Source: Desulfuromonadales bacterium (GTDB lineage Bacteria > Desulfobacterota > Desulfuromonadia > Desulfuromonadales > BM103). Taken from it: DNA of 55,889 nucleotides. Position numbers and translations under genes: made by a program. The stretch lies in NCBI GenBank assembly GCA_030145205.1, contig JAQYVZ010000025.1, positions 1-55,889 on the forward strand, in the 5' to 3' direction. Below the pieces are notes generated by a model. The model worked only from the letters and a program-made list of their open reading frames with translations. It was not told the DNA's origin and made no database searches. Positions 1-55,889 of the stretch are shown here, in pieces (the first letter of the stretch is position 1; every line of letters begins with the position of its first letter).

Positions 1-1
1 G

Positions 2-3000
2 GTGCTTCAAGCTCTGCTGGCATGGGACGTAGCGACAACTGAGAGTGTTGCCGTTGCCGTGGCCTATCTGACTGCAGAGCAGAACCTGGATGGTGGCTGG
101 GGGGTCGGCCGCGGCCCGAGCATGGTTCAGCCGACAGTCAATATCCTGCGGGCTCTGAATTCACTGCCTGACGGCGAAACGGTCCCGACAGTTATCTCCA
201 GCGGGCTGGGCTGGCTGCTCACTCAGCAAAACTTGGATGGCGGCTTCGGCAACAGCTCGAGCACTGTCTACGATACGGCTTCAGCGCTTCTGGCGCTCAA
301 GGTGACAGGTGCATCACAAGCATCTGTTGAGAATGCTGTTGCTTTTTTGTTGAACGAGCAGGATGTGGCTGGCAGCTGGCGCGGCAGTGTCTTCCAGACA
401 GCGCTGGCGGTGCAAGCCTTGTATGCCGGTCAGGTTGCTGCGGACCTTTCTGTTGACCCGGCCGAGGTCGTGGTGACGCCGGCTCTTGTGACGGAGCCTC
501 AAGGTCAGGTGCAGGTCGCGGCTTCTATTGTCAACTCCGGTGAAACAGCAGAGCCTGCCGTAGCGGTTGCTTTGTATACGCAGGCGGCTACTCCGGAGAA
601 TCTTCGGGATCAGCAAACCGTTGCGGTCCCGGCGAACGACGCGACCGAAGTTCTTTTCCAGATTGCAATCGATAGCCCTTTTGACCAGCACTTGATTGTC
701 GTTATTGATCCTGCCGCAGCACTCACTGAAGCCAGCAGAGCGAACAACGTGGCACAGGTCGTCTTGCCGGTCGACTTGCCTGCACCGGCCGTTGGATTTG
801 CTGTCACGTCCTCCGAAGGTGTTGAAGGGAACCCTGCATCGATTCTGCTTGAGCTGGAGTATGCATGGGATCAGCCGATCAGCGTCGATTACGCGGTGAC
901 TCTGCTCGGCAGTGCCAGCAGCCCGGAGGATTATACCTTGCCGGATGGGACGCTGCTGTTTGCTCCCGGTGAGACCTCGCTGAGTCTCGATTTCCCGATT
1001 GTCGAGGATGTTTTGGAGGAGGGTCCTGAGACAATTGTGATTGCATTGTCGAACCTGTCGGTGGGCACTCCGGGGGTAATGCAGCACACCTTCCAGATTA
1101 TCGACAACGACACACCGCCAACCATCGCTTTCAGTATGGCAGGCAAATCTGGTTGGGAAAGCGCTCTGTCCGTGCCGGTTGTCGTGTCACTCAACTTCCC
1201 CTGGCGGGAGCCGGTTTCAGTCGATTGCCTGGCGGTTGCCGGCAGTGCCGTTGAGGGGGCGGATTACAATATCGCGGACAATACACTGACTTTCGCGCCC
1301 GGAGAGACGAACAAAACTCTCCTGTTGTCGGTGGTCGATGATGTGGTTGCCGAGTCAAGTGAAACAGTCGAGCTGGTCCTTGACAACCCGATCAACGCGA
1401 GTCTGTCCACAGCGCCGTTTGTCTACACGATCCTCGACAATGATACCGTGCCACAGCTCACGGTCAGCCCGGTTAGCGCTGATCTGGACGAGTCTGCAGG
1501 CCAGGTCGCTGTCAGTCTGACTTTGGACCATGCTTGGACAGCCCCTGTATCAGTTCTTTTCGAAATTGATTCGGCAAGCTCTGCCGCTTCCGGTGAGGAT
1601 TACACTCTGGATCGAACGCAGATTACCTTCAATCCTGGAGAAACGGTACAGACCGTTTTCCTGAACATCATTGACGATTATCCGGTTGAAAATGACGAAA
1701 ACGTGATGATTAACCTGGTGAATCCGGTTGACACCATATTACTGCAGAGTCAGTTGAACTATACGATCCTCAATAACGATATTGCACCGACAGTTTCAAT
1801 CTCTGCGCCGGTTGAAGGAAGTGTGACGGCAGACGACACACCGACGGTTGTATATACAGCAAGCACGGATCAGGTGGTTGTGAATTTGAACGGCAGTGTA
1901 GTTGTTGCACCTTCCGGGCAAGAGTTAGGCCCACTTCAGGATGATTCGTATGTGCTGCACGTCGAGGCAACCGATGATGTGGGCAGGGTTGGCTCAGATG
2001 ACGTTGTGTTCACAGTAGATACGACCCCGCCAGGGATCATCCTTGTTTCACCAATTGCAGGCGTAACGCCCGAGACAGAGCCTCTGCTTTACTACCAGGT
2101 AAGCGATGGCGACGTGGTTGTCACTCTCAATGGTAGCGTGATCAACAAAATTTCTGGCGAACGACTTGATGCGTTGGCAGATGGCGATTATCTTTTGGAG
2201 ATCCAGGTCATCGACCAGGCGGGTAACCGCGCGATTGCTCAGGCCGCGTTCACCGTAAAAACTGCGGAAGATTTGCCCTCTGTCATTCCAGAAGACCCTT
2301 ATCCCGTGAACCTGATGCAGCAATGGCCTTATGTCGATGAACGGAGCCGGGAATTCCGAAACTACGCTGTCGATGCTGAGGGGAACGTTTTCTTTGTTGA
2401 TACCTTGGGGTGGTACAGCACCTACAAAATTGAAGTTTCTAAATACGATAAAGATTTGAATTTTGTCTGGAATGTGATTCTGGATTCCGGCTACGACGAT
2501 CGTCATGTCGATTTTCATTTTTCGGAATGTGATTCGTCCCTCTATGTGGTTGGGGAAACCAGAAGCCGTGGCTGTTTCGACGGGAGCGACACCTGTGCCT
2601 TCAGCGTTCATGAAGATGCTGTCCTGTTTAAAATCAATGACCTCGGCATGACGGGCGAGGTGGAATGGGCCCAGCAGTGGGGCGGTGCTTATGAAGACAT
2701 TATTCACGGCATGGCTGTGGATGATTTCGGCAACATCTTTGTAGCTGGGCGGCAGGAGGAGACGTCTTCTCCTCTGAATTACAACTGGTACACCTTCGCC
2801 CGATTCGACGCCTCGGGCAACAAGCTTCTTGATATTCATGACAGCGAACAGGGGTATTGTGCCGAAACAGCTTCGGAAGGATTTCTGTATTGTGGGTTCA
2901 ATAAATATGACTATAACGGCAACTATGTTGAGTTCATCGAGCCGCCAGAGGGCTTTTCCTATGCAACTCTCCAGAAAGACGGCTTCTTTTACAAGGTAAG

Positions 3001-6000
3001 TTTCGACAATCGAATCCATAAAATAAGTAAAGAGGGTGTCTATGTCTGGGCGTCAGAGCCGCTCGTTGTTCAGCCGCGTTCTTCTTCGTACACGAGTGCG
3101 TATGCCGCCATCAGAAGTTACACGGTCGATGTTGACGGCAATATTTTTGTATTGGGTGTTACGGATGGTGTCCTGGGTGATGGTGTGGCTCTTGGTGGGG
3201 ACGATATCTTCCTGGCGAAATTCGATTCTTACGGTCGACTGATCTGGACGAGGCAACTTGGCAGCGGCAAGAGCGATCTTTATCACTATAGCGGTATTGG
3301 CCTTGTTTTCGGGGGAGACGGCAAGCTCTATTTTGCAAATCAGATGCTTGCGAAACTGGATTTTGCCAACCGGTATGATTGGGAACTGTATCAAGTTGAT
3401 ACGACTGTCGCACAGCAGCTGCCACTCCTGGATCATCAGACCTACTATGTTGACAGCATGTCATCCTGCAGCGGTAAAACCTTTACCAAGGGACCTGTTT
3501 ACGCATCGATGAGTCAGTCTCCGGGAAGCTGTATGGTGGCTGACCAGGTGACACTGAAATTTTCCGGCGGTCCGAAGGAACTGCTGATTGCCTACGATCC
3601 TGTTCCAGTCTCCGTGCCGACTCTGGTTCAGGGCAATGCGGGCGGAAGTCTGCTTTCGTCCATAACACCTGCGAGCGGAACCCTTTTTGCTGAACTGGTT
3701 GAAGTTGACCCGGCAGGTGGGTCCGTTCTTCAATCGTTCGGAAGTGTTTCCCGGTCGTTTGCTGCCAACGCTGGCGGCCAGGTTACAGACCTGTCCGGGC
3801 TGAGTGGTGTTATCCAACCGGGCCATTCCTTTGGCGTCGTTGTTTCTCTTGCCGCTGATGATAGAGTGCCTCATACGGTTCAATGGGGTCAGGACGGCCC
3901 TTGTCCTGCTGGTGGACAACAAACCCTCAGCGTAACGACAACGCCGCTTGAAACAGAGGCCCCGTACGTGACCATCAATCTTCCTGCCGAGGGTGCAACT
4001 CTTGCGAGCAATTATGTTGTCGTTGCCGGAACGGCGGGTGACAACAGCGGCTCCGGGGTTGCGCAGGTGGTTGTTTCGGACGACAATGGCGGGAGCTGGC
4101 TCCCGGCAACCGACACTTCTGTCGATCACTCCTGGTCAAGCTGGCAATATGTCTGGATCGCTCCCTCCTCCGGCAGCTATCGCCTGTTGGCCAGTACAGT
4201 CGACCGGGATGGCAATGTTAACGTTGAACCTGCTGTCATAAACTTTGATGTTGGGGATTTCTCTCCATCGCTGAATGTGAACCCCGTTGTTTCTCCGACA
4301 AACGCTCTTGCGCAGGTCATCAGCGGGGTATCCGATCCTGGTGTAAGTCTGTCCGTGACAATCGCTTGTCCAGCGGAAAGTTCTACATCGGCTTCTCCCG
4401 TCATCCAGAACCCGGACGGAACCTGGCTGTTTACAATCAGCAACTTGGTACCGAACGCAGAGAACGGTGTGGTTGTTGCTGCAACGAATGAATTTGGGAC
4501 AACCCGTGAAACTCTCAGCATTGCAGTCGATACGTTTCCTCCAGCGCTGACGATTGATCCTGTCACATCGTCAACCAGCCAGGACAGCCAAGAACTTACC
4601 GGCACCGTTGAAGCTGGAGCCTTGTTAACTGTTGACGTCTACTACTCCTCCGTTTCTGAAGAGGTTCCGATTGTCTCCGGCACATGGAGCTATGTTGCGA
4701 CCGGATTTATGGAGGGAGACAACCTGTTCCGTTTCACGGCAACAGATGGCGCCGGGAATCAGTCCTCCGAAACGGCCACTTTGACTTATCTGACGCCACC
4801 TCCCATGACTGTGGCTTTGTCGCCGACCAGTCTATCCGAGAACATGTCGGCGGATGTCCTGTTGTCGGTCACCAACCTTCAGCCGATTGGCGGGACCCTT
4901 GCCGTTGAACAGTTGCTCGATCTCGATCAGAACGGGATGGCCGATGCCGCTGAACCGGTTGTTCAGCGTTTTACTCTGACGGATGGATTTGCCGACAGCA
5001 ATCGAAACATTCCGAGTGATGAAGATGGGCTGTCGGATGGTGCAGTCTTAGCACGCCTGTCTTACCAGTTGATCAATGATCGTTTCCATGCGCCGGGGTC
5101 TTCCCTGTTCCGGGTCGTGAATGCCAAAGAGACTGCTACGGCTGTATTCGAGGTGCATGAAACCAGTGAATTGCAGACAATCAGCGGGCAGGTCACGGGG
5201 GCTCTGGAACAACCTGTCAAGGGCGCTTTTGTGGCGTTGGCTGATAGCTGGGCGCGCGTTTATGGCTATGCTGTGACCGATGCCGTCGGGCAATACTGGC
5301 TGCAGGTGCCGATCCCAGGTGAGTATCAATTGTTGTCAATGGCTGAAGGTTATTACTTCGATCCGGCCAACACAAAAACGGTTCACCTGTCGTCCGGGCA
5401 GGTGTTGAATGGCGTCGATCTTCTGTTGCTGTCGGGCAGCCGTCACCTCACCGGACAGGTTGTCGACGCGGAGACCGGGCAGGGCATTTCGGGGCTTCTG
5501 GTGCGTGCTGCAGGCCCTGGTGGTATGGCGGCAAGCCTGACCGCCGCCGGTAACTACGCTCTGCTCTTGCCGGAAGGGACTTTTGACGTGTCGGTCAACG
5601 CAATTTCCGGGACGGGGCCGTCCGGGAAAGGTTATCTCGTGCCGGAATCTCCGATGTTCTCTGTTGAGGTCGACGCCGACAGTGGTGCCAACAATATCCA
5701 ACTGGTTGCTGCAAACGGCTTGGTTGCTGGTCGAGTGCTTGATGCCGCCGGACTGCCTGTTGCCGGGGTGCCGGTGCAGGCCCGCTGCATGGATGCTTGC
5801 GGCACCGTCTACGGACAGAGTGATTCCCTAGGTGACTATACCTTAGGTGTGCTTGCAGGGCATTCCTGGCAGGTGTCGCTGCTGGATGATGCAGCTCAAC
5901 CGCTTGGTCTGATTGGACCAGTCCTCCCAGAGGTGGCCGCGACCACCGCATTGATCCCGGGGCAAGATTTGACTGTTCTGTCGGTCGATGCGTGGATTGA

Positions 6001-6496
6001 AGGTCTGGTGACTGACGAGGCTGGCAGTGGCGTTGCCAATGCCGCGATTCAGATCACCAACAGTTTGACCGGGAGCAGTGCTCTAACCCGGACGAGCAGT
6101 GATGGCCGCTACCGGTTAGGTGTTGATGCCGGTCTGTGCAATGCCTATCTGTTTGCGGAGTTGCTGGGATATGACCCGACTGCACCTGTCGGGGTGGATG
6201 TGTCCAGTGGGCAGACTGTGATTCAGGATTTTGGGGTGACGCAACCAGATCTCCCCAATACAATCGAGGTGAGTGGTGCGGTGTATAACCTGCGCAAAGA
6301 GGTCTTGAGTGTTACTGCCAGCAGCACCAATCCGGACGCCCAACTTGCTTTGGAAGGTTATGGGCCAATGGCACTGACCAAGGCGCTTAAAGGGGTCTAT
6401 ACCTGGGTCTATAGCGGTATTGTCGCCACCGCTCCTGCTTCGGTGACGGTTACCGGGCCGGAGGGGAGTGCAACGGTTGCTGTCAGTTTGAAATAG
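2..6496 (+). CDS. Giant multi-domain exported/surface protein, 5' end outside window
   Basis: Open from the first bases to the TAG at 6494-6496, 2164 codons; the true start lies upstream. Visible domains in order (residues counted from base 2): prenyltransferase/squalene-cyclase-like repeats at about 15-140 (QNLDGGWG, QNLDGGFG); a CARDB-like beta-sandwich at about 150-255; three Calx-beta domains at about 265-590, each ending in an NDT/NDI-type motif; two Ig-like repeats to about 755; a beta-propeller-like stretch at about 770-1150 (DAEGNVFF, DDFGNIFVAG, DVDGNIFVLG); more Ig-like domains to about 1610; and four carboxypeptidase-regulatory/CnaB-like domains at about 1720-2090. No C-terminal anchor or sorting signal is seen. 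The domains suggest an extracellular adhesive or structural protein; the exact function is unknown. Confidence 0.85.
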   Translation: MLQALLAWDVATTESVAVAVAYLTAEQNLDGGWGVGRGPSMVQPTVNILRALNSLPDGETVPTVISSGLGWLLTQQNLDGGFGNSSSTVYDTASALLALKVTGASQASVENAVAFLLNEQDVAGSWRGSVFQTALAVQALYAGQVAADLSVDPAEVVVTPALVTEPQGQVQVAASIVNSGETAEPAVAVALYTQAATPENLRDQQTVAVPANDATEVLFQIAIDSPFDQHLIVVIDPAAALTEASRANNVAQVVLPVDLPAPAVGFAVTSSEGVEGNPASILLELEYAWDQPISVDYAVTLLGSASSPEDYTLPDGTLLFAPGETSLSLDFPIVEDVLEEGPETIVIALSNLSVGTPGVMQHTFQIIDNDTPPTIAFSMAGKSGWESALSVPVVVSLNFPWREPVSVDCLAVAGSAVEGADYNIADNTLTFAPGETNKTLLLSVVDDVVAESSETVELVLDNPINASLSTAPFVYTILDNDTVPQLTVSPVSADLDESAGQVAVSLTLDHAWTAPVSVLFEIDSASSAASGEDYTLDRTQITFNPGETVQTVFLNIIDDYPVENDENVMINLVNPVDTILLQSQLNYTILNNDIAPTVSISAPVEGSVTADDTPTVVYTASTDQVVVNLNGSVVVAPSGQELGPLQDDSYVLHVEATDDVGRVGSDDVVFTVDTTPPGIILVSPIAGVTPETEPLLYYQVSDGDVVVTLNGSVINKISGERLDALADGDYLLEIQVIDQAGNRAIAQAAFTVKTAEDLPSVIPEDPYPVNLMQQWPYVDERSREFRNYAVDAEGNVFFVDTLGWYSTYKIEVSKYDKDLNFVWNVILDSGYDDRHVDFHFSECDSSLYVVGETRSRGCFDGSDTCAFSVHEDAVLFKINDLGMTGEVEWAQQWGGAYEDIIHGMAVDDFGNIFVAGRQEETSSPLNYNWYTFARFDASGNKLLDIHDSEQGYCAETASEGFLYCGFNKYDYNGNYVEFIEPPEGFSYATLQKDGFFYKVSFDNRIHKISKEGVYVWASEPLVVQPRSSSYTSAYAAIRSYTVDVDGNIFVLGVTDGVLGDGVALGGDDIFLAKFDSYGRLIWTRQLGSGKSDLYHYSGIGLVFGGDGKLYFANQMLAKLDFANRYDWELYQVDTTVAQQLPLLDHQTYYVDSMSSCSGKTFTKGPVYASMSQSPGSCMVADQVTLKFSGGPKELLIAYDPVPVSVPTLVQGNAGGSLLSSITPASGTLFAELVEVDPAGGSVLQSFGSVSRSFAANAGGQVTDLSGLSGVIQPGHSFGVVVSLAADDRVPHTVQWGQDGPCPAGGQQTLSVTTTPLETEAPYVTINLPAEGATLASNYVVVAGTAGDNSGSGVAQVVVSDDNGGSWLPATDTSVDHSWSSWQYVWIAPSSGSYRLLASTVDRDGNVNVEPAVINFDVGDFSPSLNVNPVVSPTNALAQVISGVSDPGVSLSVTIACPAESSTSASPVIQNPDGTWLFTISNLVPNAENGVVVAATNEFGTTRETLSIAVDTFPPALTIDPVTSSTSQDSQELTGTVEAGALLTVDVYYSSVSEEVPIVSGTWSYVATGFMEGDNLFRFTATDGAGNQSSETATLTYLTPPPMTVALSPTSLSENMSADVLLSVTNLQPIGGTLAVEQLLDLDQNGMADAAEPVVQRFTLTDGFADSNRNIPSDEDGLSDGAVLARLSYQLINDRFHAPGSSLFRVVNAKETATAVFEVHETSELQTISGQVTGALEQPVKGAFVALADSWARVYGYAVTDAVGQYWLQVPIPGEYQLLSMAEGYYFDPANTKTVHLSSGQVLNGVDLLLLSGSRHLTGQVVDAETGQGISGLLVRAAGPGGMAASLTAAGNYALLLPEGTFDVSVNAISGTGPSGKGYLVPESPMFSVEVDADSGANNIQLVAANGLVAGRVLDAAGLPVAGVPVQARCMDACGTVYGQSDSLGDYTLGVLAGHSWQVSLLDDAAQPLGLIGPVLPEVAATTALIPGQDLTVLSVDAWIEGLVTDEAGSGVANAAIQITNSLTGSSALTRTSSDGRYRLGVDAGLCNAYLFAELLGYDPTAPVGVDVSSGQTVIQDFGVTQPDLPNTIEVSGAVYNLRKEVLSVTASSTNPDAQLALEGYGPMALTKALKGVYTWVYSGIVATAPASVTVTGPEGSATVAVSLK

Positions 6497-6541
6497 CTTG
6501 TTTGGAAAAGGTCTTCAGAGATCCGAGAAACAGAGCAACGA

Positions 6542-6574
6542 AAAAAAGCCGGGACACGCCTGTCCTGGCTTTTT
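6542..6574. terminator. Bidirectional intrinsic terminator
   Basis: A-tract, 9-bp stem GCCGGGACA/TGTCCTGGC with one G-U pair, 4-nt loop, T-tract. It lies between the convergent ends of the giant protein gene and amrA and can serve both. Confidence 0.85.
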
Positions 6575-6594
6575 CTGTGATAGAGAAACAGGCG

Positions 6595-7155
6595 CTAGTT
6601 GGAGTTCTCTTCTCCAAAAATCTGCGCACTGAAAATGTAGATGTCTGAGTCTTCTGCCTGCCAGGCGTTGGTTGCCAGTCCGGCCTTCATGCAGGTCTGC
6701 TGCAGGAAGGTGTCGCGATCCCAGTTGTGCTCGGTGGCAACTTGCGGCAGCAGCACGCCGCGGTGAAAACCCTTCTCGATGTAGATGCCGTGAGTGCCGA
6801 CTTCGATTTCAGCGATTTCTTCAATTTTTTGCAGGGGGGAGAGGACGGAAATTTCCAGGGTGAAGTTGTTGAGATCTTCGCGCTTCATCGGATAGAAACG
6901 AGGATCCTGGGACGAAGAGGCGAGGGCCATCTGAGCGACTTCGCGGAAGAGCGGCAGTTCCGACTGGAAATTGCCGATGCACCCGCGCAGCCGACCTGAC
7001 TGTTTGATCGTAACAAAGCAGCCGTTGCGCTGGTTCAGGTGCTTTTCCTCGCGGGGTTCGATGTACTCCTCGCCGGTTTCAACGCCCTGGACAATCGCCT
7101 GACGGGCAATGGCGAGAAGGATTTCCTTCTCCTTGGAATTCAGTTCGGATTGCAC
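6595..7155 (-). CDS. amrA: AMMECR1-domain protein (AmmeMemoRadiSam system protein A)
   Basis: 186 aa, the whole length being one AMMECR1 domain with the family hallmark LRGCIG at about residues 56-61 and a conserved SSQDPRF segment. Start is GTG at 7155, four bases after a strong GGGAGG ribosome site. In many bacteria the family occurs with a Memo-like protein and a radical SAM protein; neither is in this window, so this copy stands alone here. The biochemical role of the system is not established, so no reaction is assigned. It ends head-on to the giant protein gene across a shared terminator. Confidence 0.9.
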   Translation of the reverse strand: MQSELNSKEKEILLAIARQAIVQGVETGEEYIEPREEKHLNQRNGCFVTIKQSGRLRGCIGNFQSELPLFREVAQMALASSSQDPRFYPMKREDLNNFTLEISVLSPLQKIEEIAEIEVGTHGIYIEKGFHRGVLLPQVATEHNWDRDTFLQQTCMKAGLATNAWQAEDSDIYIFSAQIFGEENSN

Positions 7156-7207
7156 ACGACCTCCCTGATGTCAGCAGCAAAAAATAATTGATTTTTTGGT
7201 CGGGCCA

Positions 7208-7236
7208 ATCATAGAGGTAAGTGTGAAAATTTTCAA
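7208..7236 (-). promoter_or_regulatory. Predicted sigma-70 promoter of amrA
   Basis: On the minus strand TTGAAA (7236-7231), 17-bp spacer, TATGAT (7213-7208), about 50 bp before the amrA start. It sits between typA and amrA, so amrA can be transcribed independently of typA. Confidence 0.6.
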
Positions 7237-7269
7237 GCAATCTTGACTGTCAAACAGTGAAAAATGGCG

Positions 7270-9084
7270 TTAGCCATCAATCCTCTTCTTCGACTTCTTG
7301 CGTTCGTTCTCATCAAGGATCCGCTTGCGCAGACGGATGGAGTTCGGAGTGACTTCCACCAGTTCATCGGTGTCGATGAATTCAAGCGCCTGCTCCAGGC
7401 TCAGTTCGCGCGGCGTGGTCAGCCGGATCGCTTCGTCGCTGCCCGAAGCGCGTACATTAGTCAGCTTTTTGCCCTTGCAGGCGTTTACGACCAGGTCCTT
7501 GTCCTTGGCATTCTGGCCGATAACCATCCCTTCATAAACATTGACGCCGGCACCGATGAACAAGGCGCCGCGATCCTGCAGGTTAAACAGGGAATAGGCG
7601 ATGGTTTCGCCAGCTTCCATAGCGATCAGTACACCGTTTTTGCGGCCGGGGATTGGTCCTTTGTAAGGGCCGTAGCCATGGAAAGTGTGGTTCATGACGC
7701 CGGTGCCGCGCGTGTCAGTTAAAAATTCGTTGCGGAAGCCGATCAGGCCGCGCGCCGGAATGATGAACTCAAGCCGGTTGACACCGTCCATGGCGTTCAT
7801 GGCGGTCATTTCCGCCTTGCGTGGTCCGAGCTTCTCGATCACCGTGCCCTGGTACTCTTCAGGAACGTCGATCATCAGGTATTCAAGCGGTTCGCACTGC
7901 TGGCCGTCGATTTCACGGAAGATGACCTCCGGCTTGGAAACCGCCAGTTCATACCCTTCGCGCCGCATATTCTCAATCAGAATCGAAAGATGCAGTTCGC
8001 CACGTCCCGAAACCCGAAAGGTGTCCGTATTGGCTGTATCCTCAACCCGCAGAGAAACATTGGTGCGCAGCTCCCGATGAAGCCGGTCGCGCAGATTGCG
8101 TGAGGTGACATATTTGCCGTCCTGGCCGGCAAACGGGGACGAGTTAACGATGAAGTTCATCGCCAGGGTCGGCTCGTCTATGGCCACGTATGGCAGCGAT
8201 TTCGGTTGCTCGGCGCTGGCCAGAGTCTCGCCAATTCCAACGCCCTCAAAACCGGCCACGGTGATGATGTCCCCGGCAAAAGCTTCGTTCAACTCGACTT
8301 GTTTGAGGCCATCGTAGCCGAGCAATTTGCTGATACGGGCTTTAATGATTTCGCCGCCCTTGCGGATCTGAGCGACGGTTTCTCCGGTCTTGACCGTGCC
8401 GTTGAAAATCTTGCCGGTCGCGATGCGGCCGAGATAATCATTGTAATCGATGCTGGTGACCAGCATCTGGAACGGGGCCTGAGGGTCGACCTGAGGCGGA
8501 GTGACATGTTTAATAATGATATCGAACAGGGCGTCGAGGTTGTCGGTCGTCTCCGCCAGCTCAAGCTTGGCAATGCCCTGCTTGGCACTGGTGTAGACAA
8601 TCGGAAAATCGAGCTGATTCTCGTCGGCATTGAGCTCGCAGAAGAGGTCGAAGACCATGTCGACAACTTTTTCCGGACGGGATCCAGGACGGTCGATCTT
8701 GTTGATAACCACGATCGGCTTCAGGCCGAGGTCGAGGGATTTTTTCAGCACGAAGCGGGTCTGCGGCATCGGGCCGTCGAAGGCATCAACCAACAGCAGG
8801 ACCGAGTCGACCATTTTCAGGACCCGCTCCACCTCGCCGCCAAAGTCGGCGTGGCCCGGGGTGTCGACGATATTGATCTTCATCCCGTCGCGGTGGACCG
8901 ATAGGTTCTTGGAGAGAATGGTAATGCCGCGTTCCCGTTCCAGGTCGTTGCTGTCCATGACCCGTTCGGTGATTACCTGGTTCTCACGGAAAACGCCCGA
9001 CTGCTTGAGCATGGCATCCACCAAGGTGGTCTTGCCGTGGTCAACGTGGGCGATAATGGCGATGTTGCGGAGATTTTCGGACAT
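7270..9084 (-). CDS. typA: Ribosome-associated GTPase TypA/BipA
   Basis: 604 aa, full family length. GTPase motifs are intact: AHVDHGKT (12-19), [10 protein letters not shown] (about 74-83), NKID (about 128-131). EF-G-like domains II, III and V and the TypA-specific C-terminal domain follow. It is a translational GTPase that binds the ribosome at the EF-G site and is linked to ribosome assembly and stress adaptation in other bacteria. ATG start at 9084 with its own promoter at 9149-9176. Nothing unusual in the sequence. Confidence 0.97.
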
Positions 9085-9148
9085 GATATGCGCCTTTATG
9101 CTTCTGACTTTGCGTCAGTTTTGGTTTTTCTCTAAATGCCAGCCGGCC

Positions 9149-9176
9149 ATCATAGCCGTATGTCGCAGAAAAGCAA
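9149..9176 (-). promoter_or_regulatory. Predicted sigma-70 promoter of typA
   Basis: Minus strand TTGCTT (9176-9171), 16-bp spacer, TATGAT (9154-9149), about 65 bp upstream of the typA ATG. The divergent lipoprotein gene starts at 9237, so the control region is compact. Confidence 0.6.
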
Positions 9177-9236
9177 GTGTTTTTCGTCGAAACCTCTTGC
9201 CAGTTGTTTCCGGTTTGGCCTAACATACCGTCCGCG

Positions 9237-10256
9237 ATGCAACGACTTAATAGAAAAATAAATCAGTTGGTCAGCGTTTGCGTACTCCGGTCCTTGCTCG
9301 TCGGCGTTTTGCTGACACTGTCCTGGGGGTGCGCGTCCCTGCCGCAGTCCTTTCCGCAGCCGACAGCGCGGGTACCCATGTCCACCCAGGAGGCTGTGGT
9401 CCAGTTTGTCCAGCAACATGGTGGATATTATGCAGATGAGGAGTTGATTGCGTTCGTCCGGCAGCGGGGTGCGCTTTTGGTTCAGCAGAGTCAACGGCCG
9501 GACTTGACCTGGGCCTTTGCGGTTTTGGATCGGTCCGCCGCCGAAGTGCATGCTTTTCCGGGAGGGCAGATCTTCCTGACTCGCGGTGCGGTGACGGCCT
9601 TGCAAGACTGGCGGGAACTGGATCGTGTGCTGAACGCGGTCATCACTGAAGCCGCGGCTGCGCCGACAGCTGTCCATAGGCAATACACCTTAGGTCAGCT
9701 GTTTGCCGTATCTTCCGCTTTCCCGGCAGTCTCTTGGAAGAATGACGAAACAGCAGTTTTTACCGCAGAACTTGATGGACTTAAACAGATGCAGCCCGGT
9801 TACGATCTGTATGCGTCGGCTCGGCGCCAGGAAAAAAACGGCGACCTGACCGGAGCGATTCGGACTTATCTGCAGGCGGCGACCCTGGCTCCGGAGCAGC
9901 CACAGATATTAACGGGGCTTGGGCTGGCTTACTTGCAGGTGGGGGACCTCCCCTCAGCACGAACCCACTTGAACCGCGCGATCCGTTTGCAGCCAGACTA
10001 TTATCTCAGTCGGATGGGACGGGGCTACGTTTTCCTGCAGCGGGAAGATTTCCCTGCGGCGATTGTGCAGCTGGAGAAGAGCGTTGCTCTGCTGCCGATT
10101 GTGCGCAATCGCTTTTTGTTAGCAGACAGTTACGCCAGGAACGGTCAGGAGGATCAAGCTCTTGTGCTCTTCCGGCAGGTGGCAGCTGATGATCGCAGAG
10201 GTAAGCTTGGCCGTGCCGCGGCTGAACAGATACGGCAATTGGAGAAACTGAAATGA
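9237..10256 (+). CDS. TPR lipoprotein with degenerate M48-peptidase-like domain
   Basis: 339 aa from ATG 9237; an in-frame GTG at 9177 is less likely because the hydrophobic segment (11-30) then sits far from the N terminus. The segment ends in WGC, so Cys32 is a plausible but atypical lipidation site. Residues about 90-142 follow the M48 (Ste24/BepA-type) pattern, including HAFPGGQIFLTRG (105-117). However, the position expected to hold HExxH reads AVITE (134-138), and no third ligand is visible. Residues about 190-330 form TPR repeats (LTGLGLAYLQVGD and later units). This resembles a BepA-like outer-membrane quality-control protein stripped of catalysis. Overlaps the next gene by 4 bp, suggesting coupled translation. 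Confidence 0.75.
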   Translation: MQRLNRKINQLVSVCVLRSLLVGVLLTLSWGCASLPQSFPQPTARVPMSTQEAVVQFVQQHGGYYADEELIAFVRQRGALLVQQSQRPDLTWAFAVLDRSAAEVHAFPGGQIFLTRGAVTALQDWRELDRVLNAVITEAAAAPTAVHRQYTLGQLFAVSSAFPAVSWKNDETAVFTAELDGLKQMQPGYDLYASARRQEKNGDLTGAIRTYLQAATLAPEQPQILTGLGLAYLQVGDLPSARTHLNRAIRLQPDYYLSRMGRGYVFLQREDFPAAIVQLEKSVALLPIVRNRFLLADSYARNGQEDQALVLFRQVAADDRRGKLGRAAAEQIRQLEKLK

Positions 10257-10798
10257 ACTGGACACCTTTTCTGAACGCAGATGAACGCGTTGAATGGGAG
10301 GCACGGCCGGCACCGCGCTGTTTTACCTTTCGACACTGGAAGCACGCGCTGTTCGGCCTGTTCTTCTTGGTAATCTGTGTGATCTGGCTGATCCTCGGAA
10401 CCCAGGTGGCCGCCGAATTCGATAAAGCCTGGCTCGGCTTGCTGCCAATTCCGTTTGTGGCCATCGGCTGTTATCTGGCTTTTAGCCCTCTGCTGCTGGC
10501 CCGCCTCGAATGGGAACAAGTCTATTATGCCTTGACCGAACAACGCCTGATCACCCTGCGGGGCATTCGGAAACAACAGGTTGTGGCGGTTCGGCGCGCC
10601 GACATCCTCTACTTTCAGATGAAGAAGCAGGGCCAGGAGCTGGCGACTTTAAAGGTCCATGCCCGCCCGGAGGACCCGGTGATTTTCCTGCATTGCGTCG
10701 AACATCCCTTAACCCTGGTTGAGAGGCTGGAAAAGGTTGTAGAACAGAACATTGAACAAGCGAAGCAGAATGGCACATTGCCGAAGCATTGTCATTAA
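10253..10798 (+). CDS. Membrane protein with bacterial PH domain
   Basis: 181 aa. ATG overlaps the TGA of the preceding lipoprotein gene (ATGA). A cytoplasmic N-terminal stretch is followed by two closely spaced membrane segments (about 36-55 and 61-82). A bPH2-like beta domain follows (about 85-165) containing YYALTEQRLITLRGI and a later strand set. PH-like domains of this type are common in small membrane proteins of unknown role. Translational coupling suggests it works with the lipoprotein, but no function can be assigned. Confidence 0.75.
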   Translation: MNWTPFLNADERVEWEARPAPRCFTFRHWKHALFGLFFLVICVIWLILGTQVAAEFDKAWLGLLPIPFVAIGCYLAFSPLLLARLEWEQVYYALTEQRLITLRGIRKQQVVAVRRADILYFQMKKQGQELATLKVHARPEDPVIFLHCVEHPLTLVERLEKVVEQNIEQAKQNGTLPKHCH

Positions 10799-10830
10799 AG
10801 AGATATCTGAGATATAAGCAAAAGGCTTGA

Positions 10831-10962
10831 TAGCCGCCGATGCACGCCGATTAACACGGATAAATCAAAATCACTATTTTGGGTTATTAAGCCCTTAAAC
10901 AAAAGACAATGGTTTAAGATTTTGACTTTATATCAGCGAGAATCCGCGTGCATCGGCGGCTA
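10831..10962 (+). repeat. Family A palindromic intergenic repeat, copy 1
   Basis: Starts TAGCCGCCGATGCACGCCG and ends with the reverse complement form GTGCATCGGCGGCTA; the centre is AT-rich. It fills the gap between the PH-domain gene and miaB. Five related copies occur in the window, near 34.7, 41.3, 43.2, 47.2 and 51.9 kb. Confidence 0.85.
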
Positions 10963-10998
10963 AAAAGATTTTTGTTTTAAGGAAAGCTACAGAAACGC

Positions 10999-12324
10999 AT
11001 GAATAAAACATTTTACCTCGAAACCTTCGGCTGCCAGATGAACGTGGTCGATTCGGAACGGATCGTCTCCCTGCTTGACGGGATCGGTTACAGCCAGGTG
11101 GAGGACCCAAAACAGGCGACCCTGATTCTGATGAACACCTGCTCGATTCGCGACAAGGCGGTGCGCAAGGCGTATGGTCATCTCGGTCGTTTCAAGCCAC
11201 TGAAGGAGAAGAACCCCAGTCTGATCATCGGCCTGGGGGGCTGTATCGCCCAGCAGGAGGGCGGGGAGTCTCTGTTTGATACCTTCCCCTACCTGGACCT
11301 GGTGTTCGGGACGCACAACGTGCATAGGCTGCCTGAGTTGGTACAGAAGGTCGAGCAGGACCGGGTACGCTGCGAAGAGACCGAGTTCCTCGACATGGAG
11401 ACCCGTTTGCGGCTCTTTCCGTCGCGGACCGGCGACGAGACGGTCAGCCGCTTTGTTACCGTGATGCAGGGTTGCGATAATTTCTGCAGCTATTGCGTTG
11501 TGCCCTATGTACGCGGTCGGGAGATCAGCCGACCCAGCCAGGAGATTCTGGCCGAGGTGGAAGACCTCGCGGCTCAAGGGGTGCGCGAAGTGACCCTGAT
11601 TGGTCAGAATGTCAACTCTTATGGCACCCAGCAGTCCGGTGAGATCTCTTTCCCCGAGCTGCTTACGCGGGTTGATGCCGTTGAGGGTATCAAACGGATC
11701 CGTTTTACGACCTCCCATCCGAAGGACATTTCACCGGAGCTGGTTGCCTGCTTCGGGACCTTGCCGAAACTGTGTAAACACCTGCACCTGCCGGTGCAGA
11801 GCGGCTCGAGTAGCATCCTGCAGGCAATGAACCGCGGTTATTCCCGTGAGCAGTACCTTAAACTGGTTACGCAGCTGCGTGCAACCTGCCCCGACATCCG
11901 CCTGACGACCGATATTATCGTCGGTTTCCCCGGAGAGACGGAAGAAGACTTTGCTGCGACTATGAGCCTACTTGAGCAGGTCCGTTATGCTGAAATTTAC
12001 TCATTCCTCTTTTCCCCGCGCCAGGGGACTGGCGCCGCCAAGCTGGTCGATGAAACACCCGCGACAGTCAAGTCAGAGCGGTTTGATCGCATGCTGAAGC
12101 TTCAGGATGAGATAACCCGGCAGATCTGGCAGGCCGATGTCGGCCAGACGTATCCTGTTCTGGTTGAAGGGGAGAGCAAGGTGGGTGAAGGTCAGATGTT
12201 TGGCCGAACCACATGGAACCGGATTGTCAACTTTTCCGGATCGGAAGACCTGGTCGGCCAGCTGGTTGACGTGCAGATCACCAAAGCGCACCGTAACTCG
12301 CAATTGGGTGAACTTGTAAAATAA
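10999..12324 (+). CDS. miaB: tRNA-2-methylthio-N6-dimethylallyladenosine synthase MiaB
   Basis: 441 aa. N-terminal MTTase domain with cluster ligands Cys12, Cys48 and Cys82; radical SAM domain with CxxxCxxC at Cys160, Cys164, Cys167; C-terminal TRAM domain (about 375-441). It adds the methylthio group to i6A37 of tRNAs using SAM and two iron-sulfur clusters. MiaB rather than MtaB or RimO is favoured by the N-terminal FGCQMN motif and overall length. An AAGGAAAG ribosome site precedes the ATG at a rather long spacing. A family A repeat occupies the upstream gap. Confidence 0.96.
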   Translation: MNKTFYLETFGCQMNVVDSERIVSLLDGIGYSQVEDPKQATLILMNTCSIRDKAVRKAYGHLGRFKPLKEKNPSLIIGLGGCIAQQEGGESLFDTFPYLDLVFGTHNVHRLPELVQKVEQDRVRCEETEFLDMETRLRLFPSRTGDETVSRFVTVMQGCDNFCSYCVVPYVRGREISRPSQEILAEVEDLAAQGVREVTLIGQNVNSYGTQQSGEISFPELLTRVDAVEGIKRIRFTTSHPKDISPELVACFGTLPKLCKHLHLPVQSGSSSILQAMNRGYSREQYLKLVTQLRATCPDIRLTTDIIVGFPGETEEDFAATMSLLEQVRYAEIYSFLFSPRQGTGAAKLVDETPATVKSERFDRMLKLQDEITRQIWQADVGQTYPVLVEGESKVGEGQMFGRTTWNRIVNFSGSEDLVGQLVDVQITKAHRNSQLGELVK

Positions 12325-12327
12325 AAG

Positions 12328-12405
12328 TGTTCACCACGGAGATGCGGAGATTACAGAGAAAACAGTCTTGTTTCTCCCTCTTCCTTGATAGGAGAGGGAA
12401 GGCTT
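12328..12405 (+). repeat. Fragments of family B and family C repeats
   Basis: Contains ACCACGGAGATGCGGAGA (like family B ends) followed by CTCCCTCTTCCTTGATAGGAG (a short family C hairpin). It fills the gap between miaB and the M42 peptidase gene. Confidence 0.5.
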
Positions 12406-12418
12406 CAGGGGAGCTTAT

Positions 12419-13486
12419 ATGAACGAAAAGGAATTCGCTTTTTTTCAAGAACTCATTGAGGCCCCGAGCCCATCCGGGTTTGAGCAACCGGCGCAGCGGG
12501 TCATCCGGCAGGAATTGGCGGATGTGGCCGACGAAATTCGTACCGATGTAATGGGCAACGTTATCGCTCGGCTCGATGGCCCAGAGGGCGCACCTCGGCT
12601 GATGCTTGCCGGACACTGCGACGAGGTCGGCTTCATGGTCAAGTACGTTGATGACAACGGCTTCCTCTACTTTGCGCCGGTCGGGGGCGTGGATGCCCAC
12701 CTGGTGCCAGGACAACGGGTGACGGTGCATAGCGCGGCCGGGCCTCTGCCGGGAGTCGTCGGCAAACGGCCCATCCATCAGATTGAGGTGAAGGACCGGG
12801 AGAAGGTTCTGCCGTTCAAGGATCAGTTTATCGATATTGGCTGCATCGACAAAGAGGCCGCTATGCAACTGGTGGCGATTGGTGACCCAATCACCTTTGC
12901 CGTCGGTGTCGAACGCCTGCAGGGCAGTCGGGTCACCTCCCGTGCCCTTGATGACAAGATGGGTGCCTTTATTGTCGCTGAAGTCCTCAAGGAAGTGCAG
13001 CGCCGCGCCGACCAGAGCGTGACCTTGTTCGGAGTGTCGACCGTCCAGGAAGAAATCGGACTGCGTGGTGGGGCGACCAGCGCCTACGGCGTCAAACCGG
13101 ATCTCGGTATTGTGGTCGAGGTGACTTTCGCCAGCGACTATCCTGACTATGATCACAAGCAGGCCGGGGAAGTACGTCTCGGCAAAGGGCCGGTTCTGGC
13201 GCGCGGACCGAATATCAACCCGATCCTGTTCAACCTGCTGATCGATACGGCCCGCGAGGAGGAGATCCCTGTCCAGATTGTGGGTGTTCCCCGGGCGACC
13301 GGAACTGATGCTAACGTAATGCAGCTTGTGCATGGCGGGGTGGCGACAGCACTGGTCAACGTTCCTTTGCGCTACATGCATACCCCGGTTGAAGTTCTCG
13401 ACCTGGAGGACCTGGACGCGGCAATTAAACTATTGGCTGCCGTTTGCGCCAGGGTCGGGAGAGTTTCAAGTTTTATTCCGGTCTAG
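12419..13486 (+). CDS. M42-family aminopeptidase (glutamyl/FrvX type)
   Basis: 355 aa, full length for M42. Metal-site motifs are present: AGHCDEVGF (about 61-69), RALDDKMG (about 174-181), QEEIGLRGG (about 204-212), a later Glu/Asp segment (VVEVTF), and YMHTPVE near the C terminus. The family forms tetrahedral dodecamer aminopeptidases that trim peptides in the cytoplasm. No signal peptide. ATG 12419 is preceded by AGGGGAGC. It may be co-transcribed from miaB, but repeat fragments separate them. Confidence 0.92.
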   Translation: MNEKEFAFFQELIEAPSPSGFEQPAQRVIRQELADVADEIRTDVMGNVIARLDGPEGAPRLMLAGHCDEVGFMVKYVDDNGFLYFAPVGGVDAHLVPGQRVTVHSAAGPLPGVVGKRPIHQIEVKDREKVLPFKDQFIDIGCIDKEAAMQLVAIGDPITFAVGVERLQGSRVTSRALDDKMGAFIVAEVLKEVQRRADQSVTLFGVSTVQEEIGLRGGATSAYGVKPDLGIVVEVTFASDYPDYDHKQAGEVRLGKGPVLARGPNINPILFNLLIDTAREEEIPVQIVGVPRATGTDANVMQLVHGGVATALVNVPLRYMHTPVEVLDLEDLDAAIKLLAAVCARVGRVSSFIPV

Positions 13487-13501
13487 GGGGTCAAAAAAGG
13501 C

Positions 13502-13530
13502 TTGACAATCCTCCGTCTTTCCGATAAATT
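13502..13530 (+). promoter_or_regulatory. Predicted promoter of rplM-rpsI
   Basis: Consensus TTGACA (13502-13507), 17-bp spacer, TAAATT (13525-13530); about 55 bp upstream of the rplM start. Confidence 0.75.
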
Positions 13531-13587
13531 TCCCGCTTCTGTGAGCCCCGTACCCAAATCACAGATTTGAATATAGAGAGGAAAAGA

Positions 13588-14016
13588 ATGAGTACTTCAA
13601 TTGCGAAAAAGGACGAACTTCAGAAAGACTGGTATGTTGTCGACCTGGAGAATAAGGTTCTGGGCCGAGCAGCTACCGAGATTGCTCGTGTTTTGCGCGG
13701 CAAGCATAAACCGATTTTCACACCGAGCGTCGATACCGGCGATTTCGTGATCGTGATTAACGCTGACAAGGTGCGTCTGACTGGCAACAAACTGAGCCAG
13801 AAGATGTACTATCATCACAGCGGTTTTGTCGGTGGGATCAAATCGATTTCGGCGGAAAAGCTACTCGAGAAGAAGCCGGAGGAATTGATCCGCAAAGCGG
13901 TTAAGGGCATGCTGCCCAAGAACCCGCTCGGACGCCAGATGTTCAAGAAGCTGAAAGTGTATAGCAGCGCTGAACATCCTCACCAGGCCCAGCAGCCCAA
14001 AGAACTGAATATTTAA
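13588..14016 (+). CDS. rplM: 50S ribosomal protein L13
   Basis: 142 aa when started at ATG 13588, matching the usual L13 length, with GAGAGGAAAAG just upstream; an in-frame ATG at 13567 would add seven residues and lacks a ribosome site. Conserved segments are [19 protein letters not shown], the [16 protein letters not shown] region, and [15 protein letters not shown]. First gene of the standard rplM-rpsI operon, 19 bp before rpsI. Confidence 0.98.
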
Positions 14017-14035
14017 GACATTCGGGAGATATTGA

Positions 14036-14431
14036 ATGATGGCCGAACAAAAATATTATGCCACCGGCAAAAAGAAGACTTCTATTGCACGTGTCTGGCT
14101 CAAGCCAGGCGCCGGTGACATTGTGATCAATAAGCGCGCAATGGATGAATACTTCGGTCGCGAGACGTCCAAGATGGTGGTTCGTCAGCCTCTGGAATTG
14201 ACCGAGAATGTTGGCAAGTTCGACATCTTTGTGAATGTCACTGGTGGTGGCCCGTCCGGTCAGGCCGGTGCTATCAAGCATGGTATCACCAAGGCGTTGC
14301 TCGAGGTGGACCCGGAGCTGCGCGGCATGCTCAAGAAAGCTGGCTTCATTACCCGCGACAGCCGCATCAAGGAACGTAAGAAATACGGTCAGCGCGGTGC
14401 TCGTCGGAGTTTCCAGTTCTCCAAGCGTTAA
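14036..14431 (+). CDS. rpsI: 30S ribosomal protein S9
   Basis: 131 aa; begins ATGATG, so the second ATG (14039) is an alternative start giving 130 aa. GGGAG at 14024-14028 is the ribosome site. The Y-A-T-G-K-KK N-terminus, the [15 protein letters not shown] centre and the basic C-terminal tail ending FSKR (which reaches the P site in other bacteria) are all present. A terminator follows at 14466. Confidence 0.98.
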
Positions 14432-14465
14432 TCCTGCAGCCAAGTCTGCATTTTTGGAATTGGTC

Positions 14466-14495
14466 AAAAAGGGAAGCCTGCGGGTTTCCCTTTTT
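14466..14495 (+). terminator. Intrinsic terminator of rplM-rpsI
   Basis: AAAAAGGGAA / TTTCCCTTTTT inverted repeat with a 9-nt loop, about 35 bp after rpsI. Confidence 0.85.
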
Positions 14496-14534
14496 GCGTT
14501 TAATCGGTCACTCTTTCTGATTGTGTGAGGGCTC

Positions 14535-15572
14535 ATGTACAAAGTTTCTGTTGTCGGTGCCAGTGGCTATACCGGGGTCGAATTGCTCAGACTGCTTGCC
14601 AGGCATGATGGTGTGGAGATTTGCAACGTCACGTCACGGCAGTATGCCGGCCAGCCGGTCAGTACCCCCTTCCCATCGTTGTATGGGTGTGTCGAACTTG
14701 ACTTCGAATTGCTCGATCCGGCGACGGTGGCTGAGAATGTCGATGTTGTGTTTACGGCCGTGCCTCACCAGACCGCCATGGGTATGGTCCCGGATATGTT
14801 GAACGCCGGGGCCAGGGTTGTCGACCTCTCTGCCGACTTCCGTCTCGCTGACCCGGAGGTCTATTCCACCTGGTATCAGCCGCATACGGCACCTGAATTA
14901 TTGGAAGAAGCCGTCTATGGCCTGCCGGAACTGTTTCGCCCTTATATCGCTTCGGCCCGGCTGGTTGCCAATCCGGGTTGTTACCCGACCAGTGTGGCGC
15001 TGGCTATGGCGCCTTTGCTTGAGGAAAGCCTGGTGGACCCGGCGACTGTCATTATTGACAGCAAGTCTGGAACCAGTGGGGCAGGGCGGAGCGCCAAAGT
15101 GGGCAGCCTGTTCTGTGAGGTAAATGAAGGGTTTAAGGCCTATGGCGCGCCGGCGCATCGGCATACTCCGGAGATTGAGCAGACTTTGAGCGGCCTGGCT
15201 GGTGAAGAGATGGTCGTGAGCTTCACGCCACACTTGGTTCCGGTCAACCGTGGTATTTTGTCAACCTGCTACGCGTCTCTTTCGAAAGAGATCGACCGCA
15301 CGGACCTGCTGAGTCAGTTTACCGACTACTACGCTGCCGAGCCTTTTGTCCGGGTGCTTCCCGAAGGACAGCTGCCGAACATCGCTTATGTCCGCGGGAG
15401 CAACTTCTGTGATATTGGTGTGGTGGTTGATCCGCGGACCGGCCGTGTTGTGGTTGTCTCGGCGATCGATAACTTGGTTAAAGGCGCTGCAGGACAGGCG
15501 GTGCAGAACATGAACCTGATGCTGGGCTTGCCGGAAACCCAGGGGCTGCAGCAGGCGCCAGTCTTTCCGTAA
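14535..15572 (+). CDS. argC: N-acetyl-gamma-glutamyl-phosphate reductase
   Basis: 345 aa. NADP-binding GASGYTG at 9-15 and the catalytic cysteine motif NPGCYPT near residue 150. The DLSADFRL segment and the HRHTPEIEQ region of the dimerisation domain are present. Catalyses NADPH-dependent reduction of N-acetylglutamyl phosphate to the semialdehyde, third step of arginine synthesis. No other arg gene lies nearby, so it is a single arg gene here. It follows the rpsI terminator and is followed by a long hairpin. No obvious ArgR operator was seen. Confidence 0.97.
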
Positions 15573-15601
15573 CAACTTACACACAGAGAGTGATACATAA
15601 A

Positions 15602-15656
15602 AAAGACGCAGAGTGCGTTTGAGGTCTTTAAAGCCTCAATCGTTCTCTGCGTCTTT
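15602..15656. terminator. Long bidirectional hairpin/terminator after argC
   Basis: AAAGACGCAGAG pairs with CTCTGCGTCTTT, with an inner TTGAGG/CCTCAA stem. It lies between convergent argC and the GGDEF gene. The outer arm resembles the CGCAGAG core of family B repeats, so it may be a repeat-derived terminator. Confidence 0.7.
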
Positions 15657-15698
15657 GTATTTGCTGCTCTGCCAGGACTGTTGACTTACCCGGTTGGT

Positions 15699-17900
15699 TT
15701 ACTCCTCCGTTTCGCTGAGACTTTCTTCCCAGGCGACCGTCATGTTGCGGCCACGCTGCTTGGCGTTGTACAGGGCACGGTCGGCCCGGTTCAGAAGTTC
15801 GTAGATGTTCTCGCTGTCGGTGGGGAACTCCGTGACCCCGAACGACATAGTCATTTTGCCGTCAGGTTGACTTTCTTCTGCACCGGCGAAGTCTGTGCCG
15901 AGAATAGCTAGCCTGAGTTTCTCCGCAGTCAGGATCGCTCCTGCGCGGTCTGTTTTCGGCAGTAGAATAACAAACTGTTTATTGCCGAATCGACAGACCA
16001 TGTCAATTCCCCGCGTGGTTTGCAAGAGTATTTTGCCAATATCTTTCAGCAGTGCATCTCCACTCATTTTGCCGTGTGCTGCGGTAAAGCGGCCGAAGAG
16101 GTCGATGTCGCACATGATGGTCGAGAAGAGAGTGCGGAACCGGCGTGCCTGTGCGGCTTCCCGCTTCAGGGCATCCTGGAAGAACCGGCGGTTATGGAGG
16201 CCGGTCAAGGGATCTGTGTTGGCGGTGTCGCGGGTGATTGCCAACAGCTGGGTATTGTCGATGGCAATCGCGGCCTGGTTGGCTGATGCCTGGATCAGTT
16301 TCAGCTCCGATGTGCTGAAGGCGTCTGGCTCGTGCTTGTGCAGGTTCAGGACACCGATCAGGCGCTCATGCACGATCAATGGCGCCGAAACGATCGAACC
16401 GCTGGTCGCAAGCTGCCCGTGATAGCTCAGGTGACGTTCGTTCTGTTCGACATTTCCCACGTACAGTAAACGTTTCTCCTGGGCCACTTTGCCGCAAAAA
16501 CCCTGGTCGAACGAAAACGTGACGTTGTCAAGAGTCCCGGCTTCGACGCCTGTCGCATGCGCGACCTGCAGAAGCTTCTCACCGGGGTTGTGGAGCAGCA
16601 GCACAATATGGTCGCAGCTTAAGACTTCGGTCAAAACCTGCAGGACCCGGTCAAACAGAACGTCCAGGTCGGGAGCCGAAATCATTGCCTGGTTCAATTG
16701 CTGCATTGCTGCAGTTTCACGCTCGTGGGTTTTGTACGCTTCTGTGAGTTTGGCTAATTCCTGATCTTTCTTGGCCAGGAGAAGTTTTTTGCGAGTCAGC
16801 CGTTGGCTGAGGGCGTCATCCGCTTCGTGTTTGTTCCGGGTGTCGCAGATGTTGTCGAGGCTTTCGAGCATCCGGTTAAAGGAGCGGGACAGGGTACCAA
16901 GCTCTCCACCGAGACCTGTCTGGATGCGGCAGGTCAGGTTGCCGTGGTTGACGGCATCAACGGCATCCTGAATGATGCCAATCGGCCTGATAATCTGCTT
17001 GACCGTCTTGATGTAGAAAGCGATGCCGAATAGCATAGCCAGCAGTACGCCGCCTATCTGTAGAAAGAAGGTCTGCATGAAGGGGAAGTTCTCCGGGCGT
17101 TCGGCTTCCAGGGAAAGAAACACCAAGTCGGAGGTCCCCAGGGGGATGGCTGACAAGAGATGTCTGTGCAGGGTGCTGCCGGAATGATCGAGGAATAACT
17201 GCTCTCCTCGGCCTAAGGCAACCAGGTGCTCCTCTGTCATCCGGAACGGAGTCGAATGCTCTTCGCTCTCAGCAAGGGTGGCCCCCTTCAGATCATGCAG
17301 ACTGGAAGTAATGCTGAACGGCGCAGTGGTTTTCTTGAGAAACTCCCCGGCCATGGTGGTTTGCAGCAGCATGATCTGGGAAACCACGCCACTTTCGTAG
17401 AGCGGTGCTGCAACCATTAACACCGGCAGATCCGTGAAGTCTTTCATGTAGCGAAAGCGTGGGCTGTCGCTGCGCCGCGCCTGTTCAAACAGGTCCTGCA
17501 GGGATTCGATGGGCAGGATATCAGCTGAATTGACCGGGAAGAAGGAGACGGCGATGTTTGATTCAGCCAGGGTGTTAAACAGCTTGTCCTGGAGAATGCC
17601 GACTTCTGTGTCTTCGGGGTAATGGTGAACCAGGCTTTGGAACTGCTGCAGGAACACTGTATAGGTCTGCAGGATTGTCTCCTGCTTCTTGAACTCGCGG
17701 TAAACAATCTCCTGAGCTGACCGGAGGCGTTCGTCGACGCTCAGCGTGAGCGTTTTATTGAATAACGCAACAGTTCCGGTTGCGGTGATGGCGAGCATCA
17801 GGAGAAGGGTGATCAGAAAAGGTAGCAGCAGGCGGTCGCGCAACGAGAAGACACGCTGTTTCTGCGGCTCAGGCGGTCTGGCTTCGGCAGTTGGCTTCAT
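15699..17900 (-). CDS. Membrane sensor with HAMP, GAF and degenerate GGDEF domain
   Basis: 733 aa from ATG 17900, four bases after the stop of the upstream HD-GYP gene; a start at 18023 would overlap that gene and is rejected. N-terminal membrane segment (about 27-50), periplasmic sensor, second membrane segment (about 290-312), HAMP, coiled coil, GAF (about 400-545), then a GGDEF fold (about 565-725). The signature GGDEF is replaced by GNKQF (639-643; bases 15972-15986) and the preceding GHxxGD by GKMSGD, so cyclase activity is very unlikely. The RxxD inhibitory-site motif RGID (630-633) is kept at the canonical 5-residue distance. A PelD-like c-di-GMP receptor role is inferred. Confidence 0.88.
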   Translation of the reverse strand: MKPTAEARPPEPQKQRVFSLRDRLLLPFLITLLLMLAITATGTVALFNKTLTLSVDERLRSAQEIVYREFKKQETILQTYTVFLQQFQSLVHHYPEDTEVGILQDKLFNTLAESNIAVSFFPVNSADILPIESLQDLFEQARRSDSPRFRYMKDFTDLPVLMVAAPLYESGVVSQIMLLQTTMAGEFLKKTTAPFSITSSLHDLKGATLAESEEHSTPFRMTEEHLVALGRGEQLFLDHSGSTLHRHLLSAIPLGTSDLVFLSLEAERPENFPFMQTFFLQIGGVLLAMLFGIAFYIKTVKQIIRPIGIIQDAVDAVNHGNLTCRIQTGLGGELGTLSRSFNRMLESLDNICDTRNKHEADDALSQRLTRKKLLLAKKDQELAKLTEAYKTHERETAAMQQLNQAMISAPDLDVLFDRVLQVLTEVLSCDHIVLLLHNPGEKLLQVAHATGVEAGTLDNVTFSFDQGFCGKVAQEKRLLYVGNVEQNERHLSYHGQLATSGSIVSAPLIVHERLIGVLNLHKHEPDAFSTSELKLIQASANQAAIAIDNTQLLAITRDTANTDPLTGLHNRRFFQDALKREAAQARRFRTLFSTIMCDIDLFGRFTAAHGKMSGDALLKDIGKILLQTTRGIDMVCRFGNKQFVILLPKTDRAGAILTAEKLRLAILGTDFAGAEESQPDGKMTMSFGVTEFPTDSENIYELLNRADRALYNAKQRGRNMTVAWEESLSETEE

Positions 17901-17904
17901 GGCG

Positions 17905-19944
17905 CTATTCGGGGATCCCGTCCTCCTGGTGTAAAGCGACGAAGGCCGCAGCCATCTGGGGGTCGAACTGGCTGCCGGAGTGATCCCTGATCTCCTGAAT
18001 GGCAATTTCCACAGGGAGTGCATTTCGGTACGGACGATCCGAAGTCATGGCATCGTAAGTATCACAGACTGCGAGAATGCGGGCTTCTGGCAGGATGTCC
18101 GGGCCGTTTAGCCCATTTGGATAACCTTTGCCGTCGAAGCGCTCGTGGTGTTGTTCAATGATATTCCTGATTGGATTCAGGAAGGTGATCGGTTCCAGAA
18201 TGCGAACGCCGATTGACGGGTGCAGTTTGAGGACATCGAAGTCTGCCTGGGTGAGCTTCTCCTTCTTGTGCAGGAGATTGATGTCTATGCCGATTTTGCC
18301 GATATCATGCAGGATGGCGGCTTGCTCCAGTCGGGTGACCGTTTCCGGATCGAAGCCCATTTTTCGTGCGAGGGCAACACTGTAGCGGGTGACTCGGTCA
18401 GAGTGACCGCGTGTGTAGGCATCACTGGCTTCAATCGCTGAGACCAGGGCCTGCACGGTCGTCAAGTAGGTCTTTTGCTGCTCTTCGTACAGACGGGCAT
18501 TCCGGATGGCGACACTTGCCTGCGTGGCAATGGTCGCCAGCAGATCAAGGTCAGAGTTAGTGAACGGTGTGCCATTGACGGGGTTGGCGACCGTGATAGT
18601 GCCGATAACCTGATCATCTTCGATCAGGGGAGCGCAGACAATCGATTCGCGGATAAAGCCAAGCCGGCTCATTTTGTTGAATTCCCGCGAGGCTTCAATG
18701 TTCTCGATCAGGAGAGGCTGCTTGTTCCTGATAACCCAGTGACTGACGCCGCCTTCTCTGGCCGGAATTTCCTCGGCAAGATCGATATCGCTTGAGATGC
18801 CATCCGCGCCCCCGATGATCAGCCCGCCGGTTTCCGGGTTTAGCATCAGGATGTAGGCTATTTTCGCCTTCAGGAAGGTCACACCGTCCTTGCTGAGGAT
18901 ATCCAGCAATTTGGGGAGTTCAATCGTCGAGTTGATAACCAGGCCGGTTTTATAGAGAGCCTGCAGGCTGTCGACCGCTGTCTCCAGACCGGTGTTCTTC
19001 TCTTCCAACTCGCCGGCCAGGTCCGCAATCTTATAGTTTGCTTCCTCGATTTCCTCAATGCGCTCTTCGAGGTTGATGTTCAGGTACTCGATCTCCTTGA
19101 GACGTTCCTCAAGGGCAATGTTCATCGCCTGGACTTCTTCGTTGTGGGCGAGTTTCTCTTGGGAGACTGCCAGAGCTCGTTCATTTCGAACCGTTGTATC
19201 GACCAGTTCCCGCAGACGCTGCACCATGAAGTTGAACTTGCTGGACAAGAGGGTCATCTCGTCCGAGCTCGACACGCTGGCGTGGGCGTGAGCAAAATCA
19301 CCGGTCTCAACTCGTTCCATCGCTTCAACCAGCTTGCGGATCGGTCTGTCAACATAGATCAGCAGGAAGGCGGTCAAGGCAAGGACCAGAATGCCGAGCA
19401 TGATGCCCGAAGAGACCATGGTCGCGGTTCGCCCGTTGGTGCGCATGGTTGACAAGGTGTCCAGAGAGAGACGCAGGTTCAGGATACCGAGAACCCGCTC
19501 CGATTCTTCATGGCAGGCATAGCAGTTGGGGGCGTTGTAAATCGGAACCAGGGAGCTGAATTGGTCGAGGCCTTCGTAAGTCTCCCGGTAGGAAAACCGC
19601 CCGGTCCGGTAGGCGAGCAGCTCGGAGGTCGTCACCAGGTCGCCAATCTCCTCTTGCTGCGCCGACATCAACACCCGACCTGATTCGTCGAAGATCCGGA
19701 CGCTGTCGATGGCTGGTTCGTTATGGATTTTGGCGAGAATCTGGCCAACCCGGTCATTCTTGCCGCTGGCCATATCAGTGATGATACTGTTGCGGATGGT
19801 CTCGACCAGCAGGCGACTGTGCTCGTCGGCCACCTTGGCCAGCATCGCCTCCTGGGTCTTGAGATTGTACCAGGTGGTCATGCCGATCGCGACCAGCAGA
19901 ATGAATGCTGTCAGGCCGAGAAATTTTATCTTGAGCGAGTTCAT
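17905..19944 (-). CDS. HD-GYP phosphodiesterase with c-type haem-binding periplasmic sensor and GAF
   Basis: 679 aa. Membrane segment about 8-26, then a periplasmic domain carrying CYACH (141-145; bases 19510-19524), a CxxCH covalent haem motif. Second membrane segment about 174-200, HAMP, long coiled coil (about 265-335), GAF (about 340-480). The C-terminal HD-GYP (about 495-670) has HDIGKIG and the intact HHERFDGKGYP motif. The HD-GYP family hydrolyses cyclic dinucleotides, usually c-di-GMP to GMP/pGpG. A redox or gas signal read by the haem is inferred. First gene of a two-gene unit with the pseudo-GGDEF sensor. Confidence 0.92.
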   Translation of the reverse strand: MNSLKIKFLGLTAFILLVAIGMTTWYNLKTQEAMLAKVADEHSRLLVETIRNSIITDMASGKNDRVGQILAKIHNEPAIDSVRIFDESGRVLMSAQQEEIGDLVTTSELLAYRTGRFSYRETYEGLDQFSSLVPIYNAPNCYACHEESERVLGILNLRLSLDTLSTMRTNGRTATMVSSGIMLGILVLALTAFLLIYVDRPIRKLVEAMERVETGDFAHAHASVSSSDEMTLLSSKFNFMVQRLRELVDTTVRNERALAVSQEKLAHNEEVQAMNIALEERLKEIEYLNINLEERIEEIEEANYKIADLAGELEEKNTGLETAVDSLQALYKTGLVINSTIELPKLLDILSKDGVTFLKAKIAYILMLNPETGGLIIGGADGISSDIDLAEEIPAREGGVSHWVIRNKQPLLIENIEASREFNKMSRLGFIRESIVCAPLIEDDQVIGTITVANPVNGTPFTNSDLDLLATIATQASVAIRNARLYEEQQKTYLTTVQALVSAIEASDAYTRGHSDRVTRYSVALARKMGFDPETVTRLEQAAILHDIGKIGIDINLLHKKEKLTQADFDVLKLHPSIGVRILEPITFLNPIRNIIEQHHERFDGKGYPNGLNGPDILPEARILAVCDTYDAMTSDRPYRNALPVEIAIQEIRDHSGSQFDPQMAAAFVALHQEDGIPE

Positions 19945-20039
19945 CTGGTTTTCGATCCGCGTTGTTAGATAAATCGTCGTGCGAAATAGAGTGTTTTGTT
20001 ACATTGAACCAAATAAAAACCAGTCATTTCACGTACAAG

Positions 20040-20053
20040 TAGTGATATCACTA
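20040..20053. promoter_or_regulatory. Perfect 14-bp palindrome, candidate operator
   Basis: TAGTGATATCACTA, perfectly symmetric, in the gap between the divergent HD-GYP gene (minus) and the DUF2065-queA operon (plus), about 50 bp upstream of the plus-strand promoter. The regulator is unknown. The gap 19945-20277 otherwise holds only promoter and leader sequence. Confidence 0.4.
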
Positions 20054-20099
20054 GCTTTAGCGAGTTGACTTTATCTTCTTTTTTAGGGTGTCGTCAACC

Positions 20100-20128
20100 T
20101 TGACAGTACCAGGGGCAGGGATTAAGAT
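20100..20128 (+). promoter_or_regulatory. Predicted promoter of DUF2065-queA-tgt operon
   Basis: TTGACA (20100-20105), 17-bp spacer, TAAGAT (20123-20128). It implies a leader of about 140 nt before the first gene. Confidence 0.7.
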
Positions 20129-20277
20129 ACCCTGCTTTTCAGTACCGACGCCGATAAGCGAACCTATCTACATTAAGAATGCAATCAGCATGCCCAGAAA
20201 AGATAGCATTTTAACGGTTGTTAGTGTGCAATTTTCTCGCCATGTTTTGAGTTTTTCTCGGCGACAAGGGTGAGTAT

Positions 20278-20463
20278 TTGGAGTTTATCGTTGTTGTTAT
20301 CGGAGTGGTCTTGATCCTCGAGGGCCTGCCGTGGTTTTTGTCGCCGGGAGCTGCCAGGAATGTGCTGCGCCAGCTTGCGGCCATTGATGACAAGTCTCTG
20401 CGAGGCCTGGGGCTTGCTTTGATGATGGCGGGTCTCTTGCTGGTGTACCTGGGCAGAGGTTGA
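20278..20463 (+). CDS. DUF2065 small membrane protein
   Basis: 61 aa with two hydrophobic segments (about 2-20 and 43-59) separated by a basic/polar loop; the pattern and length match the DUF2065 (YjeT-like) family, whose function is unknown. Start is TTG at 20278 after AAGGGTGAG; no in-frame ATG or GTG exists between it and the upstream stop at 20248-20250. Its TGA (20461-20463) overlaps a TTG that could begin queA, so the two are closely coupled. Confidence 0.75.
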   Translation: MEFIVVVIGVVLILEGLPWFLSPGAARNVLRQLAAIDDKSLRGLGLALMMAGLLLVYLGRG

Positions 20464-20474
20464 ACACGGAATTT

Positions 20475-21506
20475 ATGTCTCTCTCAGATTTTGACTACCA
20501 ACTCCCCGAAGAGCTGATTGCGCAAGAGCCCCTGACGGAACGGACGGCGTCGCGTCTGCTGATGCTTGACCGCAACTCGGGGCGGACCACGCACCACCGG
20601 TTTACGGACCTGGCCGGCTTGCTACAGCCGGGTGACCTGATGGTCCGGAATGAGACCCGGGTCATTCCGGCGCGGCTGTTCGGCAGAAAAACGTCCGGTG
20701 GCCAGATCGAGGTTCTCCTGGTCAGACAAGTTGATTTGGAGGAGAATGCCTGGCGCTGTATGACGCGCAGTTCCAAGCCGATTCGCGAAGGGACTCAGCT
20801 TGATTTTCCCGGTGGCCTTGTCGGGCAGGTTCTCGCGGAGGAGGCGGATGGGTGTCGCCTGATCCGGTTTACGTGCGACGGGAGTTTCTGGGAACTGCTG
20901 GACGAGCATGGCCGCATGCCGCTGCCGCCCTATATCAGGCGCGAGGCTGACCAGGCGGATGCACAACGCTACCAGACGGTTTTTGCTCGAGAGCCGGGCG
21001 CGGTCGCTGCGCCGACAGCGGGTCTTCACTTCGATGCCGCAGCTTTTGCCGCTTTGCAGGAACGGGGCGTGGAGGTTTGTGGTTTGACCCTGCATGTCGG
21101 GCTGGGCACCTTCCTGCCGGTTCGCCACGAAAACCTCGATGAGCACCGCATGCATGGGGAGCATTACGAGATTTCGTCCGAAACCGCAGAGCAGATCAAT
21201 CTGGCGCGCCGTGAAGGACGACGGATCATCGCGCTTGGCACCACCAGCACCCGTGCTCTGGAAGACGCTGTTGACGAACAGGGCAACATTCGTCCTGGCA
21301 AGGGCGTTTCGGAACTGTTCATCCGTCCGGGTTATCAATTCCGGGCGATTGACGGGTTGCTGACCAATTTTCACCTGCCAAAATCGACTTTGCTGATGCT
21401 GGTGTCGGCCTTCGCCGGGCGGGACAATGTTCTGGCGGCCTACCGGGAAGCGGTTGCACAGAAATATCGGTTCTTCAGCTATGGCGATTGCATGTTGATC
21501 GTCTAA
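20475..21506 (+). CDS. queA: tRNA preQ1(34) S-adenosylmethionine ribosyltransferase-isomerase
   Basis: 343 aa from ATG 20475, where the family N-terminus (LSDFDYQLPEELIAQ) begins; a TTG at 20460 would add five residues. Conserved segments include RLLMLDR, PGDLMVRNETRVIPARL, PTAGLHF and the C-terminal NFHLPKSTLLMLVSAFAG. It transfers and isomerises the ribosyl moiety of SAM onto preQ1 at tRNA wobble position 34, making epoxyqueuosine. Followed 18 bp later by tgt, the previous enzyme of the same pathway. Confidence 0.96.
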   Translation: MSLSDFDYQLPEELIAQEPLTERTASRLLMLDRNSGRTTHHRFTDLAGLLQPGDLMVRNETRVIPARLFGRKTSGGQIEVLLVRQVDLEENAWRCMTRSSKPIREGTQLDFPGGLVGQVLAEEADGCRLIRFTCDGSFWELLDEHGRMPLPPYIRREADQADAQRYQTVFAREPGAVAAPTAGLHFDAAAFAALQERGVEVCGLTLHVGLGTFLPVRHENLDEHRMHGEHYEISSETAEQINLARREGRRIIALGTTSTRALEDAVDEQGNIRPGKGVSELFIRPGYQFRAIDGLLTNFHLPKSTLLMLVSAFAGRDNVLAAYREAVAQKYRFFSYGDCMLIV

Positions 21507-21521
21507 ACGAGAACATTTTGA

Positions 21522-22685
<1,164 letters not shown>

Positions 22686-22808
22686 GGCTTCCACCGGTTC
22701 TGTTTGGTCAAAAACGTACCCAGTACTGTGCGATGAGTGCTGAGTCATATTTATTTATAAGAAAGACACGACACAGCTTTGATGCTGACACTCTAAGGAG
22801 GTAACACT

Positions 22809-23135
22809 ATGTTCGCAAGTACAGCTTATGCCATGGCGGGTGGCGCCGGTGCTCAGGGAAGTTCTTCGGGGGGCGCCCAGGGTATTTTCATGCTGCTCAT
22901 CATGTTCGCGATTTTCTATTTTCTGTTGATTCGCCCGCAGCAGAAGCGAGCCAAGCAGCACAAAGCGTTGATCGACGCCCTCAAGCCGGGTGACCAGGTG
23001 GTTACGGCTGGTGGCCTCCACGGCAAAATCGTTGCAGTGCAGGAGACTGCGGCAACTGTCGAGATTTCTGCAGGTGTCCGCGTCAAAATTAATCGCTCGT
23101 CCATTGCCAGCACCAAGGCCGAATCGGACGAGTAG
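22809..23135 (+). CDS. yajC: Preprotein translocase subunit YajC
   Basis: 108 aa with one membrane segment (about 28-46: IFMLLIMFAIFYFLLIRP) followed by the typical QQKRAKQHKALIDALKPGD linker and a small beta domain (VVTAGGLHGKI). A near-perfect AAGGAGGT ribosome site precedes the ATG. It associates with SecDF and YidC at the inner membrane; order yajC-secD-secF is standard. Confidence 0.97.
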   Translation: MFASTAYAMAGGAGAQGSSSGGAQGIFMLLIMFAIFYFLLIRPQQKRAKQHKALIDALKPGDQVVTAGGLHGKIVAVQETAATVEISAGVRVKINRSSIASTKAESDE

Positions 23136-23201
23136 CTTTTAGAGGGATTAAACACCGCTCGGGTTTGTTGACCCGGTGGTTTGAAAGGAGAAGCAACCCT
23201 T

Positions 23202-24800
23202 ATGTCCGGAAACCTTAAGATCCGTGCATTCTTCGTGCTCGGCTGCCTGGTTCTGGCCCTGGCTTCACTCGGGCCGACCCTGCTTGGCAGCTCCGCACCT
23301 GATTGGTGGAAAAAAGCGTTCGATCCGATTCATCTCGGACTCGACCTGCAGGGCGGTATGCACCTGGTCCTCGGTGTTGATGTCGAAAAGGCAGTTGAAA
23401 GTCGTCTGGACACCATCGCTGATCAGACTGAAGACCTGCTTCGGGAGAAAGATGTCATCTTTAAACGGGTTGGTCGTCAGGCGTCTGATCGTCTGGTGGT
23501 AACTGTTTATGATGACGAGGCTGGCCGTCAGGTCGATACCTTGCTTCAGGAGATGTTTCCCAATCTCGAGCCGCTGACGCTGGTGACCGAAGGCGCCTAT
23601 ATCCTGAAAAATTTCCGGTTGAGCGATCTGGAGATTACCGAGATTGAAGAGTATGCGGTGCGCCAGGCGCTTGAGACCCTGCGTAATCGTGTCGACCAGT
23701 TCGGTGTCAGTGAGCCGACCCTGCAGCGCCAGGCCGACAACCGCATCCTGATTCAGCTGCCGGGCGTCAAGGATCCCCAACGGGCAATCGACCTGCTTGG
23801 CAAGACCGCACGGCTTGAGTTCAAGATGGTCGTCGAAGATGCTAACCCGCAGGAAGCAATCAAAGGCAACCTGCCGCCAGGTGCGCAGCTGCTCTATGAG
23901 CGGAATGTGAATAAGCAGACCGGTGCCGTGCTCGAAACACCCGTGGTGGTTGAAAGCAAGACGGTTATTACCGGTGACCTGCTCTCCGATGCTCAGGTCC
24001 GGATCAGCAACCAGTTCAACGAGCCCTACGTCGCCATCGACTTCAACGCGGTCGGTGCCAAGCGTTTTGACCAGGTGACTGCGGCCAACGTCAATCGGCG
24101 CATGGCGATCGTACTGGACGATACGGTTTACTCCGCCCCGGTGATCCGCGAGCGGATCTCTGGCGGTAGCGCCCAGATCAGTGGCTCCTTCAGCGAGCAG
24201 GAAGCAACCGACCTGGCGATCGTCCTGCGGGCAGGCTCTCTGCCGGCACCCGTCAAGATCCTGGAAAACCGGACGGTCGGCCCCTCCCTTGGCCAAGATT
24301 CAATCAACAAAGGGATCTTCTCCGTACTGATCGGCGGCCTGCTGGTGATTGCGGCGATGCTGATCTACTATCGCCTGTCCGGCCTGGTGGCTAACACTGT
24401 CCTGATCCTCAACCTGGTGTTCATCCTGGCGATGCTGTCGATCTTCAAGGCGACGCTGACCCTGCCGGGTATTGCCGGTATCGTCCTGACCGTCGGTATG
24501 GCGGTTGACGCCAACGTTCTGATCTTCGAGAGGATTCGTGAAGAGCTGCGGATCGGCCGGACCGCCAAGGCGGCTCTGGATGCTGGTTACAGCAAGGCGT
24601 TTTTGACCATTATCGACGCCAACGTGACCACGCTGATTGCCGCCCTGGTTCTGTTCCAGTTCGGCACCGGCCCGGTCAAGGGCTTTGCCGTGACCCTGTC
24701 GGTCGGCATCATTGCCTCGCTGTTTACGGCGATCTTTGTATCCCGTGTGATTTTCGACTTTTTCCTGGGCCGTGGTCAGGTCGATCGCCTGAGCATTTAG
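23202..24800 (+). CDS. secD: Protein translocase subunit SecD
   Basis: 532 aa from ATG 23202 (an in-frame TTG at 23181 is less likely). N-terminal membrane segment, GLDLQGGMHLVLGVD, large periplasmic P1 domain (about 45-360), and five C-terminal membrane segments with the GMAVDANVLIFERIREEL motif containing the conserved proton-pathway Asp. It uses the proton gradient to assist late export through SecYEG. Six bases separate it from secF. Confidence 0.97.
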   Translation: MSGNLKIRAFFVLGCLVLALASLGPTLLGSSAPDWWKKAFDPIHLGLDLQGGMHLVLGVDVEKAVESRLDTIADQTEDLLREKDVIFKRVGRQASDRLVVTVYDDEAGRQVDTLLQEMFPNLEPLTLVTEGAYILKNFRLSDLEITEIEEYAVRQALETLRNRVDQFGVSEPTLQRQADNRILIQLPGVKDPQRAIDLLGKTARLEFKMVVEDANPQEAIKGNLPPGAQLLYERNVNKQTGAVLETPVVVESKTVITGDLLSDAQVRISNQFNEPYVAIDFNAVGAKRFDQVTAANVNRRMAIVLDDTVYSAPVIRERISGGSAQISGSFSEQEATDLAIVLRAGSLPAPVKILENRTVGPSLGQDSINKGIFSVLIGGLLVIAAMLIYYRLSGLVANTVLILNLVFILAMLSIFKATLTLPGIAGIVLTVGMAVDANVLIFERIREELRIGRTAKAALDAGYSKAFLTIIDANVTTLIAALVLFQFGTGPVKGFAVTLSVGIIASLFTAIFVSRVIFDFFLGRGQVDRLSI

Positions 24801-24806
24801 GAGGCC

Positions 24807-25739
24807 ATGATGCAACTGATTAAACCTGATATTAATCTTGATTTTGTCGGCAAACGTAAAATTGCCGCGATCATATCCGTGGTGCTGATTCTGGTCGGCA
24901 TCGCCTCGCTGGTGGTCAAAGGTGGCCCGAACTACGGCATTGACTTTGCGGGCGGTAGCCTTGTCCAGGTCAAATTTGCCGAAGCAACGGATGCCGGAGA
25001 GATCAAGCAGGCTCTGGGTGGTCTCGATCTGGGCTCCTTTGTGGTTCAGCACTTCGGTGACGACCCGAATGAGTTCCTGATCCGGGTCCAGGATTCGTCC
25101 GGCGGCAGCAGCCTCTCGCGGGTGATCTCCAGCAGTCTGGCGACAGCTTACGGTGAAGGGCAGGCCGACATCCGCCGGGTGGAAATGGTTGGCCCCCAGG
25201 TCGGCAAGGACCTCCGCCAAAAGGGCCTTCTGGCGATTCTCTATGCCATGATCGGTATCCTGGCTTACATTACCTGGCGGTTTGAGTTCCGTTTCGCCGT
25301 CGGAGCGATTGTCGCCCTGGTGCACGACGTGCTGATTACGCTGGGCGTCTTCTCGGTCTTCGGCAAAGAGATTGACCTGCCGATCATCGCGGCGTTTCTG
25401 GCGATCATCGGTTATTCGCTGAACGACACGATCATCGTCTATGACCGGATTCGCGAGAATTTCGGCAAGCATCAGAAGAGCGGCTTCACCGCGGTGGTCA
25501 ATCGGTCTATCAACGAGACCCTCTCCCGAACAATCCTGACCTCGGGAACGACTTTGCTGGTGGTCCTGTCGCTGTTTATCTTCGGTGGCGGGGTGATCCA
25601 TAACTTTGCATTTGCCATGCTGGTCGGTATCCTCGTCGGTACCTATTCCTCGGTTTTCGTGGCAAGTCCCGTCCTGATCTTCTGGGATGATTATCGTTCC
25701 GGTGGGCAGAAAGCTGCGAAGGAAAGCGGTGCTGCATGA
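24807..25739 (+). CDS. secF: Protein translocase subunit SecF
   Basis: 310 aa; begins ATGATG after TAGGAGG, so 24810 is an alternative. NYGIDFAGG motif at about 42-50, six predicted membrane segments, and IGYSLNDTIIVYDRIREN typical of SecF. Works as a complex with SecD. The stop overlaps the start of the following TPR gene by 4 bp. Confidence 0.97.
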   Translation: MMQLIKPDINLDFVGKRKIAAIISVVLILVGIASLVVKGGPNYGIDFAGGSLVQVKFAEATDAGEIKQALGGLDLGSFVVQHFGDDPNEFLIRVQDSSGGSSLSRVISSSLATAYGEGQADIRRVEMVGPQVGKDLRQKGLLAILYAMIGILAYITWRFEFRFAVGAIVALVHDVLITLGVFSVFGKEIDLPIIAAFLAIIGYSLNDTIIVYDRIRENFGKHQKSGFTAVVNRSINETLSRTILTSGTTLLVVLSLFIFGGGVIHNFAFAMLVGILVGTYSSVFVASPVLIFWDDYRSGGQKAAKESGAA

Positions 25740-26308
25740 AAAAGGACACTCTACTGATCGCCGGCGTTGCCTTGCTGGCCGGTCTGTTGCTCGGTTACCT
25801 GATCGGGCATAAAAGCGCGATGCCAACCCGAAGCACAACCCCGGTGCAAGCTCCCGCGACAGCGCCGACTGTCAATGTCGATCAGAAGGTCAATGAGATC
25901 AAGAACATCCTCGCGAGCGACCCAGCCAATCGCAATGCTTGGGTGGCCCTCGGCAACGAGTACTTTGACTCCAATCAGTTCGTTGCTGCAATTGAAGCCT
26001 ACGACAAGGCACTGGAGCTGAAGGGTGATGATGCCAACGTGTTAATCGACCAGGGCGTGATGTTTCGTCGTCTCGGTTGGTTTGACCGGGCGCTCGAAAA
26101 CTTCAGCAAGGCGACGGAGATTGCACCGAACCATCCCACTGGCTGGTTCAATCTCGGTGTGGTCTATCGGAACGATTTGAATGATTTTCCGAAAGCGATT
26201 GAAGCCTGGACGCAGTTTTTAGAGTTGAACCCGTCGGGGCCCGCGGCGGATGATATCCGGGCACAGGTGGAGTCTATGAAGGCACATCCACCAATACCCA
26301 AGCAGTAG
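25736..26308 (+). CDS. Membrane-anchored TPR protein
   Basis: 190 aa; ATG overlaps the secF stop. One N-terminal membrane anchor (about 5-23), a Pro/Thr-rich linker, then about four TPR units from residue 50 (AWVALGNEYFDSNQFVAAIE and two clear repeats after it). It most likely faces the periplasm. Coupling to secF suggests a role near the translocon or in envelope biogenesis, but no specific function can be given. It is the last gene of the operon; a strong terminator follows 8 bp after its stop. Confidence 0.85.
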   Translation: MKKDTLLIAGVALLAGLLLGYLIGHKSAMPTRSTTPVQAPATAPTVNVDQKVNEIKNILASDPANRNAWVALGNEYFDSNQFVAAIEAYDKALELKGDDANVLIDQGVMFRRLGWFDRALENFSKATEIAPNHPTGWFNLGVVYRNDLNDFPKAIEAWTQFLELNPSGPAADDIRAQVESMKAHPPIPKQ

Positions 26309-26316
26309 ATGATGAG

Positions 26317-26344
26317 GCCGCCCCAAACGGGGCGGCTTTTTTTT
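26317..26344 (+). terminator. Intrinsic terminator after secF operon
   Basis: Perfect 8-bp GC stem GCCGCCCC/GGGGCGGC, loop AAAC, eight T. Confidence 0.95.
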
Positions 26345-26403
26345 ATTGCTGATTTGCTGACGCAATCTCCATTCCTTTCTCTTGCTTGTACATTTGCTGC
26401 TTT

Positions 26404-26548
26404 TTACCCGGGGTTTCGGCCCCGGACGCCGCCTTACTCTCTTTGCTTGCCCAAAGAGAGCATCCTTCGCATGACAGGCTTCGGACACAAGTAAGCAGAG
26501 AAAGGGCACCCGGCAAGAGCGCCCGCCATAGCCTTCGGCGACGGCGGG
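26404..26548 (+). repeat. Family D repeat, copy 1
   Basis: Begins with the palindromic GGGTTTCGGCCCCGG, then a hairpin with CTCTCTTTG and CAAAGAGAG arms, then AAAGGGCACCCGG. The same plan is seen at 53153-53245. Confidence 0.6.
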
Positions 26549-26649
26549 TTCCTTCGCTGCGGTGGATGAATTTGGCGACGGTAAAAACTCGACTTCGCCT
26601 CAGACAGTTTGCCCTCGTTATCCAAATTAATCCACCTTCGCTCAGCGAT

Positions 26650-26684
26650 CTTGACGGGAGAGGGTTGGGGTGAGGGTGGAGTGA
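26650..26684 (+). repeat. Family C half-element
   Basis: CTTGACGGGAGAGGGTTGGGG and following TGAGGGTGG match one arm of the family C elements near 35.6, 49.9 and 53.9 kb. Confidence 0.65.
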
Positions 26685-26855
26685 TTCAGCTTTGAACCTT
26701 AGACTGTCACCCCGTTGCGATGCAGCCGAAGACGCAACCCCGGTTCAGACAGTAGAAGGTGATATATTCTATTGACAGGCCATGAGGACAGCAAAGCAAA
26801 ACTATAAGTTGTTTTTCACTGTTCACATATCTCTCTCTCGAGTATCCTCCACTCC

Positions 26856-28574
26856 ATGGAACCGATCACCACACGTCTCTGGGAACAACGCTGCGAGGAT
26901 TTTGATCCTGCCGCCGTGACATCCCTGCAAAAAGAACTCAACGTTTCTGCTCTTCTGGCGCAGGTTCTGATCCAGCGCGGACTGGAGGGTGACCTCGCCC
27001 GAGATTTCCTCGCCGGGAGTCTGGTCAACCTACCCGACCCAGGGCTGTTGCCCGACATGACGCCGGCAGTGGAACGTTTGTCGGCTGCTCTGCAAGCCGG
27101 TGAGAAGATCGCCGTGCATGGTGACTACGACGTTGACGGTATGTCCGGAGCCGCTCTGTTGGTCGAGGGTCTCACAGCCTGTGGCGCGGATGTCGATTAT
27201 CATATTCCTCTCCGTCTGCGAGACGGTTACGGGTTGTCGGTTGTGGCTTTGCGCGAAGCCGCAGCTTCCGGGGTCAAGGTGGTTGTTTCGGTTGACTGCG
27301 GCGTCTCGGCGATGGAGGAGGCGCGACTTGCCGCCGAGCTTGGTCTCGACCTGATAATTACTGATCATCACCAGCCTCCGCCGCAACTGCCTCACGCTTT
27401 GGCAGTGATTAATCCGCAGCGCTCAGATTCGGAATTTCCTTGCGCGGACCTGGCCGGGGTCGGCGTCGGTTTCTTTCTTTTGGCTGGGTTGCGCCGACAG
27501 CTGCGCGACAATGGCTGGTTTGCCACGCGTCCCGAACCTGACCTGAAAACTCTGCTTGATCTGGTCGCACTTGGTACAGTTGCCGACCTCGTGCCGTTAC
27601 GGGGGATCAACCGTATTCTGACGCGGTACGGGTTGAACCTTCTTGAACAGACCCGTCGGCCCGGCATCATGGCCTTGAAGGATGTAGCTGCCGTCAGGGA
27701 AGTCACCAGTGGTACGGTTGGCTATCAGCTTGCTCCGCGCCTGAATGCGGCCGGTCGACTGGAGGATGCTTCCCAGGGAGTGGCGCTCTTGTTGGAGCAG
27801 GATCGTCACACGGCAAGGCAGACAGCGGACATGCTTGATCAGCTCAACCAGGAGCGACGCGCTCTTGAAAAACAGACGTTCCTGGAAGCAGTGACAATGC
27901 TGGCATCAACTGCCAAGCCGGAGCAACGCTCCATTGTCCTGGCTGGGGAGGGCTGGCATCCCGGCGTGATCGGTATTGTCGCGAGCCGCCTGGTGGAGCG
28001 GTTCCATCGACCGACGGTCATGATTGCCCTGGATGGCGACAACGGGAAAGGTTCGGCACGCTCCATTCGGGGTTTCCACCTGTATCAGGAGCTGCAAGAA
28101 TGCGCCGACACTCTGAATGCTTTCGGAGGGCATGAAATGGCTGCAGGGTTGAGCCTGTCACGTGAACAGGTTGAACCTTTTGCTGCTGTTTTTGAAGCGC
28201 GTGCCAAGTCGATGAGTGACGACCTGTTCCTCCCCCGGCTACGCTACGATATAGAAGCGACTCTTGACGAAATCTCGATGAGTAACGTGCGTGAACTTGA
28301 AAACATGGCCCCGTTCGGGATGGGCAACTCGGAACCGCAGTTGCTGATACGGGATGTCAGCGCCAGACGCGTTGAGGTTCTCGGTAAGCAGCACCTGCGT
28401 TTTACTGCCGTACAGGGCGGCTATAGTCTTGCCGCCATAGCGTTCGGCATGGCCGAAAGGCGCGATGAACTACAGGGAAGCATTGACTTGCTGGTGGCCC
28501 CGCAGATCAATCGCTACAACGGTCGGGAAACGGTGCAATTGAAGGTGAAGGATGTTCGACCTGCCGGGGAGTAA
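26856..28574 (+). CDS. recJ: Single-stranded-DNA-specific exonuclease RecJ
   Basis: 572 aa, full length. DHH-family motifs: HGDYDVDGMSG (about 89-99), SVDCGVS, and ITDHHQPPP (about 168-176). The DHHA1 segment contains LNAAGRLEDA and later GGHEMAAGLSL, followed by the C-terminal OB-like domain. A Mn/Mg-dependent 5'-3' exonuclease on single-stranded DNA, used in recombination and mismatch repair. No strong ribosome site is evident before ATG 26856. Confidence 0.96.
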   Translation: MEPITTRLWEQRCEDFDPAAVTSLQKELNVSALLAQVLIQRGLEGDLARDFLAGSLVNLPDPGLLPDMTPAVERLSAALQAGEKIAVHGDYDVDGMSGAALLVEGLTACGADVDYHIPLRLRDGYGLSVVALREAAASGVKVVVSVDCGVSAMEEARLAAELGLDLIITDHHQPPPQLPHALAVINPQRSDSEFPCADLAGVGVGFFLLAGLRRQLRDNGWFATRPEPDLKTLLDLVALGTVADLVPLRGINRILTRYGLNLLEQTRRPGIMALKDVAAVREVTSGTVGYQLAPRLNAAGRLEDASQGVALLLEQDRHTARQTADMLDQLNQERRALEKQTFLEAVTMLASTAKPEQRSIVLAGEGWHPGVIGIVASRLVERFHRPTVMIALDGDNGKGSARSIRGFHLYQELQECADTLNAFGGHEMAAGLSLSREQVEPFAAVFEARAKSMSDDLFLPRLRYDIEATLDEISMSNVRELENMAPFGMGNSEPQLLIRDVSARRVEVLGKQHLRFTAVQGGYSLAAIAFGMAERRDELQGSIDLLVAPQINRYNGRETVQLKVKDVRPAGE

Positions 28575-28606
28575 AAGCGGTAAGCTGTCACCACTGGCAA
28601 AATCCA

Positions 28607-28713
28607 TTTTAACGCCGAGGCGCGAGGATGCAGAGAATAATCAGGGCCTTCAAGCTGAGGGTTAAAACCAAGAGGATTTGGTCTTGCAGGTTTTCTCCGG
28701 GTCTCCGTGGGGA
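28607..28713 (-). repeat. Family B repeat, copy 1
   Basis: Runs from TTTTAACGCCGAGGCGCGAGG to GTCTCCGTGGGG with the core CCTTCAAGCTGAGGGTTAAAA. It lies between the convergent recJ and FNT genes and ends 9 bp from the FNT stop codon. Confidence 0.7.
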
Positions 28714-28721
28714 AGCCCTCC

Positions 28722-29528
28722 CTAACGCTCCCCAGGTTTCAAATAAATAAACCAATACGCCCCCGCCACGAAAACCACCCCACCAAGGATATTCCCCAAG
28801 GTGACCGGGATCAGGTTGTCGATAAAGAAATTCCCCCAGGTCAATGACGCATTCTGCAGGCCCAGTTCTGCTTTAAGCAGCAGTCCGGTTGGGATGAAGT
28901 ACATGTTGGCGACCGAATGCTCAAAGCCGCTGGCGACGAAGGCCATGATCGGGACGTAACAGGCCATGATCTTGCCGGGGATGTCGCGCGCGGCGGCGGC
29001 CATAAAGACGGCCAGGCAGACCAGCCAGTTGCAAAGGATGCCGCGCACCAGCGCCACGCCGAAAGAGAGCTCGGTCTTGGCCGAAGCGATCGCTACCGCA
29101 TGCTCGGCGATCCGGCCCGACTGCCAGAGCCCCGACTGGAACATCAACCAGGCGAAAAAGAGAGAGCCGATCAGGTTTCCGAAGATTACCAGACACCAGT
29201 TTTCGGCGATCTTGCCCCAGGGTAGCTGACCGTGCAGGGCGGTCTTTGTCAGCAGGCTGTTACCGGTAAACAGTTCAGCCCCGCAGATCACCACCAGCAT
29301 CAGCCCCAGGGAAAATACGCTGCCGCCGAGCAGACGGGACAGACCAAGACCGATATGCTCAGCAGCGTCTGAGGTGACCACCGTCGCGAGCTCTGCCCCG
29401 AAGGCGATGTAGAAGCCGGCCAGCAGGCTCAACACCAGGGTCCGCGACAGCGGCTGGGTCAGGACCCGGCGACCATTCTCGCTGATCAACTGGGTTGTCT
29501 CGGCGGGTGTCAGGAAGCGTTTTTCCAT
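28722..29528 (-). CDS. Formate/nitrite transporter family channel (FocA/NirC type)
   Basis: 268 aa from ATG 29528 (an in-frame TTG at 29540 is an alternative). Six membrane segments with the FNT hallmarks CGAELFTGN (about 80-88), a CNWLVCLAVFMA segment and FEHSVANMYF near residue 200. FNT proteins are pentameric channels for formate, nitrite or hydrosulfide. The substrate cannot be told from sequence, and no formate or nitrite enzyme gene is nearby. Family B repeats flank both ends of the gene. Confidence 0.93.
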   Translation of the reverse strand: MEKRFLTPAETTQLISENGRRVLTQPLSRTLVLSLLAGFYIAFGAELATVVTSDAAEHIGLGLSRLLGGSVFSLGLMLVVICGAELFTGNSLLTKTALHGQLPWGKIAENWCLVIFGNLIGSLFFAWLMFQSGLWQSGRIAEHAVAIASAKTELSFGVALVRGILCNWLVCLAVFMAAAARDIPGKIMACYVPIMAFVASGFEHSVANMYFIPTGLLLKAELGLQNASLTWGNFFIDNLIPVTLGNILGGVVFVAGAYWFIYLKPGER

Positions 29529-29551
29529 AGATAGGTCCAATGAGTTTAGAT

Positions 29552-29710
29552 GGTTACCACGGATGGCATGGGTGCACGGAGAAAATCCACTTTAACGCTG
29601 GGGCGCGGAGATGCAGGGGATAAGCAAAACCTTCAAGCCAAGGGTTAAAACCAAAAGCCTTTGGTCTTTCGGGTTTTCTCTGTGCCTCTGCGACTCAGCG
29701 TTAATCCAGT
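29552..29710 (-). repeat. Family B repeat, copy 2
   Basis: Contains TTTAACGCTGGGGCGCGGAGA, core CCTTCAAGCCAAGGGTTAAAA and the end CCTCTGCGACTCAGCGTTAA. It fills the gap between the FNT gene and the aminotransferase and stops 3 bp short of the aminotransferase stop codon. Confidence 0.85.
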
Positions 29711-29712
29711 TT

Positions 29713-30906
29713 TTAAGGTTTTATCCCCATCTCTTCCGCTAACGCCGTCCATTTAGGCAAACTGCGCTGAATGATATCCATGTCGATGCAGTAAGCAATA
29801 CGGAAGTAGCCGGGTGCGCCGAAGCCGGAGCCGGGGACCAGCAGTAGATTGTGCTGCTGCGCCTGGCGTACAAAGGCGACATCGTCCTGGATCGGCGCTT
29901 TTGGGAAGAGGTAAAAGCCGCCGCCCGGTTTGACCATCTTAAAACCGAGGCTGGTCAGGTGATTGTAAAGGATGTCGCGCTTCTCCTGGTACTCTGCAAC
30001 ATCGACGCTTTCATGCTGCAGTTTGGCCACCAGCCGCTGCATCATGGCCGGAGCATTAACGAAGCCAAGGACCCGGTTGCAGAAAATGGCGCCGCCCATG
30101 AATAGCTCAACGCCGTCCATTTCGGGGTTGGCCGCTAGGTAGCCGATTCGTTCGCCGGGCAGGGCGAGATCCTTGGAGTGCGAGGTTACGACGACTGCGT
30201 TGCGCACCGATCGAAAGATCGAGGGGACTTCCTGGTTGTCAAAGGCGAGGCGTGCGTACGGCTCGTCAGAAATGACGTAGATGGGACGGCCGAACTGTTG
30301 CTGCTTGCGTTCCAACATTTGGCCGAGTTCATCGAGAATTTCGGACGGGTAAATCACGCCGGTCGGGTTGTTGGGTGAATTGACGATGATTGCCCGAGTG
30401 AGCGGGCCGATCGCTTTTTCGATCGCCTTGATGTCCGGCAGGAAAGTGGCCGGGTCGGTCCAGACTTCCCGAGCCATGCCGCCGTGGTTGTCGGCGTAGA
30501 ATTTGTATTCGACGAAATAGGGGGCGAGGATAATGACCTCTTCTCCCGGGTTGAGGATGGTTTTGAGGACTGTGTTCAAGGCCCCGCCGGCGCCGCAGGT
30601 CATTACCACATGCTGCTTGCCAACCGGTTTGCCGCTCTGTTCCGCTAAAACCTCTGCCACCGCCTGGCGGGTTTCGTCGTACCCTGCATTGTTCATGTAA
30701 CGGTGCATACCCGGGGTCGGGTGCTGAGCCATCTGCAGCAATTCCCGGTGGAACGCCTCGGGAGGTTCCACTGACGGGTTCCCCAAGGTGAAATCGAAGA
30801 CATTCTCGGCGCCATGCTCGGCAATCAGGGCAGCACCTTCTTCGAACATACGCCTGATCCAGGATGATCCCTCAATGGCGCGTTGAATTTTATTGGCAAT
30901 GGTCAT
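29713..30906 (-). CDS. Class I/II PLP-dependent aminotransferase
   Basis: 397 aa from ATG 30906, preceded by GGAGAG; the longer frame to 30993 has no ribosome site. Shows FTLGNPSVEPP near the N terminus, CGAGGALNTVL, NSPNNPTG (about 181-188), and the PLP lysine in SHSKDLALPGERIG. AspC-like fold I. The divergent neighbour is pheA, so a role in aromatic or aspartate transamination is plausible but unproven. Its family members include aspartate, aromatic and alanine aminotransferases. Confidence 0.92.
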   Translation of the reverse strand: MTIANKIQRAIEGSSWIRRMFEEGAALIAEHGAENVFDFTLGNPSVEPPEAFHRELLQMAQHPTPGMHRYMNNAGYDETRQAVAEVLAEQSGKPVGKQHVVMTCGAGGALNTVLKTILNPGEEVIILAPYFVEYKFYADNHGGMAREVWTDPATFLPDIKAIEKAIGPLTRAIIVNSPNNPTGVIYPSEILDELGQMLERKQQQFGRPIYVISDEPYARLAFDNQEVPSIFRSVRNAVVVTSHSKDLALPGERIGYLAANPEMDGVELFMGGAIFCNRVLGFVNAPAMMQRLVAKLQHESVDVAEYQEKRDILYNHLTSLGFKMVKPGGGFYLFPKAPIQDDVAFVRQAQQHNLLLVPGSGFGAPGYFRIAYCIDMDIIQRSLPKWTALAEEMGIKP

Positions 30907-31046
30907 GGTTCTCTCTCCATTCAATTTGATTGGGATGAATGGCGTGAGTGTAGCTTTCGTCGGTGTTTTCGTCAACTTAAAGGCACGAACCATAAAATCA
31001 TCAAGTGGGGTCGGAAAAAACGGTCGGGGCTCGTCCTCAGGGTTTC

Positions 31047-31075
31047 TTGCTTTTTAAACCCTCATACGATAGATT
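31047..31075 (+). promoter_or_regulatory. Possible promoter of pheA
   Basis: TTGCTT (31047-31052), 17-bp spacer, TAGATT (31070-31075), about 40 bp before pheA. Matches are moderate. Confidence 0.45.
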
Positions 31076-31116
31076 GACCAGCCATTAAGCGGGTGTACAG
31101 AGGGAAAGGGAAAGCC

Positions 31117-32187
31117 ATGACGGACAAGTCACTTCAGGATTTGAGGCAGCGAATCGATGATCTGGATGACCAGATTCTCGAGTTGTTGAACCGGCGTGCC
31201 ACGGTGGTGGTCGAGGTCGGTGAGCGCAAGGCCGGCAACAGTGAATATTATGTGCCGAGTCGCGAAAAAGCGATTTATGAGCGCCTTATCTCCGAGAACT
31301 CCGGACCTTTCCCCAATGAAGGCATCCGTCGGGTGTTTCGTGAAGTCATCTCTGCCTCCCTGGCCCTGGAGCAGCCGCTCAAGGTGGCCTTCCTCGGCCC
31401 CCAGGCGACCTTTACGCATGTCGCGGCCATGCAGCAGTTCGGCTTCTCGGCGCAGCTGGTGCCGGTGCGCAGCATCCCGGCGATCTTTGAAGAGGTCAGT
31501 CGCGGGCGAGCGAGCTACGGTGTGGTCCCGGTGGAGAATTCCAATGAAGGGGTTGTCTCCCATACCCTCGACATGTTCATGTCGGTCGATCTCAAGATTA
31601 TTGCCGAGGTGATGCTTGAGATCTCCCATGATCTGCTGAATATATCAGGGCATCCTGAAGATATCCGCAAGGTTGTTTCCCACCCCCAGGCTTTTGCGCA
31701 GTGCCGCGAATGGCTCGAGGAAAACCTGCCGGACATCCCTCTGGTGGATGCACCGAGCACTGCCTCAGCAGCCCGGTTGGCAGCGGAAGATCCGGAAGCC
31801 GCCGCGATCGCCAGCGAAACAGCGGCCTCTCTCTACGGTCTGCGCGTGGTGAAACAGAAGATCGAAGACAACTCCAACAACTTCACCCGTTTTCTGGTCA
31901 TCGGCCAGGAGATTCAGGGGCCGAGTGGCAACGACAAGACGTCGATTCTGTTCAGTGTCAAGGATGAGCCGGGCATTCTCTATCGGATGCTTGAGCCGTT
32001 CAGCAAGCGAGACCTGAACCTCTCCAAGATTGAGAGCCGACCGTTCAAGAGCAAAGCGTGGGAGTATGTGTTTTTCCTGGATATCGAAGGGCACATCGCC
32101 GAACCGAACGTGGAGGACGCTGTCGAGGAGCTGCGTGGTTGCTGCCAGTTTTTGAAAGTACTCGGGTCGTATCCTAAGGCAAAGTGA
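31117..32187 (+). CDS. pheA: Bifunctional chorismate mutase/prephenate dehydratase (P-protein)
   Basis: 356 aa from ATG 31117 (GGGAAAGGGAAAGCC upstream; GTG 31093 rejected). AroQ chorismate mutase at about 1-88 (LRQRIDDLDDQILELLNRRA), prephenate dehydratase at about 92-270 (VAFLGPQATFTH, GVVPVENSNEG, NNFTRFLVIG), and a C-terminal ACT domain with the phenylalanine-binding ESRP motif, which implies feedback inhibition. Converts chorismate to phenylpyruvate. First of the aromatic cluster pheA-tyrA-aroA. Confidence 0.97.
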   Translation: MTDKSLQDLRQRIDDLDDQILELLNRRATVVVEVGERKAGNSEYYVPSREKAIYERLISENSGPFPNEGIRRVFREVISASLALEQPLKVAFLGPQATFTHVAAMQQFGFSAQLVPVRSIPAIFEEVSRGRASYGVVPVENSNEGVVSHTLDMFMSVDLKIIAEVMLEISHDLLNISGHPEDIRKVVSHPQAFAQCREWLEENLPDIPLVDAPSTASAARLAAEDPEAAAIASETAASLYGLRVVKQKIEDNSNNFTRFLVIGQEIQGPSGNDKTSILFSVKDEPGILYRMLEPFSKRDLNLSKIESRPFKSKAWEYVFFLDIEGHIAEPNVEDAVEELRGCCQFLKVLGSYPKAK

Positions 32188-32198
32188 CCGTTGAAAGG

Positions 32199-32270
32199 GT
32201 CACCACAGGAGACTCGGAGTACAGAGTAGAGGGCTCACTTCTCTTCTCCCTTACCTACACGTAAAGAGGG
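32199..32270 (+). repeat. Degraded family B/C repeat fragments
   Basis: ACCACAGGAGACTCGGAG (family B-like) followed by CTTCTCTTCTCCC ... GAGGGAA (family C-like hairpin) between pheA and tyrA. Confidence 0.4.
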
Positions 32271-32321
32271 AACTTGATGGGGAAGTGTTATTTAAGAATT
32301 GAAAATATTGAGGTTTGATTC

Positions 32322-33194
32322 ATGAGCGACAAAGATTTTTATATTGATCATCTTGCTGTGGTTGGTGTCGGCCTGATCGGTGGTTCTCTGGCCCTGGCGC
32401 TCAAGGCAGCCGGTATGGTCGGTAAAGTCACCGGCGTTGGCCGAGGACTGGCCAACCTCGAAACAGCACTGTCTTACGGGATCATCGATGAGATGACCCA
32501 AGATCTTGCCGCCGGGGTCAAGGACGCTGACGTGGTGTTCCTGGCGACTCCGGTCTGTAGTCTCGGTCCGGTGACCGAACAGATGATGCCGCACCTCAAG
32601 CCGGGAGCTATCCTGACGGACGGCGGCAGCGTCAAGCAGGCCGTGATCGATGCGATTGAGCCGCATCTGCGAGAGGATGTCCAGTTTGTCCCCGGTCATC
32701 CTATTGCCGGCACGGAAAACAGCGGCGCCGAGGCGGCCTTCGCCTCGCTTTACCAGGACCGGCGCTGCATCCTGACGCCGACCGACAGCACCTCAGCTGA
32801 TGCCTTAGCTAAGGTTTCCCGCATGTGGGAGATCGTCGGTAGCCAGGTCGTGGTGATGGAGGTGGACAAGCATGACCGGGTGCTGGCGGCGATCAGCCAT
32901 TTGCCGCATATGGTGGCCTACGCATTGGTGAACGCCGTCGGTGCCTATGATCGCTATGATGAGAATATCCTCGAATATTCCGCCGGCGGATTCCGTGACT
33001 TCACCCGGATCGCCTCGTCCGATCCGACCATGTGGAGCGACATCGCCCGGACAAACCGGGATGCTCTGGTGGAGATGATGGACCAGTTCTCCGTCTTTTT
33101 CGCCGAACTGAAAGAGGACGTCGCCAAAGGCGACAATGAACGTCTCTTCGAATTCTTCCGGCGCTCCAAGCAGAGCCGGGATGAAATTTTGTAA
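32322..33194 (+). CDS. tyrA: Prephenate dehydrogenase
   Basis: 290 aa. NAD-binding motif VGVGLIGGSLALALK (about 10-24), GHPIAGTENSG (about 125-135) with the catalytic histidine, and a helical dimer domain. Converts prephenate to 4-hydroxyphenylpyruvate (or arogenate to tyrosine). No ACT domain is fused, so any tyrosine feedback acts through the core. TGAGG is placed 8 bases before ATG. Followed by aroA. Confidence 0.95.
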   Translation: MSDKDFYIDHLAVVGVGLIGGSLALALKAAGMVGKVTGVGRGLANLETALSYGIIDEMTQDLAAGVKDADVVFLATPVCSLGPVTEQMMPHLKPGAILTDGGSVKQAVIDAIEPHLREDVQFVPGHPIAGTENSGAEAAFASLYQDRRCILTPTDSTSADALAKVSRMWEIVGSQVVVMEVDKHDRVLAAISHLPHMVAYALVNAVGAYDRYDENILEYSAGGFRDFTRIASSDPTMWSDIARTNRDALVEMMDQFSVFFAELKEDVAKGDNERLFEFFRRSKQSRDEIL

Positions 33195-33286
33195 TACAGT
33201 CAAAAATTTTGTTGGCCGCGGCCAATACGGCTTTAGATTTGGCTTTAGATTTTGCTTGATCGCGTTTTTTGATTTCAGGAGTATCC

Positions 33287-34579
33287 ATGAACAGAACCAT
33301 CGAACCCGCAGCCGCTCTTCGGGGCGAGATCAATGTGCCGGGTGATAAATCGATTTCCCATCGGTCGATCATGTTCGGATCGTTGGCCGAAGGCACGACG
33401 TGTGTATCCGGTTTCCTGACCGGGGAGGACAACCTGGCGACCTTGAATGCCTTCGCCTCCATGGGCGTAACCATCCGTCGCATCGGCGAGACCTCACTGG
33501 AAATTGAGGGGCGCGGCCTGGATGGTCTGGAAGAGCCGTCCAATGTGATCGATTGCGGCAACTCGGGGACCACCATGCGCCTGATGACCGGGCTGCTGGC
33601 CGGGCAAAAGTTCTTTTCGGTGCTGACCGGCGACCAGTACTTGCGGCGTCGACCAATGAAGCGGGTGGTTGGCCCCCTGACACAGATGGGGGCACGAATT
33701 ACCGGTCGGCAGGGTGGTGAGCTGGCACCCCTGGCGATTCAGGGAACAGAACTGCAGCCGACCACCTATCATTCGCCGGTCGCCAGCGCTCAGGTGAAAT
33801 CGGCCCTGCTGCTGGCCGGCCTGTCGGTAGACGGTGAGACCACGGTCTATGAGCCGTCCCTGTCCCGTGATCACAGCGAGCGCATGCTCAGCTGGTTCGG
33901 TGCCGACCTGAAGCCGTTTGACGGCGGCGTAACCATCATGGGGCGTCCCCGCCTGCAGGCGCGGGAGGTGCAGGTCCCGGGCGATATCTCTTCGGCCGCT
34001 TTCTTTATGGTTGCCGGTCTGGTGACGCCCGATTCCGAGCTGCTGATCCGCAATGTGGGCGTGAACCCGTCGCGCAGCGGGATTATCGATATCCTTCAGG
34101 CGATGGGCGGGCAGATCGAGCTGATTGACGAGCGCAACCCCTCCGGTGAGCCGATCGCTGATATCCTGGTGAAATCAAGTCGACTGCAGGGCATCGAGAT
34201 CGGTGGTGACCTGATCCCCAGAGCGATTGACGAGTTCCCGGTGATCAGTATCGCTGCGGCCCTGGCCGAGGGCACGACCATCATCAAGGACGCTCGCGAA
34301 CTGCGGGTTAAGGAAACCGATCGAATCGCTGCCATGGTCGATGGCCTGACAGTGCTTGGCGCCGATGTCGAAGCACAGGAAGACGGCATGATCATCAACG
34401 GTTGCGAGCAATTGCAGGGCGGCCAGGTTGTTTCTCACGGTGATCACCGCATCGCCATGAGCTTCGCCGTTGCCGCCCTGAACAGCAGCGGCCCGGTGAC
34501 GATTGAAGACACGGAGTGTACTGAGACCTCTTTTCCTGGGTTCTGGGAGTTGCTGACATCTGTAAGGCGCGCCGGGTAA
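33287..34579 (+). CDS. aroA: 3-phosphoshikimate 1-carboxyvinyltransferase (EPSP synthase)
   Basis: 430 aa from ATG 33287, which has CAGGAG upstream; an earlier ATG at 33269 does not. Motifs: PGDKSISHRS (about 18-27), DCGNSGTTMRL (about 89-99), RDHSERML, and RELRVKETDRI (about 344-354). Transfers enolpyruvate from PEP to shikimate-3-phosphate. The GNSGT (rather than GNAGT) loop is seen in some AroA classes with altered inhibitor sensitivity; no claim is made here. Confidence 0.97.
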   Translation: MNRTIEPAAALRGEINVPGDKSISHRSIMFGSLAEGTTCVSGFLTGEDNLATLNAFASMGVTIRRIGETSLEIEGRGLDGLEEPSNVIDCGNSGTTMRLMTGLLAGQKFFSVLTGDQYLRRRPMKRVVGPLTQMGARITGRQGGELAPLAIQGTELQPTTYHSPVASAQVKSALLLAGLSVDGETTVYEPSLSRDHSERMLSWFGADLKPFDGGVTIMGRPRLQAREVQVPGDISSAAFFMVAGLVTPDSELLIRNVGVNPSRSGIIDILQAMGGQIELIDERNPSGEPIADILVKSSRLQGIEIGGDLIPRAIDEFPVISIAAALAEGTTIIKDARELRVKETDRIAAMVDGLTVLGADVEAQEDGMIINGCEQLQGGQVVSHGDHRIAMSFAVAALNSSGPVTIEDTECTETSFPGFWELLTSVRRAG

Positions 34580-34610
34580 CAAGATAAATTTGAGTCAAAG
34601 GCGGGATTGG

Positions 34611-34826
34611 CCGCGATCAGAATCTATAAAAGTAAAAGGCTTATTGGCCGCTGATGCACGCTGATTTACGCGGATAAGTCAAATTCAAAATCAAGGTCAA
34701 CGCCTTTGGGTTATAAGCCTTAACCAAAAACAAAAGATTCTAGGTTTTGTTTTTAATCAGCGTAAATCAGCGTGTATCAGCGGCTAAAACTGTTTTCGAT
34801 TTTGTCTTTATAGATTCTGATCGCGG
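34611..34826. repeat. Nested palindromic element: family A copy 2 inside a perfect 20-bp inverted repeat
   Basis: Outer arms 34611-34630 (CCGCGATCAGAATCTATAAA) and 34807-34826 are exact reverse complements. The inner family A element (34645-34787) starts TTGGCCGCTGATGCACG and ends CGTGTATCAGCGGCTA. It fills the 296-bp aroA-cmk gap; the cmk start lies 49 bp after the outer arm. Confidence 0.85.
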
Positions 34827-34875
34827 ACATAAAAAGCCTTTATGCTTTAGTATTTTGAGTGCCGAAAAAAATAAT

Positions 34876-35568
34876 ATGAAAAAACTGATCATCGCCATCG
34901 ACGGTCCCTCCGGGGTCGGCAAGAGTACGCTCAGCAAACAGCTGGCAGTGCATTTCGGATATGTCAACCTGGATACCGGGGCGATGTACCGGACGGTTGC
35001 GCTGGCGGCTCAACAGCGACAGATCGATGCCGCTGATTGCGTGGCTCTGGATGCGATGTGCCGGCAGGTGGAGATCCGGTTTATCAGGGAAGGGGCGGGC
35101 GAGCGCGTCCTGCTCGATGGGGAGGATGTGTCTGAAGCAATCCGTACTCCAGAGATCAGTCAACTGACACCGCAATTTGCCGCCTGTCCGGAAGTTCGCA
35201 CGGCAATGGTCGATCTGCAGCGGGCATTGGGCGAGGAGGGCGGTGTTGTCCTCGAAGGCCGGGATATCGGTACGGTGGTCTTTCCGGACGCCGACGTCAA
35301 GTTCTTCCTCAAAGCGACGGCCGAAGAGCGGGGGCGGCGACGTTTCCTCGAACTGCAAGCCAAAGGTGTTGCTGTCGACCTGGAACAGACGATTGCCGAG
35401 GTTGAAGAGCGTGATGCCGCCGACAGTTCTCGGGCCACATCGCCGCTTTGTCAGGCGGAGGACGCTATTACGGTTGACACCACCCGGTTATCGATTGACG
35501 AGGTGCTGGCGGTGATGATCCAAGGAGTTGATAAGGTCATGAGTGACGGGGGATCCCCCACACATTAG
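34876..35568 (+). CDS. cmk: Cytidylate kinase
   Basis: 230 aa from ATG 34876, where the P-loop domain begins (IAIDGPSGVGKSTLS, Lys in GKST). DTGAMYR and EGRDIGTVVFPDA are also present. Phosphorylates CMP/dCMP with ATP. The ribosome site is weak (GCCGAAAAAAATAAT), and longer in-frame starts would read through the palindrome. The last codons (GDGGSPTH) appear to lie within the left end of a family C repeat, which may supply the stop codon. Genes of this group usually sit as aroA-cmk-(ispH)-rpsA; no ispH is found here. Confidence 0.95.
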   Translation: MKKLIIAIDGPSGVGKSTLSKQLAVHFGYVNLDTGAMYRTVALAAQQRQIDAADCVALDAMCRQVEIRFIREGAGERVLLDGEDVSEAIRTPEISQLTPQFAACPEVRTAMVDLQRALGEEGGVVLEGRDIGTVVFPDADVKFFLKATAEERGRRRFLELQAKGVAVDLEQTIAEVEERDAADSSRATSPLCQAEDAITVDTTRLSIDEVLAVMIQGVDKVMSDGGSPTH

Positions 35569-35722
35569 CCCTCTCCTTTAGGTCCTGTGGGTCCGCCAGG
35601 GGAGAGGGGATTCTTTTGTCTCTTTTGCTCGGCTTACTCCAAACGATTTCCTCCAACAGAGGAGAGAGGCTTTTGCTCCCTCTCCCCTGGCGGGAGAGGG
35701 TTGGGGTGAGGGGGGAACAGTC
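35556..35722 (+). repeat. Family C composite element, copy 1
   Basis: Left arm TAGCCCTCTCCTTTAGGTCC then TGTGGGTCCGCCAGGGGAG; right arm CCCTCTCCCCTGGCGGGAG then AGGGTTGGGGTGAGGGG. The whole plan recurs in inverted orientation at 49911-50106, with an unrelated centre. Confidence 0.85.
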
Positions 35723-35860
35723 AGAACCCCAAAATGGTAGGGGGCAAGCAAACGACTGGTCTCAGCGCGTTTTTTGCCACCAATAATTGCCACGTAAAGG
35801 ATTAAATATTGGTCGTGAAAAATATGGTGAGAACTCCCACGTATCTAACAAAATAAAGGT

Positions 35861-35889
35861 TTGTTTTTTCCGGGGGCTTGTGCTATGTT
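35861..35889 (+). promoter_or_regulatory. Predicted promoter of rpsA
   Basis: TTGTTT (35861-35866), 17-bp spacer, TATGTT (35884-35889), giving a leader of about 60 nt before rpsA. Between the family C element and this promoter (35723-35860) nothing else was recognised. Confidence 0.6.
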
Positions 35890-35912
35890 CCCCAACCAAT
35901 GGCTGACGCCAG

Positions 35913-35931
35913 ACTGCCGCATAGCGGCAGT
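35913..35931 (+). promoter_or_regulatory. Hairpin in the rpsA leader
   Basis: Perfect 8-bp stem ACTGCCGC/GCGGCAGT with a 3-nt loop, 24 bases before the rpsA ATG, with the GGGGG ribosome site between hairpin and start. It could be an S1 autoregulatory structure; there is no T-tract. Confidence 0.5.
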
Positions 35932-35955
35932 ATTTCGTTAGGGGGTAACTTTTTA

Positions 35956-37713
35956 ATGGTGGAAAGTAACGACAAATTGAACAGCAACGAAGATGAATTC
36001 ATGGATCAGGACTTGATGGACCAGGACTTGGACGGCGATTTCGAAGAAGAGATGGATTTCGAAACCTTGTTTGAAACCAGCATCAAGGAACTGAATGTCG
36101 GCGACGTGGTTTTGGGCACGATCGTTCAGGTAACAGACGACCACGCGGTTGTTGATGTCGGCTACAAGTCGGAAGGTGTTATTCCGCTTGCTGAATTCAA
36201 GGACGAAAAGGGGCAAGTTGCCCTTGAGGTGGGCGATCAGGTTGATGTCCTGTTCGAACGCCGGGAGAACGAGAATGGCTTGATTTCTCTCTCCAAAGAG
36301 AAGGCTGATCGTCAGAAGGTCTGGAATGCTCTTGAAGAAGACGCTGTGATCGAAGGTAAGATCATCGGTCGCATCAAGGGTGGTCTGACCGTTGATATAG
36401 GAGTTCATGCCTTCCTGCCCGGATCCCAGGTTGATCTGCGCCCGGTGCGGAATCTTGAAAAACTGATCGGTGCGAACTTCAACTTCAAGATCATCAAGCT
36501 GAACAAGCGTCGTGGCAACATCGTTCTTTCTCGTCGGGTGTTGCTCGAAGAGGAACGCGAGTCGCTGCGTGCCAATACGCTCGAGACGCTGGCCGAAGAG
36601 CAGGTTGTCGAAGGGATCGTCAAGAACCTCACCGACTACGGCGCGTTTATCGATCTCGGCGGCATCGACGGTCTGCTGCACATCACAGATATGTCCTGGG
36701 GTCGTGTCAACCACCCCTCTGACGTTCTGGCTGTCGGCGACAAGATCGAAGTCAAGATTCTCAAGTACGACCGCGAGCGCGAGCGCGTTTCTCTCGGTCT
36801 CAAGCAGATCACGCCCGATCCTTGGCTGGATGTTGAAACCAAGTACCCGGTCGGCGAGCGCGTTCAGGGTAAAGTGGTCAGCCTGACCGATTACGGCGCA
36901 TTCATCGAACTGGAAGATGGCGTCGAAGGCCTGATCCATGTCTCTGAAATGAGCTGGACCAAGCGCATCAAGCATCCCAACAAGATTCTCACTGTCGGCG
37001 ACGAGGTAGAAACCCTCGTGCTGGCTCTGGATATTCCCAACCGGCGCATCTCGCTTGGCCTCAAGCAGGTTGAGCCGAATCCCTGGGAAGTCATCGGCGA
37101 GAAGTTCCCGGCCGGTACCATCATCGAAGGTCAGGTCAAGAACATCACCGATTTCGGTATCTTCGTCGGCGTTGACGAGGGCATCGACGGTCTGGTGCAC
37201 ATCTCTGACCTCTCCTGGACCAAACGGGTCAAGCATCCTTCCGAGATTTTCAAGAAGGGTGATACGGTCAAGGCTGTCGTGCTGAACATCGACCGTGAAA
37301 ATGAGCGCTTCTCTCTTGGCATCAAGCAGCTGGCCACCGATCCTTGGGATACCATTCCCAAGCTTTACGCGCCCGGCACGATCGTTAAGGGCAAAGTGAC
37401 TTCGGTCACCGATTTCGGTGTATTCCTCGAAGTTGAAGAGGGTATCGAAGGCCTGATCCATGTTTCCGAGCTGAGTGTGGAAAAAGTCGAGACACCTAAA
37501 GACTTTGCCAAGGTCGGTGATGATCTTGAGGCTGTTGTCCTGCACGTCGATACCGTCGACCGTAAGATCGCCCTCTCGATCAAGCAGATCGATTCCCACA
37601 AGGAAAAAGCTCAGGTCCAGGAATTCCTGGGAGCCCAGAAAGAAGCAACCTCCAACTTTGGAGATCTTCTGCAAGGGGCACTGAACCGCAACGGTGATGA
37701 CTCTGCCGAGTAA
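35956..37713 (+). CDS. rpsA: 30S ribosomal protein S1
   Basis: 585 aa from ATG 35956 (GGGGG upstream; an earlier in-frame start at 35878 overlaps the promoter). An acidic N-terminal stretch is followed by six S1 domains; repeats 3-6 are clearest (TDYGAFIDL, TDYGAFIEL, TDFGIFVGV, TDFGVFLEV). Binds mRNA and helps start translation. In some Desulfuromonadia rpsA is fused or adjacent to ispH; here it is neither. A perfect terminator follows. Confidence 0.98.
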   Translation: MVESNDKLNSNEDEFMDQDLMDQDLDGDFEEEMDFETLFETSIKELNVGDVVLGTIVQVTDDHAVVDVGYKSEGVIPLAEFKDEKGQVALEVGDQVDVLFERRENENGLISLSKEKADRQKVWNALEEDAVIEGKIIGRIKGGLTVDIGVHAFLPGSQVDLRPVRNLEKLIGANFNFKIIKLNKRRGNIVLSRRVLLEEERESLRANTLETLAEEQVVEGIVKNLTDYGAFIDLGGIDGLLHITDMSWGRVNHPSDVLAVGDKIEVKILKYDRERERVSLGLKQITPDPWLDVETKYPVGERVQGKVVSLTDYGAFIELEDGVEGLIHVSEMSWTKRIKHPNKILTVGDEVETLVLALDIPNRRISLGLKQVEPNPWEVIGEKFPAGTIIEGQVKNITDFGIFVGVDEGIDGLVHISDLSWTKRVKHPSEIFKKGDTVKAVVLNIDRENERFSLGIKQLATDPWDTIPKLYAPGTIVKGKVTSVTDFGVFLEVEEGIEGLIHVSELSVEKVETPKDFAKVGDDLEAVVLHVDTVDRKIALSIKQIDSHKEKAQVQEFLGAQKEATSNFGDLLQGALNRNGDDSAE

Positions 37714-37733
37714 TACGTCTGTCTTTGAACCGC

Positions 37734-37765
37734 AGCGCCCCCACCAGTGGTGGGGGCGCTTTTTT
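37734..37765 (+). terminator. Intrinsic terminator of rpsA
   Basis: Perfect 12-bp stem AGCGCCCCCACC/GGTGGGGGCGCT with 3-nt loop and six T. The T-tract ends two bases before the annotated sppA ATG. Confidence 0.95.
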
Positions 37766-37767
37766 GG

Positions 37768-38667
37768 ATGACGGCCGTGAAAAAACGCCCCTTCATTATC
37801 GCATCGATGCTGCTCGCCGGATTGTTTGTTTTTTTCCTGGTGTTAGCGCTGAGTGTCGCCAGTCTGACTGGACGTTCGAACCAGTTTGCACTCGGTGACA
37901 AGGTTGGGGTCGTCGAAGTCCTCGGCGTCATTACGTCATCTTCAGCAATTATCGAGCAGCTTCACGAATACCGGGATGATGCTTCGATTAAGGCTGTTGT
38001 CCTGCGGGTAGACTCTCCAGGGGGCGGCGTCGGCCCTTCCCAGGAGATTCATGACGAAGTCCGGCTTTTGCAGGACATCAAGCCGGTTGTCGTTTCCATG
38101 GGTTCAGCAGCGGCATCTGGCGGCTATTATGTTGCCGCACCGGCCGAGCTGATTATTGCCAACCCTGGGACAATTACCGGCAGTATCGGTGTGATCATGG
38201 AATTTACTAATTTCCAGGATCTGCTTGAAAAGATCGGTCTGCGTAGCCAAGTCGTCAAGAGCGGTCAGCACAAGGATATCGGTTCTCCTGTCCGGCCAAT
38301 GACGGATGAAGATCGCGCTATTTTGCAGGCCATGATTGATGATGTTCACAGCCAGTTTATTGAGGCTGTTGCCGCTGGTCGTGATCTGCCTGCCGAAAAG
38401 GTGCGTGAGCTTGCTGATGGGCGAATCTTTACAGGACGTCAGGCGAGTGAACTGGGTTTGGTAGATGAATTGGGCGGATTACAGGTTGCGATCCGGAGGG
38501 CCGCTGAGCTGGGTGGCATTGATGGGGAGCCTCACGTGGTCTATCCCCCGGAAGAAAAACCGCGGCTGATTGATTTTCTTATTGAAGAATCTATCCAGAG
38601 ACTGCATCATGCCCTGCAGCAGGAAAATCGGGCAGGGTTTCAGTACCTCTGGCCTGGAGTGAAATAG
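37768..38667 (+). CDS. sppA: Signal peptide peptidase SppA, short form
   Basis: 299 aa from ATG 37768; GTG 37777 (then KKRPFIIAS) is a plausible alternative. An earlier GTG at 37747 lies inside the rpsA terminator and is rejected. One N-terminal membrane segment (about 10-30). S49 core with RVDSPGGGVGPSQEI (about 83-97), the catalytic Ser in MGSAAASGGYYVAAP (about 111-125), and a later conserved Lys near SGQHKDIGSPVRP. Degrades cleaved signal peptides in the inner membrane. The start is unusually close to the upstream terminator. Confidence 0.93.
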   Translation: MTAVKKRPFIIASMLLAGLFVFFLVLALSVASLTGRSNQFALGDKVGVVEVLGVITSSSAIIEQLHEYRDDASIKAVVLRVDSPGGGVGPSQEIHDEVRLLQDIKPVVVSMGSAAASGGYYVAAPAELIIANPGTITGSIGVIMEFTNFQDLLEKIGLRSQVVKSGQHKDIGSPVRPMTDEDRAILQAMIDDVHSQFIEAVAAGRDLPAEKVRELADGRIFTGRQASELGLVDELGGLQVAIRRAAELGGIDGEPHVVYPPEEKPRLIDFLIEESIQRLHHALQQENRAGFQYLWPGVK

Positions 38668-38743
38668 AGTACTTGATTTCCGGGCGTGTTCATTTTGCAG
38701 AGACGTCTGCGGATTGAAACGAACATTGCCCAAGGAGGATGAA

Positions 38744-39022
38744 ATGACCAAGAGTGAGTTGATTGAAATTTTGACCGAAACCAACGACATGCTGAACAAG
38801 CGTGAAGCTGAGTTGATTGTCAATACGATATTTGACGGCATTGGCCAGGCTCTGGTTGGCGGAGACCGTGTTGAAATTCGCGGCTTTGGCTCTTTCACTG
38901 TCAGGGATCGCGATGCTCGCGAGGCACGCAACCCGAAGAGCGGTGAAATTGTACAGATCCCCGCCAAGAAGACCCCTTTCTTCAAAACAGGTAAGGAGTT
39001 GCGAGAGCGGGTGAACGTCTGA
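38744..39022 (+). CDS. ihfB: Integration host factor/HU-family DNA-binding protein (beta type)
   Basis: 92 aa from ATG 38744, six bases after AAGGAGG. DNABII fold: MTKSELIEIL N-terminus, GGDRVEIRGFGSFTVRDR arm base, and ARNPKSGEIVQIPAKKTPFF beta-arm with the intercalating Pro. Length and arm fit IHF-beta; HU cannot be fully excluded. Follows sppA, as in related genomes (order recalled from memory). Confidence 0.92.
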   Translation: MTKSELIEILTETNDMLNKREAELIVNTIFDGIGQALVGGDRVEIRGFGSFTVRDRDAREARNPKSGEIVQIPAKKTPFFKTGKELRERVNV

Positions 39023-39046
39023 TCCGCAGGACCGCAAACTGAAACG

Positions 39047-39083
39047 AAAAAACCCCCCGATCTGGCAAGGTCGGGGGGTTTTT
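39047..39083. terminator. Bidirectional terminator shared by ihfB and 6S RNA
   Basis: AACCCCCCGA/TCGGGGGGTT, 10-bp perfect stem, 10-nt loop, A-tract on one side and T-tract on the other. Confidence 0.93.
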
Positions 39084-39087
39084 GTTT

Positions 39088-39290
39088 AACACTCCGGAAT
39101 GCCGCCGCGCACCTGAAGAAAAGACCGGTGGCGTCCAAGAGCGCCCAGGATAATCGCTTTAGGCGTCCCGCTCAAGGGCGGGCTTGCTCACCACGATCAT
39201 ACGCTGCTGGCAGAGACTGTAATCAGTTGGTCAAGGCTCCCGGCAGCACGCGCGCATTCCAGAGGATGTGAAAGAACTTGGTTGATGTTT
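39088..39290 (-). ncRNA. ssrS: 6S RNA
   Basis: Read on the minus strand. The ends pair as in 6S RNA: CTCTGGAATGC (39264-39254) with GCATTCCGGAG (39102-39092), 11 bp with one G-U. The 3' end GCGGCGGCATTCCGGAG closely matches the E. coli 6S 3' end. The internal GGTGAGCAAGCCCGCCC ... GGGACGCCTAAAG matches the conserved GGTGAGCA...GAAGCCTTAAA region, and GGGAGCCTTGACC lies on the 5' side. 6S RNA mimics an open promoter and sequesters sigma-70 RNA polymerase. The mature 5' end is uncertain: transcription likely starts near 39290, with processing to about 39268. Confidence 0.9.
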
Positions 39291-39297
39291 CATCTTC

Positions 39298-39325
39298 ATG
39301 ATAGCATTCCCCCCCTGTGTGTCAA
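39298..39325 (-). promoter_or_regulatory. Promoter of ssrS
   Basis: Minus strand TTGACA (39325-39320), 16-bp spacer, TATCAT (39303-39298). Strong sigma-70 match about 8 bp before the inferred RNA start. Confidence 0.8.
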
Positions 39326-39413
39326 ACGATTTCGGGGCCTTTTTTAGAAATTTTTAAGGTTGAGCCGGTTAGTCAAGTCAATCCGGCAGCTTAACCATTT
39401 CAGGTTTTTTCTA

Positions 39414-40373
39414 GTGGCAGTTAATCAAAAAAATCTTTTCAGATTGAACGTCAGGATGACGGATTCCGGTCTGCGGCTGGACCAGTTTTTGGCCGACCAG
39501 TGTGATGGCCTGAGCCGGACTTTGGCGCGTAAGGTGATCAATCTCGGAGGTGTTCATCTGGATGGTCGACGCACCCGTCGCTGTGGTCAGACAGTCACAG
39601 CAGGTCAGGGGGTTGAGGTCTACATCGATGGCGGCCCCTTTGAACCCTTCCGTCTGGCCCCTGCTCAGGTCCTGTACCAGGATCGCTTCCTGATTGGTCT
39701 GGACAAACCTGCCGGGGTGGCCACACAGCCAACGCCGGCACGTTATAAGGGCACACTTTACGAAGCTCTGAGTGTTTATCTGGATGACGCCCGGCCGCAA
39801 CAGCGCAAGCCGGGGATCGGCATGGTCCAGCGTCTTGACCGGGATACCAGCGGCGTTATGGTGTTTTCGATTCATCCGCAAGCGCATAAAAACCTCACCG
39901 AGGCCTTTCGCAGCAAACAGGTCCGCAAGCTCTACCTGGCCTTGGTCACCGGTCAGGTTGACGAGCCCCAGGGTGTGATTACCTCGGAGCTGGCACGTCG
40001 GCGTTCCACGAACCTGATGGTGTCGGTGGCAAAAGGCGGCAAATACGCAGAGACCCGCTACCGGGTGCTGGAGGATCTGGGCTGCGCCAGCCTGCTTGAA
40101 GTTGAAATTCCGACCGGCCGTTCCCACCAGATCCGGGCCCACTTTGCCGAACAGGGCCACCCGCTGTTGGGGGACACGGCTTACGGCGGTCCGAACTCGA
40201 TCGATGGTCTGATCATACCGCGTCAGATGCTACACGCCCGCGAGTTGCAGCTCAACCATCCGGTCAGCGCTGAGGTGATGACGCTGCAAGCCGAGTTGCC
40301 GGACGACTTTCAGCGGGTTCTTGAAGCGTTGAAAGACAAGGTGAAACCAAAAAAGCTTTGTGACGCTGATTAA
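39414..40373 (+). CDS. RluA-family pseudouridine synthase with S4 domain
   Basis: 319 aa from GTG 39414; TTG 39360 and ATG 39456 are other possible starts and the choice is uncertain. S4 RNA-binding domain at the N terminus (GLRLDQFLADQ), then the catalytic motif RLDRDTSGVMVFS with the essential Asp. GRSHQIRAHFAEQGHPLLGD follows. It isomerises uridine in 23S rRNA or tRNA. The exact target (RluC, RluD or other) cannot be told. Diverges from the 6S RNA promoter. Confidence 0.92.
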   Translation: MAVNQKNLFRLNVRMTDSGLRLDQFLADQCDGLSRTLARKVINLGGVHLDGRRTRRCGQTVTAGQGVEVYIDGGPFEPFRLAPAQVLYQDRFLIGLDKPAGVATQPTPARYKGTLYEALSVYLDDARPQQRKPGIGMVQRLDRDTSGVMVFSIHPQAHKNLTEAFRSKQVRKLYLALVTGQVDEPQGVITSELARRRSTNLMVSVAKGGKYAETRYRVLEDLGCASLLEVEIPTGRSHQIRAHFAEQGHPLLGDTAYGGPNSIDGLIIPRQMLHARELQLNHPVSAEVMTLQAELPDDFQRVLEALKDKVKPKKLCDAD

Positions 40374-40514
40374 TGCTGAAAAGTCGGATTTAAAGCTTAA
40401 AAACAGAATGTAATTTTTGCTTTTGGCCCTGGTTTTTCTGCTGTATTCTCTGTTGGCGATTCGGTATCCTAGCGGCTGTTTTGATAAGACGTTCTCACCT
40501 GGAACACGAAAATT

Positions 40515-41288
40515 ATGTATTTCCCGCAAATCGATCCCATCATTTTTACAATCGGCCCCTTGGCCATCCGCTGGTACGGCATGATGTACCTGCTCGGATT
40601 TGGTGCCGCCTACCTGTTAATTCGTCATCTGATTCACTTGCGGGCCTTACCTCTGGCCAAGGACAAAGTCGCTGACCTGCTGTTTTATGCCATTCTCGGC
40701 GTGATTGTCGGTGGGCGGTTCGGCTATGTCTGTTTCTACAATCTGCCCTGGTACCTGGATCATCCGTTGGAGATCATGTCGATCTGGCGCGGTGGCATGA
40801 GCTTCCATGGCGGCTTGCTCGGCGTTGTTGTCGCCGTTCTGCTGTTCTGTCGCCGTAACAACCTGTCGATCCTGCTGACCGGTGATATCATGGTTGCGGC
40901 AACCCCCATCGGCCTCGGCCTCGGTCGGGTCGGTAACTTCATCAACGCCGAACTCTGGGGCCGTGTCACCGATCAGCCGTGGGGCGTGATTTTTCCCGGT
41001 GCCGGGCCTTTCCCGCGCCATCCCAGCCAGTTGTATGAGGCTCTGCTGGAGGGACTGGTCCTGTTCGTGATTCTCTACGGCCTGCATCGGCTCAAGGTCT
41101 CTGAAGGGGTGCCGTTTTTCTCCTTTTTTCTCGGTTACGGCATCTTCCGCTTTTGTGTGGAATTTTTTCGCCAGCCCGATGCGCATCTTGGTTCTCTCTG
41201 GGGCGGCGCCACCATGGGACAGATGCTGTGCATCCCAATGATCCTGTTCGGGGTGATTGGGTTGGTTAGAGTTGTGTGGGGAAAATGA
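40515..41288 (+). CDS. lgt: Prolipoprotein diacylglyceryl transferase
   Basis: 257 aa, seven predicted membrane segments. Conserved GGRFGYV, the SFHGGLLG motif and the signature RVGNFINAELWGR; HPSQLYEA follows. Transfers diacylglycerol from phosphatidylglycerol to the lipobox cysteine. Several lipoproteins in the window (9.2, 47.3, 49.1 and 50.1 kb) would be its substrates. A family A repeat follows the stop codon by 10 bp. Confidence 0.97.
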   Translation: MYFPQIDPIIFTIGPLAIRWYGMMYLLGFGAAYLLIRHLIHLRALPLAKDKVADLLFYAILGVIVGGRFGYVCFYNLPWYLDHPLEIMSIWRGGMSFHGGLLGVVVAVLLFCRRNNLSILLTGDIMVAATPIGLGLGRVGNFINAELWGRVTDQPWGVIFPGAGPFPRHPSQLYEALLEGLVLFVILYGLHRLKVSEGVPFFSFFLGYGIFRFCVEFFRQPDAHLGSLWGGATMGQMLCIPMILFGVIGLVRVVWGK

Positions 41289-41298
41289 AAAAAACATT

Positions 41299-41428
41299 TA
41301 GCCGCAGATGCACGCCGATGTACGCAGATAAGTCAAAATAAATGCTTAGGGTTTAAAGTATTTAAACAAAAATAAGCGTTTTAGGTTGTGATTTAAAATC
41401 AGCGTAAATCGGTGTGCATCTGCGGCCA
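41299..41428 (+). repeat. Family A repeat, copy 3
   Basis: TAGCCGCAGATGCACGCCG ... ATCGGTGTGCATCTGCGGCC, between lgt and the HAD gene. Confidence 0.85.
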
Positions 41429-41458
41429 TAATGTCTTTGCTTTCCCCCCCCCAGATGG

Positions 41459-42094
41459 ATGATGTGCTCCATGATGAATATTTCCGGAATTATCTTTGAT
41501 TGTGATGGTGTCCTGTTTGAGAGCAAACGGGCCAACCTGGCTTACTACAACGCTATTCTGGATGCGTTTGGTGCGCCCTTGGTGGAAGAGGCCGACCGGG
41601 AGAAGACCCATCTCTGCCACACTGCGGCCAGTCCCCTGGTGCTGACCACGCTGCTGGGTGAAGAGCGTGCTGCGGAGGCACTGGAATACGCCGCAGGGCT
41701 TGATTATCGGCGGTTCATTCCGGAGATGCAGCCAGAACCGGGCATGAGCGACGTTCTGGCGCAACTGGCAACCCGCTACCCCCTTGCGGTCGCCACCAAC
41801 CGCGGCACCAGCATGCCGGAAATCATCCAGCACTTCAAACTGGACGATCATTTCCACACCGTGGTGACCAGCCGTGATGTGCCACGCCCCAAGCCGTATC
41901 CCGATATGCTGTTCGAGGCCGCCCGCCGGATGCAGCTGACTCCGCAAGAGCTGCTGTTTATCGGCGATTCAGAACTTGACCAGGCCGCCGCCGAATCAGC
42001 CGGGATGGCCTTCGCTGCATACGGTCCGACACTGGATGCCGAGGTGCAGTTTCAAAGCTTCGGGGAGATTTTGGAGAGTTTGGGTGGGGGTTGA
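41459..42094 (+). CDS. HAD-family phosphatase (phosphoglycolate phosphatase-like)
   Basis: 211 aa if started at ATG 41459; other ATGs at 41471 and 41474 are equally possible and no clear ribosome site decides. Motif I FDCDGVLFES with both Asp, motif II ATNRGTS, motif III Lys in RPKPYPDML, and motif IV GDSELDQAAA. A helical cap lies between I and II. Likely hydrolyses a small phosphorylated metabolite; the substrate is not predictable. Confidence 0.88.
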   Translation: MMCSMMNISGIIFDCDGVLFESKRANLAYYNAILDAFGAPLVEEADREKTHLCHTAASPLVLTTLLGEERAAEALEYAAGLDYRRFIPEMQPEPGMSDVLAQLATRYPLAVATNRGTSMPEIIQHFKLDDHFHTVVTSRDVPRPKPYPDMLFEAARRMQLTPQELLFIGDSELDQAAAESAGMAFAAYGPTLDAEVQFQSFGEILESLGGG

Positions 42095-42111
42095 AACAAC
42101 CGGGAGTGACA

Positions 42112-42262
42112 TTTTAAAATTAACGCTGAGTCGCAGAGGCACAGAGAAAAACTGAAAGACTAAATGTTTTTGGTTTTAACCCTTAGCCTGAAGGTTTTGC
42201 TTGTCCTCTGCATCTCCGCGACTCAGCGTTAAAATGGGTTTTCTCCGTGTTCTCCGTGATGA
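42112..42262 (+). repeat. Family B repeat, copy 3 (inverted relative to copy 2)
   Basis: ATTAACGCTGAGTCGCAGAGG ... CATCTCCGCGACTCAGCGTTA. Its reverse complement matches copy 2 (29552-29710) closely through the core. It lies between convergent genes and stops 6 bp short of the next stop codon. Confidence 0.85.
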
Positions 42263-42268
42263 CAATCC

Positions 42269-42688
42269 CTAAAGGTTCTTCTTCATCTCCAGCACATGTC
42301 CATCGCGGGTCGGGGTGTAGGTGACCTCGTCCATGACGCTATGGATGATAAAGATGCCGCGACCATGCTCGTCCATGGGCGGGCGCGGGTCAGCGAACTG
42401 GCGGATGTCGAATCCCTGACCATGGTCGTAGACACGCATGATCAGCTGGCGGTCGACGATGCTGATTTCAATGTGTACCTGCTTGGTGGGGTCCGCTTCG
42501 TTGGCGTGGCGGATGGCGTTGGCCATCGCTTCGGTCAGCACCAGGTTGAGGTCGTAAGCCAGCTTCTCTTTGTCGCCATCGTAATGTTTGAGCGCCCGGG
42601 CGATATTCTCACCGATATGACCGATCAGACACAGGTATCGGGTCTGATTGGGAACCTTGATGTCGACAGCAACGCGGTCAGTAGGCAT
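42269..42688 (-). CDS. Anti-sigma-factor-type serine kinase (RsbW/SpoIIAB-like HATPase)
   Basis: 139 aa, a single GHKL ATPase domain. N-box EAMANAIRHANEAD, G1 box DHGQGFD and G2-like GRGIFIIHSVMD are intact. In partner switching such kinases phosphorylate a STAS protein and bind a target, often a sigma factor. The STAS partner is encoded 58 bp upstream and the opposing phosphatase upstream of that. No sigma factor gene is nearby, so the final target is unknown. Confidence 0.92.
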   Translation of the reverse strand: MPTDRVAVDIKVPNQTRYLCLIGHIGENIARALKHYDGDKEKLAYDLNLVLTEAMANAIRHANEADPTKQVHIEISIVDRQLIMRVYDHGQGFDIRQFADPRPPMDEHGRGIFIIHSVMDEVTYTPTRDGHVLEMKKNL

Positions 42689-42746
42689 CGGTTTGCTCGG
42701 GTCTCTGCGCCTGTCATGTGACGTACGGCGCAGGTTAGGGTAACGG

Positions 42747-43085
42747 TTAGAAACTGGCGAGGGCGTCTTCCGGGTCGGTGAAAATCTCGAAGACCCGGTG
42801 CAGGCGCGTCAACTCAAACATCGACTTGACCTGCAGCTGCAGCCCGGCAAGTTTCAGGCTGCCGCTGCGGGAGCTGGCATTCTTGAAGCCGGAGACGAGG
42901 GCGCCCAGGCCGGACGAGTCGACAAAGCGAACATCCGCAAGATCGACGACCAGGTTGCTCTTGCCTTCTTCAAACAGCTTCAGCATCTGCGCTTTGAGCT
43001 CGCCGCTGTTATGCGCATCGAGCCGCTCCTCCTTCACCTGCATCAGCACTGCCGTGCCTTTATCTTCAATCTGCAAATTCATCAA
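42747..43085 (-). CDS. STAS-domain anti-sigma-factor antagonist
   Basis: 112 aa; begins ATGATG after AAGGAG. One STAS domain with the phosphorylation motif VDSSGLGAL (about 54-62), the usual target of the paired kinase. SpoIIAA/RsbV-like. Operonic with the kinase gene downstream. A 290-bp gap with a family A repeat separates it from the phosphatase gene. Confidence 0.93.
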   Translation of the reverse strand: MMNLQIEDKGTAVLMQVKEERLDAHNSGELKAQMLKLFEEGKSNLVVDLADVRFVDSSGLGALVSGFKNASSRSGSLKLAGLQLQVKSMFELTRLHRVFEIFTDPEDALASF

Positions 43086-43188
43086 AATACTCCTTAGTCG
43101 GGATGATATTTTTATGGTGTTGTCAGCATGGTCACTGCTAACATTTTAGCACACTCAAATCGGCTGTGCGAAAAGCTAATTCTTTTTT

Positions 43189-43341
43189 TAGCCGCTGCCA
43201 GAAGTAGGTGCCTTGAGGCAATGCACGCCGATTTACGCTGATTTAAAATCAAACCCAAAATCCTTGTTTCTGTTTAAAGCCTTTAAAATCCAAAGCATTG
43301 GTTTTTGACTTATCCGCGCACATCGGCGTGGATCAGCGGCC
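43189..43341 (-). repeat. Family A repeat, copy 4 (with insertion)
   Basis: TAGCCGCTG, then about 22 bp not seen in other copies, then ATGCACGCCGATTTACG; ends GGCGTGGATCAGCGGCC. It lies in the gap between the SSS-SpoIIE gene and the STAS gene. Confidence 0.8.
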
Positions 43342-43374
43342 ATAAACTCTTTGCTTATGATTTATCCTCATCAC

Positions 43375-46300
43375 TCACTTCTCAGTACTCTGCTCTACTT
43401 CTTTGACTTTCATTACCACCATCGAAACATCATCCTGGAAACTGTGTTGACCGGTAAACAGGCGGACCTGCTCGAAAATGTAGTCGATCATCTCCTGCGG
43501 AGAGCGATCGCAGGAGGATTTAATCAGCTCGACCAGCCGATCTTCGCCGAAAAAGTCCCCGTCGTGGGTTTCCGCTTCAAGCAGGCCGTCAGTATACAGG
43601 AGCAGGCAGTCGCCGCTTTGCAGGATTACCTCGTTCTGCTCATATGGAAACTCTCGATGAACGCCGATGATCAAACCTTCAGAATCAAGTCGCAGCAGAG
43701 TCTCGTCCTGACTGCGCCAGAGCAACGGCGGCGAGTGGCCGGCGCTGGCATACCTGGCCTGACCATTTTCCGGGCGGTACTGCAGGTAGAACATGGTGAT
43801 GAACAGCTCCGCCTGGCTTAAGTCTTCGTAGAAAAAATGGTTGAGCGACTTGATGATATTCAGCGGGCTGCCGAGGAAGGCGCTGCGTGACTGGATGAAG
43901 GTCCGCGTCTCAGCCATCAGTAGGGCTGCGCCGACATTATGGCCGGACACGTCGGCAATCACGACATCCAGACGGCCGTCATCGTGATGCAGGTAATCGT
44001 AATAATCGCCGCCGACGTCCTTGGCCGGGACACAAATGCCAGCCATTTCGAGACCGGGAATTTCAGGGACCCGTTTCGGCAACAGGCCGAGCTGGATGTT
44101 TTTGGCAATCTCCATTTCCCGCTGGTGCTCGCGCAAAGTGATCAACCGCTCGGTCTGTTGGGAATTGCGCCAGGCGACCCCGACCTGGCTGGCCAGGTTG
44201 GTGAACAGTTCGATGAACTCATGGGTGAAGACGCCCTTGGATGCACGGGAAAAGGAGGAGAGAACGCCGATGGTTTCGCCTTCGACAGCAATCGGCGCAT
44301 GAGCAAAAGACGCGATGCGATGTTCGTGAATAATGCGCGCCGATTCCGGCTTGCCGATATCGTCGGTATCGTTGACCACGGTGATTTTGTTGGTCAAAAA
44401 AGTTTCACCGATGAAGGTGTCCATGGTCAGGTTGCGCTCCGATTCGCCGAAGTGCCTGGAGGACATGCCGCGCTGGCTGCGTACGGTCAGGGTCTGCCGG
44501 TCTTCGTCGAGGATGCGGATGACGCACAGATCGAACTTGAACTGGTCGGTAAAGATCTTCAGGATCTCGTCAAGGATTTCCTTGAGGGTGCCGCCGCTGG
44601 CGACGGCATGGGCCGCATCGTAGAGCACGCTGAGTTGTTCGCGGCTGGCGTTGCGGCTGATGTTGACCGTGCCGAACACGTCAAACACACTCTCCATTCG
44701 GCTGCCGCGGGCCGACAGGTAATTGTCGATAATAATCCGGGCCGGTGCGGCGCCGACCGAGCCGGCCAGGGTCAGCTCGGTAAAGCGCTTCAGCTTGATC
44801 AATTCCTGTTCCGATAAGCTTCCCTTGTTATCGATCTCCTTGTTGCCGATGAATCTGCTGATCGCAGCGTGCGCCTGCTTTTCGCCGATGAACTTGGTCA
44901 TCATGTTGACGAATTCCATAATGGTCGGCGCCTTGGTGATGCGGCTGCGCTGCAGGGGAGTCTTGCCTTTGTGGTAGACGTCAACGAATTTGGCGATCTG
45001 CTCACGTTCGGCGGCTTTCGGTCTGGTCAGCAGGGAGACGGAGATATAACAGCCAACATTGAAAAACATGGTCCAGAAGAGGGCATGCGACCAGGTGTCG
45101 AACCCGGTTAGCCCGAAGAGAGCCTTCGGCATAAGGAACTTCCAGCCAAACAGCCCTTCATCAAGGATGGACTGGCTCAGCCAGCCGGCTTCGACGAAAG
45201 AGGGTAGCAGTAATGTATAGAACCAGGCGATAAAGCCGAGAATTAGGCCGGTTGCTGCGCCCTTGAAGGTGGCGCGGCGCCAGTAGAGGCCGCCGATCAC
45301 CGCCGGTGCAAACTGGGTTGAGGCCACAAACGAGATCAGCCCGATATTGACCAGCGCCGCCGATTCGCCCAGCAGCCGGAAATAGAGATAGCCGAGAAAA
45401 ATGACCACCACGATAAACAGCCGCTTCAGGTAGAGCAGGCGGCGGGAAAGATCGCGCTCGCCGGTCTGCAGCTTGAGAATTACCGGCATGAGGATGTGGT
45501 TGAGAATCATGGTCGAGAGGGCAACGGAAGAAACCATCACCATGCCCGCTGATGCGGAGAAGCCGCCGAGGAACACCAGCAGGGCCAGCCACTCGTGGCC
45601 GCTCTGCAGCGGCAGGGTCAGGATATAGAAATCGGCATTGTGGGTGTCGCCGTTGGCCATCAACAAACCTGCCAGGGCGATCGGGATCACGAACAGATTC
45701 AGCAGGAACATGTAGGCCGGGAAGCTCCACATGGCGCGGCGGATATGTTCTTCACTCGAGTTCTCGACAACCATGATATGAAACTGGCGCGGCAAAAACA
45801 TCACGGCCATCATCGAGATGAAGATCAAGGTGAACCAGTGTGTATATTCATTGTCGCCAGAGCCGAGCAGCAGCAGGTCTGTGCGGTCCGGGAAACGGGT
45901 GACAAAGCTTTCGAAAATGTCGCTGAAACCGTCAAACATGCCGTAGGTGATAAACAGACCGGCCGCGACGAATGCGACAATCTTGACCACCGATTCCAAG
46001 GCGATGGCAGCCACCAGGCCCGAATGCCGTTCCGATGAATCCAGGTGGCGTGCGCCGAACAGGATGCCGAAGAGCGACAGGCAGACCGCGACGGCAAAGG
46101 CGGTGTCAAACTGGAAATCGATGTTCGGCAAGTGGTGAAGCGACGCGGTCGTGCCGACCAGGGGGTCAGCGAGCAGGTCGAAGGTCCGGGCCACCGCTTT
46201 GAGCTGCAGGGCAATGTAGGGCATGATGCCGAGGACGGCAAACAGGGTGACGATGGCGCCGAGAAAGGCCGATTTGCCGTAACGGCTTGAGATGAAGTCG

Positions 46301-46608
46301 GCGATGCTGCCGATGTTCTGCTCTTTGCTGATGCGAACGATCTTGCGTAGCAGGAACCACCAGGAAAAAGCGATCAGCGTCGGGCCGAGATAGATGGTGA
46401 TAAAGTCGATGCCGTTGGTGGCGGCGCGGCCGATGCTGCCGTAGAAGGTCCAGGAGGTGCAGTAAACGGCCAGGGAGAGCGAGTAGAGGTTGGCGTTGTT
46501 GGTAATGCTGCGGCCGACCTTTTCGCGGCGGTCAGCGTAGAACGCAACTGCGAACAGCAGCCCGAAGTAAACCAGGGAAACTGAGGCGACGATATCAACC
46601 GGAATCAT
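43375..46608 (-). CDS. Sodium/solute-symporter-like sensor fused to GAF and SpoIIE (PP2C) phosphatase
   Basis: 1077 aa. Residues about 1-530 form a 12-13 segment SSS (SLC5-type) membrane domain beginning with the CbrA-like AVYCTSWTFYGSIG motif. Residues about 545-650 form the STAC-like linker (ELTLAGSVGAAPARIII). GAF lies at about 680-840. The SpoIIE/PP2C domain (about 850-1075) has metal-binding Asp864 and Asp868 (KDVGGDYYD), Asp886 (ADVSGHN) and Asp1059-Asp1060 (FQDDVS). CbrA-type proteins normally end in a histidine kinase; here a serine phosphatase replaces it. It probably dephosphorylates the STAS protein encoded downstream. The start overlaps the small membrane gene by 4 bp. Confidence 0.93.
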   Translation of the reverse strand: MIPVDIVASVSLVYFGLLFAVAFYADRREKVGRSITNNANLYSLSLAVYCTSWTFYGSIGRAATNGIDFITIYLGPTLIAFSWWFLLRKIVRISKEQNIGSIADFISSRYGKSAFLGAIVTLFAVLGIMPYIALQLKAVARTFDLLADPLVGTTASLHHLPNIDFQFDTAFAVAVCLSLFGILFGARHLDSSERHSGLVAAIALESVVKIVAFVAAGLFITYGMFDGFSDIFESFVTRFPDRTDLLLLGSGDNEYTHWFTLIFISMMAVMFLPRQFHIMVVENSSEEHIRRAMWSFPAYMFLLNLFVIPIALAGLLMANGDTHNADFYILTLPLQSGHEWLALLVFLGGFSASAGMVMVSSVALSTMILNHILMPVILKLQTGERDLSRRLLYLKRLFIVVVIFLGYLYFRLLGESAALVNIGLISFVASTQFAPAVIGGLYWRRATFKGAATGLILGFIAWFYTLLLPSFVEAGWLSQSILDEGLFGWKFLMPKALFGLTGFDTWSHALFWTMFFNVGCYISVSLLTRPKAAEREQIAKFVDVYHKGKTPLQRSRITKAPTIMEFVNMMTKFIGEKQAHAAISRFIGNKEIDNKGSLSEQELIKLKRFTELTLAGSVGAAPARIIIDNYLSARGSRMESVFDVFGTVNISRNASREQLSVLYDAAHAVASGGTLKEILDEILKIFTDQFKFDLCVIRILDEDRQTLTVRSQRGMSSRHFGESERNLTMDTFIGETFLTNKITVVNDTDDIGKPESARIIHEHRIASFAHAPIAVEGETIGVLSSFSRASKGVFTHEFIELFTNLASQVGVAWRNSQQTERLITLREHQREMEIAKNIQLGLLPKRVPEIPGLEMAGICVPAKDVGGDYYDYLHHDDGRLDVVIADVSGHNVGAALLMAETRTFIQSRSAFLGSPLNIIKSLNHFFYEDLSQAELFITMFYLQYRPENGQARYASAGHSPPLLWRSQDETLLRLDSEGLIIGVHREFPYEQNEVILQSGDCLLLYTDGLLEAETHDGDFFGEDRLVELIKSSCDRSPQEMIDYIFEQVRLFTGQHSFQDDVSMVVMKVKEVEQSTEK

Positions 46609-46865
46609 GGCGTCTCCTCATCGGGGGGCGGTTCGGTTGAGATATACTTATCGTCAGTCTCTTTGCCGAGATAAATGGAAAAAATATAAACGACCAGGAT
46701 TGACAGCGGCCAGCCGACCATCAGGTAGATGACCAGCAGGGGGATGCCGAAGACCGGCGTCTCCTTGTTGAAAATATGCAGGAAGGGGAAGTTCAACATG
46801 ACCACGCCCAGGAAGAAGAAAATCACCCAGGCTTCACGCAATGGCTTGTTGTTTCGAATCCCCAT
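46605..46865 (-). CDS. Small two-segment membrane protein, probable symporter companion
   Basis: 86 aa, ATG 46865 with GGGAG upstream. Two hydrophobic segments (about 12-32 and 38-64) and an acidic, Pro-rich tail. Its stop overlaps the start of the SSS-SpoIIE gene. Small two-segment proteins are commonly encoded beside SSS transporters (DUF485, DUF4212 and similar). Family membership was not identified with certainty. Confidence 0.75.
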   Translation of the reverse strand: MGIRNNKPLREAWVIFFFLGVVMLNFPFLHIFNKETPVFGIPLLVIYLMVGWPLSILVVYIFSIYLGKETDDKYISTEPPPDEETP

Positions 46866-46891
46866 AACCGGACTCCCAAACTTAAAAAGCC

Positions 46892-46920
46892 ATTATAGTC
46901 CGCCAATCTTGGTCTGTCGA
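46892..46920 (-). promoter_or_regulatory. Promoter of the partner-switching operon
   Basis: Minus strand TCGACA (46920-46915), 17-bp spacer, perfect TATAAT (46897-46892), about 27 bp before the small membrane gene. Confidence 0.75.
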
Positions 46921-47133
46921 TACTTCAGATGGGTCAGACGCAAAATAATTCATGGACATAATGTCTCGATTTTCTTAAAGATTACCAGCTGATAGGGCGT
47001 TGTAAAGAACCTGTCGTCGTGATGACGGGCCGATTGACCCATTTTCAGGGTTCGTGGTAACTTCAATCGGTCTGAATTGTGAAAAGTGAAATGTAAACAA
47101 TGCATTGATCAAAAGCAGAAGGCAAAAGACATT

Positions 47134-47310
47134 TAGCCGCCGATGCACGCCGATTTACGCAGATAAATCAAAAAACAAAATCCGGGTTCTGGTTTAAACA
47201 TCAGCGTAAATCGGCGTGCATCGGCGGCCATTAAGCCTTTCGATTTTGTTTTTACATCAGATTTGATCTGCTTTCCGCACGATGAGCTCAGGACACGTGT
47301 CTGCGGCTAA
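47134..47310 (+). repeat. Family A repeat, copy 5, with 3' extension
   Basis: Core 47134-47229: TAGCCGCCGATGCACGCCG ... GGCGTGCATCGGCGGCC. The extension carries GATCTGCTTTCCGCA and ends TGCGGCTAA; copy 6 has the same extension. Confidence 0.85.
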
Positions 47311-47345
47311 ACAATGATTTTGATTTGGTCTAAATAAAGGTTGAT

Positions 47346-49073
47346 ATGACATTCCCTTTGAAAAAGCTCGGCTGGGCGCTGCTTGCAGCGGCATTGCTGG
47401 CCGGGTGCGCATCGACCCCGGTGCCGCCTCCCGTCCCACCGGAAGAGCCGGTCTTTGACGCGCCTTACGAGTCACGGTTGGATGATCCGGCGGCGAATGC
47501 CCTCTTCTATTACGCGCGGGCGCAGATGTTGCTGGGGGAAGGGGCCATTGACCCGGCCATTGCAGACTTGCAGGAGGCGATCCGGCTCGATCCACAGACC
47601 CTTGACCTGCGCTACGTCCTGGCGCAGATCTACGGCGAGACGGGTCAGCTTAAGGAAGCCCGACGCACCCTTGAAGATATTCTGATCCAGAATCCGGATG
47701 CGTTTGAGGCGCACCTTTCTCTGGGCAACATGGCGCTGGCCCATGGCGAACCGGAACAGGCGGTGACCTACTTCCGCCGGGTGATGGAGCTTGACCCAGA
47801 CAACGCCATGGTCCCTCTGCAGCTGTCAATCGCCCTGGTGCGCCTCGGCGAAGTCGGTCAGGCGATCGATGAGCTGACCCTGCTGCTGGAGAAATTCCCC
47901 GATTCAAGGCCGGGGCGTCTGACTCTCGGCCGTCTTTACCGGGATATGGGCCTGGATGTTCAAGCCGAACAGCAATACCGTTACCTGATCGACAACCTTG
48001 ACGGGGTCGAGCAGGCCTACCTCGATCTTGGCTACCTGTTCGAAAACCAGCGGAACTGGGACGAGGCGCTTGAGATGTTCCAACAGGCGCTGGAGCTGAA
48101 CCCGTATGACCTTGCCTTGCGCCACCATGTTGCGCGAATCTATGTGGGCATGAAGGATTATGGCAAAGCCCTCGACGCGTTGCAGTCGATCGTTGATACC
48201 GACCCCTATGATGTCGAAGCGCGCCGCAAGATCGGCTTGATCTATGTTGAGCAGGAGCACTGGGATAAAGCGGCTGCACAGTTTACCAAAATACTCGCTC
48301 TTAAACCCGATCTCGAACCGGCCCGTTACTATCTCGGGACTGTCCTGGAACGGCAGGAGAAGTGGCAGGAGGCTCTCGAAGCATTTTCGGATATCCCGGA
48401 AACGTCGCCTCTCTACGGTGATTCAGTCTCCCATCTCGGTTTCCTGTTGCTGCAGCTGAAACGCACCGAAGATGCCGCCGCTTTGCTGGAATATTATCTC
48501 GAGCAGGGCGAACCGAGGCCCCAGATCTATTTCTACCTGGCGGTGATCTATCAGTCCGACAAGCATTACGACCAGGCATCACGTGTCCTGGAACAAGGCC
48601 TGCTGCAGTTCCCGGAAAGTGTCGATCTGCTCTACCAGCAGGGGATCACTCTGGAGCAGCTGAAGATGCACAACCAGGCGCTCGAAGTGATGCAGGCAGT
48701 TATCGAAAAAGATTCTACGCACGCTGAGGCGATGAACTTTATTGCCTATGCCTATGCCGAAGCCGACATGAATCTCGCCGAGGCGCTGGAGCTGGCAGAG
48801 CGAGCTATCAGCATCAAACCGGCCGGACACATTCATGACACGCTGGGTTGGATCTACTACCGGTTGGGGCACTACGCTGAGGCCTTGCGAGCGGCAAGGT
48901 CGGCGCACATGGTGCTGCCGGATGACGATGTTGTCCTGGAGCATCTCGCTGAGATACTGATGGCTATGGAGCAATATGACCAGGCACGACAGATTTACCT
49001 GCAACTACATCAAAAAGACCCGAACAACCCCTTGCCGAAAGAAAAGCTCGATGCGCTGGACTCCATGCCCTGA
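47346..49073 (+). CDS. TPR-repeat lipoprotein
   Basis: 575 aa; AAAGG six bases before ATG. Signal peptide with lipobox LLAGC (Cys21), then a Pro-rich linker and about 14 TPR units through the C terminus (AIADLQEAIRLDPQ is the first clear one). Probably an outer-membrane or periplasmic scaffold. Its 3' end overlaps the start of the DUF4292 lipoprotein gene, so the pair are likely made together. No substrate can be named. Confidence 0.9.
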   Translation: MTFPLKKLGWALLAAALLAGCASTPVPPPVPPEEPVFDAPYESRLDDPAANALFYYARAQMLLGEGAIDPAIADLQEAIRLDPQTLDLRYVLAQIYGETGQLKEARRTLEDILIQNPDAFEAHLSLGNMALAHGEPEQAVTYFRRVMELDPDNAMVPLQLSIALVRLGEVGQAIDELTLLLEKFPDSRPGRLTLGRLYRDMGLDVQAEQQYRYLIDNLDGVEQAYLDLGYLFENQRNWDEALEMFQQALELNPYDLALRHHVARIYVGMKDYGKALDALQSIVDTDPYDVEARRKIGLIYVEQEHWDKAAAQFTKILALKPDLEPARYYLGTVLERQEKWQEALEAFSDIPETSPLYGDSVSHLGFLLLQLKRTEDAAALLEYYLEQGEPRPQIYFYLAVIYQSDKHYDQASRVLEQGLLQFPESVDLLYQQGITLEQLKMHNQALEVMQAVIEKDSTHAEAMNFIAYAYAEADMNLAEALELAERAISIKPAGHIHDTLGWIYYRLGHYAEALRAARSAHMVLPDDDVVLEHLAEILMAMEQYDQARQIYLQLHQKDPNNPLPKEKLDALDSMP

Positions 49074-49884
49074 TCGTTTGCCCCTGCTTGCCGGGATACT
49101 TCTTCTTGCCATGCTTGCCGGTTGCGCTCCCGTCGTGACGTCGGATGGGCGGCGACCTGCGCCAGCGGTCGAAGGCGAGCAGCTACTCACAGCCTGGACG
49201 GCACAGGCCGGGCGCTACCAGGCGGTGCAGGGGCTGGCCAAGGTCAAAGTGAAGACCCTCGAACGCACGGCCTCCGGCACCCAGGTGATTATTGCCCAGC
49301 GGCCGGGGCAGCTGCGGGCGGAGACCTTGAGCCCATTCGGAACGACCATGCTGTTGTTGGCGACCGATGGTCAGGATCTCGGTGTATTGGTGCCATCCCA
49401 GAACCGCTACTATTTCGGCAAGGCCGATGCCGACAATGTCGGCCGGTTCACCAAGATTCCGGTCGAGCCGGTCAACCTGGTTAACACCCTGCTGTACAAC
49501 GCACCGGTGATGGCCTTCAGCAAGGTAATCACCTGGCACCTGCCTGCCGGAGGCTGGGTGGTAGAGCTGAGTCGCTGGGGCGGGCGCCAGGAGTTGGTAT
49601 TCGACTCCTTTCGCCGCCTGACCGCCATGCGTTATTTTGAAGGCGGCGAACCGGTCCTGACGGTCGACTACACCGACTTCCCCGAAGGCGGGCCAGTGTT
49701 CCCGCGCCAGATCGGTCTGCAGCTGTTTGAGTACGGAGTAGAAGCCAGCATGAAATTCGAGGAGCTTGACCTTGACCGATTGCCGCCGGCGAATCTGTTT
49801 CGGCTTGACCCGCCGGTTGGTGTTGAAACCTACGACCTCGATTTGATTCTCTACAGTACGGATAAGGCTGGGGAGAGACGATAG
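49051..49884 (+). CDS. DUF4292/LolB-like lipoprotein
   Basis: 277 aa from ATG 49051, which overlaps the upstream gene by 23 bp; a longer frame to 48976 would place the signal peptide internally. Lipobox MLAGC (Cys25). A beta-rich domain (about 55-265) resembling DUF4292 and the LolA/LolB fold, with KVKVKTLERTASGTQV and RAETLSPFGTTML. Probably outer-membrane associated and involved in lipid or lipoprotein handling. Function inferred from fold only. Confidence 0.75.
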   Translation: MRWTPCPDRLPLLAGILLLAMLAGCAPVVTSDGRRPAPAVEGEQLLTAWTAQAGRYQAVQGLAKVKVKTLERTASGTQVIIAQRPGQLRAETLSPFGTTMLLLATDGQDLGVLVPSQNRYYFGKADADNVGRFTKIPVEPVNLVNTLLYNAPVMAFSKVITWHLPAGGWVVELSRWGGRQELVFDSFRRLTAMRYFEGGEPVLTVDYTDFPEGGPVFPRQIGLQLFEYGVEASMKFEELDLDRLPPANLFRLDPPVGVETYDLDLILYSTDKAGERR

Positions 49885-49910
49885 GGCATTTGGGGGGATG
49901 GGTGTTGTGA

Positions 49911-50106
49911 TGAGCTTCCCCCTCACCCCAACCCTCTCCCGCCAGGGGAGAGGGAGACATGCAGGCAGATTTCCAGTCTCCTCACTTAGGAGAATACAAG
50001 TTAGTCTATAATCTCTCTATAAAGAGAGTGCGCGCAAAGAAGTATTCCCTCTCCCCTGGCGGACCCACAGGGCCTAAAGGAGAGGGCTAGGGTGAGGGGG
50101 AAACCT
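49911..50106 (-). repeat. Family C composite element, copy 2
   Basis: Reverse-complement arrangement of copy 1: CCCCAACCCTCTCCCGCCAG at the left and GGCGGACCCACAGGG then CCTAAAGGAGAGGGC at the right. The centre (about 49960-50040) is unrelated to copy 1. Confidence 0.85.
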
Positions 50107-50132
50107 TCCCCCCTTAAATCACGGAGCTCAAT

Positions 50133-51743
50133 GTGCGAATATTAATCGTTCTTTTCTTGTTTCTCATCACCGCCTGCAGCCAGCAGGATGGCACCGTCCC
50201 GGCAGAAGGGGATGCAGCCAAACCGGCCCATGGCGACACTATTCTGATGGGGTCGATCGGGGAGCCGAGTACGCTGTTACCGGTGCTGGCGGCCGATTCT
50301 GCGTCCAGCGATATCAATGGCCTGGTTTATACCGGCCTGGTGCGTTACGACAAAGACCTGGTGATCGAGGGAGACCTGGCGGAGTCCTGGGAGATTTCCG
50401 CAGATAACCGGACCATCACCTTCCATCTGCGCAAGGATGTGACTTGGCACGACGGCGCGCCGTTTACCGCAGAAGACGTGATGTTCACCTATCAGCTTTA
50501 CATCGACCCGGAGACGCCAACCGCCTACGCCGAGCGCTACCGGCAGGTCAGCAAGGCGGAGGTGGTCGACCCCTATACTTACCGGGTGCACTATGAAAAA
50601 CCCCTCGCAACGGCTCTGATCAGCTGGAGCCTGGGCATTCATCCAAAACACTTGCTCGAAGGGCAGGAGATTACCAAGAGCCCACTGGCCCGCAAACCGG
50701 TCGGCACTGGACCCTTCCGTTTCGTCAAATGGGACGCTGGTGAGAAAGTCGTACTCGAATCCAACCCGAGCTATTACGAAGGCGAGCCGAATATCCACCG
50801 GGTGGTCTATCGGATCATTCCCGATCAATCGACCATGTTCCTTGAGCTGCGATCGAACGGTATCGATTACATGGGTCTGACGCCCCTGCAGTACACCGAT
50901 CAGACTGACACACCGAACTTTAAGCGCAATTTCAACAAGTACAGCTATATGGCTTTTGCCTATACCTATCTCGGCTACAATCTTCGCAAGCCGATGTTTC
51001 AGGACAAACGGGTGCGGCATGCCTTGAGTTATGCGATCGACAAACAGGAGCTGGTTGACGGCGTGCTGCTCGGCCTCGGCCAGGCTGCCAACAGTCCGTA
51101 CAAGCCGGACACCTGGCCCTACAACCCGAACGTGCGGCAGTTTCCGTACGATCCGGACCAGGCTAGAGCCCTGCTTGAAGAGGCTGGCTGGATCGACAGC
51201 GACAACGACGGCGTCCGTGACAAGGATGGCGAACCGCTCGCTTTCACCATCGTCACCAACCAGGGCAACGAGCAGCGCATCCGCACCGGTGAAATCGTCC
51301 AGCGGCGCTTCCGCGAGGTCGGTGTCGATGTCAAATTGCGCGTCATCGAATGGGCTTCTTTCCTCAAAGAGTTCATCAATCCCGGCAATTTTGACGCCAC
51401 CATCCTCGGCTGGTCGGTCTCTCTCGATCCCGATTCCTACAATATCTGGCATTCAAGCAAAACCCGGCCGGGCGAGTTGAACTTCGTCAATTTCCAGAAC
51501 GCTGAAGTCGACGACCTGCTCGAACGGGGCCGTCGCACCTACGACCAGGCGGAGCGCAAACGTATCTACGACCGTCTGCAGGAAATCCTGGCCGAGGAGC
51601 AGCCCTACACCTGGCTGTACGTCCCCGACTCCCTGCCTGTAGTCGGCAAACGCTTCCGCGGGATTGAACCCGCCCCGGCCGGAATCATGTACAATTTCGA
51701 CAAGTGGTGGGTGCCGGCGAGTGAGCAGCGTTATAAGCGGTGA
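50133..51743 (+). CDS. Peptide/solute-binding lipoprotein of an ABC transporter (SBP family 5)
   Basis: 536 aa from GTG 50133 with ACGGAG upstream. Lipobox LITAC (Cys15). SBP_bac_5 features: GEPSTLLPVLA, LAESWEISADNRTITFHLR, DVTWHDGAPFTAEDV, and YAIDKQELVDG in lobe II. Binds oligopeptides or similar solutes and delivers them to the membrane permease. The permease gene follows after a 284-bp gap holding a family A repeat. Confidence 0.93.
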   Translation: MRILIVLFLFLITACSQQDGTVPAEGDAAKPAHGDTILMGSIGEPSTLLPVLAADSASSDINGLVYTGLVRYDKDLVIEGDLAESWEISADNRTITFHLRKDVTWHDGAPFTAEDVMFTYQLYIDPETPTAYAERYRQVSKAEVVDPYTYRVHYEKPLATALISWSLGIHPKHLLEGQEITKSPLARKPVGTGPFRFVKWDAGEKVVLESNPSYYEGEPNIHRVVYRIIPDQSTMFLELRSNGIDYMGLTPLQYTDQTDTPNFKRNFNKYSYMAFAYTYLGYNLRKPMFQDKRVRHALSYAIDKQELVDGVLLGLGQAANSPYKPDTWPYNPNVRQFPYDPDQARALLEEAGWIDSDNDGVRDKDGEPLAFTIVTNQGNEQRIRTGEIVQRRFREVGVDVKLRVIEWASFLKEFINPGNFDATILGWSVSLDPDSYNIWHSSKTRPGELNFVNFQNAEVDDLLERGRRTYDQAERKRIYDRLQEILAEEQPYTWLYVPDSLPVVGKRFRGIEPAPAGIMYNFDKWWVPASEQRYKR

Positions 51744-51775
51744 GGGAAAGTAAACTAAAATCAAAGGCATGGTTT

Positions 51776-52010
51776 GCCGCGGATACAATCTGATTAAATC
51801 TGATGGTTAGTCAACGTCAAAATCAATATGCTTTTCTAGCCGCTGATATACGCCGATGTCCGCAGATAAGTCAAAATCAAGGCTTTGGGTTTAAACATCA
51901 GCGAAAATCGGCGTATATCGGCGGCCACCAGGTTTTAGTTTTTACCTCAGGTTTAATCTGCTTTCCGCATTGATGAAGCTCCGAGCACTCTGAGATTTTA
52001 TCCGCGGCTA
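51776..52010 (+). repeat. Family A repeat, copy 6, nested in outer arms
   Basis: Outer arms GCCGCGGAT (51776-51784) and ATCCGCGGC (52000-52008) are exact reverse complements. The inner core (51837-51926) is TAGCCGCTGATATACGCCG ... GGCGTATATCGGCGGCC. It shares the 3' extension (ATCTGCTTTCCGCA) with copy 5. Confidence 0.85.
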
Positions 52011-52027
52011 AATAAAAGGTTTTACTT

Positions 52028-53002
52028 GTGCTTCTCTACCTATCAAAACGCCTGATGATGATGGTCCCCATGCTGATCGGAATTACCCTGATCAGCTTCA
52101 TGGTGATTCATCTCGCGCCGGGGGAACCGACCGATCTGCAGACCGACCTCAATCCGGAGGCGAGTGTCGAGATGAAGGAGCGGTTGCGAGCGCAGTACGG
52201 CCTGGATCAACCGCTCTACGTGCAGTATGGCCAATGGCTGGGACGGTTGGCGCGCCTTGACTTTGGTGAGTCCTTCTCCCAGGATCGCCGGCCGGTGTTC
52301 GATAAAATCACAGAACGTCTGCCGATCACCATCCTGATCAACGTCTTGTCGATCGGCTTGATTCTCGCTGTATCGGTTCCCATAGGCATCCTCTCGGCGG
52401 TCAAGCGCAACTCACCCTTTGACCGCGGCACCACAATCTTCGTTTTCCTCGGCTTTGCCATGCCATCCTTCTGGCTGGCGCTGTTGTTGATGGATTTCTT
52501 CGGCGTGCGCCTGGGGATTTTCCCCATCTCCGGTCTGCGCTCGATCGGCTATGAGTATATGGGGCCGGTTCAGCAGTTCTTCGATGCCCTGCATCACCTG
52601 ATCCTGCCGGTGTTCATTTCAGCTTTCGGTGGTCTGGCCGGGTTTTCCCGCTACATGCGTTCCAACATGCTCGAAGTGATTCGCCAGGATTACATTCTGA
52701 CCGCCCGCGCCAAGGGTCTGCCCGAACGGGTCGTCATCTACCGGCACGCCCTGCGTAACGCCCTGCTGCCAGTCATCACCATCCTCGGCCTGTCTGTTCC
52801 CGGCCTGATCGGCGGCAGCGTCATCTTCGAAACCATCTTCGCCATCCCCGGTATGGGCAAGTTGTTCTACGACGGTGTCATGATGCGCGACTATCCGTTG
52901 ATCATGGGAATATTGGTGATTGGTGCGATTCTTACCCTGATTGGCAATCTGCTCGCCGATGTCGGCTATGCCCTCGCTGATCCACGGATTCGTAAAGGGT
53001 AG
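52028..53002 (+). CDS. ABC transporter permease, DppB/OppB type
   Basis: 324 aa from GTG 52028. Six membrane segments, N-terminal [10 protein letters not shown] and the DFGESF motif typical of DppB, and an EAA loop ([21 protein letters not shown]). Forms half of the membrane channel with a DppC partner. No DppC or ATPase gene follows; the next 990 bp hold no gene. The transporter therefore seems incomplete at this locus. Confidence 0.93.
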
Positions 53003-53027
53003 GGTGAGGAGAAAGCCACTCTGCCTG

Positions 53028-53068
53028 CTTCCCTCTCTCTTGATGGGAGAGGGTCGGGGTGAGGGTGA
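53028..53068 (+). repeat. Family C hairpin
   Basis: CCCTCTCTCTTGATGGGAGAG then GGTCGGGGTGAGGGTG, matching the arm of the other family C elements. Confidence 0.7.
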
Positions 53069-53152
53069 CCACCTATCATTAAGCTGTGTATTTGTCTGGC
53101 CTCCCGTTGCGGATTATAATTAATAATGGAATCTCAATAGAGGTGAAATCTG

Positions 53153-53245
53153 AACCGCGGGGTCTCGGCCCCGCACTCCGACATCCTCTTTTGCGGGCCC
53201 AAAAGAGGATGCAGAAAAGGGCCTTTATAGGCTCTTGTGTAAGGG
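53153..53245 (+). repeat. Family D repeat, copy 2
   Basis: GGGGTCTCGGCCCCG palindrome, then hairpin arms ATCCTCTTTT / AAAAGAGGAT, then AAAAGGGCC; same plan as 26404-26548. Confidence 0.6.
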
Positions 53246-53636
53246 TAAAGTGTCCTGTTTGCGAGCAGTACGTCACTGGATCTCGACCGGCAGAATTGCT
53301 GCTACCCTTTGGGTGGCCTTTCTCCTTCAAGGCCCCCCTTCTTGCTGCATAACTCTTGAATAAACTAGAAACAGTGATCGTTATCCGAAAAGAATGTAAA
53401 AGGCTGCGGCAGCAAGAATAAGTGAGCCAAGAGGGATGGCCCACGCTCGTTTTTGTTTGCAGAGCATCAATCAGGACAGAACTGGATTTAAATAATATAT
53501 CAATAAAAATTTACCCATAGGTTGCCGGACAATGCCCGCGTTTAACTGCCTGACAAATAAAACAAAACCCCTCCGTTAATCATTCTTCACATCCTAACAT
53601 ACTGAAAACATTCATCTCTGTCCCATTTGTTTCTGC

Positions 53637-53666
53637 TTGACAGCTCACATTGTTATTGTCTAATGT
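53637..53666 (+). promoter_or_regulatory. Predicted promoter of the riboswitch-transglutaminase unit
   Basis: TTGACA (53637-53642), 18-bp spacer, TAATGT (53661-53666). It predicts a start near 53673, about 60 nt before the riboswitch core. Confidence 0.6.
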
Positions 53667-53734
53667 TCGCTTCGTAATTTTGAAATCCTGTTTTAAAGCC
53701 GAGCCTGCTGTTTGCACGGGCCGGTTGAACAGGT

Positions 53735-53818
53735 TTCCCGAAATGCCAAACCTTCCGTGAGGGAGGGACGGAAAGCCGAGGATCTTCTGCAGGGAAGATG
53801 GCCGGGCCGCCGAAGGAT
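53735..53818 (+). promoter_or_regulatory. GEMM-I-like cyclic dinucleotide riboswitch
   Basis: Conserved core elements in order: GCCAAACC (53745-53752); a stem CCTTCC/GGGAGG closed by the GTGA tetraloop; GGGACGGAAAGCC (tetraloop receptor); a second stem ATCTTC/GAAGAT; then GGCCGGGCCGCCGAAGG. GEMM-I riboswitches bind c-di-GMP, and the GEMM-Ib subclass in Geobacter relatives binds cGAMP. By eye, a G occupies the position that distinguishes c-di-GMP from cGAMP binders, but the closing helix P1 is poorly resolved and the usual GGCAAACC reads TGCCAAACC. Class is fairly sure, ligand is not. Confidence 0.65.
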
Positions 53819-53846
53819 GTTTCATCTTTGGTCGTCCGGTTTTTTT
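53802..53846 (+). terminator. Riboswitch-overlapping intrinsic terminator
   Basis: Stem CCGGGCCGCCGAAGGAT pairs with ATCTTTGGTCGTCCGG (one mismatch, one bulge), followed by seven T. The 5' arm is the 3' strand of the riboswitch, so ligand binding and termination are mutually exclusive. Confidence 0.75.
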
Positions 53847-53868
53847 GTTTCCGGGCAACAAGGTGACT

Positions 53869-53958
53869 CCCTCTCCCTTGACGGGAGAGGGCGGGGGTGA
53901 GGGTGACCCAGTTAACTGTTCCCCCTCACACTAACCCTCTCCTCCAGGGGAGAGGGGA
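53869..53958 (+). repeat. Family C element, paired hairpins
   Basis: CCCTCTCCCTTGACGGGAGAG then GGTGAGGGTGACC; after a short centre, the opposed arm ACCCTCTCCTCCAGGGGAG. It lies in the leader between terminator and start codon. Confidence 0.8.
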
Positions 53959-53994
53959 CTGATAATCATTTCTTTGCATTGAAGGAGGGGGGCT

Positions 53995-55889
53995 GTGCGC
54001 AAAACGCACTTTGTGGGGATCTGTCTGCTTTTTTGGCTGCTGTGCAGCATTCCAACCGCAGAAGCCGGAAGTCCAAGTCTTGTCAGGGACTTTACGGCCA
54101 CCTTGCAGCGCATACATGCCCTTCTGGTCACAGTTGAAGCTCAAGCTGTGGACCAGCCGTCCTCCCTTGGTGATGAGGCCGATCAGGTGCAGTCTTTGCT
54201 GACAGAGCTTCGTGCCGGCCGTTTGCTGTTGACCGAACGTTTTCGGCAGCAGGTGAAGCGCAGTGCCATCGCAGGCGGGGATGTGCCGGGTCGGCATGCC
54301 GCCTGGACCGGTCGTTTCAATCGCGTGGTAAGTGAACTGATCGGGCTGCTGGAGGAGGTGGCCGCTGATCCTGCCGAAGCGGCCGAGGCGCGCAAGAGCT
54401 GTCTGGAATTGCTTGATATAATCCTGCCGGCAAAGCGTCTGCCGTTGCATGGTCAGCTGCCTTATCAGAGCCTCGCGGCGCAGAACCTCCTGCCGAATAT
54501 GGGACCGACCATCACCCCGGCCTATCAACAAACGACGACATCCTTTGTTGCTGCAGATCTGGCCGCTGCTCCGGAAGCACAGATCAGTGCTGTCATCACG
54601 GTGCAGGCGCAGACAATCGCGGCCGAGGCGGGTAAGGTCCATTGGGACCCGGTCGATCTGTATGCGTGGGTCAAGAACAATATCGCCACCGAATGGTACT
54701 GGGGCAGTATGAAGGGTGCCGAGGAGACTCTGCGCCAGCGCAGCGGCAATGCTGCCGACCAGGCGTCCCTGCTGGTTGCCCTGCTGCGGTCTGCTGGCTA
54801 TCCGGCCCGTTACCTGCGCGGCGTCGTCAGTGGGTTCCCGGGAATGGACCAGCTCAGGACACAGACCGGGCTGGATGATCCGACACGAATCCTTACCTTT
54901 CTGCGCAAGGCAGGCATTCCCTGTGAGCCGGTCCTTGAGGGGACGCAGATTGTCAATATCCGCTTTGAGCATATCTGGGTGGAGACCCTGGTCCCCTATG
55001 CCAACTACCGTGGCAACCTGGGTGACAGCAATGGTCAGGTCTGGCTGCCACTTGATCCCAGCATCAAGGTGGCGGGCTATGTCGAGCAGGCCGGACAGGC
55101 CGACCTTTATGCCATGGTCCCGGAAACTCTGAACAGTCTGCGGGATAATTATCTCGCAGGCGTGCCGGACCTGTCGCCACTCGAAACCTTGCATCAGGTC
55201 GCGGAAGAGACTCTGGCCGCTCAGGGGGTGCCGCTGCCGTGGACAAGTCTGCTGTTCCAGCGACAGCAACAGCCGGAGCATCTGCCAATTCTGCCTTCCA
55301 CCCTGCAGCTGAATGTCGAAGCGGTCACCGGTGAATATACGGCTTTGCCGGCGGAGTTGGTCCATGCCGTCGAGATTCGGATCGGTGGGACCGAGACGCT
55401 GCTCGATGTGTGTCTGCCGATTCACAGCCTGACAGGTCGGCGGTTGTCGGTCAGCTTCGAGTCGGAAACTGTCGCTGACCACGAAACGATCAACCTCTGG
55501 GGCGGGCTCGACAACACACCGGCCTACCTGGTCCGGCTGCGACCGGTTCTGATGCTCGACGAAGAACGCCTGGCTGTCGCTCGCGATGGATTTACGGTCG
55601 GGACCCCCTTCGCTCTGAATGTAACGTTGACGGGACCGACGCTCAACGCCACAACCCGCAACCAAGTCACCACCGGCTACCCGCTCCTGCTCGGCCTCGC
55701 AGCTCAGCACCCCCCGATCCCTGATCCAGTCGATAGCGACGTCCCAGCGATTGATCATCTCCAGCGGGCGGCACTCGATTATGTCAGGCGCTGGAACGCG
55801 GCCGAGCAGGAGCTGGCTGAATTGCTCAACCTGGCACTGGCCCGTCCGTTGCCGTCCCTGGTCACCCTGGGTGGTCAGCTGGCGGTCAC
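53995..55889 (+). CDS. Giant exported protein with cysteine-less transglutaminase-like domain, 3' end outside window
   Basis: Open from GTG 53995 to the window end, 631 codons plus two bases. GAAGGAGGGG lies just upstream. Signal peptide at about 1-24 (FVGICLLFWLLCS, cleavage after TAEA). A helical region follows to about 215, then a transglutaminase-like core at about 222-360. GNAADQASLLVALLR (251-265) is the segment that normally holds the nucleophile; Ala253 (bases 54751-54753) stands where Cys is expected, whereas His326 (FEHIW) and Asp354 (WLPLDP) are kept. The domain is therefore probably non-catalytic, binding or structural. A beta-rich region follows. Expression is probably gated by the upstream riboswitch. 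Confidence 0.85.
   Translation, partial: MRKTHFVGICLLFWLLCSIPTAEAGSPSLVRDFTATLQRIHALLVTVEAQAVDQPSSLGDEADQVQSLLTELRAGRLLLTERFRQQVKRSAIAGGDVPGRHAAWTGRFNRVVSELIGLLEEVAADPAEAAEARKSCLELLDIILPAKRLPLHGQLPYQSLAAQNLLPNMGPTITPAYQQTTTSFVAADLAAAPEAQISAVITVQAQTIAAEAGKVHWDPVDLYAWVKNNIATEWYWGSMKGAEETLRQRSGNAADQASLLVALLRSAGYPARYLRGVVSGFPGMDQLRTQTGLDDPTRILTFLRKAGIPCEPVLEGTQIVNIRFEHIWVETLVPYANYRGNLGDSNGQVWLPLDPSIKVAGYVEQAGQADLYAMVPETLNSLRDNYLAGVPDLSPLETLHQVAEETLAAQGVPLPWTSLLFQRQQQPEHLPILPSTLQLNVEAVTGEYTALPAELVHAVEIRIGGTETLLDVCLPIHSLTGRRLSVSFESETVADHETINLWGGLDNTPAYLVRLRPVLMLDEERLAVARDGFTVGTPFALNVTLTGPTLNATTRNQVTTGYPLLLGLAAQHPPIPDPVDSDVPAIDHLQRAALDYVRRWNAAEQELAELLNLALARPLPSLVTLGGQLAV

Follow-up and report, generated by a model that had tools for sequence, protein, structure and literature searches.

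The STAC region was named for linking SLC5 transporter domains to two-component outputs, which according to PMC4834066 it does "almost invariably". SLC5/STAC kinases are described for small carbon substrates, CrbS for acetate and RpuS for pyruvate (PMC9100948). In the CbrXA system of Pseudomonas, an SLC5-STAC-PAS-histidine kinase (CbrA) is accompanied by a small membrane protein, CbrX, whose gene lies directly upstream and overlaps that of the sensor. CbrX is reported to be a hairpin bound to the transporter domain of CbrA, and to be dispensable for growth on histidine (PMC13022988, a preprint); in an earlier study its sequence was judged unimportant (PMC6591292). Partner switches are built differently. 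The RsbU/RsbP/RsbZ-RsbV-RsbW and SpoIIE-SpoIIAA-SpoIIAB systems have a PPM phosphatase, a STAS antagonist with a DSSG motif and an RsbW-type kinase, and in the proteobacterial CrsR-CrsA and HsbR-HsbA systems a STAS protein and an RsbW-type domain are under a PPM phosphatase, with phosphatase and kinase in one response-regulator protein (PMC6482189). It was proposed in 2025 that coiled-coil linkers allow sensors to be exchanged among kinases, PPM phosphatases and cyclases (PMC12143880). Paper searches, outside which the original STAC paper lay, returned no SLC5-SpoIIE protein and no Geobacter-type switch like the one described here.

The stretch analyzed (the window, 55,889 nt of a Desulfuromonadales genome) carries four genes on the minus strand, in the 5′-3′ order small gene, sensor-phosphatase, STAS and RsbW-type kinase. 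The features considered are:

46605..46865, minus strand: gene of the small membrane protein, 86 aa, from the ORF list
43375..46608, minus strand: sensor-phosphatase gene, 1077 aa, SLC5/SSS - STAC - GAF - SpoIIE (PPM)
44986..46608, minus strand: SLC5/SSS transporter-like domain, residues ~1-541, from the 10ed_A alignment, its end from predicted helices
45982..45984, minus strand: codon of Lys209, the counterpart in the alignment of Lys196, which occupies the Na2 site of CbrA
44710..44922, minus strand: STAC-like four-helix region, residues 563-633, from the 10ed_A alignment and predicted helices of moderate to low confidence
44173..44589, minus strand: GAF domain, residues 674-812, Pfam GAF_2 and PDB 2qyb
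44083..44223, minus strand: predicted long helix from GAF to phosphatase, residues 796-842, AlphaFold2; the place where output types diverge
43405..43983, minus strand: SpoIIE/PPM phosphatase domain, residues 876-1068, Pfam SpoIIE
42747..43082, minus strand: gene of the STAS antagonist (RsbV/SpoIIAA type), 111 aa from ATG, Pfam STAS
42915..42917, minus strand: codon of STAS Ser56 in the DSSG motif, predicted phosphosite
42269..42688, minus strand: gene of the RsbW/SpoIIAB-type kinase, 139 aa, Pfam HATPase_c_2

The initial annotation had proposed that an SSS membrane domain with a STAC-like linker is fused to GAF and SpoIIE domains, and that it is encoded with a two-segment membrane protein, a STAS antagonist and an RsbW-type kinase. 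All four genes are in place, and the fusion is borne out by a single open frame of 1077 aa, by Pfam, by alignment with PDB chain 10ed_A and by conservation across the class. With a cut-off of E≤1, Pfam detected SSF (1.6e-6, best stretch 32-145), GAF_2 (1.6e-14, 674-812) and SpoIIE (2.2e-53, 876-1068) in this protein, and neither HisKA nor HATPase_c, the histidine-kinase remnant that would have spoken against the fusion as first read. The two-component output expected of SLC5/STAC histidine kinases is therefore absent, and SpoIIE stands in its place: CbrA has PAS and a DHp-CA output, whereas the window protein has GAF and a SpoIIE/PPM phosphatase. The sensor family is that of CrbS and RpuS, but these have a two-component output with a response regulator, and the output here would be a partner switch. 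The two downstream genes matched STAS (3.8e-18) and HATPase_c_2 (5.1e-24). Pfam detected no receiver domain in the sensor-phosphatase; unlike in CrsR and HsbR, the phosphatase and the kinase each have a gene of their own, and a membrane protein serves as the sensor. With the RsbU and SpoIIE switches the locus shares the phosphatase, the DSSG-bearing antagonist and the kinase, but its sensor is a transporter domain and, as had been remarked from the start, no sigma factor adjoins the four genes (ORF list and Pfam).

A shared ATGA (4 nt) holds both the stop codon of the small gene and the start codon of the sensor gene, an overlap that is a trait of the CbrX type. The STAS frame was listed as 42747-43085 from a TTG, but the ATG at 43082, with AAGGAG ahead of it, is the better start. 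Because a gap of ~290 nt, in which an inverted repeat lies, comes between the sensor gene and the STAS gene, the STAS-RsbW pair may have a promoter of its own.

Residues 10-634 of the sensor-phosphatase align end to end over SLC5-STAC with chain 10ed_A ("histidine kinase", E=1.6e-73), and in the light of this alignment the SSF score understates the case for SLC5. From its name, length and content, 10ed_A is taken to be the CbrA SLC5-STAC structure of PMC13022988. The SLC5 part of the AlphaFold2 model matched CHT1 (9bim) with a VIA-align Z of 32.3 over 466 residues (rmsd 3.5); VIA-align returned no row for the STAC part, and is uninformative on its fold. At the place of the LGPx(x)A motif that belongs to STAC (PMC4834066), the window protein reads VGAAPA (618-623); G619 and A623 are invariant in 16 rows, and the L and P positions differ. 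Alignment and model together place an SLC5 domain at the N terminus and a STAC four-helix region after it, which is the arrangement of the SLC5/STAC family.

Residues of CbrA were mapped onto the window protein through the alignment of a close relative. Lys209, which by this mapping matches the Lys196 said to fill the Na2 site of CbrA (PMC13022988), is invariant in alignments A2 (16 rows, two kinase versions included) and A3 (14 rows), and so are Trp53 and Phe427 in A3. Since Lys209 matches this Na2-site lysine, the transporter-like domain is probably proton-coupled. Five of the eight pocket residues named in PMC13022988 are unchanged (CbrA Y51, W55, F71, Y75 and F406), and three differ (S53 to T51, A56 to T54 and F248 to S265). 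As three of the eight residues of the histidine pocket differ, the ligand is probably not histidine, which suggests a substrate different from that of CbrA. The best NCBIfam transporter model was the MctP monocarboxylate permease, at 58 bits far below its cut-off of 625.

The junction was examined on the AlphaFold2 model (mean pLDDT 77.8, pTM 0.52, 14-row alignment), the structural check that had been suggested for this region. The model has four helices at 563-633, then the GAF domain at ~656-812, and a single helix (796-842) that leads into the phosphatase; the stretches 635-653 and 821-826 have a pLDDT below 50. For the GAF domain, a match at 38% identity was obtained with 2qyb, which is the GAF region from a membrane protein of Geobacter sulfurreducens; GAF-bearing kinase relatives align with the window protein as far as residue ~794-853. 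The phosphatase part matched SiaA-PP2C (6k4e) with a VIA-align Z of 27.5 over 242 residues (rmsd 2.7). Its acidic motif residues D868, D871, D886, D1007, D1059 and D1060, which we take to be the metal-binding residues of PPM phosphatases, are invariant in A3. With the SpoIIE domain, the conserved acidic motifs and the PPM fold match all present, sequence and model assign the domain to the PPM family.

In the class sample (248 genomes at least 80% complete, the source genome included), the sensor query matched 224 genomes at E≤1e-60, and 168 of the 187 better ones. Among the 150 matches listed in the class, 145 were full length and five partial, from at least 136 genomes by hand count, the source genome included. 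Relatives listed in a scan of named genomes include Geothermobacter, Geobacteraceae and Desulfuromonadales. By our own count, 16 of the 224 matching genomes had a best E above 1e-200, and two of the few of these that were inspected (G180 and G184) have a phosphatase without the sensor half, so that matches to the query are not all fusions. The concern that two genes had been joined by a sequencing error is removed, because 224 of 248 genomes match and the listed matches are nearly all full length; the fusion is conserved in many assemblies, among them single-contig genomes, although in one single-contig genome (G040) the frame has an in-frame stop near the GAF start, at about residue 687-695. 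In a phylum sample of 394 genomes, 81 matched at E≤1e-80, 20 of them in the class (own count). Among the matches listed there from outside the class, none reached the phosphatase and none went past residue 853, and it is within this sample that we claim absence of the architecture. Plasmid records with a match at E≤1e-40 numbered 63, and all of them covered less than 80% of the query.

The survey of SLC5-SpoIIE proteins and their neighbours, also suggested at the outset, gave 51 distinct copies including that of the window (52 rows; L023 lies inside L088 and was counted once). STAS and RsbW genes lie downstream in 46 of the 49 copies with room downstream; the three misses are extra paralogs, and their genomes each carry another complete copy. 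The dN/dS values of nine close pairs indicate purifying selection on each of the four genes: 0.048-0.492 for the small gene, 0.027-0.086 for the sensor, 0-0.048 for STAS and 0.016-0.163 for the kinase. A gene that is common upstream of the operon in relatives (one tested: AAA_33 and a weak APH) is absent upstream in the window, and was not accepted as a part. The architecture, an SLC5/STAC transceptor joined to partner-switch genes, is thus well supported from sequence as real, conserved and class-wide, and it suggests that Geobacter-type bacteria have a regulatory switch throughout the class.

Natural losses were surveyed in 53 genomes, 24 chosen for a missing or weak sensor and 29 controls. 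RsbW was found in 47 and STAS in 48 (in one, G182, weakly), and both in all 29 controls. The 12 listed genomes of one family (f4) have no sensor and keep STAS and RsbW; at the four of these loci that were read, no SLC5-STAC, GAF or phosphatase was detected. The pair can exist with other inputs, since these genomes keep it and no phosphatase was seen at the loci read. In one genus (g70), all four loci read retain phosphatase, STAS and RsbW, and SLC5-STAC, GAF and the small gene were not detected. In G182 sensor and RsbW are missing.

The origin of the output was addressed with an SLC5-STAC tree of 48 rows, in which the 25 SpoIIE versions form one clade (support 100/99) and the other 23 are kinase versions (HATPase_c in 23 of 23 by Pfam, HisKA in 22). 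Three of the 20 phylum loci were left out as start-truncated or in the wrong frame (L067, L074 and L079; L067 later proved to be a kinase). Nearest to the SpoIIE clade are eight GAF-bearing kinases, joined at 93/94, below the star of the program. The swap seems to have happened once, among kinase-bearing relatives; with a midpoint root, it is the broader distribution of the kinase versions that gives its direction. Two genomes (G032 and G041) carry both types. A third output occurs on the plasmid pAZKH of Azoarcus sp. KH32C, where WP_231874591.1 has an SLC5-STAC part 44% identical to that of the window over residues 2-627 and, like the window, a homologous small protein encoded upstream; its output differs, being of the c-di-GMP type (GGDEF 6.9e-31, EAL 1.6e-75). 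The exception to the STAC/two-component rule spans a whole class, forms a single clade and comes with an operon that is conserved. The case would be a natural example of coiled-coil sensor exchange with a membrane transporter as the sensor, in which a familiar nutrient sensor is rewired onto a different signalling circuit, and signalling by a transporter domain could be followed through it with another type of readout.

The 86-aa protein has two hydrophobic segments, as read from its sequence, and resembles CbrX in size and position. Its gene lies within 120 nt upstream in 49 of the 51 distinct SLC5-SpoIIE copies, and P27, Y47 and W52 are invariant in 20 aligned relatives. The small proteins beside kinase and EAL outputs have the same sequence pattern, and profile A1, which includes two kinase companions, found the Azoarcus protein with 98.1% probability (E=8.6e-14). 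This conservation argues for a role at the protein level. Searches of the PDB with the window protein and with profiles A1 and A6 returned no CbrX chain. A relation to DUF3311, the small partner of MctP, was not accepted (one of 20 small proteins matched, at 0.0067).

In the STAS protein, Ser56 is invariant in 20 rows and is presumably the phosphorylation site, by analogy with SpoIIAA. In the kinase, E53, N57, D88, G90, G92, G109, R110 and G111 are invariant in 23 rows; we take them to form the ATP site. An antagonist with a conserved serine and a kinase with an ATP site are accordingly both predicted, and the closest solved structures for the two proteins are partner-switch proteins of the RsbV/RsbW and SpoIIAA/SpoIIAB kind. 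Among 20 HATPase_c_2 matches in the genome, only that of the window lies in a short frame, the other 19 being in frames of at least 497 aa. The three STAS matches are that of the window, a SulP-transporter-like one and a 111-aa frame beside chemotaxis-like genes, the last two judged by eye. As the other matches are long or of a different kind, no second pair of RsbV/RsbW type was found in this genome.

We consider it reasonably probable that the locus encodes an output-swapped SLC5/STAC transceptor that feeds a partner-switching module. The SLC5 domain, with the CbrX-like hairpin as a small subunit, would bind a small carbon substrate or move it, with probable proton coupling, and its conformation would be relayed through STAC and GAF to the long helix. 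For RsbU it is reported that linkers of this kind form a short coiled coil once a partner orders them, so that the phosphatase dimerises and is activated (PMC12143880); by the same mechanism the long helix may dimerise here and activate the PPM domains. The phosphatase, to judge from the operon and the family, would dephosphorylate the co-encoded STAS protein at Ser56; this protein, in its unphosphorylated form, would bind the RsbW-type kinase and make it let go of its own target. The genome encodes three more SpoIIE-domain proteins and one weak PP2C-like match, and these might serve the same STAS protein.

Solute control of the phosphatase is the step with the strongest competitor: SLC5 could be a mere membrane anchor or a working transporter, the true signal being cytoplasmic and read by GAF. 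Other PPM phosphatases do bear GAF directly, as C. difficile RsbZ (PMC12143880), and soluble CbrA lacking the transmembrane part still responds when overproduced (PMC6591292); for the latter reason the transporter part may merely tune the output. However, the invariance of Trp53, Lys209 and Phe427 in 14 rows, the low dN/dS of the sensor in all nine pairs, the retention of the CbrX-like gene and the docking of STAC on the transporter in CbrA (PMC13022988) are at odds with a passive SLC5 domain, and we find this alternative unlikely.

As for the target, gammaproteobacterial partner switches have RpoS as their output (PMC6482189), in Shewanella through CrsR-CrsA and in Pseudomonas through HsbR-HsbA, and the kinase could likewise hold RpoS, with the system gating the general stress response. 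A Sigma70_r2 scan, which does not reach RpoN and may miss FliA, found in this genome RpoD, RpoH, one ECF factor and an RpoS-like factor (322 bits, under the model cut-off of 378.7); factors of SigB/F/G type were not among the matches. Yet the occurrence of RpoS, which 35 of 36 hand-picked genomes have, is not coupled to that of the system: a single-contig genome (G168) keeps sensor, STAS and RsbW with only an RpoD-like sigma match and no RpoS, and five genomes (G103, 80% complete, G141, G142, G145 and G195) lack all three components and have RpoS. Co-occurrence speaks against RpoS as the only target, and overall we regard RpoS as an unlikely target. Around second RsbW or sensor copies (loci L168, L169 and L171) no consistent target candidate was seen.

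That the operon is mere neighbourhood, the phosphatase acting elsewhere and STAS-RsbW being regulated separately, is improbable: the gap with its inverted repeat, the three paralogs without STAS or RsbW beside them and the f4 genomes with the pair alone would fit it, but adjacency holds throughout the class (46 of 49 copies) and outlasts loss of the sensory half at the four g70 loci, and sensor, STAS and RsbW are absent together in five genomes, with G182 close to the same state.

The transceptor reading can be extended, tentatively and with somewhat less than even confidence, to a general one. SLC5-STAC with its CbrX-like subunit would be a plug-in sensor that can carry a histidine kinase, a PPM phosphatase or GGDEF-EAL as its output, the exchange taking place just after STAC or GAF. 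In Desulfuromonadia it would have served since the ancestor, and throughout the class, as the input to the one RsbV/RsbW-type pair of the cell, which would act on a target other than RpoS and perhaps on no sigma factor at all. If so, carbon-substrate uptake would set a cell-wide switch.

At four loci of family f4 (L050-L053), which belongs to the class Desulfuromonadia, the STAS-RsbW pair was retained at the same locus, and neither the sensor nor the phosphatase was detected alongside it. At the loci of genus g70 (L054-L056 and L063) the phosphatase was retained in position, 5′ of STAS and RsbW, and the sensor half was not detected.

A gene of plasmid pAZKH of Azoarcus sp. KH32C (L174, 4302-7692) fuses SLC5-STAC to GGDEF-EAL, and is preceded on its 5′ side by a CbrX-like small gene. 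This fusion represents a third output type for the SLC5-STAC sensor family. Additional SLC5-SpoIIE paralogs, lacking STAS and RsbW, were observed in two other records (L171, 4816-9856; L033, 1894-9295). Genes for an acetyl-CoA hydrolase/transferase and for an aldehyde ferredoxin oxidoreductase are found close to them, which may hint at carboxylates as ligands. In the single-contig genome G040 (L028, 6807-10013), an in-frame stop breaks the sensor frame close to the start of GAF, which may reflect a split gene, decay or an error.

In many relatives, a conserved protein of ~520-530 aa is encoded 5′ of the small gene (e.g., L059, 11353-12915), adjoining the operon and in the same orientation. The one protein tested gave an AAA_33 match and a weak APH match. 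This gene is absent next to the operon in the window.

A repeat with a sequence close to AATCNGCGTGCATCGGCGGC matched the window 10 times (≤3 mismatches), against 0.01 expected. The matches, arranged as four inverted pairs and two singles, lie for the most part in gaps separating the main ORFs, and make up a REP-like element. A further intergenic inverted repeat adjoins the RsbW-type kinase gene on its downstream side.

Repeats in the window
10833-10960, repeat near AATCNGCGTGCATCGGCGGC
34647-34784, repeat near AATCNGCGTGCATCGGCGGC
41301-41426, repeat near AATCNGCGTGCATCGGCGGC
43321-43340, repeat near AATCNGCGTGCATCGGCGGC
47136-47228, repeat near AATCNGCGTGCATCGGCGGC
51906-51925, repeat near AATCNGCGTGCATCGGCGGC
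42120-42232, further inverted repeat, 32-nt arms, 81% complementary
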